Assembly: GCA_019358945.1 (NCBI GenBank) | Contig: JAHHIE010000002.1 | Span: 248,001 to 312,000, forward strand | DNA: 64,000 bases | Origin: Stenomitos rutilans HA7619-LM2 | GTDB lineage: Bacteria; Cyanobacteriota; Cyanobacteriia; Leptolyngbyales; Leptolyngbyaceae | Direction: 5' to 3' | Shown here: piece by piece, positions 1 through 64,000 of the stretch | Position numbering within the stretch: the first letter of the stretch is position 1 | Layout: every line of letters starts with the position of its first letter | Position numbers and translations under genes: made by a program | Notes under the pieces: model-generated | Seen by the model: only the letters and a program-made list of their open reading frames with translations | Database searches by the model: none | What the model was told of the DNA's origin: nothing

Positions 1-306
1 TGGTCGGTGGAATTGATGCCTACGCCCACGTCGTAGATCGTTCAGTGCCACAGTATTGACGCGATCGTCACCTTTTTAATCGCCACCTTCTCACGAGAAG
101 CAGGTCAGGCTTGCGGCGACCCTAGCAATAGAAGCTGTAGGGCTAGAAACGTTAGCTTCGTAAAGATTTAGTAGTTTCGTTGCGTCTGCTACGAGTCAGG
201 CTGATACGTAAGGTGAAGATAAAGCATCCGCTATTGTAGGTGACAGCGCTTAAACTTTAATTAAGGCTCCTAATCTTTTAATCATCGCGGCTATTCTTTA
301 GGGCTG
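1..306. other. Upstream region of hrcA, no complete gene
   Basis: No complete gene is supported here. A short open tail in the third forward frame (3..59) ends in TGA and could be the C-terminus of a gene lying outside the window, but 18 codons are too few to identify. A short stem formed by CCCTA and TAGGG around 119-143 could belong to its end. No CIRCE operator (TTAGCACTC spaced from GAGTGCTAA) is visible ahead of hrcA. Confidence 0.4.
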
Positions 307-363
307 GTGCATCAACGGTCAGTAGCAGCCATCCTTTTCACCCTTCATATCTGCGCATTTAGA

Positions 364-1476
364 ATGTCCCAATCGGTCAATCTTACAAATCGCCAGCAGC
401 AAGTTCTTTGGGCAACCATCCGCCATTACATCGCTACGGCTGAACCCGTTGGTTCGGAAGCACTGGTCAAAGATTACAACTTGAGCGTTAGTTCTGCGAC
501 GATACGCAATGCAATGGCAGCGCTAGAGAAGGGTGGTTTACTCTTCCAGCCGCACATATCAGCAGGGCGAGTGCCTTCCGACTCTGGCTACCGCACTTAT
601 GTTGATCAGTTGATTGTGCCGTCGAATGGCCTCACCCAACAAGTCGCACATTTGCTCAACGACCGCCTGAACTCAGAAGATTGGAGCTTTGAAGCTCTGC
701 TACGAGGTGCGGCACAAATTCTGGCAACCGTTGGGGGGTATATCACGCTCATTACAACGCCTCAAACTCGCACCAGTCATCTACGTCATGTGCAGCTTGT
801 GCCAGTCGATGCGCGCCGAGTGATGTTGATTTTTGTCACCGACTCCTACGAAACACAGTCTGCCCTGATTGAATTGCCACTCTTTACAGACGTTGAAGAC
901 CTCGATACTGATCTGCTAGAGCGAGAGCTTCAGATCTTGTCTAACTTCCTAAACAGCCAGTTACGCGGACGGGCGATCGCCGAACTGGCAACCCTCGACT
1001 GGAGCGAACTTGATCGCGAATTTGAACGCTATGCCGACCTCCTCAGAACCATCCTGGTGGAATTAACCCGGCGATCGCAGCCACCCGCCCCCACGCAGAT
1101 TGTGATTAGCGGGCTAGCAGAAGTGCTCCGTCAACCAGAATTTTCAGAACTTCAGCAGGTGCAAACCATCATCCATCTTTTGGAAGAAGAGCAGCACCAA
1201 CTCGTCCCCCTCATTTTTGAGCGATCGGATTTGCTTGAGCGATCGGATTTAGAACAACCCCGCAAGCGCGTGACGATTCGCATTGGGGCAGAAAACCCCT
1301 TAAAACCGATGCGAACCTGCACCCTCATTTCCTCAACCTATCACAAAGATTCTGTGCCAGTAGGGAGTGTAGGGGTATTAGGGCCGACGCGCATGGTGTA
1401 CGAGAACGCGATCGCGCTGGTGGAAGCCGCTGCCGATTACCTCTCAGAGGCTTTAAGCACACAACCGTCATCCTAG
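364..1476 (+). CDS. hrcA: Heat-inducible transcription repressor HrcA
   Basis: HrcA represses class I heat-shock genes (groESL, dnaK) by binding CIRCE operators, and needs GroEL for activity. The N-terminal 75 residues form the winged-helix domain, with the motif [20 protein letters not shown] and the recognition segment SSATIRNAM. The phrase [20 protein letters not shown] that follows is diagnostic, and the rest is the GAF-like dimerisation domain ending in a conserved [10 protein letters not shown] motif. The ATG at 364 gives 370 residues, slightly longer than the usual 340-360. An in-frame GTG at 307 would add 19 residues unlike the family. The gene stands alone, not with grpE-dnaK, as is common in cyanobacteria. 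Confidence 0.95.
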
Positions 1477-1603
1477 TTTCTACACGCTTACCAGTAAGAG
1501 CTGCCTCCTTTGAGGGCACTATAGGTGTGCCGCGCTGCTGATGGTGCTAGCGATCGCGTGCAAACTCTCGTGGTGCAACACTGGCTGCAAGGAACTTCAG
1601 GAC

Positions 1604-2353
1604 ATGGTACAAACATTACTTTCATCGTTGGGCTTATGGGTGCTGCTTCCTAGCGCGTTTTGGATGCTCATGATTTTTGACTGCGTTCGCAACGAACCCG
1701 ATCGACAAACCTGGATCTACATTCTGATCTTTCTAAACGTAGCGGGCGCGATCGTGTACTTCTTTGCCTGTTGGTTACCCCGCTCCAACGTAGCCGCACC
1801 CAGTTACTTCAAACGCTGGAGCCTACGCCAGCCCCTTTGGAACGCAGAAGCGGGTGTCCGAAACATTGGAAAAGCCCACCAATATGTCACGCTGGGTAAT
1901 GTCTTGACCGAAATGGGCACGTTTGACAAAGCCGTCGTAGCCTACCAGCAGGCCCTGGAGAAAGAACCTGCCAACGTTCATGCTCTGTGGGGTGCAGCAT
2001 TTATTGAGATGAGAAACAAGCAGTTTGCAGTGGCAAGAGAGCATCTACAAGCACTGTTAAAGCTCGATTCAGACTACAAATGTGGTGAAGCCTCACTTTT
2101 GTACGGCAAAGTACTGTTTGAGCTAGGAGACTGGGAGATCGCTCAATCACATCTCGAAAAAGATATCAAACACTGGAGCCATCCTGAATCATCGCTGTTG
2201 CTCGCCACGATTCAAAGCAAAGCAGGCAACACTCAAGACGCTCGCAACTGCCTGGAGACGATGCTCGCAAAGGTGAAAGCCTCACCGATTTACCACTACA
2301 GAAGACATCAACATGTGGTGAGAAAAGCAGAGAAAATGCTGAAAGCGTTGTAG
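1604..2353 (+). CDS. Membrane-anchored TPR protein
   Basis: The predicted protein has 249 residues. Two hydrophobic helices occupy roughly residues 5-20 and 35-55, in an arrangement resembling the N-terminal membrane domain of phospholipase D-like proteins. They are followed by TPR units (YVTLGNVLTEMGTFDKAVVA and neighbours) at about residues 95-230. TPR domains bind proteins; the partner is unknown. The ATG at 1604 is chosen because AAGGAA lies about nine bases upstream and the hydrophobic segment begins at once. An upstream ATG at 1541 would add 21 unconvincing residues. It follows hrcA by 127 bp on the same strand and may or may not be co-transcribed. Confidence 0.75.
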   Translation: MVQTLLSSLGLWVLLPSAFWMLMIFDCVRNEPDRQTWIYILIFLNVAGAIVYFFACWLPRSNVAAPSYFKRWSLRQPLWNAEAGVRNIGKAHQYVTLGNVLTEMGTFDKAVVAYQQALEKEPANVHALWGAAFIEMRNKQFAVAREHLQALLKLDSDYKCGEASLLYGKVLFELGDWEIAQSHLEKDIKHWSHPESSLLLATIQSKAGNTQDARNCLETMLAKVKASPIYHYRRHQHVVRKAEKMLKAL

Positions 2354-2374
2354 GAGAAGCCAAGTGGCGTTTCG

Positions 2375-5158
2375 CTAGCTCGATTGCTTTTCTAAAGCTT
2401 CAAACCGCTGAAATTCTTGCCATGCCCTAACAAGATTAACTTGCATCAAAGCCGCTACTCCGCTTAATGCATGAAGTTCTGGCAGCTTTGGGTTTAATTT
2501 GAGCGCCGTGTTGAGCGCGGCCTGGGCCGCACCAGCCCGAAAATCGTATAGGTTGATAAAGGCTAAATAGCCGTAGGCATAAGGGTTTTGGGCATCAAGC
2601 TGCACAACCTGCTGAAGTGTGGCGATCGCATCACCCACTCGACGCTTGAGAACAGTTGATAGCGCCAGAGTATAGGCAAACTCACGATTTTTTGGCTCTT
2701 GCGTCAAGCGGTAGGTCATCGCCTGTCTTGCCTGCTCAGCATAATCTTGCGTCGGGTCGTATTGGTTGATCCGCCCAATCTGATCAAAGACGGGATCTAG
2801 TGCCTTGCCGCCTTTAGGCAGCGCTGTTGCAAGCGTTCGTAACTGCGTGACAAGATCCAGTTCGGGTGCAGGATTGGCGGCCGTGTTGGCAACAAGACGT
2901 AAGCTAATTGGGGGCGTGGCGATCGCCGCTGCTTGACCTGTTTGGCGATTGAGGTAGGTCGCTTCTAACGTATAGGTTCCAGGTGACACGGCTTGAGGCG
3001 GCAACATGGACAGACGCTCAACGACTTGAAACCGAGTAGCACTCCCCATCGGCAAAACCTTAGGATGCAGTAAGCCCATTCCAATGCCGTGATCATGCAA
3101 CCAGCGTTCTGAAGTAGCGAGGTTTCCCTGTTTGTGCCACGTTAGGATGACCAGACCCGATCGCAACGCGTCCCAGTTGCCAGACCAGCGATATGTTACG
3201 GGAATGGGTTTTCCAGGCGGAGCACGATCGGGCACAATGACTTGATCGAGTGTGATGGGGGCAGGGGAAGCAGGGGAAGCAGAGGAAGCAGGGGAAGTTT
3301 TGAGTAGCGCGTTGCGCCGCTGAGTCTGAAAGACACGCTTCGCGAACGCTAGAGAGTTTTGAGTTTTGAGTTCTATGTGCTGTCTGCTATCTACACTCTG
3401 CTGACCGCTGACCGTTGACGGCTGACCGTTGACTTCTGACTTCCCCATTACAGGCATTACCTCTAAAAGCGGAATGGTGCGGCGAAAAAGTTTCAGCGTG
3501 CTGCGATCGGGCAGCGTCCAGGTTTTGTGCAGCGTGAAATCAGTTCCTTGCTCCACTGTTTTGACTAAAGCTGTCTGCGAATCCTGTTGACGAATAGCTC
3601 CTTGATCGTCTGTTTTCGTCAGGAACCAGGAGAGCGATCGCTGGTCTTGCTCGACCTGAGACTTGCGCGTGCCGACCTGCCGACCGTAGACCCGAAAATT
3701 TTGCAGATTGCCGTAGTAATTAATGTTGTGCTGGTTGATTTGCCCAGTCGATGGCAACACGCCAATGGTCGATCGCAGGTAAGGTTGCGCCTGTAGAACA
3801 GAGTCGATCACTTGAGTGTGGGGATAGGCGGCTCCTGTATACGCAAAGTGCTGAGCAAAAGAGGTTGGCTGGAGTGTACGGCCAAGCGGCAACACCACCA
3901 AATTGCTGCACATCAACACGATCGCCAACCCGGTCAAACCCCACTGCAAGAGTTGCCAGCGCTTGGGTAACAGCGTGATGCCATAGCCCAATAGCAGCGC
4001 CACAATCGGTAAGTAAGGCACCACATAGCGATCGTCCTTGTTGACATTCAACGATGATAAGAGATAACCACTAATGCAGTAGACAAAGAGCCAACCCACC
4101 GCTTCTTTTGATGCACCATATATCTGCTGACGATAGCGTTTCGTTTTCGGTGAAAAGTCCATTTCGCCAGCGCAATGGCTACTCACCCGCGATCGCCGCC
4201 AAAAGCACAAAAAGCCTACTAGCGGCATCAGCAACAACGGTAGCGATATCATGACTGGCAGCGCTTTTAAGTAGTACGTCCAGGCATCTAGCGAAAGGAG
4301 AGAGGGATCATGCTCTGCGATCGCAGAATCGATGGTCGCTCGCTTTGTCGCTGAGAGCATCAGCAGCCAGTTTGTACGATACCAGGGCACCCAGATCAGC
4401 ATGGACAGGCACACGGCAAACACCAACTGCAACAGTCGCACCCAAGCGCGTTGCCAAAGCGTTTCAATGCCTACCCACACGAGCGGCACAAACAGAAATA
4501 AGAGTGCTGGCTGCTTTACCATCAGCGCCAGTCCTAAAGTGAGGCCGATCGCAACCACTAGCAGCCAATCTAGAAGGATAAAGGATGAATGAAGGCTAGA
4601 ATTCGATCCGTTCTTTATCTTTAAGCCTTTATCCTCTATCCTTCTCCCTTTCTCCCTCCAAACCGTCAAACAGGCATAACAAAGCGTCACCAGGGCCGTC
4701 AGCGGAAAATCAAGCAAAAAATCTAATCGAACCCGATAGAGTCCCGGCATAAGCAAGCACAGTCCTACAGCCCAGAGCGCGGCTGGCACCGTTAAAAGAC
4801 ATACGCCAATGAGATACACCGAGCTGAGCAAAATGGCGCTAAACAGAAGATTGACCAGCGTACTTTGATCAACTCCAGCCCCAAAGAGACTTAGAAAAGG
4901 CGCTGTAGAAATATAGAAAAGCGGCGGAATTTTGGAAGACAACTGCCACAAATGAGTCCACCAGTCATTTGAGAACCACTGAGGCGTTTGGAGCGCTTGC
5001 CAGTAGTTCAGCGCCCCGGTCAGGTAATCTGCTTGATCCCAGTTGGGAATGCTGTGATCCAGGGCAAACCAGAGACGATCGCTGATCGCCCCCATCAACC
5101 ACAACAATCCCAAAGCAGGCAAACCTCTCACCCACGGTCGTCGATTGCGTCCAATCAC
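2375..5158 (-). CDS. Membrane glycosyltransferase (GT39/ArnT-like) with C-terminal TPR region
   Basis: A 927-residue polytopic protein. The N-terminal half has about ten transmembrane helices and the motif PNWDQADYL near residue 40, matching the acidic first-loop motif of GT-C enzymes that transfer sugars from polyprenyl phosphates. The C-terminal third, from about residue 640, is soluble: a beta-rich segment, then TPR-like repeats (residues 780-920). The GTG start at 5158 overlaps the stop of the upstream acetyltransferase as GTGA, so translation is probably coupled. Two stretches (about residues 165-195 and 570-640) are written in dispersed-repeat DNA and look like in-frame insertions in loops or linkers. 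Substrate unknown; the fold assignment is good, the specific reaction is inference. Confidence 0.8.
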   Translation of the reverse strand: MIGRNRRPWVRGLPALGLLWLMGAISDRLWFALDHSIPNWDQADYLTGALNYWQALQTPQWFSNDWWTHLWQLSSKIPPLFYISTAPFLSLFGAGVDQSTLVNLLFSAILLSSVYLIGVCLLTVPAALWAVGLCLLMPGLYRVRLDFLLDFPLTALVTLCYACLTVWREKGRRIEDKGLKIKNGSNSSLHSSFILLDWLLVVAIGLTLGLALMVKQPALLFLFVPLVWVGIETLWQRAWVRLLQLVFAVCLSMLIWVPWYRTNWLLMLSATKRATIDSAIAEHDPSLLSLDAWTYYLKALPVMISLPLLLMPLVGFLCFWRRSRVSSHCAGEMDFSPKTKRYRQQIYGASKEAVGWLFVYCISGYLLSSLNVNKDDRYVVPYLPIVALLLGYGITLLPKRWQLLQWGLTGLAIVLMCSNLVVLPLGRTLQPTSFAQHFAYTGAAYPHTQVIDSVLQAQPYLRSTIGVLPSTGQINQHNINYYGNLQNFRVYGRQVGTRKSQVEQDQRSLSWFLTKTDDQGAIRQQDSQTALVKTVEQGTDFTLHKTWTLPDRSTLKLFRRTIPLLEVMPVMGKSEVNGQPSTVSGQQSVDSRQHIELKTQNSLAFAKRVFQTQRRNALLKTSPASSASPASPAPITLDQVIVPDRAPPGKPIPVTYRWSGNWDALRSGLVILTWHKQGNLATSERWLHDHGIGMGLLHPKVLPMGSATRFQVVERLSMLPPQAVSPGTYTLEATYLNRQTGQAAAIATPPISLRLVANTAANPAPELDLVTQLRTLATALPKGGKALDPVFDQIGRINQYDPTQDYAEQARQAMTYRLTQEPKNREFAYTLALSTVLKRRVGDAIATLQQVVQLDAQNPYAYGYLAFINLYDFRAGAAQAALNTALKLNPKLPELHALSGVAALMQVNLVRAWQEFQRFEALEKQSS
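3243..3298. repeat. Short tandem repeat of GGGGAAGCA-type units within coding region
   Basis: The 9-base unit GGGGAAGCA/GGGGAAGCAGA repeats about four times and encodes the Ser-Pro-Ala-rich run of the glycosyltransferase linker. It directly abuts the palindromic repeat, so several repeat families are stacked in one linker. Confidence 0.75.
3297..3372 (-). repeat. Dispersed palindromic repeat plus TTTTGAG repeat, inside a coding region
   Basis: On the minus strand this reads as tandem ACTCAAA units, then TCTAGCGTTCGCGAAGCG and a second arm containing CAGCGGCGCAACGCGCTAC. A nearly identical element lies between genes at 53213-53269, differing at only about two positions in some 55. Here it encodes part of the glycosyltransferase linker without breaking the frame. 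Confidence 0.8.
4575..4665. repeat. STRR-like repeat (AAGGATAAAGGATGA type) inside coding region
   Basis: The run AGAAGGATAAAGGATGAATG and, further on, its complement-like CTTTATCCTCTATCCTTCTC bracket a short spacer. This type of repeat is usually intergenic (a similar pair lies at 32140-32255). Here it encodes a polar, Lys/Ser-rich loop of the glycosyltransferase between hydrophobic helices. Confidence 0.7.
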
Positions 5159-5607
5159 CGTCCAGTCTGGCTCATTAACAGCTTTTTCATCTTGACATGG
5201 GGAATCCCCGCTTCCACAAAAATCTCGCCTTCTGGCTCAAACCCTAGCCGTTGGTAAAAGTCTCGTACAGCTTCCTGAGCGTGGATTTGGACTTCTGCCA
5301 CGTTTGCTTCTTGCAGAAAGGCGATCGCGGCTACCATCAGGCGTTTCCCAATGCCAGAGCCTCGCGCCGCTCTGATCACGGCAACTCGCTCCACCTTAGC
5401 TGTGAGGCTGTCAAGCCTGCGGATTCTCGTGGTACCGACAGGTTGCCCGTCTAAATAGGCCAGCAAGTGATCAGACGCTTCATCCTGACCATCAAACTCT
5501 AAATCGGCTGAGACTCCTTGCTCAAGTTGGAAAACAAGGTAGCGAATCTGCTGAATGGCTGAAAAATCGAGCGAAAAATTTGCAACTTTGATGACCAAAT
5601 TGTCCAT
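5155..5607 (-). CDS. GNAT-family N-acetyltransferase
   Basis: A 150-residue single-domain acetyltransferase that would move acetyl from acetyl-CoA to an amine. The acetyl-CoA binding motif A is visible as VERVAVIRAARGSGIGKRLM (about residues 71-90), and the C-terminal motif B region has DFYQRLGFEPEGEIF. The overall pattern (an early IRYLVFQLEQG phrase, then a His-rich end) resembles the ElaA/YyaT-type GNATs. I start at the ATG at 5607; the longer frame from 5667 adds 20 unlikely residues. It ends in a four-base GTGA overlap with the glycosyltransferase, so the two form an operon. The substrate is not predictable. Confidence 0.85.
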   Translation of the reverse strand: MDNLVIKVANFSLDFSAIQQIRYLVFQLEQGVSADLEFDGQDEASDHLLAYLDGQPVGTTRIRRLDSLTAKVERVAVIRAARGSGIGKRLMVAAIAFLQEANVAEVQIHAQEAVRDFYQRLGFEPEGEIFVEAGIPHVKMKKLLMSQTGR

Positions 5608-5942
5608 AATGACTGCTACCAGCGATCGCACCCACGATTTCATCATTGCCCACAAGCGTGGAGACAAATTGAGACGGTATGGCAGCGAGTATAGCGGATG
5701 GTCGCTAGCGTGTCTCTAGGGCGCGTCATCAATTAAGCTCAGAAAGCTTGAGGTATCGGCATCAGCGTGCCCGTCCTAACAAACACGACTAGGGGCTGGA
5801 ATCCTTGCTGCAAGCCCTGTGTATGAGTCATTGATGGCAACCCTTAGCTCAACGCTCTAATCAACCATTTTGGGGGGGCTAGCTATAGCGGGCGATCGCA
5901 CCCTGGTCTAGTGAAGAACGACCTTTACATGAGGACAACGCT

Positions 5943-7073
5943 TTGGCTGAAGAACGTGCATTTTGGCTTGCCTGGTCACAGATTAATGGCGTTGGCCCAA
6001 TTCTGCTAAGGCGGTTACAGAAGCACTTTGGTTCTTTAATGACCGCCTGGGAAGCCAGTGCTTCAGTGCTGGTAGAAGTGGAAGGCGTGGGCGCTCAAAC
6101 TGCCGACGCGATCGTGGTAGAGCGCAAAGCCCACAACCCTACTGTCTTACTAGAACAGCATGAACGCGAGAATGCTCATTTTTGGACACCTGCTGATGCT
6201 GACTATCCCCGTCTTCTGCTAGAAACACCTGATCCACCACCGCTACTGTACTATCGCGGTACGGTGGATGCGCTCGAAAACCAGGGCACTACGCCAATAG
6301 TGGCGATCGTCGGCACCCGTGACCCCTCTGACTACGGCAGACGGTGGACTCGTCGCCTCACAACCACACTGGCACAAGGCGGTTTTACCGTTGTTTCTGG
6401 TCTAGCAGAAGGCATTGATACAGAAGTCCATCGAAGCTGCCTGAGCGTTCGAGGCCGGACATTAGCTGTGTTGGGTACTGGGGTGGATGTGGTATATCCC
6501 TGGTCAAACCGACAACTACAGCAGCAAGTCGTCGAACAGGGGCTGTTGCTGAGTGAATACCCTGCGGGCACCCAGCCCGATCGCACCCATTTCCCGCGTC
6601 GTAACCGCATCATTGCAGGCTTGAGTCGCGCCACGATCGTCATGGAAGCCCCACTGCGATCGGGTGGTCTGATCACAGCCCATTTGGCAAATGAGTACGG
6701 GCGCGATGTATACATTCTGCCTGGTAGTTTAGATAATCCCAAAGCGCTTGGTTGTCTGCATTTGCTTAACAAAGGGGCGCAGGTCATTCTCAGCGAGGCG
6801 CATCTGCTCGAAATGTTAGGTAGCCTGCCCCAACTGGCACCACCCACTCCTGCTCACCAAACCCAGATCCCCCTCAACCTGGAGCCTGCCTTGGATAAAG
6901 TGCTGCAAATTCTCACCCAGTTCTCTCAAGCAAACGGTGCAGAATCCCTGCCGTTTGACTTCATCGTTCAGCAATCTCAACTTCAGGCTGGTAGCGTTTC
7001 CAGTGCGCTCTTGCAACTTGAACTCATGGGCCTGGTTTCTCAGCAACCTGGAATGCGCTACCAGCGGCAATAG
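5943..7073 (+). CDS. dprA: DNA-processing protein DprA (Smf)
   Basis: DprA binds incoming single-stranded DNA during natural transformation and loads RecA. The 376-residue protein has an N-terminal helix-hairpin-helix region (NGVGPILLRRL and VEGVGAQTADAI), a Rossmann-like core with VAIVGTRDPSDYGRR, VSGLAEGIDTEVH, LGTGVDVVYPWSN and FPRRNRIIAGLS, and a C-terminal winged-helix-like region (about residues 305-376). The start is TTG, supported by GAGGA seven bases upstream; a nearby ATG at 5929 is in another frame. It is monocistronic. This supports potential natural competence, a known trait of several cyanobacteria. Confidence 0.95.
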   Translation: MAEERAFWLAWSQINGVGPILLRRLQKHFGSLMTAWEASASVLVEVEGVGAQTADAIVVERKAHNPTVLLEQHERENAHFWTPADADYPRLLLETPDPPPLLYYRGTVDALENQGTTPIVAIVGTRDPSDYGRRWTRRLTTTLAQGGFTVVSGLAEGIDTEVHRSCLSVRGRTLAVLGTGVDVVYPWSNRQLQQQVVEQGLLLSEYPAGTQPDRTHFPRRNRIIAGLSRATIVMEAPLRSGGLITAHLANEYGRDVYILPGSLDNPKALGCLHLLNKGAQVILSEAHLLEMLGSLPQLAPPTPAHQTQIPLNLEPALDKVLQILTQFSQANGAESLPFDFIVQQSQLQAGSVSSALLQLELMGLVSQQPGMRYQRQ

Positions 7074-7402
7074 TCTTAACGGTCATGCATGCAACCGATT
7101 ACTTATAGGATTATTTGTTCTAGGAACGAGTCCATTTAGCAACGGGCTTGGCAACAAATGATACCGATTTAAAGAATGACGGCTACAGATCAATCGGTGG
7201 GTAGGGGCAAGGCATTGCCTTGCCCCTAGAGGATGTGTCGCATTTTCAATTCAAATTGGTATGAAGCGGATCAGTGGTTTGCTAGCCGCGAAAACTCATT
7301 TGTGACCTACGGCTCCTATCTGCTGCCAGATGGCATGAAATAGCCCTAATTATTTATGTTAGTTACACTCACCAAAAGATTGATAATCGGCACAATTGAC
7401 CT
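7074..7402. other. Intergenic region with a 27-base perfect hairpin
   Basis: No gene is supported. The region holds the palindrome at 7202-7228. A short open frame ending in TAG at 7343 reads like a protein tail (its last residues include SFVTYGSYLLPDGMK), but it has no visible start or upstream domain and may be a gene remnant. Confidence 0.4.
7202..7228. repeat. Perfect inverted repeat, TAGGGGCAAGGCA around one base
   Basis: TAGGGGCAAGGCA is followed by one T and then its exact reverse complement, a 13-bp stem with almost no loop. It has no U-tract, so it is more likely a dispersed palindromic repeat or cruciform site than an intrinsic terminator. Confidence 0.8.
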
Positions 7403-7846
7403 ATGCAAAATACGACCAAGAGCACTGGAAAGGCAACTCGTGGTTCAGAAAATAATTCGTACATTGAACTGCTGAATGGCTTTCCTTCTCGACCCGTCAA
7501 ATCAGAAGCAGACTTTTTTGCGACTCAGAAAGTTATTGACTCGCTGATCGATCGCGGTGAATTAACGTCTGACGAAGAAGACTATCTCGATGTTTTAGGT
7601 ACTTTAGTTTACGAATACGAAGAGAAGCATGTTCACATCCCTGACCTGCATGGTGTGGATCTGCTCAAAGCATTATTAGCTGAATCTGATTTACGCTAAA
7701 AAGATTTGGTGCCAATCTTCAAAACAGAGTCGATCGTATCAGAAGTGTTAAACGGTCAACGCAAGCTGACGGCAAATCACATCGAAAAGCTTGCTGCGTT
7801 CTTCCGTCTTTCTCCGGCTGCATTCTTTCAAGCAAAGCATCGATAA
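7403..7846 (+). pseudogene. HigA-like helix-turn-helix antitoxin, interrupted by a TAA stop
   Basis: The first 98 codons encode an acidic N-terminal domain (FFATQKVIDSLIDRGELT, DEEDYLDVLGTLVYEYEE). TAA at 7697-7699 ends the frame exactly where the HTH domain should begin. The same frame then continues for 48 codons with KDLVPIFKTESIVSEVLNGQ and KLTANHIEKLAAFFRLSPAA, the expected helix-turn-helix of COG5499-type antitoxins, to TAA at 7844. Relatives usually have Gln at this position, so a CAA-to-TAA change is the simplest explanation. No HigB-like toxin gene is visible next to it. A GTG at 7709 could restart a 45-residue HTH-only peptide. The single-stop reading is seen directly; loss of function is inference. 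Confidence 0.75.
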
Positions 7847-8187
7847 AGAGCAAGGAGAATTTTGGGGGATTGCGGGCTTCTGCTGTCGATCAGTGATGAA
7901 AAGCTGCACCTTGCACCCCGAACCCGAACCCCATGCCTGCTGATTCTTACAGAAACGAATTTTGACCAGGAACCATTCCCGTCGATCGCGGTCGATTAAC
8001 CTGTGGATACTGCTGCACGTAACTTGTTCGACTGAATGCTACCTGACTAAAAATTGTTTGTCTGAAAATCGCATCACTACACCTTAATCCGATCGCAGCA
8101 GTTCTAGATCTACAGTTGTCCTGTTGAACCCTACGGCTAAAGTAAGGCCCATTTCAAACCACAATCAGGGTTTCAACGGTTTTGACT
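7847..8187. other. Intergenic region, nothing recognised
   Basis: No convincing open frame, RNA gene or repeat was found between the broken antitoxin and the small membrane protein. It contains scattered GATCG motifs only. Confidence 0.4.
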
Positions 8188-8397
8188 ATGAATACAAAAG
8201 CCACCGCATTGATACATTCCCCTGCGATCGCCGCAATCACCGTCGAAATTCCTCCCGCTCCAGCACCACAGTGGAATCCATTTGATCCAGCATGGATCAA
8301 AGTTTGGCAGGAAGTTGGCCCTATTGGCTACTTGGCGCTGCTGTGTGTGTTTATTTGGCTCCTAACTCGTTTTGTCGAAACGGTGAAGGGCAAGTAA
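8188..8397 (+). CDS. Small single-span membrane protein, unknown
   Basis: A 69-residue protein with a Pro-rich N-terminal half (EIPPAPAPQWNPFDPAW) and one clear transmembrane helix (about residues 46-62, YLALLCVFIWLLTRFV) ending in a basic tail. The ATG at 8188 is preferred over a TTG two codons earlier. A strong intrinsic terminator starts 21 bases after the stop, which supports a real, separately transcribed gene. I do not recognise the family. Confidence 0.55.
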   Translation: MNTKATALIHSPAIAAITVEIPPAPAPQWNPFDPAWIKVWQEVGPIGYLALLCVFIWLLTRFVETVKGK

Positions 8398-8417
8398 TGC
8401 AATCTTTGACAGCGCAT

Positions 8418-8450
8418 CGGTCAGCCATTCTTACTTGGCTGACCGTTTTT
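8418..8450 (+). terminator. Rho-independent terminator
   Basis: CGGTCAGCCA (8418-8427) pairs perfectly with TGGCTGACCG (8436-8445), with an eight-base loop, and is followed directly by TTTTT. It ends the small membrane protein transcript and insulates glgA. Confidence 0.9.
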
Positions 8451-8674
8451 GTGAGAGGAGTATGAGAAATAAGGGATAAAGAGTCAGAGGAGGAGCGGGA
8501 TGGTTACGATCGTCTACTTTCTAACCTACAGCAGAGATAATTGGAACGATTTTGCTACCATCTGGAGAGTATCTGGGCAGGTGTTTATCCTTCTCCGTTA
8601 CGTTGCGTCTTGACCAGAAATTTTATACGTTTGTGAACGTAACGCTCTAAATTCCCCCTCTGCGAGGAGTAAGC

Positions 8675-10150
8675 ATGTATATCGTACAGATTGCCTCTGA
8701 ATGTGCCCCAGTGATTAAAGCTGGAGGGCTGGGGGATGTGGTTTATGGACTCAGCCGCGAGTTAGAAATGCGGGGACATACGGTCGAGCTGATTCTGCCA
8801 ATGTATGACTGCATGCGCTATGACCACATTTGGGGCTTGCATGTTGCGTATCAAGATCTTTTTGTGCCCTGGTACGGAGGTGTCATTCACTGCTCTGTCT
8901 ATTGTGGATGGGTGTTTGGACGGTTGTGTTTCTTCATTCAACCGCACTCACAGGACAAGTTTTTTAACCAGGGGCGCTACTACGGCTGTGTGGATGACAA
9001 CATTCGCTTTGCCTTCTTTAGCAAAGCGGCGTTAGAGTTTTTACTGCGGAGCAACAAGCGTCCAGATATCATTCATTGTCACGACTGGCAAACGGGCTTG
9101 GTGCCCGTCATGCTGTTTGAGATTTACCAGTATCAGGGGATGGAGCATCAGCGCGTTTGCTACACCATCCACAACTTCAAGCATCAAGGCATGGGTGGCA
9201 GCGATGTGCTGTGGGCAACTGGGCTGAATCGAGAAGAGTATTATTTCCATTACGATCGCCTGCGCGATAACTTTAACCCCTTCGCGCTCAACTTTATGAA
9301 GGGTGGCATTGTTTACTCCAACTACGTCACCACGGTGTCGCCGCACCACGCCTGGGAAGCCCGCTGTGCCGACATTGGCTATGGCCTGGGGCACACGTTG
9401 CACTTGTATCAAGACAAATTCACGGGCGTACTAAACGGCATTGATTATGACGTGTGGAATCCAGAGAGCGATCGCTACGTTCCCCACAGCTACACCAGAG
9501 ACGCTCTGGCAGGCAAAGCGAAAAACAAGCAGGCATTGCGTGAACGATTGCTGCTGCGTGAGATCGATCGGCCACTAATTTGTTTTATTGGTCGTTTGGA
9601 TGACCAAAAAGGTGTACATCTAGTGCATCACGCGATCTATCACACGATGCAGCGGAGCGCTCAATTTGTGCTGCTAGGGTCTGCAACCGAAGCCGGGATT
9701 AACGATCACTTCTGGCACGAAAAGCGCTTTTTGAACGATAACCCCGATATTCATCTAGAACTAGGTTTCAACGAAGAGCTTTCTCACTTGATCTATGCAG
9801 GCGCAGACGCGATCGTGGTACCCAGCAACTATGAGCCATGCGGCTTGACTCAGATGATTGGTCTGCGCTACGGCACCGTGCCGATCGTGCGGGGTGTAGG
9901 CGGGTTGGTGAATACGGTCTTCGATCGTGACTACGATGAAAAGCACCTGCCCGAAGAGCGCAATGGCTACGTCTTCTATGACACCGATTACTCAGCATTA
10001 GAATCTGCAATGGATCGAGCACTCGATTTGTGGTACGACAACCCAGCCGAGTTTCGTCAACTGCAACGTCAGGGCATGCAGTACGATCACTCTTGGAATT
10101 ATCCAGGCAAAGATTATCTGGAGATCTACGAGCGTATTCGGCATCGTTAG
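8675..10150 (+). CDS. glgA: Glycogen synthase (ADP-glucose type), GlgA2-like
   Basis: A GT5 enzyme that elongates alpha-1,4-glucan from ADP-glucose in the cytoplasm. It has the ADP-glucose motif KAGGLGDV at residues 16-23, HCHDWQTGLVP, CYTIHNFKHQG, a C-terminal FIGRLDDQKGVHLVHHAIYH and the catalytic-loop region VVPSNYEPCGLTQMIGLRYG. The 491-residue length and the opening MYIVQIASECAPVIKAGG fit the second cyanobacterial isoform (GlgA2), which is associated with longer chains. The start has GAGGAG a few bases upstream. It is monocistronic, with a terminator upstream and a convergent gene downstream. Confidence 0.95.
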   Translation: MYIVQIASECAPVIKAGGLGDVVYGLSRELEMRGHTVELILPMYDCMRYDHIWGLHVAYQDLFVPWYGGVIHCSVYCGWVFGRLCFFIQPHSQDKFFNQGRYYGCVDDNIRFAFFSKAALEFLLRSNKRPDIIHCHDWQTGLVPVMLFEIYQYQGMEHQRVCYTIHNFKHQGMGGSDVLWATGLNREEYYFHYDRLRDNFNPFALNFMKGGIVYSNYVTTVSPHHAWEARCADIGYGLGHTLHLYQDKFTGVLNGIDYDVWNPESDRYVPHSYTRDALAGKAKNKQALRERLLLREIDRPLICFIGRLDDQKGVHLVHHAIYHTMQRSAQFVLLGSATEAGINDHFWHEKRFLNDNPDIHLELGFNEELSHLIYAGADAIVVPSNYEPCGLTQMIGLRYGTVPIVRGVGGLVNTVFDRDYDEKHLPEERNGYVFYDTDYSALESAMDRALDLWYDNPAEFRQLQRQGMQYDHSWNYPGKDYLEIYERIRHR

Positions 10151-10180
10151 TACGGCTTTTGGCAGTTAACCCCTGTCGAT

Positions 10181-11323
10181 TCATGCTGACGGCAAGCAAT
10201 CTTCATTCTGGGTTATAGGAATGGTGACGGTAAAGGTAGTTCCAACACCAAGAATGCTCTGCACGTCAATGGTGCCACCGTGCAGATCCACACATTGCTT
10301 GACGATCGCCAACCCCAACCCTGTACCGGGAATGGCCTTAGCGTTGCTGGCGCGATGAAAGCGTTCAAACAGGTGAGGAAGGTCGCGTTCAGGAATGCCG
10401 ATACCGCAGTCTTGTACCTGAAAGATGGCCGCATCCAGAGTATGGTGTACCCGGAACTGCACTTTGCCGCCATGCGGAGAATATTTAATTGCGTTTGAAA
10501 GTAGGTTTGTCAAAATATGGTGCAACAAGTTTTCGTCGAGGTCAATGAGGCTGTTGCGCTCGTCGGGTTCCTTGGTGTGGGTCAGCACGATCGTAGTTTG
10601 GGGAGTGTTTTTTAGGTCGTGATCAAGCTGAAACTCTGCGATAAGCTGATGGCAAAAGGCAACTAAATCGATCGGGCTAGGTTCGCATTGCAGCTTACCC
10701 GCTTCTGCGGTTGCTGTGGTTAGCACTTCCTGGAGTAAGTGCTTGATACGATCGGCGGCCAGTCTGGCTCGCTGCAAGAGAGACTGCGCTTTGGCGAACG
10801 TAAGTTGACTGTGGTGGCGCTGAAGCAAATCAAGGGACAGCAGAATCGCGCTGAGTGGGTTGCGAAACTCATGGGACACGATCGCAATAAAGTCAGATTT
10901 CAGCTTGTTCAGTTCTTTTTCTTTGGCGAGTGCGGCTTGCGTGACCAATTCTGCCTGGTAGCGATTGAGTGCAACTTCAATAGCTGTCATGAGGTCATGC
11001 TTTTCAAACGGTTTGACGATATAGCCATAAGGATACACGGCCTTGACCTGCTGCATGGTGGCGGCATCAGCATGAGCCGTCAGGAACACGATCGGCACTT
11101 CATGGTGCTGGCGAATTAGTGCCGCCGTTTCAATGCCGTTTTGGTCGCCGCGAAGACGAATATCCATCAACGCCAAATCGGGGTGCCAACGCTCGACGGC
11201 TTCTAGCGCTAACGTGGCACAGTCAGCGATCGCCACAACGGTATACCCAAGCTGCGTTAACTGCCGCTGAATATCCAGCGCGATGACCGGCTCATCTTCC
11301 ACCACGAGAATCTTAGCGCTCAT
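10181..11323 (-). CDS. Response regulator-histidine kinase hybrid (REC-HisKA-HATPase)
   Basis: A 380-residue protein with an N-terminal receiver domain (acidic pocket VVEDEP, phospho-acceptor Asp in LALMDIRLRG, Thr in FLTAHAD, Lys in IVKPFEK), a short coiled linker, a HisKA domain with IVSHEFRNPLSAILLSLDLL (acceptor His about residue 153) and a HATPase_c domain with NLLSNAIKYS, DCGIGIPERDLPHLFERF and GTGLGLAIVKQ. A receiver ahead of the kinase suggests it is controlled by an upstream kinase. It begins six bases after the stop of the seven-PAS kinase, so the two are almost certainly co-transcribed and form a relay. No DNA-binding output domain is present. Confidence 0.9.
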   Translation of the reverse strand: MSAKILVVEDEPVIALDIQRQLTQLGYTVVAIADCATLALEAVERWHPDLALMDIRLRGDQNGIETAALIRQHHEVPIVFLTAHADAATMQQVKAVYPYGYIVKPFEKHDLMTAIEVALNRYQAELVTQAALAKEKELNKLKSDFIAIVSHEFRNPLSAILLSLDLLQRHHSQLTFAKAQSLLQRARLAADRIKHLLQEVLTTATAEAGKLQCEPSPIDLVAFCHQLIAEFQLDHDLKNTPQTTIVLTHTKEPDERNSLIDLDENLLHHILTNLLSNAIKYSPHGGKVQFRVHHTLDAAIFQVQDCGIGIPERDLPHLFERFHRASNAKAIPGTGLGLAIVKQCVDLHGGTIDVQSILGVGTTFTVTIPITQNEDCLPSA

Positions 11324-11329
11324 CGTTAC

Positions 11330-14300
11330 CTAGATTGGGTAAGGGAATGAAAGCTCAAAACGAGTACCGTGACTGCAACACAGGTCGATTGTGCCTCGTA
11401 ATTGATGTACAAACGCATGGACAAGCTGAAGGCCCAGTGAGCCTAGATCAGACGTGTGATTGAGGGAAGCCATAGACGCAAGAAACCCAACACCATTATC
11501 CGCAACTACTAACAAGCACTGACCATCAGCAGGCACCGAAAAGGAGATGTGAATTTCACCTGTGCGATCGCACGGAAACGCGTACTTCAGCGCATTTGTA
11601 ACTAATTCATTGATGACCAAGCCACAGGGAATTGCAGCGTTAATCGGAAGTTCAAGCTGAGTCAGCTCAAGCGACAGACGAATTTTATCTGGGTCGATAC
11701 TATAAGAATGGATCAGATCCGTCACTAAATGGTGCACGTAGTCAGAAAAGTTAACCGTCTCCAAGCCTTCTGATTGGTAAAGCCGCTCGTGTACCAGTAC
11801 CATCGCTTTGATGCGACGCTGGCTATCTTGCAGGGGTGCCAGCACCTTAGGGTCCTGAATGGCATCCAGTTGCAGATTGAGCAAGCTGGAAACCATTTGC
11901 AAGTTGTTTTTAACGCGGTGGTGAACTTCTTTGAGGAGGACTTCTTTTTCCGTAAGCGACGCCCTTAATTGGGCTTCGGCTTGCTTGCGTCTGGTAATAT
12001 TCCGCACGAAGCTACAGTGATACTCTTTGCCATTCAGTTCGACGTAGTTGGCGGTTACTTCAACAGGGAAGAAGGTGCCGTCCTGAGCCTGTACGCGTGC
12101 CTCAAACGTGAGTGAACCTTGAGCTTTAATCATTTGCCAATGATCAAACCAGGCTTCGTATGGAAGATCTGGATTCAAGTCGCAAACGTTCTTTCTTAAA
12201 ATAGCGTCGCGCGGGTAGCCCAGATCACGACAAGCGGCATCGTTAACGTAGTAGATCGAGCCATTAGACTTAACCCACCAGATCGGATCAACCGCTCGAT
12301 CGATGGAGAATTGAGTGAGCCTCAGAGCCTGATCTGTTTTTCTGCGCAGAGTAATATCTTCATACGCGCCTAAAACGCCAACGACAGACTCACTCTTATC
12401 GCATAGTGGCACTTTGCTTGTTTTGATCCAGCGATGTTCTCCTCCTGCCCTCAATAAAACGACTTCTTTGTCGAGCGTCGGTTGCTTTGATGTAAGCACC
12501 TGCAAGTCTTCTACCTGGCAGCGTTCTGCATAAACAGCCCAGGGTAAATCAAAGTCAGTTTTACCAAGAATGTCTTGAGGGGACGCTAAGCCTGCATCGA
12601 TCGCAAATGGACGGTTGCAACCGAGATAGCGCAGGTTTTTGTCTTTCCAAAAAATGCGATTGGGAACGCTATCAATGACCAGTTGCAGGAATTGTTGATT
12701 GTCACGCAAGGTTTCTTCAGCGCGTTTGCGATCGGTAATGTCCTCTAGCATGCCCATGCTGTAAGCACGACCATCCGGATCGCGGATGAGGGCAACGGTC
12801 AGGTTTGTCCAAATCCACTCCCCAGTTTTCTTGACAAAGCGTTTCTCCATTTGAAAGCGGGAGATTTTACCCTCTAGCAACTGCTGAATGAGGGTTACGT
12901 TTTTGTCTGCATCCTTTGGGTGAGCCATGTCAACGTGGGTCATTGTCTCTAAATCGGCTTTGCTGTAGCCGAGTAGCTCGTGATGCGCCCGGTTGACTTT
13001 AGCAATCTGATAGGTGTGGGTGTCTGAGAGGCTAATGGCGATCGGCGCGTAGTCAAAGATAATGCGAAACCGTTCCTCGCTCTTACGCAAAGCCGTTTCG
13101 GTCTGTTGGTGAGCTGCGATCGCGGTCTGAAGCTGTTGATTCACCTGCTCAATTTGTGCTGTCCGCCGTTGCACCCTCTGCTCTAGCTCCTGGTTCAACT
13201 GCTGTAGTGCCAGTTCTGATTGCTTATAAGCGGTGATATCCCTCAACACGCCAAGCATTCGTACAGGTGCACCCAACTCATTGAAATAGGTTTTACCCTG
13301 GCTAGCAACCCACTGCTGTGTATCGTCTGACCACAGCACTCGAAATTCAACGTTATAATCCGCACCTTTGAGCGCGCACGCTAATGCCTCCTGTACATAC
13401 GCTCGATCATCTGGATAAACCCCTTCCATAAAGGCTTCGTAAGCATAGCTCTGCACACCGGATGGGAGGTTAAAGCCAGGATTAAGATACCCTCCTGAGT
13501 AGATCGCCTCATTTGTGGCGGGATTCCAATCCCAGGTAATCATCCGAGCCGCTTCCAGCGCTAATTTGAGTCTGGTTTCACTTTCGCGCAGTGCCGCTTC
13601 TGCCTGCTTGCGATCGTCGAGTGCGGCTTGTCGATCGCTAATATCCTGCACCTGATACACCACGTAACGCGCTGGCCGTTGTCCATCGCGCACAATAGAA
13701 ATACTGACTAAACCCCAGACAACGTGCCCCTGTTTGTGAAAGTAGCGGCGTTCTGTATGATAGGCCGAAAGTTCTCCTGCCAGGAGTTTTTTGAGAGGCT
13801 CCACTCCGCTCGCAAAATCGTCAGGGTGAACAAGTTGCTGACAGGTCTTGGCTGCAAGTTCGAGTTGGGTGTAGCCCAACATCTGACTATAAGCAGCGTT
13901 TACCTGCAACACTGAGCCATCAGAAGTCGCAACGACCATGCCAACAGCAGTAGCATTAAACACACTACGGAACCATTGCTCGCTTTCACGCAGTGCTGTT
14001 TCGGTTTCTTGGTGCTCCAGTTCAGCTTTTTTACGCTGATTAATATTTTGAGCATAGACTGCCAACGCAGAGCCCACGGGGTAGGCACGCACTTCAAACC
14101 ATGTATTGAAGGGCGCATAGAATGCTTCAAAAGCCGTGATGCTGCTTGCTTTAACCGCCCAAGGGTATTTGTGAACGCTTGGGTCAGAGGCTTCAGGGAA
14201 ACAGGTAAAAATATGCTTACCCAGCAATTCCGTTTGCGATCGTTGTAAAAGCTGCTCTGTCTGGCAATTGAGGTACGTGAAGCACCAGTTTTGATCCAAA

Positions 14301-14839
14301 ACATAGAAAACATCAGGAATGCTTTCTAAAAGCGGTATTGCCCATGTGTTAGTCTCGCCAAGCGCGACTGTGGGGGCAGCGGCTTCTTTTTCTCTCCTGT
14401 CTGCTTCTGCCTCTAGCGCTTGTCTCTGCGGTGTGACATCCCGCAGCACCAGCATCACGCCGTCTGGGGTGCGATCGTGCTCACAGTGAGGCAACGGCGT
14501 TACGGTCAGGGCAAGCCTTAAAGTGCGATCGTGTTGCTCACACGCATATTCTCCCGCTTGTGGCTGCTGTGTGACCAATGCTAACTGCACCGGATGCAAC
14601 GATCGCGGCAGCACGTCTCCATCCACCGTCAGGGGGAGCACTGCTGGTAGTGGCTGAGTCGTTAACGCCCTCACGGTTTGGTTTGTCAACCGTTCAAAGG
14701 CGGCATTACACCATTGGATGCACCCCCGGTCATTTGTCCACGCGATCGCCTCAGCCACAGCGTCAAGCGCCAATGACATGCGGTTGACGATCGCTTGCAG
14801 TTGGCTACTAGAGACTGGCAAAGCAGCAGGATTATCCAT
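11330..14839 (-). CDS. Multi-PAS sensor histidine kinase (HisKA_2 type)
   Basis: An 1169-residue kinase without transmembrane segments. I count about seven PAS or PAC units: near residues 20-135, 170-270, 290-405, 425-545, 595-715, 725-845 and 855-975, the fourth and fifth separated by a coiled coil (LNQELEQRVQRRTAQIEQVN). The kinase core is HisKA_2, with acceptor His in LLKEVHHRVKNNLQMVSSLL, followed by HATPase_c with VINELVTNALKYAFP and ADNGVGF. Such soluble PAS arrays usually sense redox, small ligands or light through bound cofactors, but no cofactor residue can be assigned here. The partner is very likely the receiver-kinase encoded immediately downstream. Confidence 0.9.
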   Translation of the reverse strand: MDNPAALPVSSSQLQAIVNRMSLALDAVAEAIAWTNDRGCIQWCNAAFERLTNQTVRALTTQPLPAVLPLTVDGDVLPRSLHPVQLALVTQQPQAGEYACEQHDRTLRLALTVTPLPHCEHDRTPDGVMLVLRDVTPQRQALEAEADRREKEAAAPTVALGETNTWAIPLLESIPDVFYVLDQNWCFTYLNCQTEQLLQRSQTELLGKHIFTCFPEASDPSVHKYPWAVKASSITAFEAFYAPFNTWFEVRAYPVGSALAVYAQNINQRKKAELEHQETETALRESEQWFRSVFNATAVGMVVATSDGSVLQVNAAYSQMLGYTQLELAAKTCQQLVHPDDFASGVEPLKKLLAGELSAYHTERRYFHKQGHVVWGLVSISIVRDGQRPARYVVYQVQDISDRQAALDDRKQAEAALRESETRLKLALEAARMITWDWNPATNEAIYSGGYLNPGFNLPSGVQSYAYEAFMEGVYPDDRAYVQEALACALKGADYNVEFRVLWSDDTQQWVASQGKTYFNELGAPVRMLGVLRDITAYKQSELALQQLNQELEQRVQRRTAQIEQVNQQLQTAIAAHQQTETALRKSEERFRIIFDYAPIAISLSDTHTYQIAKVNRAHHELLGYSKADLETMTHVDMAHPKDADKNVTLIQQLLEGKISRFQMEKRFVKKTGEWIWTNLTVALIRDPDGRAYSMGMLEDITDRKRAEETLRDNQQFLQLVIDSVPNRIFWKDKNLRYLGCNRPFAIDAGLASPQDILGKTDFDLPWAVYAERCQVEDLQVLTSKQPTLDKEVVLLRAGGEHRWIKTSKVPLCDKSESVVGVLGAYEDITLRRKTDQALRLTQFSIDRAVDPIWWVKSNGSIYYVNDAACRDLGYPRDAILRKNVCDLNPDLPYEAWFDHWQMIKAQGSLTFEARVQAQDGTFFPVEVTANYVELNGKEYHCSFVRNITRRKQAEAQLRASLTEKEVLLKEVHHRVKNNLQMVSSLLNLQLDAIQDPKVLAPLQDSQRRIKAMVLVHERLYQSEGLETVNFSDYVHHLVTDLIHSYSIDPDKIRLSLELTQLELPINAAIPCGLVINELVTNALKYAFPCDRTGEIHISFSVPADGQCLLVVADNGVGFLASMASLNHTSDLGSLGLQLVHAFVHQLRGTIDLCCSHGTRFELSFPYPI

Positions 14840-15315
14840 ATCGCGTCACTTGGTGCTATTTGAGAAAGGAAAAAGCAAGGGGAATTGGGAGTCGGCGGAG
14901 CGGGGTGTTAGGTGCTGGGATGGGCAGAAGCGAAACGCAAGGCTGGCTTCTGCCTACTGGCTTCTGACCATTGGCTTCTGACTCCTCACCCCAGCGCCGA
15001 AAGCGATTGAGTCGCTTCAATTGTGGCAAATTTGCACTAGATTTTTGCCTGATCGCTGCAAAACAGGTCGTAGCTAATACAATATCGGCACAGCGCGATC
15101 GAGCCAAAATGGCTTGCAGTTCCGCTGTATTGGCGTTGGTAACGGGCAAGTGATATAGATTGCTGGTGCAGACTTTACGATCGAGTGTGTTTAAACATGA
15201 ATGCCTTTACGATCGTGTCAGTCGTACTAGTTGAGGTCAACTCTGTAGGATGACGTTGGTTCTAGCAGGGGTGCTGAGCTAACCGCTAGAGGTTTAGAGT
15301 GCGGAAGCGGGTGTT
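14840..15315. other. Divergent intergenic region with short tandem repeats
   Basis: This separates the minus-strand kinase operon from the plus-strand helical-repeat gene and must carry both promoters. At 14940-14985 the unit TGGCTTCTG recurs three to four times, and the preceding stretch (14880-14935) is G-rich repetitive DNA. A 97-codon minus-strand frame across it is written mostly by these repeats and is not a credible gene. Confidence 0.5.
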
Positions 15316-17349
15316 ATGGCAGGAAAATCAGTCAATCGATCGCGGGTGCAAGCCTTTAAGTTTCGCTTTCAGCGAACAGGCAGAGCCGCTTATGTGGCAG
15401 AGAAGCAGATTGCCGATGGGCCTGCTTCAACTATTGCCGTTCAGTCTGTGCCCACAGCCAGCAGCAGTGGGAAGGATCGCGATCAAACCCAGAGCAAGCA
15501 ATCCCAAGGGGCGCGATCGCTGCACCGTAGACACTTAACAGCTCAGGTAACGCAAGGACTCAAGTTTTTGGCCGCGCCGCTGGTTTGGTTTTGCCTTCTG
15601 GCTTTTTGTGGCGGAACGGGTGTTGCCGCGTTTCTCTGGCTGACAACGCTGCCGCCCGTTGCTAACTGCCAAAAGCTACAACCTACGGCTGCCGATACCG
15701 ATCAGCTTTACTGTGCAGAGCAAGCTGCTCGATCGGGCAAGGTAGAGACGCAATTGGCTGGGCTAAAGCTGGTCAAAAATTGGTCGGCTGATCATCCTCT
15801 CCACATTCGAGCCACTCGTGCCGTCAAAGAGTGGTCTAAAACGCTCCTGACGATTGCACGGACGAAAGCAGATCAGGGCGATGTGGCGGGTGCGATCGCG
15901 CTGGCAAAGAAGATTCCTGCCAACAGTCCCATTCATGCCGATGTGCAAACCGCGCTGCTAGATTGGCAGCAAAGGCAAAATCGTGGGCAGGCAATCGAAA
16001 CGGCTATGCAAACCGCGCTAAAACAGCAAGACTGGCAGACAGCGGCGGTAAAGCTGCAAGCACTGGCAAGTCTGGATGACAAGTACGCGCAGCAAAATCT
16101 TACCCGTCTGCGGCAGCAGTTAGCGACGGAACGGATCGCCTTTCAACAATTGCAGCAAGCCCGTCAGGTTGCAGAGCAGAACCCTGAGAATGTAATTGTG
16201 ATTGGACAAGCGATTGCTCAGGCAGAACGAGTAGATACCAGCAGCTATGCGCATAGCCAAGCCCAGAGCGACATCCAAGCCTGGGGACAATGGCTGCTCA
16301 ATCGGCTGACCGAGCAACTAGGGCAGGCCGATATGGCTGGTGCGATCGCCACAGCTCAACGGTTGCCACTGAGTCTGCCACTACCGCCTGTTGCCCGTGA
16401 TTTAGTCTGGCTGAGTCGCGCCCAACCCTTAGCAAACACGCCGTTTCTGACTAACTCCCCTTATGAGCAAAGTAGGCAGCTTTGGGTAGCACTGGCACAA
16501 GTGCAGCAGATCCCGGCAGACAGTCCCCTATATCCCCAAGCAAAACGCCTCTTGCCTCGCCTAGAGCAGCAGTCGCAGGATGTCCTTCAAATCCAGATGG
16601 CAAACTCAGTCGCCAACCTGAAGCAGATTTCCACGCTACAAGCCGCGATCGCCCTGATGCAGACCATCACGCCCGATCGTCCGCAGCGCCTCTATGCCCA
16701 AACATTGATTGCCCAATGGCGAAAAGAAATACAGCAGCTTGGAGATCGTCCTTATCTCACGCAAGCACAGCAGCTAGCCACAACGGGCACCCTTCCCAAA
16801 CTGAAGGCCGCGATCGCACAGGCACAGCAGATTGCTCCCAAGCGTGCACTCCGGCTAGAAGCTCAAACCGCGATCGCCAAATGGACGCGTCAAATTCAAA
16901 CCATTGAAGATCAGCCACTATTAAACCAGGCAAAAGCCCTTGCCAAACAGAAAAAGCTGCAAGAGGCCATTCAAACCGCAACTAAGATCCGTGCCGATCG
17001 CGCGCTATACAAGGACGCTCAGGCCGCGATCGGGACGTGGCAAGCCGAGATTCAGTCTGCCGAAGACCAGTCAATTCTAGCTGAAGCGAGAGCCTTAGCC
17101 GATCGCGGTCGCCTGACCAGTGCCATTGGTCTTGCCGATAGAATTGGTTACGGACGAGCCTTATATGGGGATGCTCAAGCCGCGATCGCACGGTGGTTAG
17201 CTCAACGCGACGCCATCCAGCGTGCCCGTCGCCCCTCCCGTCGCTACGAATCACCGTCTACGCCAGAACCCTATCGTCCTAGCCCTGGAATGCCATACGA
17301 ACCGCCCGTCAGCGCACCAGACATTCCACCAGAACTGCCGCCACCGTAG
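15316..17349 (+). CDS. Membrane-anchored helical-repeat protein, unknown function
   Basis: A 677-residue protein. A basic N-terminal region of about 85 residues is followed by one transmembrane helix (LVWFCLLAFCGGTGVAAFLW, about 92-111). Next come many degenerate helical units of about 40-45 residues, each with a pattern like LA..G.L..AI..A..I...R.LY.DAQ.AI..W; the last four (about residues 470-630) are the clearest. The C-terminus is a Pro-rich tail (about 640-677). The repeats look like an Ala/Gln-rich alpha-solenoid, suited to protein binding on one side of the membrane. It precedes the DUF3685 regulator gene by 63 bp on the same strand, so the two are probably one operon. Function not known to me. 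Confidence 0.65.
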   Translation: MAGKSVNRSRVQAFKFRFQRTGRAAYVAEKQIADGPASTIAVQSVPTASSSGKDRDQTQSKQSQGARSLHRRHLTAQVTQGLKFLAAPLVWFCLLAFCGGTGVAAFLWLTTLPPVANCQKLQPTAADTDQLYCAEQAARSGKVETQLAGLKLVKNWSADHPLHIRATRAVKEWSKTLLTIARTKADQGDVAGAIALAKKIPANSPIHADVQTALLDWQQRQNRGQAIETAMQTALKQQDWQTAAVKLQALASLDDKYAQQNLTRLRQQLATERIAFQQLQQARQVAEQNPENVIVIGQAIAQAERVDTSSYAHSQAQSDIQAWGQWLLNRLTEQLGQADMAGAIATAQRLPLSLPLPPVARDLVWLSRAQPLANTPFLTNSPYEQSRQLWVALAQVQQIPADSPLYPQAKRLLPRLEQQSQDVLQIQMANSVANLKQISTLQAAIALMQTITPDRPQRLYAQTLIAQWRKEIQQLGDRPYLTQAQQLATTGTLPKLKAAIAQAQQIAPKRALRLEAQTAIAKWTRQIQTIEDQPLLNQAKALAKQKKLQEAIQTATKIRADRALYKDAQAAIGTWQAEIQSAEDQSILAEARALADRGRLTSAIGLADRIGYGRALYGDAQAAIARWLAQRDAIQRARRPSRRYESPSTPEPYRPSPGMPYEPPVSAPDIPPELPPP

Positions 17350-17412
17350 GGGAAGGGGGAAGGGTTTGGTTCATTCGTCTGCTCTAGGCATCTGGGTCAA
17401 TCGGAGGATTGC

Positions 17413-19332
17413 ATGAGCCATTCACGTATCAAGCGTCAGCAAAATCAAGTCCTCAATCTGATGGTAATTGAGGATGACCCGGTGTTTCGTCTGGGTCTGC
17501 TGGCGTGTTTAGAGCCGTTTGACGACTTGCAGGTCGTTCTGGAGGCAGATTCTACTGTGAGGGCGCTACAACACCTGCGAGAATGGACTGCTGCCACTAC
17601 GGTGAAGACTGGAGAGACGATCGCGGATCAAACAGCGAGTGGGCTATCAGCGCGATCGCTGGCATTAATTATTCTCAATCTGGATCTGGGTCAGACAACC
17701 TCTAGTCATGGGGCGGGATTAAGGCTCTGCAGGCAGCTTAGAACCCGTTATCCTCAATATCCTCTACTGCTCATAGGCTCGACGCTAGAGTTAACCCGTC
17801 TAGCGACTGCGTTTCAGGCTGGAGCAGGCGGCTACTGCTTGAAAGGAACAGGCGTAACAGAGCTAGTGGCAGCCATCCGGCAGGTTGCTGCGGGTCAGCC
17901 CTACTGGACAGAAGGCATTCAGGCGATCGCGACGAATCATGCTGACGCTCAGTTTGACGAGCAAAGGCAACTAGCACGTCGATCGACTACTCACACGTCA
18001 ATTTCCCACAGGCCATCCACTCGCTCTTGGCTGGCCCAGCGGCGGCAGAATCTACGGGTATCGGGCGTGCGACAAATCGAGCGAGCGATCGCGGAACTGA
18101 ACACTCAACTGCAAACCGACCGACCCCTTCTCGACCAATGGCTGTTAGCTGGGCAACGTCGTGAACTTCGCACCGCTCGCTGGCTGGTCAATCGGCTACT
18201 CACAAACACAGATGAGCCTGTGCAACCGTTACAGGAACGATTGCCCGATGCAGGACGTGCGCTAGACTCCGATCGTCTTTCTCAACCTAACCCCAAACGC
18301 ATTGCGGAGCAGCCCTTCAAGGAGACTCCAATCACGTTAACATCGACAAGCACCAGCAGCCTCCAATCGCCGCAGGCAGCACTTTTTCAGGCAACGTTGA
18401 CCAAACTACATGGGAACCTGGAAAATCGCACCGAGACGGCACTAGAAATCGACATTCTCAAAGAGACCAAAAAGCGAGAGCTGCTCACTACCGTGTTGCA
18501 AAAACTACAAGCAATTCTGGATGATTTGCGCCTGTCGCGCCTACCTCTGCAGCAGGTTGCATCGAAGCGGTCAGTAATTTTGCAAGATTTATGGCAGATA
18601 ACCATAACGGATTTCTTTGGCAAATACTACACCTTACAAACCGAAACACAGCCGATCGAGGTCGTGAATATTTTGCTGCAAGATGGAGACATTGTGCAGG
18701 CAGAAATGCTCGATCGCATCCCCTTCCTTTCCGAATTTTTGTCGCATTTGCTGTTTCAAATCCCGCTAACGATCGACGGCATCGATTATGCGGCTGGCAC
18801 AGTAGAAGCCACGCTGCGCATGGAATTAGTGCTACAGCATGTGACCATTCAGGTCGCCAATGCAGTCATGCAACCGTTGATCAATCGCTTTGGCGACGTG
18901 GTTGCCATTAAACAGATGTTTTACGATCAGCGGTTGCTTTCCAGCCGGGAGATTGAGCGCTTTCGCAATGATTTGTCCTGGAAATATCGCACCGATCGCA
19001 TCTTTGCAGAACCCACCGCCATTTTTGAAAGCCAGTATCAATTACTCACCTTAACGGGAAACGGTATTAGCAAAACCACCATTTATGCTCCCCGCAATGA
19101 TGAGCTAGCTAAACTCTCTGGTCTTCCCTTTCTCGTCACCTTAGTCCTCGAAACACGGGACGCGATCGCGCCTCGCATACGGGCAGCCGTTTCGTTTTTG
19201 GGTCGTGGCGTGGTCTACGTTCTCACAGAGGTCGTTGGTCGCGGCATTGGCTTAATCGGTCGCGGCGTCGTGAAAGGAATCGGCAATGCCTTGCAAGATA
19301 CAAAACCAAAGCAAAGCGAACGCTGGCGTTAA
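17413..19332 (+). CDS. Receiver-like domain plus DUF3685 (Ycf55-related) protein
   Basis: A 639-residue protein with an N-terminal receiver-like domain (LMVIEDDPVFRLGLLACLEP; LIILNLDLGQ at the usual phospho-acceptor strand; then LLIGS and YCLKG in place of the Thr/Ser and Lys positions), a variable Arg/Gln-rich middle, and a C-terminal domain from about residue 330 of the DUF3685 type found in cyanobacteria and, as Ycf55, in red algal plastids. Late features are the YYTLQTETQPIEVVNILLQD segment and a Gly-rich membrane-like C-terminus (VVGRGIGLIGRGVVKGIGN). GGAGG lies about seven bases before the ATG. Its role is unknown; the conservation suggests a plastid-lineage housekeeping or regulatory job. 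Confidence 0.75.
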   Translation: MSHSRIKRQQNQVLNLMVIEDDPVFRLGLLACLEPFDDLQVVLEADSTVRALQHLREWTAATTVKTGETIADQTASGLSARSLALIILNLDLGQTTSSHGAGLRLCRQLRTRYPQYPLLLIGSTLELTRLATAFQAGAGGYCLKGTGVTELVAAIRQVAAGQPYWTEGIQAIATNHADAQFDEQRQLARRSTTHTSISHRPSTRSWLAQRRQNLRVSGVRQIERAIAELNTQLQTDRPLLDQWLLAGQRRELRTARWLVNRLLTNTDEPVQPLQERLPDAGRALDSDRLSQPNPKRIAEQPFKETPITLTSTSTSSLQSPQAALFQATLTKLHGNLENRTETALEIDILKETKKRELLTTVLQKLQAILDDLRLSRLPLQQVASKRSVILQDLWQITITDFFGKYYTLQTETQPIEVVNILLQDGDIVQAEMLDRIPFLSEFLSHLLFQIPLTIDGIDYAAGTVEATLRMELVLQHVTIQVANAVMQPLINRFGDVVAIKQMFYDQRLLSSREIERFRNDLSWKYRTDRIFAEPTAIFESQYQLLTLTGNGISKTTIYAPRNDELAKLSGLPFLVTLVLETRDAIAPRIRAAVSFLGRGVVYVLTEVVGRGIGLIGRGVVKGIGNALQDTKPKQSERWR

Positions 19333-19362
19333 AGAGAGTAAGGGGAGAAAGGAGAGGGGTGA

Positions 19363-21357
19363 TTATGGAACACTCTTCTGTAGCCATGCGGTGATGCCAT
19401 CCGCGATCGCGGTTGCCAGCCGTTGTTGCTCTTTGGGATTGGTAATCCACTCAAACTCGTCAGGATTGATCATAAAGCCGAGTTCTAGCAGCACAGATGG
19501 AGTGGTTGTGGGACGAGTTAGTGCCAAATTATCCCAAAACACGCCGTAGGACGATCGCTTTAGCGTTTTGGTCAGGTAATTGTGCAGAAACAGCGCCAGG
19601 CTATGTGCCTGCGTGTTATACCAGAAGGCCGCAACGCCTTTTGTTTTGGTGGCATCCCCATCATCCGGTAGCGCGTTGTAATGCAAGCTCAGCGCAAGGG
19701 TTGGCTGTACCTTCTCAATCATGGCGACGCGGTCTTGCAAAGGCACATCGGCATCGGTTTCACGGGTAAGGAACACTGTTGCACCTCGCTGCTGGAGCCG
19801 ATCGCGCACCAGCTTTGCCATCAACAGCGCCACAGACTTTTCAGGATAGCCAGTCGGCCCCCTAGAACCAAGATCTTCAGCCCCTCCATGTCCAGGATCG
19901 AGGAGGATCTTGATACCGGATAAGGGTGTTGGGTTTTGAGTTTTGAGTTTTGAATTTTGAGTTTTGAGTAGCACTTGCTCCGACAAGCTAGAGAGTTTTG
20001 AGTTTTGAGTGTCCAATGCCGGGTTGACGGTAGTCAGCGCTTGCCTGGTTGTTAATGCCATCTCACCTTCTGCCCTCTGCCTTCTGTCTTCTGCCTTCTC
20101 TCTTTTGCCTTTTGCCTTTTGCCTTCTCCCCTCTCCCTTCTCCCCTCTCACCCCCGGCGGATGCTTCAATGACAGCACCAGCGTCGTCCCTTCATACCGC
20201 AGCTTATAACCCCACTGCTGATTCGACTTCAAGTTAAAGGTGTACTGGATCTGCCCTGGCGCGATCTGCTGCCAGTCCAAACGCTCAATCAGCGGATCGT
20301 CGTCTAGCCGAATGATATCAGTTTGTGCCGTGGTGTTATGGAGGGTGAGCGTGAAAGTGCGATCGCCCTGCTGAATGCTCACAGGCACAGGCACTTGCAG
20401 CGGAAACACTACCTCGGTCCAGTCACTAACTTGACGTGCTTTGATGCTACGAATCAGCGATGTTGGCGGTGCCCCTGTGGGCAGAATTTGCACCTCACTG
20501 CGCTTGAGCCACGCACCATAGTCTAACCGCACCCACTCTCCTTCGTAGCCATTCACCAGGGCCTGCGTCCCTTTCGGCAACGGGGTTAAGCGCGAATAGT
20601 CTGTACCAGGGCCTGTGCGAGCCGTACCAGACTCGACCGTGACGACAGCCGTTTCTAACCGAGTGGGTGACAGGACTTTGATGCTGCCAAACCCAGCTTG
20701 CTTGATGGTTTGACCATCCTGGGTTAGTTGAAACTCCGGTTTGCCCAAATCGCCGAGCAAAACGGTGCGTGCACAGCCTTCAAAGCGTCCAGATCCAGTC
20801 GCAACGGGTTGGTTCTGCTGGGTCAGCACAGCAGCGTTTACAGGCAGTTCGATCGGCTGTGGGCGGAGTACAAGGGGAATGATTTGATCCGCAAGCTTCA
20901 CCGAAACCGGTGCTTTAGGGGACGCGATCGCCGCAAAACAAAGCAGTTCATTCGGCAAACGAGCAATGTCAACCGATGGGCTGAGCGAATCTTTGCCAAA
21001 TGCCAAACCTGTTGGTGGTTCAGAGATTGCGGCTAAGCGTGTCACAGTTAACGTGACAGCTTGCTTGCCGTAGCGCAAGTCAAACCGATTGGCCCCGACC
21101 TGCAATGGAAAACTGGGCGCAAAATGTCCAGCCGTGTTCCGCACGATCGCCTGACCATTCACCAGAACGGTGCCTCCAGGTGGTGCAGTGCCAATCAGAA
21201 AGATGCGATCGGCAACCGTCTGATGATTGGGAGGTGGGTAGGAAACATAAAGCGGTTGAGCCGCATAAACGGGTGCTGTAGCGATGACACAGGCAACCGT
21301 GCCGTAGAAGGGAAGTAGAGAGTACGGAGTGGAAAGTAGGGAAAAAAGTCGTTTCAT
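19363..21357 (-). CDS. N-acetylmuramoyl-L-alanine amidase with SH3-like and AMIN-like regions
   Basis: A periplasmic cell-wall hydrolase that cleaves the amide bond between MurNAc and the stem peptide. From the ATG at 21357 it has 664 residues: a signal peptide (MKRLFSLLSTPYSLLPFYG to VYA), beta-rich domains, an SH3b-like segment (SGTARTGPGTDYSRLTPLPK), an AMIN-like beta domain (about 290-400), then Amidase_3 (about 480-664) with zinc ligand His in LLDPGHGG, Glu in PEKSVALLMAKLV, His in LSLHYNA and catalytic Glu in VLLELGFMIN. AMIN domains target such enzymes to the septum or peptidoglycan. Between the AMIN-like and catalytic domains lies a charged linker (about 400-477) encoded by repeat DNA. 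Confidence 0.85.
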   Translation of the reverse strand: MKRLFSLLSTPYSLLPFYGTVACVIATAPVYAAQPLYVSYPPPNHQTVADRIFLIGTAPPGGTVLVNGQAIVRNTAGHFAPSFPLQVGANRFDLRYGKQAVTLTVTRLAAISEPPTGLAFGKDSLSPSVDIARLPNELLCFAAIASPKAPVSVKLADQIIPLVLRPQPIELPVNAAVLTQQNQPVATGSGRFEGCARTVLLGDLGKPEFQLTQDGQTIKQAGFGSIKVLSPTRLETAVVTVESGTARTGPGTDYSRLTPLPKGTQALVNGYEGEWVRLDYGAWLKRSEVQILPTGAPPTSLIRSIKARQVSDWTEVVFPLQVPVPVSIQQGDRTFTLTLHNTTAQTDIIRLDDDPLIERLDWQQIAPGQIQYTFNLKSNQQWGYKLRYEGTTLVLSLKHPPGVRGEKGEGRRQKAKGKREKAEDRRQRAEGEMALTTRQALTTVNPALDTQNSKLSSLSEQVLLKTQNSKLKTQNPTPLSGIKILLDPGHGGAEDLGSRGPTGYPEKSVALLMAKLVRDRLQQRGATVFLTRETDADVPLQDRVAMIEKVQPTLALSLHYNALPDDGDATKTKGVAAFWYNTQAHSLALFLHNYLTKTLKRSSYGVFWDNLALTRPTTTPSVLLELGFMINPDEFEWITNPKEQQRLATAIADGITAWLQKSVP
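19930..20160. repeat. Stacked short repeats inside the amidase linker
   Basis: Three types occur in a row. GTTTTGAGTTTTGAATTTTG units lie at about 19932-19970 and again at 19994-20010. Between them a short stem, ACTTGCTCCGACAAGC, is flanked by the same GAGTAGC and CTAGAGAG edges seen in the repeat at 3300-3352. CTTCTGCCTTCTGTCTTCTG-type heptamers lie at 20065-20150. The whole block keeps the reading frame and encodes a Lys/Arg/Glu/Gln-rich linker. Confidence 0.75.
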
Positions 21358-21435
21358 TAACTGCGTTAGAACGGCGTAGCCAGTCTGAAGAAAAGTGGCC
21401 CTCTGCAATGTTAATGGAAGGCGTTGCGATCGCAC

Positions 21436-22110
21436 TGTAAGGATTCACAACAGCAAAGCATCCATTGCCATCGTTTGATCTACCAGCATCGGTAAACAGG
21501 GTCACGACTGATACTGTACCAGCGCTTTTTGCAGTCTTTCTCAAGATTACAATTCATATCTACGTTGGTTACTGGCAACCGTCTGCGATCGACTTAGCTG
21601 AAGCCTGATAATGCTTCAAGCTTAGATGATGTATCTTCATCTCTTCTTCAAATAAGTATCGTAAAGCAACAAGATTACTTCAAGGATTCCTCACTTTTCC
21701 CATATCGTCACCCTTCGAGAATGCCATAGAATAAAACTATATAAATGGGGTTCACTTTACCCCTGAAACGTCACTGGATGAAACCGTTTGCTGAGGCGTG
21801 TTGTGTTAAAAGCGGCAGGCTTCTTTGCGACTCGGATTGCGTCTGAGCATCTATCATTGGTTCCAGCATACATACTCACCACACGGTATAGCGACAGTCA
21901 TTTTGATTAGGACGAGGGATAAGGCTCCAATCGGGTACGATGCCGCTAATGTCCTTTCAAGCCTAGTCATTTAAGCGATCGGTCAGCAGCTATATTTCAC
22001 GTCGTGGCACAGGTTTGAATAAGAGAAAAGTCAATGATGGTAATGCCTACGTTCCCTTGTGATAATGCCTTTGGCAGGGCTAATGCTAGTGCTTTCAGGG
22101 TTTCGCCAAT
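21436..22110. other. Divergent intergenic region
   Basis: This separates the amidase from a plus-strand small gene and should hold promoters for both. A TATATAAA-like stretch near 21739 could be a -10 element. No RNA gene is recognised. A 22-codon frame with four cysteines (21778-21846) is present but has no ribosome-binding site or other support. Confidence 0.4.
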
Positions 22111-22605
22111 ATGAGAGATGAAACCCTAGATCGACAGCAAGATCTCATTGAGTATGCAAATGTCCGCGATATTTTGACACAGTTAAACAGTGGACAACTT
22201 TTAGTGGTCAATAGCCGCAGACGTAATGGCTTGATCATCTACAAGCGGTTTCACGCTGAGTTCGCTGGCCCTGGTGCAGCTGTAGGCAGTTTCTTCGATG
22301 TGGATTGTCAGCGGGCTGTCCCCGTAGGAGATTTGTCGCTTGTGCATCCCGAAAACCAGGAAGAGCGCCAGAAAGCATACCTGATCCGACGGCAGTGGAT
22401 TAGATTAACCCAGCAGTTGACGGACAACCCTGTGCCATTGCAGCGAGCGCAGATGATTTTGAACCAATTTGAGAACTATTTCGGTGCCGAAATAGTAGCC
22501 CAACTGCCGGATGAAGCCTTTGCGCTTTTGGTTGGTGTATTGCCTCAAACGATTAGAATGATGCGACGTAATCCTGACAATCTTGAGTTGAGAGTCAAGC
22601 TATAA
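22111..22605 (+). CDS. Conserved-looking protein of unknown function
   Basis: A 164-residue soluble protein without membrane segments. The first 80 residues look beta-rich (QLLVVNSRRRNGLIIYKRFH, then GSFFDVDCQRAVPVGDLSL), and the second half is helical (QRAQMILNQFENYFGAEIVA, then FALLVGVLPQTIRMMRRNP). Codon use and HIP1 context match its neighbours, and the frame is long with a clean start and stop, so I regard it as real. It is convergent with the Ycf45-like gene. I do not recognise a named family. Confidence 0.6.
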   Translation: MRDETLDRQQDLIEYANVRDILTQLNSGQLLVVNSRRRNGLIIYKRFHAEFAGPGAAVGSFFDVDCQRAVPVGDLSLVHPENQEERQKAYLIRRQWIRLTQQLTDNPVPLQRAQMILNQFENYFGAEIVAQLPDEAFALLVGVLPQTIRMMRRNPDNLELRVKL

Positions 22606-22734
22606 GGTAAATCAAGGCACTGGATCCGACCAAGCGTTGAACGCCTGTTGCACAATGAATGCTGTATTGATAGCTTCCCCTCCTGCTCTACAAGGCTCAA
22701 ATTAGCGAATGTAAGCTTTCAAACCTGATCACCC

Positions 22735-24723
22735 TCACGCTGGGTATATGCGCAAGCGCCGATTCGGTTCATCCCCAAAGCTACGCGACTTGAGATGGTA
22801 GTGCTCCACCAGTTCATGCTGCATTTTACGCACGATCGGAGAGCGCGGCAGCAATTCAACAGGCTGTCCTTTAGGAATTACAATTTGCTCAACCGCAAGT
22901 CTGGCTTCTTCAAGGGCCTCGATTTCATCATCACTACCACTACTCGAAAACAAGCTGAGGTCAGCAATCTCTGGCGTACCAGTATCATCCATGTCTAACA
23001 TGCGTCGCAAGCCATGCGCGATTTGGGGAATCGTACTGGCTTTAATGGTGTGGATCGGTACCTGACGGGCTTTGGCAATATGGCGCAACTTAGAATGATT
23101 TTTGACGTGCGATCGCAATGCTAGAACTGCATCGGCATGGTCAATATCCTTCGTCAAGATGACGGGAAGGCTGAGCGTCCGAATGACCTGATCTAACTGA
23201 TGACGGCTGACCGCATAGGGGTAGACATGAAGCATATCTTCACCGTTGGGACCAACACGCTGCTCAACACCACTAAAGGCCGCATCGGGGTCGCCCTCCA
23301 ACACATCGTGTAAGAAAGCGGCATCCCCACCGTCAAAGCGGGCTTGCAAGGATGCATCCAGCATTTGCTCAAACTGCTGTTCATCCGGTGAGAGGTCGGA
23401 TGGGCTGAGGGGGGACAGCGGACGCATCTGCCCAGACGATCGCCAACCGCGACTTTGTACTCCGCCTAGCCGTCCAGAACTCACCAGGCTAGAGCGATCG
23501 CTAAAATCACCTTGACCACTTAAAGGGTTCAACGTGCCGCGTGCTGGCGTTAAGCCACCCCGTCGTCGCTGACCTACTTGAGCATCCGGTTCTGCACTCG
23601 ATAACTCGTGGGTAATCACCACTTTGCCTGTTTCGCTGAGCGCGCGCACTTGAGGATTTGGTTGGCGACCCCGCAACAAACTATCCACCGTTTCAGCTAC
23701 ATGCTCGTGAATCACCCAACGCTGGCGTTCTAGCATTTCTACTGCAATATCAAACGTGGGTGGGGCCTTGCGCTCCAAAACGCTTTTTTGACTACCGCGT
23801 CGGCGAGCTTCATCATCCCCTAATGTGACCGACTGAATGCCGCCAATGAGGTCAGACAAGGTGGGGTTCTTAATCAAGTTCTCCAGACGATTGCCGTGGG
23901 CCGTGCCGACCAGTTGCACACCCCGTTCGGCAATGGTGCGGGCTGCAAGAGCTTCTAGCTCCGTCCCAATTTCGTCAATCACAATCACTTCCGGCATGTG
24001 GTTTTCCACAGCCTCAATCATGACCTGGTGCTGAAGTTCGGGACGGGCGACCTGCATGCGACGGGCACGCCCGATCGCCGGATGAGGCACATCACCATCC
24101 CCAGCAATCTCATTCGATGTGTCGATAATGACCACGCGCTTTTCTAGCTCATCGGCCAGCACGCGGGCAATTTCTCGGAGTGCAGTCGTTTTACCCACGC
24201 CAGGGCGACCCAGCATCAGAATCGATCGTCCGCTTTCCACCAAATCACGAATCATGCCGATCGTGCCAAAGATGGCTCGACCAACACGGCAGGTCAGCCC
24301 GATCACATCTCCACGGCGATTACGAATAGCGCTAATGCGATGCAGCGTCCGTTCAATGCCTGCTCGGTTATCACCCCCAAAATCACCAACTTTGCTAATG
24401 CACTCATCGAGATCGGCTTGCGACACCAGATCTTCAGACAAGTATTCTGCCTGACCAGGAAACCGTGCTTCAGGGCGGCGACCAATGTCTAACACCACTT
24501 CAACCAACATATCCTTGTGGGGATGCTGTTCAAGCCGCTGCCGAATCGCATCAGGCAGAATTTCTAGCAGTTTCGTCAAATCGTCTGTAATTTGCATGCC
24601 TACAGGGTGAGAGTTCGCAGCGGTAGCGCTCAAATCGTGGCGAGATTCCAATGCAAGCGAAGGCTGCTCCAAAGCGGAGGCAGTTTGCTGGTCGGAAGGA
24701 TTCATACCGTTAGGGTTTACCAT
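22735..24723 (-). CDS. ycf45: Ycf45-like AAA ATPase with R3H domain
   Basis: A 662-residue cytoplasmic protein. The ATPase core is related to SpoIIIAA and secretion-type ATPases: Walker [14 protein letters not shown] (about residue 175), a conserved [20 protein letters not shown], Walker [10 protein letters not shown], and [15 protein letters not shown]. The C-terminus carries an R3H-like nucleic-acid-binding module, where RKMQH supplies the Arg-x3-His signature and the chain ends [10 protein letters not shown]. Between them is a long low-complexity linker (about 370-460). This architecture is the cyanobacterial and plastid Ycf45 family, thought to bind single-stranded nucleic acid; its physiological role is not established. 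The gene lies 82 bp after ldpA on the same strand. Confidence 0.85.
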
Positions 24724-24805
24724 TTGCTCGATAAGGGAAGAACAAGCGCAGCGGATTTATAAGGTCGGTAGCAGTCTAGGCCGGAAATTGTTCAAGAGCA
24801 TGTTG

Positions 24806-26191
24806 CTAGAGATCCAAGCGCATTGGGTGCTCGGTGTTAAAGGCTTTGAGTTGCGACACCAGCGATCGTGCCAGCCCAACCGCTTGCCAGAGAAGATCGG
24901 GAGCGTCTTCTAAGCCCAGAGGCTGCGAGCGCTCAGTCGTTGAAAAGGCCGTTGAAAAAGCAGGATTGACGATCGCTAAGGGCGATCGCGCTGATCCAGA
25001 GGCAACCGCCCGTGCTTCGGGTTCGGCCATCTCCAATCTGATCGCATCTAGCTGGTTGAGAATCGGCATCAGCAACGTGCGGGCGTAGCTGCCATAAGCG
25101 ACTCCTGCAACGTAAGCGGTCGCCTGATCGTGAGCATACCCCTGAACTGCCTGGGACGCGTCTAACGCCTGATCCGACTTTAACAACGGCTCAGCAACAG
25201 ACGGAGCGGTTGTGGCAGCATTCTGTAAACGCGGGTGCAGCAGGTTCAGGGCTTTGAGCTTGGGAACCGTGTGATGATTGGTGCCTCCTGCTAGCTGAAT
25301 GTAACCCGGAAGCCCGGACGTTAGCACTTTTTGACCCAGTTTGACCGCAGCTCTTGTTGTACCAATCCCGATGTCACCGCTCATGGGACGACCATCCAGT
25401 TGCCACATGAGAGCGCAGGGCAACGGAGAAATGCTCTCGTACAGGGCGCGTAAATAATCCAATAAACCGTCACCATCGGGACAGCTAATCGCAATCAGCT
25501 TTAGCTTGTCAAGCCACGGCTCGATCGCAGCCCAAAGGCGACAAAATTCATCTATATGACCAATCTGCGTATGGATTTCAATCGCATCAATGCCTGCCTG
25601 CATGATGAATGGCACCATTGCCGCTGGCGTTGATTGGTAGGAATGCGTCACAATCTGCTGCACGGGACAAATCGGCAAACAGCGACCGCAACCATAGCAG
25701 CGATCGCTCAACACACCAGAGGCGCGATCGTCGATCACCGCCAAGCTTTCACGAGCATCGGTTCGTAACATCGTTGCTAAGCCTGATCCACGGGCAACCT
25801 CTGCTGGTGCCTCGAAGACGATCGCCTGAGCCGGACAAATTTGCTCACAGGGGCGTGCACAACCAGACGGGCAAGTTGCTGCATTAAACTCAGCTTTCCG
25901 AAAATGAGGATCTTCGCCATCGTTCAGGCTGACCATCAGCCAAGGCACTGCATGGGTATACGAGCGCTTCCCACCATCTGCCTTCGCGAGAGAAGTCGCA
26001 AGGTCGAGTGCTATTTTGGCTGTTGAAATGACAGCCGGATCAGCGGCTATATCAATACAATCCACCCCGGCTAGCGTGTAGGCCATTACCAGGGTTCGGA
26101 TAGCTGGGAGGTGTTGGAAACTGGCTCCGCAAATGAGTTTAAACCAGTGACCTTCCCTCAGGGATCGCAAAGGGTAGTACAGATCAGTCAC
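24806..26191 (-). CDS. ldpA: LdpA, iron-sulfur protein of the circadian clock input
   Basis: LdpA is a redox-sensing Fe-S protein known to modulate circadian period with light intensity in Synechococcus. The 461-residue protein shows two 4Fe-4S type motifs: CPSGCARPCEQICP (about residues 108-121) and CYGCGRCLPICP (about 164-175). The start motif LREGHWFKLICGASFQHLP and the segment GLPGYIQLAGGTNHHT are also typical. It follows ndhN by 71 bp on the same strand, the arrangement seen in many cyanobacteria, suggesting co-transcription with this redox-related NDH-1 subunit. The C-terminal 60 residues are more variable. Confidence 0.93.
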   Translation of the reverse strand: MTDLYYPLRSLREGHWFKLICGASFQHLPAIRTLVMAYTLAGVDCIDIAADPAVISTAKIALDLATSLAKADGGKRSYTHAVPWLMVSLNDGEDPHFRKAEFNAATCPSGCARPCEQICPAQAIVFEAPAEVARGSGLATMLRTDARESLAVIDDRASGVLSDRCYGCGRCLPICPVQQIVTHSYQSTPAAMVPFIMQAGIDAIEIHTQIGHIDEFCRLWAAIEPWLDKLKLIAISCPDGDGLLDYLRALYESISPLPCALMWQLDGRPMSGDIGIGTTRAAVKLGQKVLTSGLPGYIQLAGGTNHHTVPKLKALNLLHPRLQNAATTAPSVAEPLLKSDQALDASQAVQGYAHDQATAYVAGVAYGSYARTLLMPILNQLDAIRLEMAEPEARAVASGSARSPLAIVNPAFSTAFSTTERSQPLGLEDAPDLLWQAVGLARSLVSQLKAFNTEHPMRLDL

Positions 26192-26262
26192 CCCTCCATC
26201 CTAGTGCCCCATTCACAAAATTACGAGGCATTCACAAGAACTCTTTCCCAAAGATCGTGGCT

Positions 26263-26739
26263 TCAAGCTGAAAGCAGCGCTTGCGTCAGAGGCATCCAGC
26301 GAAACGTGCGATCGCCCCCTAACTCAACCACTATTTTCAAACGAGGCACAAGCTTGGGTAAGGCAGCCAAATACTCAAGCTCTTGATTGGATAAAATAGA
26401 ACCTTCAATGATCCACAACAGCAACCCTTTAGACTGTGCAGGCAGTTGCTCGATTTGGTAGCTCACAATGGGTGGAATGTAGTAGGTATAGCCAACAGCA
26501 GCACCTGCACCTGTGCTCTTCTTACCTAGATGAGGCGGACGTACCCCATGCACAGTAGTTAAATAAGCCGCCAAATCACCCAGCCCTCGTGCAGTGATGC
26601 TCAGCGAGACATATCCTGCTGTCCGAATCCGTCGTCGATAGCGTCCTTCAAAGCCACCTTCCAACGGAACGAATACACCCAAAGCACCCAAGGTTTCTAG
26701 ATCACGAATAAGCTGCTTGCCAGTCGTAAGTAGTGCCAT
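26263..26739 (-). CDS. ndhN: NAD(P)H-quinone oxidoreductase subunit N
   Basis: NdhN is a subunit of the peripheral arm of the thylakoid NDH-1 complex, which takes electrons from ferredoxin for cyclic flow and respiration. The 158-residue protein has the family signature almost throughout: MALLTTGKQLIRDLETLGAL, VPLEGGFEGRYRRR, TARGLGDLAAYLTTVHGVRP, PHLGKK and VVELGGDRTFRWMPL. Two Met codons are adjacent; the second (26739) matches relatives. It is the first gene of the ndhN-ldpA-ycf45-like series and is divergent from the ribosomal operon. Confidence 0.95.
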   Translation of the reverse strand: MALLTTGKQLIRDLETLGALGVFVPLEGGFEGRYRRRIRTAGYVSLSITARGLGDLAAYLTTVHGVRPPHLGKKSTGAGAAVGYTYYIPPIVSYQIEQLPAQSKGLLLWIIEGSILSNQELEYLAALPKLVPRLKIVVELGGDRTFRWMPLTQALLSA

Positions 26740-26742
26740 CAA

Positions 26743-27378
26743 TCTTCACTCCATCTACCTGTTAGGTTGGCTCTGAACGCTACCTGATTACTTAAAGCCC
26801 GTCGCATTTTACCCAGTAGAACCGCCATTCACGCCGTCAGCTAATGCAACCCTTGTGATTAGCTGTGACCAACGATCTCAGTAATACTATATGACCTCTC
26901 TGCTCCCGCCGACCGGATCGACTAGAAGAATTTGCTGTCAAGGCGTCAGGTCGTTACCAGTGCCACAGAAATCCTTCTAAACCACTGGACAATTTGGAAG
27001 AAACTGTTTTATAGTTTATAACTGCTGCTGAATTATTTATTCCAACGGCGTTTCATGTTCAGGCTCAAATTTGCCCAGTTGTAGCAAGTTAGCCTGTCGG
27101 AACTTTGCCCTCGCTTAAGTGGATACTGAGTGGCTTGCTGCTCAAGTCCTGGCGAAAAAGAGTGATAGATGTAGCGTTTATCGAATTCCATCGGCTTCAG
27201 GGTGGCTACTGGTTGCCTGAGTCAGGTTAAGACTACTCCTTCTAACGTCTTTAGAGCGTCTCAGAAGGGTTTCTTGCTTTGAGCTTGCCGTTGAGAGAAG
27301 GACAGCCTTGAGGTTGCTTCCAGCCTTGAGATCTGTTCAGTGCGCCTTTGTACTGTGTAGAAATGGAGTCTAGTCACC
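26743..27378. other. Divergent regulatory region between ndhN and the ribosomal operon
   Basis: This 636-bp region must carry promoters for both the minus-strand ndhN series and the rplC-to-prfA operon. No open frame or RNA gene is convincing. A good sigma-70-like promoter is noted separately at 26994-27022 and would leave a leader of roughly 350 bases before rplC. Confidence 0.5.
26994..27022 (+). promoter_or_regulatory. Candidate sigma-70-type promoter of the ribosomal operon
   Basis: TTGGAA (26994-26999) and TATAAC (27017-27022) are separated by exactly 17 bases, close to the TTGACA-17-TATAAT consensus. It is the best match seen upstream of rplC. Inferred from sequence alone. Confidence 0.5.
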
Positions 27379-28014
27379 GTGTCTGTTGGTATCCTCGGCA
27401 CAAAGCTCGGCATGACCCAGGTGTTTGACGAAACGGGGAAAGCTATCCCTGTTACCGTGATTCAAGCGGGGCCATGCACTGTCACGCAAGTGAAAACAGC
27501 CCAGACAGACGGGTACTCCGCTATCCAGGTTGGATACGGTGACGTGTCTCAAAAGGCGCTGACGAAACCAGAGTTGGGCCACCTTGCTAAGTCTGGTGCG
27601 TCTCCTGTGCGACACCTGCATGAATATCGCCTCGATCGCTCCAGTGAATTTGAACTAGGCCAACAGCTTACAGCGGATACCTTTGAAGTTGGTCAGGTTG
27701 TTGATGTCATCGGCACAAGTATTGGTCGTGGTTTTGCCGGTTATCAGAAGCGTCACAACTTTAGGCGTGGACCGATGGCACACGGTTCCAAAAACCATCG
27801 CGCGCCTGGTTCTACTGGTGCAGGAACCACACCTGGTCGTGTGTACCCTGGCAAGCGGATGGCAGGACGTTTGGGCGGCGGACAAGTGACCATTCGGAAG
27901 TTAACGGTCGTGCGAGTTGATGCTGAGCGAAATCTGTTGCTTATCAAAGGTGCAGTTCCTGGTAAGCCCGGTGCACTGGTGAATATCGTCCCTGCAACGC
28001 TGGTTGGCCGCTAG
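27379..28014 (+). CDS. rplC: 50S ribosomal protein L3
   Basis: L3 helps initiate 50S assembly and lies near the peptidyl-transferase centre. The 211-residue protein has [20 protein letters not shown] at the N-terminus and the internal loop signature [20 protein letters not shown] (about residues 128-147). The start is GTG. It opens the superoperon here; rpsJ, which precedes L3 in enterobacteria, is absent, as is normal in cyanobacteria where it sits with tufA. Confidence 0.97.
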
Positions 28015-28070
28015 TCGTGCCGTGTATCACAGATGCATCGCGACATTGAATGAGAGACAAGGGTAAGACT

Positions 28071-28703
28071 ATGGTTGATTGCGTCGTTAAAGATTGGCAA
28101 GGGCAGGAAGTAGGCACGGCTTCTCTGGATTTAAAAGTGGCAAGTGAAGCAAATGCGACTCACATTGTTCATCGTGCGTTGACTCGCCAACTGGCAAATA
28201 TACGTCAGGGGACAGCATCTACCAAAACGCGAGCAGAAGTGAGCGGTGGTGGTCGGAAGCCTTGGCGTCAAAAAGGTACTGGACGTGCTCGTGCGGGATC
28301 TAACCGATCGCCCCTCTGGCGTGGTGGTGGTGTCATCTTTGGGCCTAAGCCAAGAGACTACACGATCAAGATGAACCGTAAAGAGCGCCGACTAGCACTT
28401 CGTACTGCAATTCAAAGCCGGGTTGAAGACTTGGTAGTGGTACAAGATTTTGCAGAGCAGTTGCCCCGTCCCAAAACTAAGGAAGTGGCGAAGGCTTTGG
28501 CAGGCTGGGGAGTTGAGCCGAGAGCTAAAGTGTTGCTGATTGTCGCCGAACGAAACGAAAACGTTTATTTGTCGGCTCGCAACATTGAGAATTTGCGGGT
28601 GATTTCTGCCAGCAACTTGAATGTGTTTGATCTGCTGGCCGCCGATCGCATCGTGGCAACGGCATCCGCGTTGACCAAAATTCAGGAGGTCTACAATGAC
28701 TGA
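28071..28703 (+). CDS. rplD: 50S ribosomal protein L4
   Basis: A 23S rRNA-binding early assembly protein that lines the exit tunnel. The extended tunnel loop is visible as [20 protein letters not shown] (about residues 59-78). I start at the ATG at 28071 ([15 protein letters not shown]), giving 210 residues; a frame from 28050 adds seven unlikely residues. Its end overlaps the start of rplW by eight bases, so translation is coupled. Confidence 0.96.
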
Positions 28704-28998
28704 CTATAATGCTGGTGCTCTCGCCGATCTCGTGCGTCGCCCAATTGTGACCGAAAAAGCAACGCTCTTACTGGAGAACAACCAGTACACCTTTGAAGTC
28801 GATCCTCGCGCCAAAAAGCCAGAAATCAAGGCCGCGATCGAAACGCTGTTTGAGGTCAAAGTAGTGAATGTCAGCACTCAAAACCCTCCTCGTAAGGCGC
28901 GACGGGTGGGTAAGTTTGCGGGTCATCGTCCCCAATACAAGCGAGCTGTCGTCACGCTAGCAGTCGGAGACTCGATCACGCTGTTCCCAGAAGTTTGA
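28696..28998 (+). CDS. rplW: 50S ribosomal protein L23
   Basis: L23 sits at the tunnel exit and is the docking site for trigger factor and SRP. The 100-residue protein shows [20 protein letters not shown] and the typical [12 protein letters not shown]-like basic loop (here [12 protein letters not shown]). GGAGG within the end of rplD provides its ribosome-binding site. Confidence 0.96.
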
Positions 28999-29071
28999 CG
29001 TATTGCCAGTACATAGCGCTTAGACCCTCAAGCCTGACCTTCAAAATCGCAAACCCCCAAGAGCTTAACGT

Positions 29072-29935
29072 ATGGGCATCCGTATTTATCGACCAATGAC
29101 CCCTGGGACTCGTACCCGCACAGTCTCTGCCTTTTCTGAAGTCACTAAGAGTGAGCCAGAGAAGTCTCTAACGCACTCACGGCATCGTCCCAAAGGGCGC
29201 AACAACCGGGGGGTTGTCACGTGCCGCCATCGGGGCGGTGGGCACAAACGCCTCTATCGCGTCATCGACTTTAAGCGCGACAAGCATAATGTTCCTGCCA
29301 AAGTGGTTGCGATCGAATATGACCCCAACCGGAATGCGCGGATTGCCCTAGTTTTCTATCAGGACGGCGAAAAGCGGTACATCCTTCATCCAGCCAATTT
29401 ACCTGTTGGCACCATTATCCAATCTGGCCCCGACTCGCCTTTTGAAGTGGGTAACGCAATGCCGCTGGGCAACGTGCCGTTGGGTACGCTGGTTCACAAT
29501 GTTGAACTGGTGCCTGGAAAAGGTGGACAGATTGTGCGAGCAGCGGGTGCTAGCGCTCAGGTCGCAGCTAAAGAAGGAAACTTTGTCACGCTCAAGCTCC
29601 CGTCCGGTGAGGTGCGTCTCATTCGGCGAGAATGCTACGCCACGATCGGGTCGGTAGGCAATGCCGATATTCGCAACACAAGCTTTGGCAAGGCGGGTCG
29701 TAAGCGCTGGAAGGGCCGTCGCCCAGAGGTGAGAGGCAGCGTGATGAACCCGGTGGATCATCCTCACGGTGGAGGTGAAGGTCGGGCACCGATCGGTCGG
29801 TCAGGCCCTGTCACCCCCTGGGGTAAACCCGCATTGGGCTACAAAACTCGCAAGAAGAAGAAGCTGAGCAACGCCCTGATTGTGCGTCGTCGCCGGAAGT
29901 CTTCTAAGCGAGGCAGAGGCGGACGAGATTCATAA
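29072..29935 (+). CDS. rplB: 50S ribosomal protein L2
   Basis: A core 50S protein required for subunit joining and peptidyl-transferase activity. The 287-residue sequence has the N-terminal [34 protein letters not shown], and near the C-terminus [15 protein letters not shown], which contains the conserved functional His. It ends in a very basic tail. Confidence 0.97.
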
Positions 29936-29957
29936 ATGATTGACGGGAGGTAAAAGG

Positions 29958-30236
29958 ATGGCTCGCTCACTGAAGAAAGGTCCGTTTGTTGCCGATCATT
30001 TGCTCAGCAAGATCGAAGCACTCAACGTCAAAGGCGATAAGCAAGTGGTCAAAACGTGGTCTCGCGCATCGACCATTTTGCCGCAGATGATTGGTCACAC
30101 GATCGCGGTGCACAACGGACGACAGCACGTGCCGGTCTACGTCACCGAGCAGATGGTTGGACATAAGCTGGGTGAGTTTGCACCCACCCGAACGTTCCGC
30201 AGTCATGCGGGTGGCGACAAAAAAGCGCGTCGATAA
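29958..30236 (+). CDS. rpsS: 30S ribosomal protein S19
   Basis: S19 binds 16S rRNA in the 30S head with S13. From the ATG at 29958 the protein has 92 residues, starting [16 protein letters not shown] and containing [26 protein letters not shown] about eight bases upstream decides this start over the frame from 29940. Confidence 0.96.
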
Positions 30237-30277
30237 ATTGGGCGATTGACAAATCGCTTTTGTTAAAGGAAAACCGT

Positions 30278-30637
30278 ATGGCTATTGACACCACCAATGA
30301 AGTTAAGGCGATCGCTCGATACGTTCGCATGTCTCCTCACAAAGTTCGGCGCGTGCTGGATCAAATTCGAGGGCGTTCCTATCGAGAAGCCCTCATTATC
30401 CTAGAGTTCATGCCCTATCGCGCGTGTGAGCCTGTGCTCAAAGTGCTGCGCTCAGCCGCCGCCAACGCCGAACACAACGCAGGGCTGAGCCGAGCCGAAT
30501 TGCTGGTCAGCCAAGCCTTTGCCGACCAGGGTCCTTCCTTAAAGCGGTTTCGCCCAAGAGCGCAAGGTCGGGCTTATCAAATTCGGAAGCCTACCTGCCA
30601 CATCACCATTACGGTGGCTCCTGGTGCTGCTGAATAA
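30278..30637 (+). CDS. rplV: 50S ribosomal protein L22
   Basis: A tunnel-wall protein whose beta-hairpin reaches into the exit channel; mutations there give macrolide resistance in other bacteria. The 119-residue sequence has [20 protein letters not shown] and the hairpin region [20 protein letters not shown]. The ATG at 30278 follows AAAGGA; the frame from 30260 would add six residues. Confidence 0.96.
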
Positions 30638-30716
30638 GTCAATCAGACTGTATGGCGCTTGACCGCTGCTTAGAGCCACTCTTGATACCCTACTGCTTTT
30701 ACTAGAGGACGCATTC

Positions 30717-31448
30717 GTGGGACAGAAAATTCATCCAACTGGGTTCCGCCTGGGCATCACCCAAGAGCACCGTTCTCGGTGGTTTGGTGACCATAAGCGA
30801 TATCCTGAACTGCTGCAAGAAGACTACAAGATCCGCCGCTTTGTTGAGAAAAACCTTAGCAGCGCAGGCATTTCGTCAGTCCGCATTGAGCGTAAGGCAG
30901 ATCAAATCGATCTCGAAGTGCAAACAGCTCGTCCGGGTGTTGTGGTTGGTCGAGGCGGTACAGGGATTGAGTCTTTGCGCGCTAGCTTGCAGGACGTGCT
31001 GGGCGGGGGCGATCGTCAAATTCGGATCAACGTTGTTGAAGTCGCACGAGTCGATGCAGATGCGGCACTCATCGGGGAATACATTGCTCAGCAGCTAGAG
31101 CGGCGGGTTTCCTTCCGACGGGTTGTACGGCAGGCCATTCAACGCGCACAACGAGCGGGGATTGAAGGTATCAAGGTACAGGTGAGCGGACGCTTGAACG
31201 GAGCTGAAATTGCCAGACCCGAATGGACACGGGAAGGGCGGGTTCCCCTGCACACGTTGCGGGCTGATATCGATTACGCCTACTGCACAGCTCAGACCAT
31301 TTACGGCACGCTGGGTATTAAAGTCTGGATCTTCAAAGGCGAAATCATTCCTGGGCAAGAGCCAGAGCCTGCGCCCACCAATAACCAACCACGTCGCCGT
31401 CAGCAGCGTCGCCGTCAGCAGTTTGAAGATCGATCGAATGAAGGATAG
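30717..31448 (+). CDS. rpsC: 30S ribosomal protein S3
   Basis: S3 forms part of the mRNA entry channel helicase. The 243-residue protein begins at GTG with [20 protein letters not shown] and has the KH domain [15 protein letters not shown] (about residues 77-91). The C-terminal tail (about 222-243) is Gln/Arg-rich and partly encoded by two tandem copies of a 15-base unit at 31392-31421, a small lineage-specific extension. Confidence 0.96.
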
Positions 31449-31459
31449 AGAATAAGTGA

Positions 31460-31495
31460 TGAGTTTTGAGTTAAAGCTTTTCAACTCAAAACTCA
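31460..31495. repeat. Perfect 13-bp inverted repeat in the rpsC-rplP spacer
   Basis: TGAGTTTTGAGTT (31460-31472) and AACTCAAAACTCA (31483-31495) are exact reverse complements around a ten-base loop. Further ACTCAAA copies follow to 31503. It belongs to the same TTTTGAG repeat family found inside the glycosyltransferase and amidase genes, and would form an RNA hairpin within the polycistronic message. Confidence 0.85.
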
Positions 31496-31518
31496 AAACT
31501 CAACAAAGGTACTGAGTC

Positions 31519-31938
31519 ATGTTAAGTCCAAGAAGAACAAAATTTCGGAAGCAGCAGCGCGGACGGATGAGCGGGTTGGCAACTCGTGGCAACGAACTTA
31601 ACTTCGGTGAGTTTGGGTTGCAAGCACAAGAGCCATCCTGGATTACGTCTCGTCAGATCGAGGCCAGTCGTCGTGCAATGACCCGCTACATTCGTCGTGG
31701 CGGCAAGATCTGGATTCGGATCTTCCCTGATAAGCCGATCACAATGCGACCTGCTGAAACCCGTATGGGTTCGGGTAAAGGTGCTCCCGAATTTTGGGTG
31801 GCTGTTGTGAAGCCAGGTCGAATTATGTTTGAAATCACAGGTGTACCTGAAGCAACGGCTAGAGAAGCTATGCGGCTTGCCTCGTTCAAACTGCCGATTA
31901 AAACGAAATTTGTTACCCGTGCAACGGAGGAGTCCTAA
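31519..31938 (+). CDS. rplP: 50S ribosomal protein L16
   Basis: L16 helps position tRNA in the A site. The 139-residue sequence has [35 protein letters not shown]-like [20 protein letters not shown] and [20 protein letters not shown]. It is the first gene after the TTTTGAG hairpin spacer. Confidence 0.96.
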
Positions 31939-31941
31939 GTC

Positions 31942-32157
31942 ATGCCTCTTCCCAAAATGAGCGAGATCCGCGACCTCAGTGATCAAGAACTGGAAACGCA
32001 AATCGTCGCTGCGAAACGTGAACTCTTTGATCTCCGCTTTCAAAAAGGCACCCGCCAACTGGATAAATCCCATCGGTTTAAGCACACTCGCCATCGGCTT
32101 GCTCAGTTGCTCACGCTTGAGCGCGAACGGCAGTTAGCTTTAAAGGATGAAGGCTAA
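31942..32157 (+). CDS. rpmC: 50S ribosomal protein L29
   Basis: A small two-helix protein at the tunnel exit beside L23. The 71-residue sequence has KMSEIRDLSDQELETQIVAA and the end RHRLAQLLTLERERQLALK. It starts three bases after rplP. Its last codons and stop are written in AAAGGATGAAGGCTAAAGG repeat-like DNA that continues into the spacer, so the C-terminus may have been shaped by a repeat. Confidence 0.93.
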   Translation: MPLPKMSEIRDLSDQELETQIVAAKRELFDLRFQKGTRQLDKSHRFKHTRHRLAQLLTLERERQLALKDEG

Positions 32158-32256
32158 AGGCTAAGGGCTAAACGGTTGGCGATCACTAGCACCCCACTGT
32201 TGCTCGACTCCGCTAAAACTTTAATCCTTCATCGTTTATCCTTTATCCTTTCCCCG
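32138..32256. repeat. Opposed short repeats in the rpmC-rpsQ spacer
   Basis: AAAGGATGAAGGCTAAAGGC (32140-32160) faces AATCCTTCATCGTTTATCC (32222-32241), giving imperfect complementarity across the spacer. The same opposed pair type is found inside the glycosyltransferase gene at 4575-4665. Confidence 0.65.
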
Positions 32257-32266
32257 GAGTTATCCA

Positions 32267-32518
32267 ATGGCTGCAAAAGAGAGAATTGGTTTGGTCGTTA
32301 GCGACAAAATGGAAAAAACGATCGTGGTGGCCGTTGAAAGTCGTTCTGCGCATCCGAAATACGGCAAGATTGTGGCCCGAACCAAGCGTTATAAGGCACA
32401 CGACGAAGAGAACAAGTGCCGTGTGGGCGATCGCGTCCGCATTCAGGAAACGAGACCACTGAGCGCCACAAAGCGCTGGGTCGTGACTGACGTTCTTACT
32501 ACAGCGACTCAAGCATAG
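32267..32518 (+). CDS. rpsQ: 30S ribosomal protein S17
   Basis: A primary 16S rRNA-binding protein. The 83-residue OB-fold sequence has [20 protein letters not shown] and [20 protein letters not shown] followed by [16 protein letters not shown] precedes the ATG. Confidence 0.96.
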
Positions 32519-32530
32519 TCGGAGGAACCC

Positions 32531-32899
32531 ATGATCCAACAAGAGTCTTACCTGAATGTGGCAGATAACAGCGGTGCGCGTAAGCTCATGTGCATTCGTG
32601 TGATTGGTGGTGGCAACCGTCGCTATGGCGGTGTCGGCGACATCATCATCGCTGTCGTCAAAGATGCCATCCCCAACATGGCGGTCAAAAAGTCGGATGT
32701 GGTACGCGCCGTGATTGTGCGCACTCGCAAAGGGCTTCGCCGTGATAGTGGTATGAGCATTCGCTTTGACGATAACGCAGCCGTACTCATTAACAACGAT
32801 GGCAACCCCAGAGGGACTCGCGTCTTTGGCCCGGTTGCCCGTGAGCTACGAGACAAAAATTTCACTAAGATCGTCTCCCTCGCACCGGAGGTTCTGTAA
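32531..32899 (+). CDS. rplN: 50S ribosomal protein L14
   Basis: L14 lies at the subunit interface and contacts 16S helix 14. The 122-residue protein has [20 protein letters not shown] and the classic [20 protein letters not shown] end. Its TAA stop shares one base with the ATG of rplX. Confidence 0.97.
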
Positions 32900-33246
32900 T
32901 GGCAAAGACTGATTCAACCCCCACTCGCTACAAACTGCACGTCAAGAAAGGCGATACCGTCCAGGTTATTGCGGGTAGTGACAAAGGCAAAGTAGGCGAA
33001 GTGCTGCAAACGCTGCCCAAGACAAGCAAAATTGTAGTTAAGGGTGTGAACATTCGCACAAAGCACGTTAAGCCGCAGCAAGAAGGCGAATCGGGGCAAA
33101 TTGTTACCAGTGAGGCTCCCATTCACAGCTCAAATGTGATGCTTTATTCCGAGAAGCAAAAGGTTGCCAGTCGTGTCTGCTACACCTTTGACGCGGACGG
33201 TCGCAAAGTGCGTATGCTCAAAAAAACGGGTGAAACGATCGACTAA
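32899..33246 (+). CDS. rplX: 50S ribosomal protein L24
   Basis: An assembly-initiator protein with a KOW motif. The 115-residue sequence shows [39 protein letters not shown] and a KTGETID end. The one-base overlap with rplN indicates translational coupling. Confidence 0.96.
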
Positions 33247-33265
33247 TTTTAAGTTGTTAGCGATT

Positions 33266-33352
33266 GGTTGTTAGTTTTTAGAACGAGAAAGCCCATTACT
33301 TCTAGCTTTACCCACTTGAAACTTACTTCTAGAACACTAACAACTAACAACC
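33266..33352. repeat. Inverted repeat of GTTGTTAG units in the rplX-rplE spacer
   Basis: GGTTGTTAGTTTTTAG (33266-33281) is complementary at 15 of 16 positions to CTAACAACTAACAACC (33337-33352). The intervening 55 bases are A/T-rich, so a long hairpin can form in the mRNA between rplX and rplE. Confidence 0.8.
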
Positions 33353-33412
33353 AACAGCCAAACACTATTTATTTCCCTGACCAAGACCAGGGGCAATGAA
33401 GGAACGACCACT

Positions 33413-33958
33413 ATGGCAGAACGACTCAAGACCCACTATCAAGAAAAAATTGTTCCAAAACTCATGGAGCAATTTAGCTACACCAATATCCATCAGGTAC
33501 CCAAGGTAATCAAAGTAACGGTCAACCGAGGGATGGGTGAAGCCGCCCAGAATGCGAAGGCTCTCGAAGCATCCCTGGCAGAAATCAGTCTTATCACTGG
33601 GCAAAAGCCTGTAGTCACAAGAGCGAAGAAGGCGATCGCAGGGTTCAAAATCCGTCAGGGGATGCCCGTTGGCATCATGGTAACGCTGCGCGCTGGACGC
33701 ATGTACTCGTTTCTCGATCGTCTCATCAATTTAACCCTGCCACGCATTCGAGATTTTCGTGGGATCAGCCCCAAAAGTTTTGACGGACGGGGAAATTACA
33801 CACTGGGCTTGCGCGAACAGCTCATCTTTCCAGAAGTTGAATACGACAGCGTTGACCAAGTCCGTGGTATGGACATTTCCATCATCACAACGGCAAACAC
33901 CGATGAGGAGGGTCGCGCCTTGCTGAAAGAACTGGGCATGCCCTTCCGGGATAACTAA
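33413..33958 (+). CDS. rplE: 50S ribosomal protein L5
   Basis: L5 binds 5S rRNA and contacts P-site tRNA. The 181-residue sequence has [20 protein letters not shown], the motif [40 protein letters not shown] and [20 protein letters not shown]. It follows the repeat-filled 166-bp spacer. Confidence 0.97.
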
Positions 33959-33981
33959 GGCAGCTTTATCAAGGGAAAACT

Positions 33982-34383
33982 ATGGCGGCACACGACACTA
34001 TTTCAGACATGCTGACGCGGATTCGGAACGCAAACCTCGCGCGTCATCAAACGACCGAGGTTCCATCCACAAAAATGACCCGCAGCATTGCCAAGGTTTT
34101 GAAGGATGAAGGCTTCATTGCTGACTTTGCCGAAGCTGGCGAGGGCGTTAAGCGGAATTTGGTCATTGCGCTGAAGTACAAAGGTAAGGGCAAGCGACCC
34201 ATCATCACCACGTTGCGGCGCGTCAGCAAACCAGGCTTTCGGGTTTATTCCAATCGACGAGAACTGCCTCGTGTTCTGGGTGGTATCGGCATTGCGATTA
34301 TTTCCACCTCAAGTGGCATTATGACCGATCGCGAAGCACGCCGAACCGGGCTGGGTGGTGAAGTGCTGTGCTACATCTGGTAA
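33982..34383 (+). CDS. rpsH: 30S ribosomal protein S8
   Basis: S8 binds the central 16S domain and in other bacteria represses its own operon. The 133-residue protein has [20 protein letters not shown] and the C-terminal [20 protein letters not shown] signature. Autoregulation is known elsewhere; no S8-like operator was identified here. Confidence 0.96.
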
Positions 34384-34385
34384 GC

Positions 34386-34430
34386 CAGTTGTCAGTCTTT
34401 GGCAATTAGTTTTTAGAAAACTAACAACTG
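34386..34430. repeat. Hairpin in the rpsH-rplF spacer
   Basis: TTAGTTTT (34406-34413) pairs perfectly with AAAACTAA (34417-34424), and the outer CAGTTGT (34386-34392) pairs with ACAACTG (34424-34430). It belongs to the same GTTGTTAG repeat type as the spacer before rplE. Confidence 0.7.
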
Positions 34431-34452
34431 TTTTAAGTAGGAGTAGTCAGGT

Positions 34453-34992
34453 ATGTCTCGTATTGGCAAACGCCCCATTGATATTCCCGGTAAAGTGACC
34501 ATAGCCATTGATGGTCAGGCTGTGACGGTAAAAGGCCCCAAAGGTGAGCTTTCTAGAGTGCTGCCTAGTGAGGTGGCGATCGTTCAGGAAGGTGAAACTA
34601 TCCTGGTGACTCGCCAGGATGAGTCCCGTGCAGCGCGCCAACGTCATGGTCTTTGCCGGACGCTCGTTGCAAACATGGTTGAAGGCGTCTCTCAAGGGTT
34701 TCAACGCCGTCTGGAGATCCAGGGCGTTGGATATCGTGCTCAGGTGCAGGGGCGGAATTTAGTCTTGAACGTCGGCTACAGCAAGCCCGTTGAGCTAGAA
34801 CCTCCGACGGGCATTCAAGTAGCAGTAGAAAACAACACAAACGTGGTTGTTAGCGGTATTGATAAAGAAGTTGTGGGCAACACGGCTGCTCGCATTCGAG
34901 CGGTTCGACCACCAGAACCCTACAAGGGCAAAGGCATTCGCTATGCCGGTGAAGCGGTAAGACGCAAAGTTGGTAAGGCAGGGAAGAAGTAA
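34453..34992 (+). CDS. rplF: 50S ribosomal protein L6
   Basis: L6 lies at the factor-binding region near the sarcin-ricin loop. The 179-residue protein has [20 protein letters not shown], the repeat-fold sequence [20 protein letters not shown], and the end [27 protein letters not shown] precedes the ATG. Confidence 0.97.
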
Positions 34993-34994
34993 TT

Positions 34995-35357
34995 ATGAAA
35001 CTAACTCGTAAAGAATCAACGCGTCGTCGCCACAGTCGAGTCCGCCGCCGTGTCACAGGCACCGCCGAGCGTCCTCGTTTGGCGGTCTTTCGTTCCAATC
35101 AGCATATTTATGCTCAAGTCATTGACGACACGTTGCAACACACGCTGGCATCAGCGTCTACGCTTGATCCAGACTTAAAAACGTCGCTTGATTCTGGATC
35201 GAACTGTGATGCTTCGAGTGAGGTCGGTAAGCTTGTGGCTCAACGATTGATTGCTAAAGGCATTCAGCAAGTTGTCTTCGATCGTGGTGGTAGCCTTTAT
35301 CATGGCCGAGTCAAAGCATTGGCGGATGCGGCTCGTGAAGCAGGACTAATTTTCTAA
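34995..35357 (+). CDS. rplR: 50S ribosomal protein L18
   Basis: A 5S rRNA-binding protein of the central protuberance. The 120-residue sequence has [38 protein letters not shown] and the end [20 protein letters not shown]. It starts two bases after rplF. Confidence 0.96.
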
Positions 35358-35463
35358 GTTGTCAGCTAGCAGCCGTCAGTCGTCAGTGGACAAGCTGATT
35401 GCTGGTAGCTGAGCGCTGATTGCCTCACCGAATAGCATTTGAAACAATTGAGGTTAAGCAGTT

Positions 35464-35985
35464 ATGGCAAAGGGTCGTAAAACTCCTAAGAGTCGCGAAA
35501 AAGAAACAGATTGGCAGGAGCGTGTCGTTCAAATTCGTCGTGTTACCAAAGTGGTGAAGGGCGGGAAGAAGCTAAGCTTCCGGGCGATCGTGGTCGTTGG
35601 CAACGAGCGCGGCCAAGTTGGTGTCGGGGTCGGTAAGGCCAGCGATGTCATCGGAGCCGTGAAAAAGGGGGTCGCTGATGGCAAAAAGCACCTAGTTGAC
35701 GTTCCCCTGACCAAAGCGAACTCGATTCCCCATCCTGCTAACGGAACCGGGGGCGGTGCCAAAATTATGATGCGTCCAGCCGCCCCCGGTACTGGTGTAA
35801 TTGCTGGGGGCGCAGTTCGCACCGTTTTAGAACTCGCAGGTGTTCGCAATGTGCTGGCTAAGCAGCTTGGTTCTGGGAACCCGCTCAATAACGCACGAGC
35901 GACGGTAAATGCACTTGAAACGCTGCGTACGTTCGCTGATGTTGCAGAAGAACGTGGCATCCCGGTTGAAAACCTTTACGCATAA
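35464..35985 (+). CDS. rpsE: 30S ribosomal protein S5
   Basis: S5 acts in decoding accuracy and the mRNA helicase. The 173-residue protein has [40 protein letters not shown] and [20 protein letters not shown]. The 106-bp spacer before it contains CAGTCGTCAGT and CTGGTAGCTGAGCGCTGATT repeats. Confidence 0.96.
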
Positions 35986-36048
35986 ACAGCTTTTGGTTGT
36001 TCGTTTTCAGTAATCAACGTTCAGATCAAAAACCAACAGCTTATAGCC

Positions 36049-36082
36049 AACAACTGGATTAAGTAACAACAACTGGATTAAG
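36049..36082. repeat. Direct repeat of a 15-base unit ahead of rplO
   Basis: AACAACTGGATTAAG occurs at 36049-36063 and again, exactly, at 36068-36082, ending three bases before the rplO start codon. The repeat lies over the region where a ribosome-binding site would be expected, and no strong Shine-Dalgarno is visible. Confidence 0.75.
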
Positions 36083-36085
36083 ACG

Positions 36086-36547
36086 ATGAGACTTGATGAT
36101 ATTGCGCCACAAGATGGCTCTAAAAAGCGCTCTCGCCGGGTTGGGCGAGGCATTGCAGCAGGTCAAGGAGCAAGCTGTGGGTTTGGGATGCGTGGTCAAA
36201 AGTCACGGTCAGGACGACCCACTCGTCCTGGCTTTGAAGGTGGACAAATTCCTTTGTACCGCCGCCTACCCAAGTTGAAGCAATTTCCGCTTGTTAACCG
36301 CGCGAATTACACCATCATCAATGTTGGAGCGCTATCCACTCTGCCTGCTAAAACCGAGGTGACGCTCAGTTCCCTTATCGAAACGGGTATTGTCACCAGT
36401 GATGACGGGCCTTTGAAGCTGCTAGGCGATGGGGAAGTTACAGTGCCCCTGACCGTGCATGCTGCTGCTTTTAGTGCCTCTGCTCGCGCTAAGATTGAAG
36501 CAGTCAAAGGAACGTGCGTGTTGCTAGGTGCCGATTCAGCTTCTTGA
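36086..36547 (+). CDS. rplO: 50S ribosomal protein L15
   Basis: A late-assembly 50S protein. The 153-residue sequence has [40 protein letters not shown]-like [18 protein letters not shown], and [19 protein letters not shown]. It follows rpsE directly; rpmD (L30) is absent between them, as is usual in cyanobacteria. Confidence 0.96.
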
Positions 36548-36694
36548 TTCGGCTGAACCAGTGCCAAGTTAAATTCACGCAAGCCTATAGTCATGTCGGT
36601 TAGCTACTTTTGCTCCGAGGCTAGCTCCCAAGAGCCTCATAACACAACAAACTAGCTCTGTGCTTGAACGACTTACACGTAGAGGAACGGCTTC

Positions 36695-38002
36695 ATGGAT
36701 AGTAGTCGAGATCGAACACCAAGTGCTCAGGAAACGTTTGCTCAAATGGCTCAGGCTGCGGGTCTAAGAGGTCGTATTCTCCTGACGATCGGCATGCTCA
36801 TCCTGATTCGTCTGGGCATGTTTCTGCCTCTACCAGGGATTGACAGAGCTGCATTTGGTCAAAGTATTCAAAACAGCCCTCTCATTGGGTTCTTAAATGT
36901 CTTTTCTGGCGGCGGTATTGCTGCTCTGGGTATTTTTGCACTCGGTATTCTACCCTATATCAACGCCTCAATTATTTTGCAGCTTTTAACGTCTGCGTTG
37001 CCATCACTCGAAAACTTGCAAAAGAACGAGGGTGAAGCAGGTCGTCGCAAGATTTCGCAAATTACTCGGTATGTTTCCCTTGGATGGGCGATCGTGCAAA
37101 GCATCGGGATCGCAGTTTGGGTACGTCCCTATGCCGCTAACTGGGGGCCACTCTTTATCGTTCAAACCGTACTGGCTCTCACAGCAGGCTCCATGTTCGT
37201 TATGTGGGTCGGCGAACTGATTACTGAGCGTGGTATTGGCAATGGTGCATCCTTACTAATTTTTGTCAACATTGTTTCCAGCTTGCCAACGTCTGTCGGT
37301 CAAACGTTGGAATTGGCACAGAGTGGCGATCGCAGCGTGGTCAGTGGCGTGGTGATGCTATTGGTCGTCTTCCTCGTCATGATTGTTGGCATTGTCTTTG
37401 TTCAGGAGGGGAGCCGTCGCATACCAATTATTTCGGCGCGTCGGCAGGTTGGGCGGCGCACCTACATGGAGCGCAACAGTTACCTACCGCTACGGCTCAA
37501 TCAAGGCGGCGTCATGCCCATCATTTTTGCATCGGCAGTACTGGTATTACCGATCACGCTGGCTCAGTTTACAAAAAACGATATTGCCATTCAGGTTGCT
37601 AATTACCTGAGTCCCAACGGCAGTGCGCCTTGGGTTCATGCGGGTCTTTACCTACTGTTAATCCTGTTCTTTAGCTACTTCTATGCGTCCCTGGTCGTTA
37701 ACCCTGTAGATATGTCTCAAAACTTGAAGAAGATGGGAGCCAGCATTCCAGGTATTCGTCCAGGCAAAGCAACCAGCGATTACATTGAGCGTGTCCTGAA
37801 CCGCCTCACGTTCTTGGGAGCTATCTTCTTGGGTTTGGTAGCGATCGTACCAACAGCAGTAGAAGGAGCAACGAATGTACGAACGTTTCAAGGTATTGGA
37901 GCGACCTCGCTGCTTATTTTGGTTGGCGTTGCGATCGATACCGCCAAACAGGTACAAACCTATGTGATATCCCAACGCTATGAAGGGATGGTGAAACAGT
38001 AG
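36695..38002 (+). CDS. secY: Preprotein translocase subunit SecY
   Basis: The channel-forming subunit of the Sec translocon in plasma and thylakoid membranes. The 435-residue protein has ten predicted transmembrane helices, the plug-region phrase [34 protein letters not shown], the cytoplasmic loop [20 protein letters not shown] and the late loop [20 protein letters not shown]. Its stop shares a base with the adk start (TAGTG), coupling the two. Confidence 0.97.
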
Positions 38003-38550
38003 TGGCGCGTCTTATTCTTCTGGGTGCTCCGGGTGCTGGCAAAGGCACTCAAGCCAAAGCATTAGCCACTTTGGTACAGATTCCTCACATCTCTACTGGC
38101 GATATTTTACGAGAAGCTGTTGCTCATCAAACGGCGTTAGGTGTGAAAGCTAAGTCGTATATGGAGCAGGGGAATCTAGTTCCAGACGACCTAGTCATAG
38201 CCCTCATTAGAGAGCGACTAAGCCAACCGGACGCTCAAACAGGCTGGATTTTAGATGGGTTTCCCCGCAATGAATCTCAAGCTGCGTTCCTTGACGAACT
38301 GCTTGAAGAGATGGATCAGGTCTATCGCTATGCTGTCAACCTAGAGGTTCCTGATGACGTTCTTGTACAAAGGATGCTGGGTCGCGGACGGGCGGACGAT
38401 ACAGAGGAGGTCATTCGGCGACGCTTGCAGGTCTACCATCATCAAACGGCTCCCTTAATCAACTTCTATCAGGTTCGACACAAACTGGTGTCGATTGACG
38501 GAAACGTGACTCCAGAAGCAGTTTTAGACAAGCTCAAAAGCCTTCTTTAG
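38002..38550 (+). CDS. adk: Adenylate kinase
   Basis: Converts ATP and AMP to two ADP. The 182-residue short form has P-loop [14 protein letters not shown], the AMP-binding region [32 protein letters not shown] and [20 protein letters not shown], where the large LID domain is replaced by a short loop. The GTG start overlaps secY by one base. Confidence 0.97.
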
Positions 38551-38762
38551 TCGATTCATGTTCACGTCATTCGCCATCATTCAAGCAGGTAATCAACAGA
38601 AGTCTTACCGCCCTAAAGGCACCTGTTGGCGTGTATCAAGTAACCTTCTCAAAGCACACTTTTATAGATGCCTTGCCCATCGTCAATGATCTAAACTCAA
38701 AGAGTGAGCGTCAAATCATTACAAGCTCAACACTGAAAACGACTGCTTCGGAGGAATCCAAA

Positions 38763-38990
38763 TTGTCCAAACAAGATCTAATCGAGATGGAAGGAACGGT
38801 AACAGAATCGCTACCGAACGCTATGTTTCGAGTCAAGCTAGATAACGAGTTCAACGTACTTGCTCACATTTCTGGCAAAATTCGACGCAACTATATCAAA
38901 ATACTTCCTGGCGATCGAGTCAAAGTAGAGCTAACCCCCTACGATCTGACCAAAGGGCGCATCACCTATCGGCTCCGTAATAAAAAATAG
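38763..38990 (+). CDS. infA: Translation initiation factor IF-1
   Basis: IF-1 occupies the ribosomal A site during initiation. The 75-residue S1-fold protein starts [20 protein letters not shown] and contains [20 protein letters not shown]. The start codon is TTG, supported by GGAGGA (38750-38755) about seven bases upstream and by exact agreement with the family N-terminus. An in-frame GTG at 38631 would add 44 residues never seen in IF-1. A rare start for an initiation factor may lower or feedback-tune its translation (inference). Confidence 0.95.
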
Positions 38991-39112
38991 CTCCCTTGAG
39001 AACTGTCAAACCAGACTAAAACGCCTCAGCAGTATAGCTCTTAAAAATTCATTTGACAAAGGCTGCTCTTGGTTGATAAGATTATATGTTTGTAATGCTG
39101 CGAGATTAAGCC

Positions 39113-39226
39113 ATGAAGGTTCGGGCATCGGTACGTAGGATTTGTGAAAAGTGTCGCGTTATTCGACGTCGTGGCAGAGTGATGGTCATTTGTTCCAACC
39201 CCAAGCATAAGCAGCGTCAAGGCTAA
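39113..39226 (+). CDS. rpmJ: 50S ribosomal protein L36
   Basis: A 37-residue zinc-ribbon protein. It reads [20 protein letters not shown] then [17 protein letters not shown], with ligands Cys11, Cys14, Cys27 and His32, so it is the zinc-binding form. It sits between infA and rpsM as in most bacteria. Confidence 0.96.
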
Positions 39227-39315
39227 GTGCACTGTAAAAGTGTACGCAGTTAGTGCAAGATTATGTCGGCAGGTGAAGCTGAAGTTTTAGCAGTAGAAGA
39301 CTGGGAGAGAAAAGC

Positions 39316-39699
39316 GTGGCACGGATTGCCGGAGTAGACTTACCTCGTGATAAGAGGATTGAGATTGGTCTGACCTATATTTATGGAATCGGGCCAACTC
39401 GCGCAAAAGACGTTTTGACAGCAACTGGCGTTAATCCAGACATTCGCGTGAAGGATTTGAGCGATGCTGACGTCTCGCTGCTGCGTGAGGAAGTTGAAGA
39501 AAACTACCAAATTGAAGGCGACCTGAGACGGCTTGAGTCGATGAACATCAAGCGATTGATGGATATTGGAACTTATCGTGGTCGCCGTCATCGGCTTGGT
39601 CTCCCTGTTCGTGGTCAGCGCACGCGCACGAACGCCCGCACACGACGGGGCGGACGTCGAACGGTTGCTGGGAAGAAGAAAGCGCCGAGCAAGAAGTAG
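39316..39699 (+). CDS. rpsM: 30S ribosomal protein S13
   Basis: S13 contacts P-site tRNA and the L5 bridge. The 127-residue protein starts at GTG with [20 protein letters not shown], contains the helix-turn [14 protein letters not shown] and the end [20 protein letters not shown] with a very basic tail. Confidence 0.97.
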
Positions 39700-39876
39700 A
39701 TTGCTGGAAGCCCTCTTCGGTGGCTGCAAAATCAGGCAGGCTCTGCTCTATCAGTGCAATGTCGTGCCCTGCTTCACTTGACGGTAGAATGACAGCCTTT
39801 GTCTTTACTTTCACTCCATTAAGCAAAATCTTACTCGCTGAATCAAACACCTTAATACAACCTAGAGAACTGAATC

Positions 39877-40272
39877 ATGGCTCGACAACCAGCTCGAAAA
39901 ACTGGAGCACGCAAGCAAAAGAAAAATGTACCGAGTGGCGTTGCTTATATCCAGTCAACCTTCAACAATACGATCGTCACAATCTCAGATACCAACGGTG
40001 AGGTCATTTCTTGGGCCTCTGCTGGCTCAAGTGGCTTCAAAGGCGCTAAAAAAGGTACCCCCTTCGCTGCCCAAACTGCTGCTGAAAGCGCTGCTCGCAG
40101 GGCGGCTGATCAGGGCATGCGTCAACTCGAAGTCATGGTAAGTGGTCCAGGCGCAGGTCGGGAAACAGCCATTCGGGCATTGCAAGGCTCTGGTCTAGAA
40201 ATCACTCTTATACGAGACGTGACACCCATTCCACACAATGGTTGCCGTCCTCCTAAACGTCGCCGAGTTTGA
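39877..40272 (+). CDS. rpsK: 30S ribosomal protein S11
   Basis: S11 lies on the 30S platform near the Shine-Dalgarno helix. The 131-residue protein has [40 protein letters not shown] and the C-terminal [19 protein letters not shown]. Confidence 0.97.
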
Positions 40273-40423
40273 ACATCGGTAGTGCAATGCGATGTTTCAG
40301 GAATGAGGTTTGATTGGCAGCGGTCTAAAGATGGCCTTGCCTATCGGTTTGAGGAATTGAGTTCATTGTTGGGTTAAGTCAGCAAGGCGTTTGCCTTTCA
40401 TCAAGAAGCGGGGAGGTTGCTAC

Positions 40424-41371
40424 ATGGCACAGTTTCAGGTCGAATGCGTTGAATCTAAAACGGAGCGGGATCAAAGCCAGAATAGCAGATTTGTGATTGA
40501 ACCTCTGGAGCGTGGGCAAGGAATCACGCTTGGCAATGCTTTGAGGCGCGTATTGCTCTCCAACCTAGAAGGCTCTGCCGTGACAGCGGTGCGGATTGCA
40601 GGCGTGAATCACGAGTTCGCAACGATTCCGGGTGTCCGTGAGGATGTGCTTGATATTTTGCTGAATATGAAGAAAATTGTCCTCAAAAGTTACTCATCTC
40701 AACCTCAGATTGGGCGTTTGCTTGCCCAAGGGCCTGCAACCGTTACAGCCGATCAATTCGATCTGCCCTCAGAAGTAGAACTAGTTGATCCGGGCCAATA
40801 TGTTGCGACATTGTCGGCGGGGTCAACCCTAGAAATGGAGTTCCGGATTGAGCGAGGGAAGGGTTATCGCACTGTTGACAGAGGGCGAGATGAGACAACC
40901 GCTCTAGACTTCCTCCAGATTGATTCGCTATTTATGCCGGTTCGTAAAGTGAATTACACCGTTGAGGATGCCCGCGTGGGTGGTTCTGCTGAGCGCGATC
41001 GACTGATTATGGAAATTTCAACCAATGGAAGTTTGACGCCGCAAGAAGCACTAAGTCAGGCGGCGAATATTTTGGTTGATCTCTTTAATCCTCTTAAAGA
41101 AATTACCTTTGAACCATCAGATGATGATGATAGCGATGAAGAGAATCCAGCTAATCAGATTCCAATTGAGGAGCTGCAACTCTCAGTCCGCGCCTATAAC
41201 TGCCTAAAGCGCGCCCAAATCAACTCCGTAGCAGATCTGCTGGACTATAGCCAGGAGGACTTGTTAGAGATCAAGAACTTTGGTCAAAAATCTGCCGAAG
41301 AAGTTGTGGAAGCGTTACAACAGCGTCTAGGCATCACGCTGCCACAGGAAAAATCCTCAAAACCTAGCTAG
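40424..41371 (+). CDS. rpoA: RNA polymerase subunit alpha
   Basis: Alpha dimerises to start RNA polymerase assembly. The 315-residue protein begins MAQFQVECVESKTERDQSQN, has the dimerisation motif GITLGNALRRVLLSNLEGSA, an acidic linker (DDDDSDEEN about 238-246), and a C-terminal domain with LQLSVRAYNCLKRAQINSVA and LLEIKNFGQKSAEEVVEALQ for UP-element and activator contacts. The ATG at 40424 follows GGGGAGG and matches relatives; the frame from 40391 adds eleven residues. Confidence 0.97.
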   Translation: MAQFQVECVESKTERDQSQNSRFVIEPLERGQGITLGNALRRVLLSNLEGSAVTAVRIAGVNHEFATIPGVREDVLDILLNMKKIVLKSYSSQPQIGRLLAQGPATVTADQFDLPSEVELVDPGQYVATLSAGSTLEMEFRIERGKGYRTVDRGRDETTALDFLQIDSLFMPVRKVNYTVEDARVGGSAERDRLIMEISTNGSLTPQEALSQAANILVDLFNPLKEITFEPSDDDDSDEENPANQIPIEELQLSVRAYNCLKRAQINSVADLLDYSQEDLLEIKNFGQKSAEEVVEALQQRLGITLPQEKSSKPS

Positions 41372-41442
41372 CACAAGGCGTTCATACCTTGAAAAGAGCT
41401 AGCTAACTCTAACCACTATTTAACCCTCAAAAGTGAAGTCTC

Positions 41443-41793
41443 ATGCGCCACCGCTGTCGTGTTCCTCTACTTAGTAAGCCTGCTGATCAACGCCGTGCAC
41501 TCCTACGATCGCTGACCACGGAGTTGATCCGCAATGGCCGCATCAAAACAACTAAAATTCGTGCTCAGGCAGTCCGTTCAGAAGCCGATCGCATGATCAC
41601 GCTGGCTAAAGATGGTTCTTTAGCTGCGCGTCGTCAGGCGTTGGGTTATTTGTTCGATAAGCAGCTTGTGCATGCTTTATTTGAACAGGCGGCGTCTCGC
41701 TACAGCGATCGTAATGGTGGCTATACCCGCATTATTCGTACTATTCACCGTCGCGGCGACAACGCTGAGATGGCCATCATTGAACTTACCTGA
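41443..41793 (+). CDS. rplQ: 50S ribosomal protein L17
   Basis: A tunnel-exit protein. The 116-residue sequence has [40 protein letters not shown] and [20 protein letters not shown]. It ends five bases before truA. Confidence 0.96.
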
Positions 41794-41798
41794 TTTCC

Positions 41799-42647
41799 AT
41801 GTTGCCTTCTGCACCCCTACCAACCCAGCGAGTTGCTCTAGTAATCCAATACCTGGGTACTCACTTTCATGGGTGGCAGCGACAGCCGCAGCAGCGTACC
41901 GTTCAGGAAGAGATCGAGACGGTCTTAGAAGCCATTGTAGGGCATGCTGTTCGCCTTCATGCCGCTGGCAGAACTGACTCGGGTGTGCACGCAGCGGCTC
42001 AGGTCGCCCATTTTGACGCTCCTTTACACATTCCGGCTGATCGTTGGGCTTCGATTCTCAACGCGCGGATGCCCAGCGATGTGCTCATCCGCGCCTCATC
42101 TTTGGTTAGCCCAACTTGGCATGCCCGCTTCTCCGCGCTCTGGCGGCGTTATCGTTACACTTTATATACTGATCCCCGCCCCAATTTGTTCATTCGTCCC
42201 TTCGCATGGCACTACTATTATGAACCGCTTGACGAAGTGCTGATCCGGGAGGCGCTATGTCCACTGCTTGGACGGCATCACCTGTCGGCCTTTCATCGTG
42301 CAGGGTCTGATCGACCTCACTCCTGGGTCAATGTACAGGCAGCAGAATGCAAACGTGATGGCTCACTCGTTTATATTGAAGTCCAGGCAAGTGGCTTTCT
42401 TTACGGCATGATGCGGTTGCTGGTCGGCATGTTGGTGCAAGTAGGGCGTGGGATGCGATCGCCGCTTAGCTTCACTGAAATTTGGGCAACCGAGCAGCGA
42501 GAGCAAGTAAAGTATGCAGCACCCGCTCAGGGATTGTGTTTACTACGGGTTGGCTATCCAGACTTTCCGTTTCCGCCTGAAGTTTGGTACGACACCCAAC
42601 CAGCCTTGACCCTCGCAACATTGCCTGAGCGATCGCTGGTAGTTTAA
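41799..42647 (+). CDS. truA: tRNA pseudouridine synthase A (positions 38-40)
   Basis: TruA makes pseudouridine in the anticodon stem-loop. The 282-residue protein has the catalytic Asp in HAAGRTDSGVHAAAQVAHFD (about residues 55-74), and the motifs FHGWQRQPQQRTVQEEIE and QASGFLYGMMRLLVGMLVQV. It is tightly packed between rplQ and rplM, its usual place in cyanobacteria. Confidence 0.96.
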   Translation: MLPSAPLPTQRVALVIQYLGTHFHGWQRQPQQRTVQEEIETVLEAIVGHAVRLHAAGRTDSGVHAAAQVAHFDAPLHIPADRWASILNARMPSDVLIRASSLVSPTWHARFSALWRRYRYTLYTDPRPNLFIRPFAWHYYYEPLDEVLIREALCPLLGRHHLSAFHRAGSDRPHSWVNVQAAECKRDGSLVYIEVQASGFLYGMMRLLVGMLVQVGRGMRSPLSFTEIWATEQREQVKYAAPAQGLCLLRVGYPDFPFPPEVWYDTQPALTLATLPERSLVV

Positions 42648-42716
42648 CCACTTTCCTATTTATCAACTCTTTCACGTTTTGCCACTTACTGTTCAAGCAC
42701 ACGCATAGAGACCGTT

Positions 42717-43172
42717 ATGACCAAGACTTATCTTCCTCCTGTCGATTCGATCGAACGCAAGTGGTACGTCGTTGATGCAGCCGATCAGCGCCTTGGACGG
42801 CTTGCCACTGAAATTGCGATGGTATTGCGTGGTAAAAATAAGCCCACATTCACGCCTCATCTAGATACAGGCGATTTTGTTATTGTCATCAATGCTGAGA
42901 AAGTTGATGTGACGGGCAGAAAACGTAGCCAGAAGCTTTACCGTCGCCATTCGGGCCGTCCTGGCGGTATGAAAACGGAAACTTTTGCAAAGCTGCAGGC
43001 ACGTTTGCCAGAACGCATCATTGAGCAAGCGGTAAAGGGTATGTTGCCTAAAAACGCCTTGGGGCGGCAGCTTTTCACAAAACTCAAAGTTTACGCCGGA
43101 TCTGACCATCCGCATCAGGCTCAAATGCCTCAAACCCTAGCCATTCAGACCACTCCAGGAGGACAGCAGTAA
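42717..43172 (+). CDS. rplM: 50S ribosomal protein L13
   Basis: An early assembly protein. The 151-residue sequence has [40 protein letters not shown] and [20 protein letters not shown]. Its TAA shares a base with the rpsI ATG. Confidence 0.97.
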
Positions 43173-43582
43173 TGCAAGCTATAGACCAGGGTCGAGTTGT
43201 CTATTTAGGAACTGGCCGTCGGAAATCAGCGGTTGCGCGGGTACGCTTAGTGCCTGGCAATGGACAATTGACCATCAACGGCAAGCCTGGAGATCTGTAT
43301 CTTCAGTTCAACGCCGAATATCTGTCTGTTGCTAAAGCGCCTTTGGAGACTCTGGGTCTTGAAGGTGAGTATGACATCCTAGTCAATGCCCACGGTGGAG
43401 GCTTAACTGGACAAGCCGATGCGGTCCGTCTGGGCGTAGCCCGTGCGCTTTGCCAGCTTGATCCTGACAACCGCAAACCTCTAAAGATCGAGGGCTATCT
43501 GACCCGTGATCCACGCGCGAAAGAACGGAAGAAGTATGGTCTGCGTAAAGCACGTAAAGCACCTCAGTTCTCGAAGCGTTAA
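43172..43582 (+). CDS. rpsI: 30S ribosomal protein S9
   Basis: S9 reaches the P-site tRNA with its C-terminal tail. The 136-residue protein has [40 protein letters not shown] and the tail [17 protein letters not shown]. Confidence 0.97.
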
Positions 43583-43680
43583 GAGTTGGTCTTTAGCGCT
43601 CAATGCTTGAGAGCAGCCTGGGACGCTAAAATTGAGTGATAAGACGGTAAGTAATGAGACGGTAAGTTGGAGAGTTAACG

Positions 43681-43938
43681 ATGCCTAAGCCCGATATTCA
43701 CCCCAAGTGGTATCCCGATGCAAAAGTCTACTGCAATGGGGAAGTGGTGATGACCATTGGTTCCACAAAGCCTGAGCTTCACGTAGATGTATGGTCTGGT
43801 AATCATCCGTTTTATACGGGTACGCAAAAAATTATCGACACGGAAGGGCGGGTTGATCGCTTCTTGCGGAAGTACGGCATGCTAGAAGGTGAAGACGCAG
43901 CAGCAGAGGCGCAACCACAAAAGAAAAAAAGACGGTAG
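43681..43938 (+). CDS. rpmE: 50S ribosomal protein L31, zinc-independent form
   Basis: An 85-residue protein with KPDIHPKWYPDAKVYCNGEV and DVWSGNHPFYTGTQKIIDTE. Only one of the four Cys ligands of zinc-type L31 remains (Cys18 in VYCNG); the later pair is replaced by Trp and Gly in DVWSGNHPF, so it should not bind zinc, as is usual for cyanobacterial L31. The Lys/Arg tail follows an Ala/Glu stretch. Confidence 0.95.
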   Translation: MPKPDIHPKWYPDAKVYCNGEVVMTIGSTKPELHVDVWSGNHPFYTGTQKIIDTEGRVDRFLRKYGMLEGEDAAAEAQPQKKKRR

Positions 43939-44029
43939 ATGTGCTGATTTTAGATTCAGAGCTTTTTGATTGGAGCTTTTAAGATCAAGAGTCAGAAGTT
44001 CAGGCTCTATCTTGAGTTCAGCGTCTTGA

Positions 44030-45181
<1,152 letters not shown>

Positions 45182-45719
45182 GTTTCCGTCACAGCATTAG
45201 ACCTCCTGCGCGAATACTTAAAGGCCTCCTCCCGTCCCCCAAGTTTGGGGGAAGCTAAAACTGATGCCCCCCAAATTTGGGGGGATAGGGGGCAAAATCT
45301 GATTCATGCAGGAAGTCTATTGTTTCCGGTTGCACGAAACAAGGTCGCCAGATCAGGAAAGCATTGCTCGATCGCTTTTGGTAAACTGGCTTCCAAAAGC
45401 ATGCTTTCTAGAAATGCCAACTGCTACACACTGGTTTCTCAACCCGCATAGACAGTAGAGTTTCGTGCTGCTACTGCATACCATTTGGCTTTAGAGAAGT
45501 GGCTGCTTTTTAATCAGTATGATACTTGCCCCATTGTTGCGGTTGGGGAACTAGTTGACGTTCAAACTAGAAGGCTAAACAGGCAACCATGAGTAGTCTG
45601 CGTAAAGCCAGTAACCAGCTTGTGGTTAAGGTGCTCACCGAAGCTGAAATGCCTACAGCACAATGGTTACGTCTGCTAACGTGCTGATCTTAAAACAGTA
45701 CATCGTTTGAGAGGATTGC
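45182..45719. other. Intergenic region after prfA
   Basis: This 538-bp region starts with two G/C palindromes (45236-45284) and then contains only short, unsupported frames: a plus-strand 32-codon frame at 45589-45687 and a minus-strand 38-codon frame at 45304-45420. It ends with the ribosome-binding site GAGAGGA of the TIR gene. Confidence 0.4.
45236..45284. repeat. Pair of G/C-flanked palindromes downstream of prfA
   Basis: CCCCCAAGTTTGGGGG (45236-45251) and the perfect 18-base CCCCCCAAATTTGGGGGG (45267-45284) lie 15 bases apart. They could stop or stabilise the long ribosomal transcript, but there is no T-tract. Related palindromes are common dispersed elements in cyanobacterial genomes (family knowledge). 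Confidence 0.75.
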
Positions 45720-48533
45720 ATGAGTGACGTTTTCATCTCCTACTCGCGCAAAGATAAGGTGTTTGTGCAAACGCTGCATACAGCCTTGCAAATGCAGCAC
45801 CGAGACACCTGGATAGACTGGGAAGACATTCCTCTCACGGCTGATTGGTGGCTTGAGATTCAACGTGGTATCGTAGCAGCCAATGCATTTGTGTTTGTGA
45901 TCAGCCCTGACTCGGTTGTTTCAGCGGTCTGTCGGGAAGAAGTTGACTACGCGGTAGAGCACCAGAAGCGCTTAGTCCCGATCGTGCGACGCGAGGGCTT
46001 TGACCCGCAGCAGATTCACCCAGCCCTATCGAAGCACAACTGGCTGTTCTTTCGTGAGCAAGACCCCTTTGAGCAAGCGCTTCAATCGCTGCTTAAGGCG
46101 ATCGATACTGACCTGGATTATGTGCGCACTCACACTAGGCTTTTAGAGCGAGCCATTGAGTGGAAGCAGCAAGGGCAAAATGACAGTTACTTGCTACGAG
46201 GGAGTGACCTGGAAGCAGTGCAACAGTGGCTTGTGCAGAGTTATGCAAAAGACCCACAGCCAACGGCATTGCAGCGTGCTTATCTGGATACCAGCCATCA
46301 GGCTGAAACGCTTCGACAACGGGCAGAAATCAAACGACAGCGCCTTGCACTCATCAGTGGGGCGGTTGGCTTGGCGATCGTGGCTGGTTTAGCTGTGAAG
46401 ACCTTTCAAGAATCAACGTTTGCCACGCTGCGAGAAAAATCTGCCGAGTCAAAAAATCTGTTGTCTACGCAGCCAGCGGGTGCTTTAATGCTAGCGCTTC
46501 AGGCGACAGGGCTGAATTTAAGCAGAAAGATATTTACCGGACAGGTGCTAGATCCAGTACAGTCTAGCCTTTTGAGCGCGATCGCGCTGAACCAGGAACA
46601 AGCCGTCTTGCTGGGGCATACCGATGTGGTAAACGCGGTAGCAATGAGTCCTGATGGACATTTCATTGTCAGCGGTAGCGATGATCAAACGCTGCGCCTG
46701 TGGACTCGTGAAGGACAGCCGATCGGTGAACCGCTCCAGGGACATACAGACCCTGTAAGCACTGTGGCAGTCAGCCCCAACAGTCAATACATCATCAGTG
46801 GCAGTGTGGATGGTACGCTTCGGCTATGGGATGTGCAACGCCGCACCAGCCGTCCCTTTAAAGGACACAAAAGCAATGTGTTGGCGGTTGCGTTTAGTCC
46901 CGATGGTCAGACGATTACCAGCAGTGGGAAGGATCAGACGGTACGCTTATGGGATCTCCAGGGAAACCCCATTGGGCAAGCGTTTACACGCCATACTGCA
47001 CCAGTGACAGCAGTTGCATTCAGTCCGGATGGGCAGACGATCGCCAGCGGCAGTGAAGCCAGCGTACTGCTGCTCTCAAATCTTAAAGGCAACGCGATCG
47101 GCCAACCCTTTAGGGGACACAAGCGGGCCATTAGCACTGTTGCCTTTAGTCCCGATGGGCAGATGATCGTGAGCGGCAGCACAGATAAAACGATCCGCCT
47201 TTGGAACCGTCGCGGACAGGCGATCGGCGATCCGTTTCAGGGCAATCAGAATATGATTATGTCTCTGGCGGTGAGCGCTGATGGGCGCACGATCATCAGT
47301 GGTGGGCATGACAACGAAGTACGACAGTGGAATTGGCAAGGGCAGCAGCTAGGTGCACCCCTAAGAGGACACACTGCCTGGGTTACATCGGTTGCCATCA
47401 GTGCCGACGGTCAAACAATCGTCAGCGGGGCGAATGACAATACGGTGCGACTCTGGCATCCGCAAAGCTATACCGCCGGGGAAGTTTTTCTGAGTAAGTC
47501 TACAGCATCCCAACGGCGCGTTGAGGTGGTTGCCTTCGATCAGCAAGCTCAGACCAAACTTAGCGTGAGTGAAGACGGGCTGCTACGCATCTGGAAAACT
47601 TCTGGTGAACCTCTGACCATCCCGCTACAGGCTTACAAAGAGAATGTCTTTCCAGAAACGGCAGCCGCTAAAGATCACTACGGAACTCTGGTCGTTCCAG
47701 CGGCCTTTAGTCCAAATGGTCAACTGATCGCTACAGGCGGTGCTGACCGAACAATACGGCTATGGAATCTGCAAGGGCAGGCGATCGGCACCCCCTTTCG
47801 AGGACTGACGGCGGTTGCGACATCGTTGAGCTTTAGCCCCGATGGTCAAACCCTGGTGAGCGGCAGTGATGATGGCACGATTCGACGCTGGAATTTGCAA
47901 GGGCAATTACTGGGTTCACTCCTACAGGGACATACTGGGGCAGTCACCGCGATCGCCTTTAGTCCTGATGGGCAGTTGCTTGTCAGCGGTAGCCGCGATC
48001 ACACTGTACGCCTATGGGATCAATCAGGAAAGCCTGTGAGACAATCCTTTCAGCATCAAGATGAAATTAGAGCCGTGCTTTTTACCCCCGACAGTCACTC
48101 CATCATCAGCGGCAGTAATGATGGTACGATTCGACGCTGGAGCTTGCAAGGGGAACCGCTGTCCCAACCCTTCCGAGGTCATTCCGGTTGGGTCAGTGCG
48201 CTTGCCATCAGCCCTGATGGACAAATGATTGCTAGCGGCAGTTGGGATGAAACAGTACGTCTGTGGAATTTGCAAGGTCAACCATTAGGTGAACCTCTAG
48301 GAGGCTACGCGGACTTTGTAACGACGCTCGTCTTTAGCCCTGATAGCCGTTCACTGCTCACGGGTAGTGCAGATAGCAATCTGCGCCTATGGCATGTAGG
48401 CAAATGGTCTGAATGGCTAACAACAGCCTGTGAACAAATGAAAGCCGTGGCAAATGATCCAATCTACCTCCCCTCTAGAGTAAAAGAGGATGCAGCACGC
48501 ACCTGCCAGCGGTATGCCTCCCGGCCACACTAA
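45720..48533 (+). CDS. Membrane TIR-domain protein with 14 WD40 repeats
   Basis: A 937-residue protein. The N-terminal TIR domain (about 1-135) has DVFISYSRKDKVFVQTLHTA, TWIDWEDIPLTADWWLEIQR, VFVISPDSVVSAVCREEVDY and KRLVPIVRREGF; the Glu pair in CREEVDYAVEH lies where TIR NADases carry their catalytic Glu. A linker with LLRGSDLEAVQQWL and PTALQRAYL precedes one transmembrane helix (RLALISGAVGLAIVAGLAV, about 208-226). Residues 290-880 form about 14 WD40 units, enough for two seven-blade propellers. TIR proteins in bacteria often act in signalling or anti-phage immunity by degrading NAD; that role is inference here. No STAND ATPase domain is visible. Confidence 0.88.
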   Translation: MSDVFISYSRKDKVFVQTLHTALQMQHRDTWIDWEDIPLTADWWLEIQRGIVAANAFVFVISPDSVVSAVCREEVDYAVEHQKRLVPIVRREGFDPQQIHPALSKHNWLFFREQDPFEQALQSLLKAIDTDLDYVRTHTRLLERAIEWKQQGQNDSYLLRGSDLEAVQQWLVQSYAKDPQPTALQRAYLDTSHQAETLRQRAEIKRQRLALISGAVGLAIVAGLAVKTFQESTFATLREKSAESKNLLSTQPAGALMLALQATGLNLSRKIFTGQVLDPVQSSLLSAIALNQEQAVLLGHTDVVNAVAMSPDGHFIVSGSDDQTLRLWTREGQPIGEPLQGHTDPVSTVAVSPNSQYIISGSVDGTLRLWDVQRRTSRPFKGHKSNVLAVAFSPDGQTITSSGKDQTVRLWDLQGNPIGQAFTRHTAPVTAVAFSPDGQTIASGSEASVLLLSNLKGNAIGQPFRGHKRAISTVAFSPDGQMIVSGSTDKTIRLWNRRGQAIGDPFQGNQNMIMSLAVSADGRTIISGGHDNEVRQWNWQGQQLGAPLRGHTAWVTSVAISADGQTIVSGANDNTVRLWHPQSYTAGEVFLSKSTASQRRVEVVAFDQQAQTKLSVSEDGLLRIWKTSGEPLTIPLQAYKENVFPETAAAKDHYGTLVVPAAFSPNGQLIATGGADRTIRLWNLQGQAIGTPFRGLTAVATSLSFSPDGQTLVSGSDDGTIRRWNLQGQLLGSLLQGHTGAVTAIAFSPDGQLLVSGSRDHTVRLWDQSGKPVRQSFQHQDEIRAVLFTPDSHSIISGSNDGTIRRWSLQGEPLSQPFRGHSGWVSALAISPDGQMIASGSWDETVRLWNLQGQPLGEPLGGYADFVTTLVFSPDSRSLLTGSADSNLRLWHVGKWSEWLTTACEQMKAVANDPIYLPSRVKEDAARTCQRYASRPH

Positions 48534-48747
48534 TGCTTTACACAATTCATGCCGATGCCCTTCGTACATCAACCTCGGAGGTTTTCACCAGCATCAGGCA
48601 TCGTAACAAAACGTAGTTGCTAAACCTCCGACGTTCTGGTCAGAATACGTAAGTTCTCATCAACTGAGCGGGTAAGCATTTGCTAAACTTTAGGCTTCAG
48701 CGATCGAAGCAAAACGGCGCAAGCATTGGTATGGGAGGAATCGTGGC

Positions 48748-50061
48748 GTGGAAAAACCCACGATCGAACAGCAGGAACACAATATACGACCAGACGCAGA
48801 GCTGCAAAAGCAGCACTCCAGCGATTGGTTATGGCGGTTTTGGTTGGCAGTACCGCTTTATCCTTACAGTCAGCGACGAACACTGCGTACAGAGGTGATT
48901 AGAGACACGCTCTGGACATTTGACCAGATTCAGGGCATCTTCTACGTGGTGGTGCCCATTCGGATGACGATCGTCAAGCTTGAGACAGGCGGCCTTCTAG
49001 TCTACGCACCCGTAGCGCCCACTCCAGAATGCTTGCGGCTCGTGAACGAATTAGTCGCAGTGCATGGCGACGTAAAGTACATCATTTTACCTACCATTTC
49101 GGGGATTGAACATAAGGTCTTCGTCGGGCCATTTGCTCGCCAATTTTCTCATGCTCAAGTGTTTGTGGCCCCCCACCAGTGGAGCTTTCCCCTGAACCTG
49201 CCACTAAGTTGGCTGGGTTTGCCTGCCAAACGTACACACGCGCTTCCAGATGACAGCCGCAAGGCTCCATTTGCAGATGAGTTTGATTACGCCATTCTAG
49301 GGCCGATCGCCCTTGGGCCAGGACAGTTTGAAGAAGTGGCCTTTTTCCATCGACAAACGCGCACCTTACTCGTTACCGACTCGATCGTCTCCATTCCTGC
49401 TGAACCACCCGCGATCGTGCAGTTAGATCCCTATCCACTGCTCTTTCACGCCAGAGAGTGTGCAGCAGATGTCGTCGTAGACACTCCTGCTCATCGCCGC
49501 AAAGGATGGCAGCGTATTGCACTTTTTACACTCTTTTTTCAACCCAGCGTGTTGTCTGTAATGAGTTTGAAGCAGACGATCGCGAACGCCTTGAACGCCG
49601 CCGATCGCTCCAAAAAAGCCTATTTCGGGCTGTTTCCGTTTCAATGGCACGATAATTGGCCGCGATCGTTCAAAGCTTTACGGGGCAATGGACGCTTGCT
49701 AGTCGCCCCTGTTCTGCAAACCTTGATTCTTAATCGAGCACCAAAAGAAACGCTCGATTGGGCAGATATCCTTACTCAGTGGGCGTTTCAGCAAATTATT
49801 CCCTGTCATTTTGATGCGCCTATTCAGGCAGACCCACAGCAATTCCGACAGGCGTTTGCGTTCTTAGAACAGGCTCCTGCAATTGGCGAAGGGATGACCA
49901 GAAACGACGCTCAATTCCTGCCTGAAGAGGACTTTGCCCTGCTTAGAGATCTCGATGAAACCTTGAATCGCCTCGGTATCGTACCACCAGCGAAAGAGAA
50001 GGTCAGTCGACAAATGAGAAGTTTTGGTAAAGCTGAACCGTTTGCGGAGCCGCTAAGCTAG
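48748..50061 (+). CDS. DUF4336-like protein (metallo-beta-lactamase-related fold)
   Basis: A 437-residue protein that starts at GTG with GGGAGG about nine bases upstream. The sequence PIRMTIVKLETGGLLVYAPV, then LVAVHGDVKYIILPTISGIE, HKVFVGPFARQFSHAQVFVA and the later TRTLLVTDSIVSIPAEPP match the DUF4336 pattern, in which a lactamase-like fold has lost the HxHxDH metal cluster. The family is frequent in cyanobacteria and plants; its function is not established. A Leu-rich opening (WLWRFWLAVPLYPYSQ) is typical of the cyanobacterial branch. Confidence 0.7.
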   Translation: MEKPTIEQQEHNIRPDAELQKQHSSDWLWRFWLAVPLYPYSQRRTLRTEVIRDTLWTFDQIQGIFYVVVPIRMTIVKLETGGLLVYAPVAPTPECLRLVNELVAVHGDVKYIILPTISGIEHKVFVGPFARQFSHAQVFVAPHQWSFPLNLPLSWLGLPAKRTHALPDDSRKAPFADEFDYAILGPIALGPGQFEEVAFFHRQTRTLLVTDSIVSIPAEPPAIVQLDPYPLLFHARECAADVVVDTPAHRRKGWQRIALFTLFFQPSVLSVMSLKQTIANALNAADRSKKAYFGLFPFQWHDNWPRSFKALRGNGRLLVAPVLQTLILNRAPKETLDWADILTQWAFQQIIPCHFDAPIQADPQQFRQAFAFLEQAPAIGEGMTRNDAQFLPEEDFALLRDLDETLNRLGIVPPAKEKVSRQMRSFGKAEPFAEPLS

Positions 50062-50187
50062 GCTTTTGGCGTGAATGATTTTGGTGGTGGATGCATCCTG
50101 ATCGAGGCAAGAACCGAGCAGCGAGCCGAGCGAGTGTAAAACTCGTTTGACACATGCTGCGGATTGCCTTACCCATCGTCTGCGTAG

Positions 50188-50352
50188 CTAGGCATCAATC
50201 GTGGAAGGCAGCGATGGTGCTTCGTAACGAGTACCACCTCCTAAACGCCGCCCTGGAATGCCATCGTGATTTGCAGTCATAAAAATTGTGACAAAAGCAT
50301 TAGCTCCGAATGTCACAACAAGGAACACCAACGTCGTTGCGATCGCAGACAT
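50188..50352 (-). CDS. Small single-span membrane protein, 54 residues, unknown
   Basis: An open frame starts at the ATG at 50352, reading MSAIATTLVFLVVTFGANAF, with one hydrophobic helix over residues 3-25. A short soluble tail follows with NHDGIPGRRLGGGTRYEAPS, ending at TAG. The clean N-terminal helix, the Gly-rich conserved-looking tail and a HIP1-like GCGATCGCA inside the frame favour a real gene. The ribosome-binding site is weak. It resembles small thylakoid or photosynthetic-complex subunits in size and topology, but I cannot match it to a known one. Confidence 0.5.
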   Translation of the reverse strand: MSAIATTLVFLVVTFGANAFVTIFMTANHDGIPGRRLGGGTRYEAPSLPSTIDA

Positions 50353-50549
50353 AAAAAGCAGCCCCAATGAAATGTCCTCAGATTCTAGGGGGAGTATAAA
50401 TTTTGCGTAAAGTTAAATGTGACAGTCACCAAGTTGTCATTTTTCTCTAGTCAGTTCATAGAATAGAGCGTGCTAGAAAAGCTGTTTACGATCAACTGTC
50501 AATGGTTAGCTCTTTTTCACTCACAATCGATCCTCTGACTAAGAGCCGC

Positions 50550-52592
50550 TTACTGCTCCTCAAGTGCTACGCCAGTTTGAATCGCCCACAAGCTAGCGTA
50601 AATGCTGTGTTTCTTTAGCAACGTTTCGTGATTGCCAGATTCCACCAGTTTGCCGTGATCCATTACGTAGATACAGTGGGCATTCCGCACGGTTGATAGT
50701 CGATGAGCGATCGCAATGGTGGTACGACCCACCGTAATGCGTTCCAGCGATCGCTGAATAGCTGCCTCTGTTTCGTTATCCACTGCAGACGTTGCTTCAT
50801 CTAGAATCAAAATCGGCGGATCTTTCAAAATGGCACGAGCGATCGCCAGCCGTTGCCGTTGTCCACCCGAAAGCTTTTGCCCTCGTTCGCCCACAATGGT
50901 GTCGTAGCCTTGCGGCAATTGCTGGATAAACTCATGCGCCTCAGCAATCTCAGCCGCAGCTCTAACCTCAGCCGGAGTTGCCTTAAAGCTTCCGTAAGCA
51001 ATGTTCTCTGCTACCGTGCCGTGAAATAAAAACACATCCTGATTCACCCATCCGATCGCCCGTCGCAGCGATTGCAGTTCCAATTCCCGTAGATCCACAC
51101 CGTCCAGTATGATCGTTCCAGCTTGCACTTCGTAGAGTCGCAGCAGCAGTTTTACCAGCGTACTTTTGCCTGATCCCGTTGCGCCTACGATCGCCGTCGT
51201 TTTACCTGCTGGAATGTGCAACGACAACTCTTCAATCACAGGTTGACGATCGGTGTAAGCAAAGGTCACATCACGAAAGTAGATATCACCTTGAATCGGA
51301 GTGGTCGGTTCTGAATGGTTCATTGTTGGGATGCGTGACCACTCACCGCTAGCGTTTCCCTTTCCATTCGCATTATTGTCCTGAAAAGCTGCTGGCTGCT
51401 GGCTGCTGGCTGACTGCTGGCTCCCCACCAACAAATGTCCCGAATGAATCGCGATCGGCGTATCCAGCAAATCCATCACCCGCTTTGTCGAAGCCATTGC
51501 CCGCTGATATAAATCACAGGTTTCACCGAGACGAGTCAGCGGCCACAACAGCGATTGGGTCAAGAAAATCAACACGCTATAGCTACCGACAGAAAGTCTA
51601 CCTGCGATCGCCAGTTGCCCCCCGTAAAGCAGCGTTGCCAAAAAACCTATCAAGACAAGAATGCGAATTAAGGGAACAAACGCGGCGCTGAGGGCGATCG
51701 CGCGTTGGTTGCTCCGACGATACGCCTCACTATCATGGGCAATCCGCTGCGTTTCATATGCCTCTGTTGCAAAGCTTTTAATCGTCGTAATGCCGCTCAA
51801 GTTATTGGACAGACGACCGTTGAGTAAACTCACCTTCTCGCGCATATCAGCATAGCGTGGAGCCAAACGTCGCTGAAAGATCACCGATCCCCATACAATC
51901 AGCGGCATTGGCAGCATTGCCATCCAGGCCACGCTGGGAGCCAAAATAAAGAACACACTACCAATAATGATGACAGTCGTGCTGACCTGCAAAATGTCAT
52001 TCGCGCCGCCGTTCAAAAAGCGCTCTAGCTGGTTGATATCGTCATTGAGAATCGATAGCAAGCCACCTGTACTGCGCTCTTCAAAATAAGCCAGTTCTAA
52101 TTCTTGTAAGTGAGCGTAGGCATCGAGCCGCAAGTTGTGCTGAATATTTTGCGCCAGGTTACGCCACAGGCGATCGTAAGCATACTGAAACGTTGACTCT
52201 AACCCCCAAATGCAGAACGTTAGGACTGAGAGAATCAGCAGCTGCGTAAACAGATCTTTGATACCGAAGCGACCAAGTACCGAGTTTTGCTGCTGTACAA
52301 CGATATCAACCGCCGTACCGATCAGTGCCGAAGGAGCCAGGTCAAAGACTTTATTGAGAATCGAGCAGGCGATCGCCCAGCGAGTGTGCTGATGGTAGCG
52401 CTGCCCATAATCCAGCAGGCGTTTGAGTGAATGCGCGTTCTGCCAATGACGGTTTTGAGTAGAAGTCGTTGAGTGCGACTGGCGAGAGCCTGCGATCGCG
52501 TCCTGTGAGTTCGCTTTCTGAGAAGAGGGACGAGCAGTAAACCGAGCCAAAACAGACCTCGCAGCAGAATGGTTGATGCAATAGACTGCCAA
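50550..52592 (-). CDS. ABC exporter (fused permease and ATPase)
   Basis: A 680-residue type IV ABC half-transporter. Six transmembrane helices lie in about residues 75-355; the ATPase follows, with Walker [22 protein letters not shown]-loop [20 protein letters not shown], signature [16 protein letters not shown], Walker [13 protein letters not shown] and the H-loop AIAHRLSTV. It would export lipid, peptide or drug-like substrates. Between the two domains, residues about 384-416 are a Gln/Ser/Gly-rich insert encoded by GCTGCTGGCT-type repeats. The start is uncertain: the frame opens at TTG 52592 with about 50 residues of low-complexity leader before the conserved RLLDYGQRY. Confidence 0.9.
51388..51425. 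repeat. GCTGCTGGCT tandem repeat inside the ABC exporter gene
   Basis: The unit GCTGCTG/GCTGGCT recurs from about 51389 to 51420. It encodes the Ser/Gln/Ala run just before the nucleotide-binding domain and keeps the frame. Confidence 0.7.
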
Positions 52593-52614
52593 CCACTCTA
52601 GCTAACTTTCCACC

Positions 52615-52896
52615 CTAATGTGCTCCACACCAGTCAGGACACTCACTTTCACGCTCCCAACCGTAGGGATGAAATCCACAAATTAGCGGCGTGCGAGCTT
52701 CACGGCTGTACCCATACGTCACACCGTGATAGTTTGTACAGCCAGTACATGGTTTCGGTCGGGTGGGGGCCACATCAGTAAAGCCTAGTTGCGATCGTAG
52801 AATATGCCGTTTACTCTCCTGCCGATGCCACTTGGCATGATCAGCTTTCCGAAACAGATAATGAATCTTCCCAAACGGGTACTGCACAGAGTCCAT
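52615..52896 (-). CDS. Small Cys/His-rich protein, unknown
   Basis: A 93-residue soluble protein. The C-terminal half has PCTGCTNYHGVTYGYSREAR, LICGFHPYGWE and ECPDWC, a Cys/His pattern (CxxCxxYH, C.FHPYGW, CPDW) that could bind a metal or Fe-S cluster. I recall similar short cyanobacterial proteins with this CTGCxNYHG and HPYGW signature, without assigned function. It lies directly upstream of the ABC exporter on the same strand, 22 bp from the exporter frame, so it may be co-transcribed. Confidence 0.65.
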   Translation of the reverse strand: MDSVQYPFGKIHYLFRKADHAKWHRQESKRHILRSQLGFTDVAPTRPKPCTGCTNYHGVTYGYSREARTPLICGFHPYGWERESECPDWCGAH

Positions 52897-53303
52897 AAGG
52901 GTGCGTGTGAAGGGATATCCTCTAGACTACCCATATTTTTGAGCATACTCCCTCACCCCTGCGCCTGAGATTGGACAATATCTATCTAAAGACGCAGATA
53001 GACGAAGAGATTTCGTAACAAATGATACTGTTTGTATCCCTGAGTTGAGCTTTACAAAAAAAGAACGTTGTGAGCAATGATTGTGGTTAGCAGTCAGCAG
53101 GTGAAAGGTATTCTCTATCAGCCATCGATCAGCAGCGATCCAGCAGCTACAAAAACTTCTTACCAGCAACGTCTGCCACATGAGATCTTGGACAGGAATT
53201 GAACTCAAGACTTTCTAGCGTTCGCGAAGCGTGTCTTTTAGACTCAGCGGCGCAAAGCGCTACTCAAAATTATCCTTTTTATCGTTTGCCTCCTGCCTTC
53301 TTC
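52897..53303. other. Intergenic region with a dispersed repeat
   Basis: No gene is supported. The 93-codon minus-strand frame across 52927-53208 has poor composition and no recognisable motif. The dispersed palindromic repeat at 53213-53269 closes the region. A TCTTG/CAAGA stem near 53185-53209 superficially recalls a tRNA arm but no full cloverleaf fits. Confidence 0.45.
53213..53269 (+). repeat. Dispersed palindromic repeat, intergenic copy
   Basis: TCTAGCGTTCGCGAAGCG, then TGTCTTTTAGACTCAGCGG and CGCAAAGCGCTACTCAAAA. It contains two short stems (GCGTTCGCGAAGCG-like and GCGGCGCAAAGCGC-like) and is almost identical to the minus-strand copy inside the glycosyltransferase gene at 3297-3352. 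Confidence 0.8.
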
Positions 53304-55292
53304 TCATCCCAACTGCCAAACCTTCACTTTGCTGTCCGAACTGCCGCTAACCAACACACTACTATCGCCTGAAAGAGCGACTGCATTCACAGCGCTAATG
53401 TGTTCCGTCAACGTACCGATCAGAGTGCCGATTTCCAGATTCCAGAGCTTAATAGTGGTATCGCTACTGCCACTGACCAGGAGTTTGCCATCGCGGCTGA
53501 TGTCGATCGCGTTGACCGAATCCATATGTCCTGAAAGGGTTCGCACTACTACACCTTTCGCAAGATCCCATACTTTAATTGTTTTATCTTTGCTGGCACT
53601 GACCAGGGTTTTGCCATCAGGCGTAATGACAACACCATTGACTGAATTAAAGTGACCGTTCGGCAGTGTGCGCACAGGGGCGTTAGTCTTGAGACTCCAC
53701 AGCTTAATTTGATTATCCAAACCACCGCTGACAAGGAATTGACCATCAGGACTGAGAGCCACCGATCGCACCATGCCCGCCAAACCTGAAAATGAACGTA
53801 GAGCTTCACCTGTTGTCAGTTTCCATAACCGCACGGTGCGATCTTCGCTGCCGCTGGCAAGCAGTTGACCATTGGCGCTGATCACTACTGAGTTGACATC
53901 TCTCGTGTGTCCAGTGAGCGATTGCAGCAGTCTTCCATCCGCTAAATGCCAAAGACGGATCGTGTCGTCGTCGCTGCCACTCACCAAAATCTGCCCATTG
54001 GGACTAATGCTCAGGCAGTTGATAGGTTTGTTGTGACCTGTGAGTGTTCGTAACAGTTCGCCTGTAGCACGATTCCAGATTTTAATATTGTCGTCCAGTC
54101 CGCCGCTGGCGATCGTCTCAGCATTAGGGCTAATGGCAACTGCCGTAACCCAGCGGGAATGCCCAACGAGGGTATGTAAGCAGTGACATTTTTGCGCACT
54201 CGAAAGTGGCGGCTTCGACACGGAAGGTTTAGAAATGGGTGGTCTAGAAGGTGGCGTACCAGACACCCGAGGTTGCCCCATTTGGGATTGACTCACAGGC
54301 TGCGACGCGATCGCGCTGCCAGAAAGCGACGCTGCGATCGGTGGTTGGCCTGCTGGTTGTCTTGAACGGGAAACTGTAGCCCCAATCGGAGGGCGAGATA
54401 AGGCTGTTCGCAAATCTTTCATCACCGCATCCGCAGATTGATAGCGTTCGCTGACCAGATCTTTCAGCATCTTGTCTAAGATTTGCGCGATCGGCTCACT
54501 GATCGTCCGTCCCTTTTCGTTTAAACGTTCTCGCCAAAGCCAGCGCCCTTGCAACGGGTCGTAGAGGTCTTCTGGCTTAACCTGAGTCATCAGAAACAAG
54601 CACGTTGCACCCAGACTATAGATATCGCTAGCTGGATACGCTCTACCACTACGCAACTGTTCGATCGGTGCATAACCCTCAGTGCCAATCTTCGTACCCG
54701 GCTGGTTAGACGCTTCCACCGACAGAAGTTTGGCAACACCAAAATCAATCAGCACCAGCTTGTTGTCAAACTTGCGACGAATAATGTTGGACGGTGTAAT
54801 GTCGCGGTGAATAACCTGATGATCGTGAACGAATTTGAGAATCGGCAAGATGCCTGCTAACACTTCACGAATACGTTGTTCAATAAAGACGCCATTTTGC
54901 GCCAGTTCTTGCAACAGCGTGTTGCCTTCAACAAATTGCTGTACTAAATAAAGGCGTTTGTCGTGTGCAAAATACGCCAGTAGCGCCGGTATCTGAGGAT
55001 GTTCGCCCAGTTCATAAAGTCGCACGGCCTCTTGCTCAAAAAGCTTGACAGCTTTTTCAAGCGATTTAGTCCCTTGCAATTGAGGCGAAAACTGCTTAAT
55101 GACGCACCGTGCTTTGAGGCGATCGTCGTCTTCTGCCAGATACGTTCGTCCAAAACCGCCCTGTCCGATCGGTCGTATGACTCGATACCGTCCTCGCAGC
55201 GATGGTATCAGCTTAGTGCCACAACTAAGGCAAAACTCGGCATCATCAGCGTTTTGGGGATGCTGGCAGTCCGGATTGAGGCAGCAGGTCAT
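53304..55292 (-). CDS. Serine/threonine protein kinase with seven WD40 repeats
   Basis: A 662-residue protein. The N-terminus is a zinc-ribbon-like CCLNPDCQHPQNADDAEFCL then SCG. The kinase domain (about 34-300) has the Gly-rich loop IGQGGFGRTYLAED, ATP-binding Lys in CVIKQFSPQ, catalytic loop HRDITPSNIIRR, DFG in LVLIDFGVAKLL and a GTEGYAPIEQ activation segment. A Pro/Ser-rich linker (about 305-370) leads to seven WD40 units, one propeller. The catalytic loop has Thr where HRDxKxxN kinases normally have Lys. The zinc-ribbon kinase is the SpkB-like cyanobacterial type. Substrates unknown. Confidence 0.9.
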   Translation of the reverse strand: MTCCLNPDCQHPQNADDAEFCLSCGTKLIPSLRGRYRVIRPIGQGGFGRTYLAEDDDRLKARCVIKQFSPQLQGTKSLEKAVKLFEQEAVRLYELGEHPQIPALLAYFAHDKRLYLVQQFVEGNTLLQELAQNGVFIEQRIREVLAGILPILKFVHDHQVIHRDITPSNIIRRKFDNKLVLIDFGVAKLLSVEASNQPGTKIGTEGYAPIEQLRSGRAYPASDIYSLGATCLFLMTQVKPEDLYDPLQGRWLWRERLNEKGRTISEPIAQILDKMLKDLVSERYQSADAVMKDLRTALSRPPIGATVSRSRQPAGQPPIAASLSGSAIASQPVSQSQMGQPRVSGTPPSRPPISKPSVSKPPLSSAQKCHCLHTLVGHSRWVTAVAISPNAETIASGGLDDNIKIWNRATGELLRTLTGHNKPINCLSISPNGQILVSGSDDDTIRLWHLADGRLLQSLTGHTRDVNSVVISANGQLLASGSEDRTVRLWKLTTGEALRSFSGLAGMVRSVALSPDGQFLVSGGLDNQIKLWSLKTNAPVRTLPNGHFNSVNGVVITPDGKTLVSASKDKTIKVWDLAKGVVVRTLSGHMDSVNAIDISRDGKLLVSGSSDTTIKLWNLEIGTLIGTLTEHISAVNAVALSGDSSVLVSGSSDSKVKVWQLG

Positions 55293-55728
55293 ACGTATGC
55301 ACCAGGAACTTGTACTCTATTTTCCCTAATTCGCTGCGTTCTACACTAAAGTCGTGCGCGATCGCCAAGACTCACTGACACGATCGCACATGAAACCAAC
55401 GATCAGCAAAGGAGCGCAACTGGTTTGCATTGTAATAGCTTTCTAGCCATACCATCTGTACATAGACAGTAGAGACTGAACGTTTTTACACCATCTGCGG
55501 TCTAACGGTCGGAAACACGCCGCCTCACCTAGTGGTAACCATCATCAGGTAGACAGATCTGCCAAGCGAATGGTTTGTTTAAGTCATTGTTACCTTAGAC
55601 TGAGGCGCAACGGCTTCTCTTCCGTTGCATCCCCGCTTCATAAAGCTAGCGATCAGGTTAATCTGCTCACTGCTCTGCTTAAGCGCCTATTGAAAAACGC
55701 TGCCGTTAAAGCTGTTATCACGCCTACC
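55293..55728. other. Divergent region between kinase and esterase
   Basis: It should contain promoters for the minus-strand kinase and plus-strand esterase. The open frame of the esterase extends back to 55570, but those codons do not look like coding sequence. No repeat or RNA gene was recognised. Confidence 0.4.
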
Positions 55729-56772
55729 ATGAGTTCTCCCTTGCCAAAACCTGTCCTGGTTACGTCTTCGATGGCTGCTCTCTTACTAGGTTTGGCAGCG
55801 GGTTACCATATCCAAACTGAACCAGCCGCTGAGAAAGTGACACTCACCCAGAACGAGACTGCACCTGCTGCTCAACCGATGAGTGCCTTTGCCCATCAAC
55901 CAGCCAAAACAGACTTTATGGGAGGGCTGATTGATCAGGGCATTCGGCGTACTTACTACCTGCATACGCCACCGACTTACAAAGCTGGTCAGCCATTGCC
56001 ACTTGTCTTGGCGTTCCATGAATCAGAGGGCACAGGCAAAGATATGGCAACTCACACTGGACTCAATCAGCTTGCAGATCAGGAAGGTTTTATCATCGTT
56101 TACCCCGATGGCATCAATGCAAAGTGGAATGTATCGGGGCAGGCAGGGACTCAAGAAGATAACGTTGCCTTTGTGCAAGCGCTGATAGCTCATTTGGGTC
56201 AACTGCGCACGATCGACCATCAGCGCATCTACGCGACAGGGTTATCCAATGGTGGCATTTTAGTTCAAAAGCTTGCCTGCGAGAATCCAGGACAAATTGC
56301 CGCTTTTGCAACGGTTGCAGCCTCCTTACCAGAGCAGTTTCAAGCCAAATGCCAGACCAAAACACCTGTCTCGATGTTAATGATTAACGGCACGGCTGAT
56401 GCTGTGGTGCCCTGGCAAGGTGGTAAGCCGCCCGATGTGCGAGTAGGTCGTAATCTCTCCATTCCACCCATTCCCGCTGTATTTAATTTCTGGCAAAAAC
56501 ATAATGGTTGTGGAGCACCCGTAACCGTGAAACAACGCGCTGACCGACTTGTAACCTCTTCCTCTTACACCAATTGTCAAGCTCACTCAACCGTGCAATT
56601 GGTAGCCTTGAATGGAGCAACTCATATTTGGCCTGGTGGCGGTTACGGGCGATCGCAGTTTCTAGATGCCAGTCAAATGATCTGGGCGTTCTTTCAGCGC
56701 CACACTCTGATAGCGACAGCATCACAGCAAGATAGTACAACGAAGCAAACGCTGTCTGCTGCTTCTCGTTAG
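55729..56772 (+). CDS. Secreted CE1/PHB-depolymerase-like esterase
   Basis: A 347-residue alpha/beta-hydrolase of the polyhydroxybutyrate depolymerase or feruloyl-esterase (LpqC) type. The N-terminus has a signal-like hydrophobic stretch (VLVTSSMAALLLGLAAGYHI), then TYYLHTPPTYKAGQPLPLVL, the oxyanion-region LAFHESEGTG, WNVSG, the nucleophile in YATGLSNGGILVQKLACENP, the Asp in MINGTADAVVPWQG and the catalytic His in NGATHIWPGGG. It probably hydrolyses an ester outside the cytoplasmic membrane; the natural substrate is unclear. The ATG at 55729 is chosen because it places the signal segment at the N-terminus; the frame from 55570 would bury it. Confidence 0.82.
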   Translation: MSSPLPKPVLVTSSMAALLLGLAAGYHIQTEPAAEKVTLTQNETAPAAQPMSAFAHQPAKTDFMGGLIDQGIRRTYYLHTPPTYKAGQPLPLVLAFHESEGTGKDMATHTGLNQLADQEGFIIVYPDGINAKWNVSGQAGTQEDNVAFVQALIAHLGQLRTIDHQRIYATGLSNGGILVQKLACENPGQIAAFATVAASLPEQFQAKCQTKTPVSMLMINGTADAVVPWQGGKPPDVRVGRNLSIPPIPAVFNFWQKHNGCGAPVTVKQRADRLVTSSSYTNCQAHSTVQLVALNGATHIWPGGGYGRSQFLDASQMIWAFFQRHTLIATASQQDSTTKQTLSAASR

Positions 56773-56962
56773 TCTTTCAGCATCGAAAACTAAAGCTGCT
56801 ACCCCTAAGTTTGTTTGAATGCCTAAGTTGAGAGTATTGGTTGAGATTACATTGAACCTCCAGCGGCAATGCACAGTCTAACGTTCTACACAATATTGTT
56901 TTGCCTTGCTGCTTACTTGTGACCAACGTAAACGTCCCTAGTCCCCTTCGTTTTATCAACGT

Positions 56963-58261
56963 ATGACTACGCAAAAATTTTTCGCCAGAACTGCCGTCCT
57001 AGCAGCTACGACCGTCCTTGTTACAGGCGCTGCCAGTATTTCAAAAAGCTGGGCTGAGCCACAACCCAGTCCAAAACAGCTCGTTGATGAGGTCTGGCAC
57101 ATTCTGGATCAAAACTATGTGGACGGCAGTTTTAACCAGCAAGATTGGAAAGCCGTCAGGCAGGATTACTTGGGTCGCAATTATAGTTCTAGGGAGCAAG
57201 CGTATAAAGCGATTCAGCAAATGGTATCGAAGCTGGGCGATCGCTACACCGAGTTTTTTGAACCACAGGCATACAATGCGCTGAACACTGAAATTAGCGG
57301 CAATCTCTCTGGTGTGGGGTTGGAACTGGCAGCGGATGAAAAAACGAAAGCGTTAACCGTTGTTGCCCCCATTGAACAGTCTCCGGCAGCGGCAGCAGGC
57401 ATCTTACCCGCTGATGTGGTCACCAAGATCAACGGACGATCGACGCAAGGAATGAACATTAATGATGCCGTCAAGCAAATTAAAGGAGAAGCAGGTACGC
57501 AGGTAGTACTGACGATTCTTCGAGGGCATCAAAACTTGACCTTTAAGCTCACCAGAGCCAACATTACGCTGAATCCAGTCTCCTATCGCACACAAACAAC
57601 CGACTTTGGCAAGATTGGCTACATTCGTCTGCCCGAATTTACGCAAACGGCTCCGACTGAGATGAGCCGAGCCATTGTGGCGCTTGAAAAGCAAAACGTT
57701 CAAGGCTATGTCCTTGATTTGCGATCCGATCCGGGCGGCTTGCTAGATGCCAGTCTCAAGATTGCTAGCATGTGGATGGAGCAAACCCCGATCGTGTCGC
57801 TCGTCAATCGGCAAGCCGTGAAGGAACGCTATGAGACAGAAGGGCGATCGCTGACCCAAAAACCCTTAGTGGTGTTGGTAGACGGTGGCTCTGCTAGTGC
57901 CAGCGAGATCCTCGCGGGTGCGCTTCAGGATGATGGGCGTGCCGTTTTGGTAGGCACGCGCACATTTGGCAAAGGTTTGGTGCAAGCTGTGCAGCCTCTG
58001 GGAGATGGTTCTGCAATTAAGCTCACAATCGCAAAGTACTACACCCCCAAAGGTCGAGATATTAATCACGTTGGGATCACGCCCGATGTCGTCGTCGGGC
58101 TAACCGATGCCCAAAAGAAGGCGTTAGTGCAAAAACGACAGGTGGCGACAACGGCTGATCCCCAATACGCTACAGCGCTCGTGAGCCTGGGGCAACTAAT
58201 TCAAACCAAGGCAGCGGCTCCAACTCAGACAGGTACTCCCGTTAGAGCCGTTCTACGCTGA
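56963..58261 (+). CDS. C-terminal processing protease (S41, CtpA/CtpB/CtpC type)
   Basis: A 432-residue periplasmic or lumenal protease. It has a signal peptide (about residues 1-31, cleavage near SWAEP), an N-terminal helical region, a PDZ domain (about 105-190, with GVGLEL and AAGILPADVVTKINGRSTQG), and the S41 catalytic core with the nucleophile in VDGGSASASEILAGAL and the general-base Lys in GTRTFGKGLVQAVQPLGDGS. CtpA-type members in cyanobacteria mature the D1 protein of photosystem II; which paralogue this is cannot be decided from one sequence. It lies 190 bp after the esterase on the same strand. Confidence 0.9.
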   Translation: MTTQKFFARTAVLAATTVLVTGAASISKSWAEPQPSPKQLVDEVWHILDQNYVDGSFNQQDWKAVRQDYLGRNYSSREQAYKAIQQMVSKLGDRYTEFFEPQAYNALNTEISGNLSGVGLELAADEKTKALTVVAPIEQSPAAAAGILPADVVTKINGRSTQGMNINDAVKQIKGEAGTQVVLTILRGHQNLTFKLTRANITLNPVSYRTQTTDFGKIGYIRLPEFTQTAPTEMSRAIVALEKQNVQGYVLDLRSDPGGLLDASLKIASMWMEQTPIVSLVNRQAVKERYETEGRSLTQKPLVVLVDGGSASASEILAGALQDDGRAVLVGTRTFGKGLVQAVQPLGDGSAIKLTIAKYYTPKGRDINHVGITPDVVVGLTDAQKKALVQKRQVATTADPQYATALVSLGQLIQTKAAAPTQTGTPVRAVLR

Positions 58262-58468
58262 ACCATACAGTGCAGAAGCTGATTGACTGACAGAACTCCT
58301 GAAAGGCTGATGGCTCCGTTGCTCACCCGCCCGTGATGAAAATCTGGGTGACGGTATGAAACGCCTACAGAGGACTTTCTTCTGTGAGCCAGGACTTCTA
58401 TGCAGGGCAGGACAGGTGATCGCTCAAAGATTTGTCAGTCAAGGGTAGAAGCGTGCTGGCAGAGCCCA

Positions 58469-58933
58469 TTATGGTAACAAAAGCATTGCGTTGGTGATCA
58501 TTTGAAGCGATTGAGGGGATAGCTCAATCTCAACACCCGCCTCACCTGCGCCGATCAATATAGTTGGAGAGTCCATTCAATGCCGATTCATCAGGACAGG
58601 AATTGAATTGGCCCCGATGGGAGAAACACCATTGGGAGGATAATGGAGTAACTCTAAAAGAGCCGTCCTCTCTACTATTTGCAACCGTTTACAACCAACC
58701 TGCTCAGCAACCTGGTGCAAATTTAAGCGCGTCTCGATCGGAGCAACCACCAGACAACGGTATTCTCGGTCTTTTGTCTCCAGCAATAACGTCTTTGTAA
58801 TGCGAGAAAGCTCGTAACCCAACGCTTGAGCAACGTCTTGAGGGCTGCGAATTGGTATCAGCAAGTCCTTGTGAATATGCACTTGATAGGGAGTTTTGAA
58901 CTCATCCAGAATTTTTTGGATGCGATCGTGCAT
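58469..58933 (-). pseudogene. YbaK/ProX-type aminoacyl-tRNA deacylase, interrupted by TGA
   Basis: YbaK-like proteins hydrolyse misacylated tRNA such as Cys-tRNA(Pro). From the ATG at 58933 the frame reads MHDRIQKILDEFKTPYQVHI, LGYELSRITKTLLLETK and PPNGVSPIG, then stops at TGA (58577-58579). The same frame continues past the stop with MDSPTILIGAGEAGVEIELS to TAA at 58469-58471, exactly the missing C-terminal strands of the family. The full frame would have about 154 residues, the normal family length. The most economical explanation is a single TGG- or CGA-to-TGA change; readthrough is possible. It lies directly after the DUF6875-like gene on the same strand. Confidence 0.8.
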
Positions 58934-58967
58934 AACGGCTACTCTGACGCTTAAAGCTGTAGACAGG

Positions 58968-59714
58968 TTACCCAAACGCTCGTGCTAAACGAGCAAAAGG
59001 ACATTTGCTGACCTTAGGTGCGGCTAAGTAGTCTTGTGGAATCGTGACCGGATGACCTTGGGCAAGTTGCGCCTGTGCTAGTGCCAGTGCTTTTCGGGCA
59101 TGGCTAAGCTTCGCTTCATCCTTAATGATGGAACTCATGCGTTCTAAATACGCTTGCAGATATCTCACTCGAAGTTGAGGTTGGTCGCTCATGCGCTCCA
59201 GGAAGGGAAGGTCTGACTCTGCCATAAACCGAATAGCCAACATTGGAATCGGGCTGCGTAGAGGGCGGAAATGGGGATTGTGCAGCCCCGGCGTTTCATT
59301 CTGCTGATGAAACTCGCCAATCATGAGGCCCTGCTCAACAAAAAAGGGCTTGAGCTTCTGCTGCACAGCATCGATGAGTTCAGGTGCTTGCTCAGGGGAA
59401 ACGTCTGGAAAAACAAGCATAATTGCTTTATAAAACGCCATTTCTCCGCTTTGAGGCTCTAGCTCTAAAAACTGATCGCGATAACGGCGAACAATCTCTT
59501 CAATCTGAGATTGACCCATTGCTTGGGTACGGATGACCGCTAACCGAATCGTATCAAGTTGTAAGGCACGGGGCACAAACGGACAGACAGGCCCCGATCG
59601 ACCTAAGTCAGGATGAGGTCTCCCCAAAAAATTTTTGACCCACTCTGTCATTTCAGTGAAGTAAGCCAAATCTGGCTGAAGCTGATCGAGATCAGCAGGT
59701 GCAAAAAGCTGCAT
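58968..59714 (-). CDS. DUF6875-like protein, unknown
   Basis: A 248-residue soluble protein. Distinctive features are WVKNFLGRPHPDLGRSGPVC, PFVP, AIMLVFPDVSPEQAPELIDA, GLMIGEFHQQNETPGLHNPH and FRPLRSPIPMLAIRFMAESD. This is the pattern I associate with DUF6875; the assignment is from memory and moderate. I do not know a reaction for it. It is divergent from the A-T-TE synthetase and separated by 417 bp. The conserved Cys-Pro-Phe and His-rich segments could suit a catalytic role, but that is speculation. Confidence 0.6.
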   Translation of the reverse strand: MQLFAPADLDQLQPDLAYFTEMTEWVKNFLGRPHPDLGRSGPVCPFVPRALQLDTIRLAVIRTQAMGQSQIEEIVRRYRDQFLELEPQSGEMAFYKAIMLVFPDVSPEQAPELIDAVQQKLKPFFVEQGLMIGEFHQQNETPGLHNPHFRPLRSPIPMLAIRFMAESDLPFLERMSDQPQLRVRYLQAYLERMSSIIKDEAKLSHARKALALAQAQLAQGHPVTIPQDYLAAPKVSKCPFARLARAFG

Positions 59715-60131
59715 GCTCTTAAGTCCGTAGAACGTTAACGGTTTAGTGCGTCAGGCTGAGTAGCGCTTCGCCAGGTCAAAAAATTGACTGCTGGAGAATG
59801 AACTGTTAGCTGGTAGGCACAAAAAACACTGCCGCTAGCAAAACGTAGCGAACATGGTACTGACACCGTCTGGAGCGTTCATCACATCCCCATTGATTGA
59901 CTTAGAAGGCTTATCGAAATAACTTGAGAAACTTTCGGGGAAAAGTTAGCTCAACGTAGACATCCTAGATATTCTTTTGGGCAATTTATGGGTACAGATT
60001 GGCTCGTTTGTTGAGCGATCGCCTACGTGCGATTGCTTTGATTGAACAAAACTTTATGCACTATTGCGAACAATAAAGTTTGAACAAATTTGAAGGCGAA
60101 ATGACTGCCAAACCAGGGCAGGAGTGAAACG
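59715..60131. other. Divergent regulatory region upstream of the synthetase
   Basis: It holds the promoters of the minus-strand DUF6875-like gene and the plus-strand synthetase. GAGTAGCGCTTCGCC near 59757 is a fragment of the dispersed palindromic repeat. The compact direct/inverted repeat at 60042-60088 lies just before the synthetase start. Confidence 0.5.
60042..60088. promoter_or_regulatory. 47-bp element: 9-bp direct repeats outside 7-bp inverted repeats
   Basis: TTGAACAAA (60042-60050) is followed by ACTTTAT (60051-60057), 15 bases, ATAAAGT (60073-60079) and a second exact TTGAACAAA (60080-60088). The inner arms are perfect reverse complements. It could be a regulator operator or the scar of a very small mobile element with its target duplication. 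It ends 43 bases before the synthetase start codon. Confidence 0.65.
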
Positions 60132-62879
60132 TTGGGTAATAAGAGGCCGTTGCCAAATGTGAAGATGGAGCGAAACAGTATGCAATGGGAAGAACAGCCA
60201 TCGGGTGGCCTTCTGACAACCGATCGCCAGACGCGACCTTCCATGAGGCAGGGTATCCGTATTGATACCAACCAGGCTACATGTATCCATCTTTTGTTTG
60301 AAGCGCAGGTGGAAAAAACACCTGAGGCGATCGCGGTTGTCTTTGAAAACCAAACCCTCACCTATTGGGCGTTGAACCAAAGAGCCAATCAACTGGCACA
60401 CCAACTGATCCAGCAAGGAGTTGGCCCTGAAGTACTCGTTGGCATTTGTGTTGAACGCTCGTTAGAGATGATTGTCGGATTGCTCGGTATTCTTAAAGCG
60501 GGTGGAGCATACGTGCCGCTTGATCCCGCCTACCCAGCAGAGCGTTTGGCATTCATTTTGGACGATACTCAAGTACCTGTCATTTTGACTCAGGCACATC
60601 TGGTAGACAGCCTGCCTGCCTCCCCTGCTAAAGTTGTCTGCTTAAACTCAGATTGGGAGGAAACGCGCCAAACTACTTTAAAAAATCCCAGTGGACGAGC
60701 GATCGCCAATAACCTGATGTACGTGATCTACACCTCAGGCTCAACGGGCAAACCAAAAGGGGTCATGATTCCCCATGTGGGTATCTGGAACCAACTTTAC
60801 TGGAGACAAACTACTTTTTCCCTCACACCAGCAGATCGAGTTTTACAATCTATTTCCTTCAGCTTTGATCCATCTGTTTGGCAAATCTTTTGGCCGTTAT
60901 CGTTCGGGGCGCAGCTAGTCTTGCCAGTTCCAGGTGGGCAAAAAGACCTTGTCTATCTCATCCAGTTAATGGCTCAGCAGCAGATCACTGTCATGGCATT
61001 GGTGCCTTCTATGCTGCGTGCATTACTAGCCCAACCATCGATTGCTCAATGCACCTCCTTAAAACACGTCTTTTGTGGCGGAGAGGCGCTACCGTCTGAG
61101 TTGATTGAACAGTTTTATCAGCGCTTTCGGCCCAGTACGCTGTTACACAATGTGTATGGGCCAACTGAAGCCTCGATCGACGCGACGTTTTGGACGTGTC
61201 AACCTCACTTCACTCATCAAATTGCTCCTATCGGTCGGGCGATCGCCAACACGCAAATCTATATTCTTGACGAACGCCTTCAACTTGTAGCGTCTGGAGA
61301 ATCCGGTGAGCTACACATTAGTGGTGCCGGGTTGGCTCGTGGCTACCTCAACCGTGCCAATCTAACGGCTGAAAAGTTCGTTTCTCTACACAGCAATCAA
61401 ATCAATGCCCGTCTCTACAAAACGGGAGATTTGGCACGTTATTTGCCCGATGGCAATGTTGAGTTTCTGGGGCGAATTGACCATCAGGTGAAAATCCGGG
61501 GTTTTCGGATTGAGTTAGGCGAAATTGAAATTGCGCTCAAGCAGCATTCTTTGCTGACTGAAACTGTGGTTGTTGCCCGTGAAGATTCACCAGGAAACCA
61601 TCGTTTAGTAGCTTACGTCGTGCCATCTGAAGCAGCCGTGCCAACGACCGCTGAGTTACGCAGCTTTTTGCAGGAAAAGCTTCCTGAATACATGGTGCCC
61701 TCTGCCTTCGTTGTGCTCAAAACCTTGCCCCTAAATGCGAGTGGTAAGCTCGATCGCCAAGTTCTGCCGGCCCCAGAATCAGAAGTTGCCTTAGATAACG
61801 CATTTGAAGCACCTAAAGATGCTTTAGAAAATGATTTAACACAGCTTTGGGAGCAGATTCTAAACGTCCGTCCGATCGGGGTGAAAGACAACTTCTTTGA
61901 ATTAGGGGGAGACTCTCTGCTAGCAACCCGCGTCTTGGCCCAAATTGAAACGATGCGCGGACAAAAACTACCGTTAGCTGTCTTTCAGGAAGCAGCAACG
62001 GTAGAAAACCTGGCTGAGTGCTTACGGCGGCAGGATTTAACCATGACCCAAAAGCCGCTGGTTGTGATTCAACCGCATGGGATCAAACCACCTCTTTTCT
62101 GCATCCACTCCAGAAACCACCATGTGTTGAATTATTTCCCACTCGCGCGCCATTTGAAACCCGATCGACCTGTTTATGGGTTACAACCGCGTACAACAGA
62201 TGTTAGTCTCCTCTCCAAGCTCTCGGTTGAAGAAATAGCCGCTGACTATATCGAAGAGATACGAGCACTTCAGCCGAGCGGCCCTTATTTTTTATTGGGC
62301 TATTCCTTTGGGGGTTTAGTTGCCTATGAAATGGCGAGACAACTTGCCGCTCAAGGGGAGCGCATCGCCCTACTAGCGATGGTTGATACCTACAATTTGA
62401 GGAAGCCGTGGTTCAAGCGGACACCAACCTACCTTAATATGCTCAAACGATTGCCCATACATCGGGCTGAGCTAAAAAAGCGCCGCTTGAAGGAAAAAGT
62501 GCACTATGGCTGGAAGGTACTGACGCAGGAAGTTCAGAAAAATTCAGACGGTCAATCATTGTCTTTGGCTCAACAGCCTAGTCCTGAAATTGTGATGCTC
62601 GAAGCCGCTTATGAGCAGTTGGTGAAAAACTATGTTCCTCAAACCTATCCGGGACAGATTACTCTTTTGAAAGCGGTTCGTCCACCTGAGGCAGCGCAGC
62701 GTTTGATTTCCGATAGGATTGATGCCTTGTTAGGTTGGTCGAAGCTAGCTGATAGCGTTGAGGTTTATGAGTTGCCGTGCAACCATTTTAATGTGGTCTT
62801 CGAGCCTTTTGTTCAGCTTTTAGCAGAAGGGCTACAGATTTATCTTGATTCAGCTCAAGGTGAGGACGCGATCAATTGA
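60132..62879 (+). CDS. Single-module NRPS-like enzyme (adenylation-carrier-thioesterase)
   Basis: A 915-residue protein without a condensation domain. The adenylation domain (about 50-545) has LMYVIYTSGSTGKPKGVMIP, VYGPTEASIDATFW, ISGAGLARGYLNR, YKTGDLARYLPDGNVEFLGR and KIRGFRIELGE; its A10 motif has NASGKLDR. The carrier (about 560-640) has the phosphopantetheine Ser in DNFFELGGDSLLATRVL. The thioesterase (about 655-905) has GYSFGGLVAYEMAR (Ser about 725), Asp in MVDTY and His in CNHFNVV. The position-235 Asp (FDPSVW) indicates an amino acid rather than a keto acid substrate. Start TTG has AGGAG seven bases upstream. Likely product: a released or dimerised amino acid derivative (inference). 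Confidence 0.88.
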   Translation: MGNKRPLPNVKMERNSMQWEEQPSGGLLTTDRQTRPSMRQGIRIDTNQATCIHLLFEAQVEKTPEAIAVVFENQTLTYWALNQRANQLAHQLIQQGVGPEVLVGICVERSLEMIVGLLGILKAGGAYVPLDPAYPAERLAFILDDTQVPVILTQAHLVDSLPASPAKVVCLNSDWEETRQTTLKNPSGRAIANNLMYVIYTSGSTGKPKGVMIPHVGIWNQLYWRQTTFSLTPADRVLQSISFSFDPSVWQIFWPLSFGAQLVLPVPGGQKDLVYLIQLMAQQQITVMALVPSMLRALLAQPSIAQCTSLKHVFCGGEALPSELIEQFYQRFRPSTLLHNVYGPTEASIDATFWTCQPHFTHQIAPIGRAIANTQIYILDERLQLVASGESGELHISGAGLARGYLNRANLTAEKFVSLHSNQINARLYKTGDLARYLPDGNVEFLGRIDHQVKIRGFRIELGEIEIALKQHSLLTETVVVAREDSPGNHRLVAYVVPSEAAVPTTAELRSFLQEKLPEYMVPSAFVVLKTLPLNASGKLDRQVLPAPESEVALDNAFEAPKDALENDLTQLWEQILNVRPIGVKDNFFELGGDSLLATRVLAQIETMRGQKLPLAVFQEAATVENLAECLRRQDLTMTQKPLVVIQPHGIKPPLFCIHSRNHHVLNYFPLARHLKPDRPVYGLQPRTTDVSLLSKLSVEEIAADYIEEIRALQPSGPYFLLGYSFGGLVAYEMARQLAAQGERIALLAMVDTYNLRKPWFKRTPTYLNMLKRLPIHRAELKKRRLKEKVHYGWKVLTQEVQKNSDGQSLSLAQQPSPEIVMLEAAYEQLVKNYVPQTYPGQITLLKAVRPPEAAQRLISDRIDALLGWSKLADSVEVYELPCNHFNVVFEPFVQLLAEGLQIYLDSAQGEDAIN

Positions 62880-62898
62880 ATTCAATGGCTCGATCGCA

Positions 62899-63744
62899 TT
62901 AGGAGGGCAAGGGGACAGATGGCACGGCTTTCGTTTCCAGCGCCGCAACACTACGACGAGTCGCTTCTACAAAACGGCTGACCCGAATAGGATCGATCGG
63001 CTGTTCGCGGCGACCATGCCGCTTGAGGGATGTTGATGCAATCACGCCGTTCGCCGCCTGCATCAAGGTTGAAATATTCTCCCAATCGGCACCACTCCCG
63101 ATCAAAACAGGTGTGCCATTGGCCGCAGCGGTGGCGAGTTCTAAATCTTCCAGATTGGGTGGACTTCCCGTAGCCCAACCGGACAGAATCACGGCATCGG
63201 CCAAACCGCGCTCGATCGTGTCTTGCACGGCAACTGTCAAATTGGGCGAACTCAGCGGACGAGCGTGCTTGACCAATACATCCGCAAAGATTTTGACATC
63301 GCTGCCCAACTCACGCCGATAGCGGAGCAATTCATGGGCATTGCCTTCAATGAGGCCCTGATCGGTCGCCATCACCCCTGTGAGCACATTGACACGGATA
63401 AATTGGGTTTGGGTGCAGGTCGCGATCGCTAGTGCACTTCGTGCATCATTTCGCAGCACGTTAAGGCCGATTGGTAAGGTCACCATCTGCTGCAAGCGAT
63501 GCACGACGAGGGTCATCGCACTGACTACAGCCGGATCGACATGATCCTTGGGAAAGGGTGCATCAAAAAAGTTTTCGACAATGATGCCATCCACACCACC
63601 CGAAGCAAGAGCAGTCGCTTCCTGTTCGGCGCGATCAATGACAGTCTTCAGGCTGCCGCCCCAGAGTGCCGATGTGGGCAACGGGAGTAAATGGACGACA
63701 CCAATAATCGGATTCGGAGTCTTGAAAATTTGAGTTAAGTCCAC
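62899..63744 (-). CDS. btpA: BtpA, photosystem I biogenesis protein
   Basis: BtpA is a thylakoid-associated protein needed to accumulate photosystem I reaction-centre proteins in Synechocystis. The sequence shows the near-complete family pattern: TPNPIIGVVHLLPLPTSALW, QEATALASGGVDGIIVENFF, GLNVLRNDARSALAIA, FIRVNVLTGVMATDQGLIEG and VILSGWATGSPPNLEDLELA, a TIM-barrel-like protein. A GTG at 63744 gives (M)DLTQIF, as in relatives, and 281 residues; a TTG at 63825 would add 27 unlike residues. It is convergent with the synthetase, ending 20 bp away. Confidence 0.93.
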   Translation of the reverse strand: MDLTQIFKTPNPIIGVVHLLPLPTSALWGGSLKTVIDRAEQEATALASGGVDGIIVENFFDAPFPKDHVDPAVVSAMTLVVHRLQQMVTLPIGLNVLRNDARSALAIATCTQTQFIRVNVLTGVMATDQGLIEGNAHELLRYRRELGSDVKIFADVLVKHARPLSSPNLTVAVQDTIERGLADAVILSGWATGSPPNLEDLELATAAANGTPVLIGSGADWENISTLMQAANGVIASTSLKRHGRREQPIDPIRVSRFVEATRRSVAALETKAVPSVPLPS

Positions 63745-63825
63745 GTGCGTTAAGAATTCGGACTCATTGAAACGGGTCTGGTTGCTAAAATCATAACTTT
63801 TTACTGCCCCTGTATCTGCGGTCAA

Positions 63826-64000
63826 TCGCGATCGACGATCGAACCACTAAGTACTGTTACCTCTTGCTTCACCATCCTCGGTTCAGACGCAGCGTATCAT
63901 GCGCTAGTATGAGTAGATAGTAAAGATGTTGTCGGGCATGTCCATTCACTCAGGTCTACGCTAGCAAAGCGACAATGACGTTCCTGAAGGCGGATCGACC
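63826..64000. other. Right edge of the window, no gene seen
   Basis: Upstream side of btpA. It contains its probable promoter region and no complete frame or RNA gene. Confidence 0.4.

Follow-up and report, generated by a model that had tools for sequence, protein, structure and literature searches.

The window analysed here, a stretch of 64,000 nucleotides from Stenomitos rutilans HA7619-LM2, contains a divergent gene pair consisting of an NRPS-like gene with adenylation, thiolation and thioesterase domains (A-T-TE) and a gene encoding a DUF6875 protein (Table 1). The open frame of the former, 60132–62879 on the plus strand, counts 915 aa from a TTG codon, with the in-frame ATG at 60180 (899 aa) being a likelier start of the gene than the TTG at 60132.

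Table 1. Features of the A-T-TE/DUF6875 locus, in window coordinates
Feature	Position	Strand	Basis or remark
A-T-TE NRPS-like enzyme	60180..62879	+	open frame with TTG from 60132
Adenylation domain core (AMP-binding), code DPWAFGVID	60297..61349	+	Pfam 1.7e-93; residues 56-406 of 915-aa ORF
Adenylation domain C-terminal part (AMP-binding_C)	61521..61748	+	Pfam 2.4e-13; residues 464-539 of 915-aa ORF
Thiolation domain (PP-binding)	61833..62024	+	Pfam; residues 568-631 of 915-aa ORF
Thioesterase domain	62091..62879	+	Pfam 1.2e-21; from residue 654 of 915-aa ORF
DUF6875 protein, proposed heme amino-acid oxygenase	58968..59714	-	Pfam; structure model; Cys44 invariant in 11 divergent members
YbaK/EbsC-type aminoacyl-tRNA editing gene, overlaps DUF6875 end	58577..58975	-	in-frame TGA, stops early
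Inverted repeat AAACTTTAT / ATAAAGTTT	60049..60081	.	divergent intergenic region

A chance origin of the 60132–62879 frame was excluded by its Pfam domains, by homologues in relatives and by dN/dS, which was 0.145 for the A-T-TE gene when compared with that of G006, a genome of the same genus whose A-T-TE protein is 79 % identical. The Pfam scan detected no condensation or oxidase domain in the frame, confirming a preliminary description made from the sequence, and the oxidase domain that interrupts the A domain of indigoidine-type synthetases (A-Ox-T-TE) is thus absent here. In an alignment of 22 A-T-TE proteins, the phosphopantetheine Ser column of the T domain was Ser in all 22, the TE Ser column was kept in 21, and the candidate Asp and His columns were kept in all 22; in the window protein the core motifs, the carrier Ser and the TE Ser/Asp/His are all intact. 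The genome gave one match for a phosphopantetheinyl-transferase and seven for TIGR01733, the amino-acid A-domain model, with the A-T-TE protein alone passing the cut-off of the latter. No RNA element was found in window positions 58400–63000 at E 0.1.

The preliminary description had also raised the possibility of a condensation domain encoded elsewhere that always co-occurs. Searches with PF00668 (condensation) gave no matches in the host genome (7.28 Mb, 99.9 % complete), while as a control the profile gave matches in 4 of 14 reference genomes, and no condensation domain was found in G006. A canonical C domain is therefore not available to the A-T-TE enzyme in these two species, yet this is not the rule, as C domains were present elsewhere in the genome in 13 of the 14 A-T-TE-bearing genomes searched (the exception being G006). 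The A-domain clade of this enzyme, termed A* below, is also found in A-T-C-A-T-TE and larger NRPSs with C domains, likewise beside DUF6875. The C-less enzyme is thus one of several forms taken by a wider family.

The pocket columns of the window A domain read D-P-W-A-F-G-V-I-D at nine positions, reproducing the earlier reading, and the tenth residue, the Lys of motif A10, was K in 22 of 22 aligned A-T-TE proteins. We take these columns to correspond to the PheA positions on the basis of motif anchors; the choice of columns is supported because the same columns in other domains return what we take to be Gly, Pro, Ser and Gln codes. Neither the DPWAFGVID-type codes, in ten-letter or shortened variants, nor DVRHFAL had a match in the literature searched, which agrees with the earlier statement that the code lacks a known counterpart. 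The closest code is DAWQFGLID, presumably a Gln code, which differs at three positions, with the fourth residue being smaller in DPWAFGVID, while DVWHISLID-type codes are assumed to be Ser-type. The Asp read at the last code position is, we assume, unlike aromatic codes. A* was defined as the A-domain type with the code DPW[AGT][FTS]G[VC]I(D), and the first code residue was Asp in every A* domain read. Asp at this position, which is that of the amino group, points to an amino acid substrate and not to a keto acid; an amino acid is therefore favoured here, and the alpha-keto acids of fungal A-T-TE enzymes are disfavoured.

The divergent neighbour, described earlier as DUF6875-like, matched PF21780 (DUF6875) with an E-value of 6.5e-67 (225.5 bits against a cut-off of 24.5), and its dN/dS against G006 was 0.068. 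DUF6875 is no longer a family without a described function, as heme-binding proteins that oxidise tryptophan are reported for other members in the available portion of a 2026 paper (PMC13307353). ZigI ('cytochrome P422'), from the same portion of that paper (PMC13307353), shares its Pfam family with the window protein; it acts in a terpenoid cluster, whereas cyanobacterial DUF6875 travels with an NRPS A domain. Cyanobacterial DUF6875 proteins were 33–43 % identical to the non-cyanobacterial members, Lysobacter excepted. Among 11 divergent DUF6875 proteins, Cys44 was invariant, His34 was present in 10 and His136 was variable; the designation P422 would be more in keeping with His than with Cys as the heme ligand. 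The KinJ heme family was considered as a relative and rejected, as no link was seen in the accessible text of PMC12154649.

An AlphaFold2 model of the DUF6875 protein (49 alignment rows, pLDDT 87.8) was compared with known structures. Structures of AglA, described in the available text of PMC12866846 as a heme-thiolate enzyme that hydroxylates an arginine derivative and has Cys44 as its heme ligand, occupied Foldseek ranks 1–5 (E 0.011–0.038, TM about 0.35), with rank 6 at E 0.27. As in AglA and its YqcI/YcgG relatives, a conserved Cys follows the first helix of DUF6875. The best superposition on AglA had a Z of 8.5 and an rmsd of 4.0 over 140 residues at about 10 % identity. AglA structures reached Z 7.8–8.5, while the chains that came next, which are unrelated, scored 5.7, in a comparison that covers the listed chains, so that families outside the list may fit too, and with a tool that regards a best Z of 7–8 as typical where there is no clear match. 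Profile comparison of DUF6875 with eight YqcI/YcgG proteins gave a non-significant probability of 0.9 %, with both conserved cysteines aligned together. PF08892 (YqcI/YcgG) had no match in the DUF6875 protein or in genome G000, and the DUF6875 sequence profile had no credible match in the PDB. With a Z near background, a TM of about 0.35 and a profile probability of 0.9 %, the likeness of the modelled protein to AglA is a hint at the fold level.

With the hydroxylase of an arginine derivative as the best structural match, and a code that ends in Asp and resembles what we take to be the Gln code, arginine or another polar amino acid, and not tryptophan, could be the substrate of both proteins. 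We consider this improbable, given that PF08892 itself has no match in DUF6875. The family-level literature found on DUF6875 speaks of tryptophan alone, as far as the available portion of the paper goes (PMC13307353).

To examine the linkage of the two genes, GTDB genomes were scanned with a DUF6875 alignment and the best 80 of 200 relatives were kept, of which 79 were cyanobacterial and one was from Lysobacter; the counts in this paragraph refer to these best 80 of 200. An NRPS gene lay within 0.8 kb of DUF6875 at 40 of the 79 cyanobacterial loci, comprising 21 A-T-TE genes, 15 multimodular NRPSs and four genes cut by a contig end (L070, L079, L134 and L135). No NRPS was found within 0.8 kb at the other 39 loci, with L082 having one about 4 kb away, and at some of these the NRPS may also have been cut off, as one flank is short in 9 of the 80. 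All 38 readable adjacent NRPS genes carried the A* code, in L135 cut at the last letter, the genes of L070 and L079 being too short for the code to be read. Among the 36 adjacent NRPS genes not cut in the A* region, A* was the first module in 31 and the second in five (L102, L110, L127, L128 and L137). Some of the partner modules of A* in multimodular NRPSs have codes that we take to be Gly or Pro codes. A second A-domain type, DVRHFAL[LM]A, recurs with A* in the multimodular NRPSs of L075, L081, L093, L123, L126, L127, L130, L132, L136 and L137.

The conservation of the DUF6875 neighbour across genomes had been proposed as a check, and the A-T-TE/DUF6875 pair was found to be kept across many cyanobacterial genera. 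In 16 listed loci the other flanking genes look unrelated, as judged by eye from the sequence starts. As the pair is conserved and its flanks look unrelated, a two-gene pathway is plausible. The minimal pathway put forward in the preliminary description is strengthened to this extent, but the same A-domain clade also occurs in multimodular NRPSs.

Co-occurrence was then considered independently of gene order. Among 386 genomes sampled from the phylum, 11 had DUF6875, and all 11 hold A*. Of 30 matches taken from the A* search of these 386 genomes, 10 had the A* code and all were in DUF6875 genomes, in a search that scored four candidate domains per genome and could miss A* in a DUF6875-less genome; the eleventh DUF6875 genome, G161, has the A* code in its linked gene. 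The other 20 matches, each from a different DUF6875-less genome, read DVWH.SL.D, DAWQFGLID, DVWNFGFVD or DAWSFGLVD. As a second control, all or up to 23 candidate domains were scored in each of 39 relatives. The three best full-length matches were in G000, G006 and G022, which are those with DUF6875; in 12 other relatives, none of which has DUF6875, the best matches had other codes. Eleven genomes with DUF6875 but no adjacent NRPS were searched whole (G412, G104, G309, G201, G159, G406 and those of L082, L133, L094, L119 and L066), and 10 had the A* code elsewhere, in one of them as DPWAIGCID. In the remaining genome, that of L066, the top-scoring domain was 53 % identical and had another code; two contig-edge fragments with 66 and 62 % identity suggest that a gene was cut by the assembly. 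DUF6875 was also found in 4 of 58 relatives, including G418, which is an exception in that it lacks A* (best match 43 %). The DUF6875 of G418 (L145, 1426–1980, plus strand) is short and divergent (184 aa). The association of DUF6875 with the A* domain is real. This suggests that A* may be specific for the product of DUF6875, for which a tryptophan-like substrate is the leading guess; oxidised tryptophan is favoured solely because of the family literature on DUF6875.

In a phylogenetic tree of 83 A domains, from which the Gln-type domains (DAWQFGLID) were left out, 45 of 45 A* rows fell on one side of a branch with an SH-aLRT of 95; L012 and L016, with codes of the DVWH.SL.D type, adjoined them. 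Twenty-one A-T-TE rows formed one group (support 100) among the multimodular rows, and two further A-T-TE rows, L047 in G406 and L096, were placed elsewhere. In Nostocales, the multimodular NRPSs found next to DUF6875 (e.g. those of L099, L123, L126 and L137) have an orthologous A* of the same clade but, unlike the window A-T-TE, also have C domains and at least one additional module. The same flanking genes, as judged by eye, enclose an A-T-TE of 919 aa in G406 and an A-T-C-A-T-TE of 1994 aa in G104. Module loss, from multimodular NRPS to A-T-TE, would be the simpler direction. The position of the A-T-TE group among multimodular forms, the shared syntenic site in G406 and G104 and the truncated YbaK gene adjacent to the pair here would also fit a decaying remnant, in which the A-T-TE was left over when a dimodular NRPS lost its C-A-T part, and makes nothing now. 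This is very improbable, because the gene is full length with a dN/dS of 0.145, its catalytic columns are kept in 21–22 of 22 proteins and the 21 A-T-TE rows are one supported group.

The YbaK/EbsC-type gene follows DUF6875 in the host genome, G006 and Elainella and was not found at E 0.01 in the other cyanobacterial loci scanned. It encodes 132 aa here, compared with 168 in G006 and 157 in Elainella, and because of the early in-frame stop may be non-working in this genome. The gene is possibly an accessory of the pair, although this is uncertain; that it removes tRNA mischarged with a new amino acid is speculative. The 8-base arms of the inverted repeat between the divergent genes are kept in G006 and Elainella, making the repeat a possible candidate operator. 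Elsewhere in the window, a 93-aa ORF (52615–52896, minus strand) has a Cys-containing motif and differs from an ORF of G006 (L044, 2085–2366) at one of its first 60 residues.

DUF6875 occurs in several other settings in other bacteria. In two Rhizobium plasmids (L142, 8875–10177; L161, 5875–7175) it is followed by a YbaK/EbsC gene with no adjacent NRPS, which appears to be a DUF6875–tRNA-editing association of an independent kind. In Lysobacter psychrotolerans (L138, 9833–12046, plus strand) DUF6875 forms a fusion with a flavin monooxygenase that among NCBIfam models matches VioC best, though below the cut-off, and lies inside an NRPS cluster in which one of the adjacent NRPS genes ends in a reductase-type domain. 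The Streptomyces plasmids L140 (7011–9579) and L162 (5876–8537) have DUF6875 preceded by a hypothetical gene and, before that, a gene resembling PLP decarboxylases, the PLP decarboxylase family search covering L140 alone. The L140 neighbours were considered as kynureninase and kynurenine monooxygenase and rejected, as they instead match PLP decarboxylases and rifampin-type monooxygenases. Annotated tryptophan-biosynthesis genes lie 4–8 kb from DUF6875 in L140, and together with the VioC-like fusion of L138 they provide weak support for indole chemistry. In a further Streptomyces plasmid (L163, 7878–15778), the DUF6875 gene and the beginning of an NRPS gene (2396 aa, codes DLGIGGEVV and DVHNAGEVW) overlap, adjoined by a TauD-type dioxygenase gene; as these codes are not of the A* type, the link between DUF6875 and NRPSs extends beyond the A* clade.

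Taken together, we give about an even chance to a two-gene cassette for oxidation, loading and release. DUF6875 would oxidise one amino acid, most likely an aromatic, tryptophan-like one, and the A domain of the A-T-TE would adenylate the oxidised amino acid, as suggested by co-inheritance and the shared code. The T domain would hold it as a thioester and the TE would release the product without a condensation domain, whether by coupling two copies, closing a ring, passing the residue to a small nucleophile or hydrolysing the thioester. The multimodular versions of other lineages would incorporate this residue into short peptides. Should DUF6875 work on the free amino acid, simple hydrolysis by the TE would be futile, and the TE must then do something else.

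Hydrolysis would have a purpose if oxidation took place on the carrier, a logic followed by nikkomycin- and novobiocin-type A-T/P450/TE sets. The A domain would then load an ordinary amino acid, DUF6875 would oxidise it on T and the TE would hydrolyse off the free oxidised amino acid, which fits the co-inheritance of DUF6875 and A* equally well. We regard this as a real but minor possibility, because A* has a non-standard code of its own, unlike that of a common amino acid, and because DUF6875 stands without an adjacent NRPS in the two Rhizobium plasmid records and at several Streptomyces plasmid loci, indicating that the family needs no carrier protein.

The NRPS-like enzyme of shinorine synthesis has the A-T-TE architecture. 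In the manner proposed for that enzyme, a MysE-like TE could pass the activated amino acid to a small acceptor made elsewhere, with DUF6875 acting on the acceptor or later. This is quite unlikely here, as DPWAFGVID differs from the nearest Ser-type domains (DVWHISLID), no mycosporine gene was present among five neighbours scanned and the multimodular homologues that share this A domain would make peptides instead. The shinorine enzyme of Anabaena variabilis is, in the available part of PMC3252866, a component of a four-gene mycosporine cluster, which shows that C-less NRPS-like enzymes are known in cyanobacterial mycosporine synthesis. Both it (as described there, PMC3252866) and the window enzyme are thus cyanobacterial and C-less, but the latter has a code that is not Ser-type and DUF6875 as its partner.

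A further comparison is with the fungal non-reducing NRPS-like enzymes such as AcyN, which share the A-T-TE order and the absence of a C domain and, according to the accessible text of PMC9047271, use aromatic alpha-keto acids, with the TE doing the joining. They differ from the window enzyme in that every A* read has Asp at the first code position and in that the partner here is DUF6875. The cassette of oxidation, loading and release could be extended accordingly, in a version that we hold to be tentative and rather doubtful: the DUF6875 heme oxygenase would make a non-protein amino acid, the A-T-TE would join it to itself, for example as a dimer, diketopiperazine or lactone, the enzyme would have arisen from dimodular NRPSs by module loss and the linked tRNA-editing gene of some lineages would keep the new amino acid from being misused in translation.

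Searches found no literature on the A-T-TE/DUF6875 pair, although the P422 preprint may cover part of it, and nothing tied to the pair in work on heme/tryptophan hydroxylases, mycosporine NRPS-like enzymes, cyanobacterial A-T-TE enzymes, tRNA editing and self-resistance or Nostoc hydroxytryptophan peptides. The new element here is that an A-T-TE enzyme of the NRPS-like kind has a proposed oxygenase of a new type as its partner. An A domain without a literature match for its code is linked to an emerging heme-enzyme family, which turns the question of specificity into a direct test with the DUF6875 product. One A-domain clade also provides a natural series of A-T-TE, A-T-C-A-T-TE and longer enzymes, with a monomodular and a dimodular form sharing one syntenic site, that is useful for studying the origin of C-less synthetases and the capabilities of a TE on its own. 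If the extended version is true, the pair would be a complete two-gene natural-product pathway with a non-P450 heme oxygenase, and its synthetase would correspond to the A-T-TE enzymes of fungi while using an amino acid where these use keto acids.
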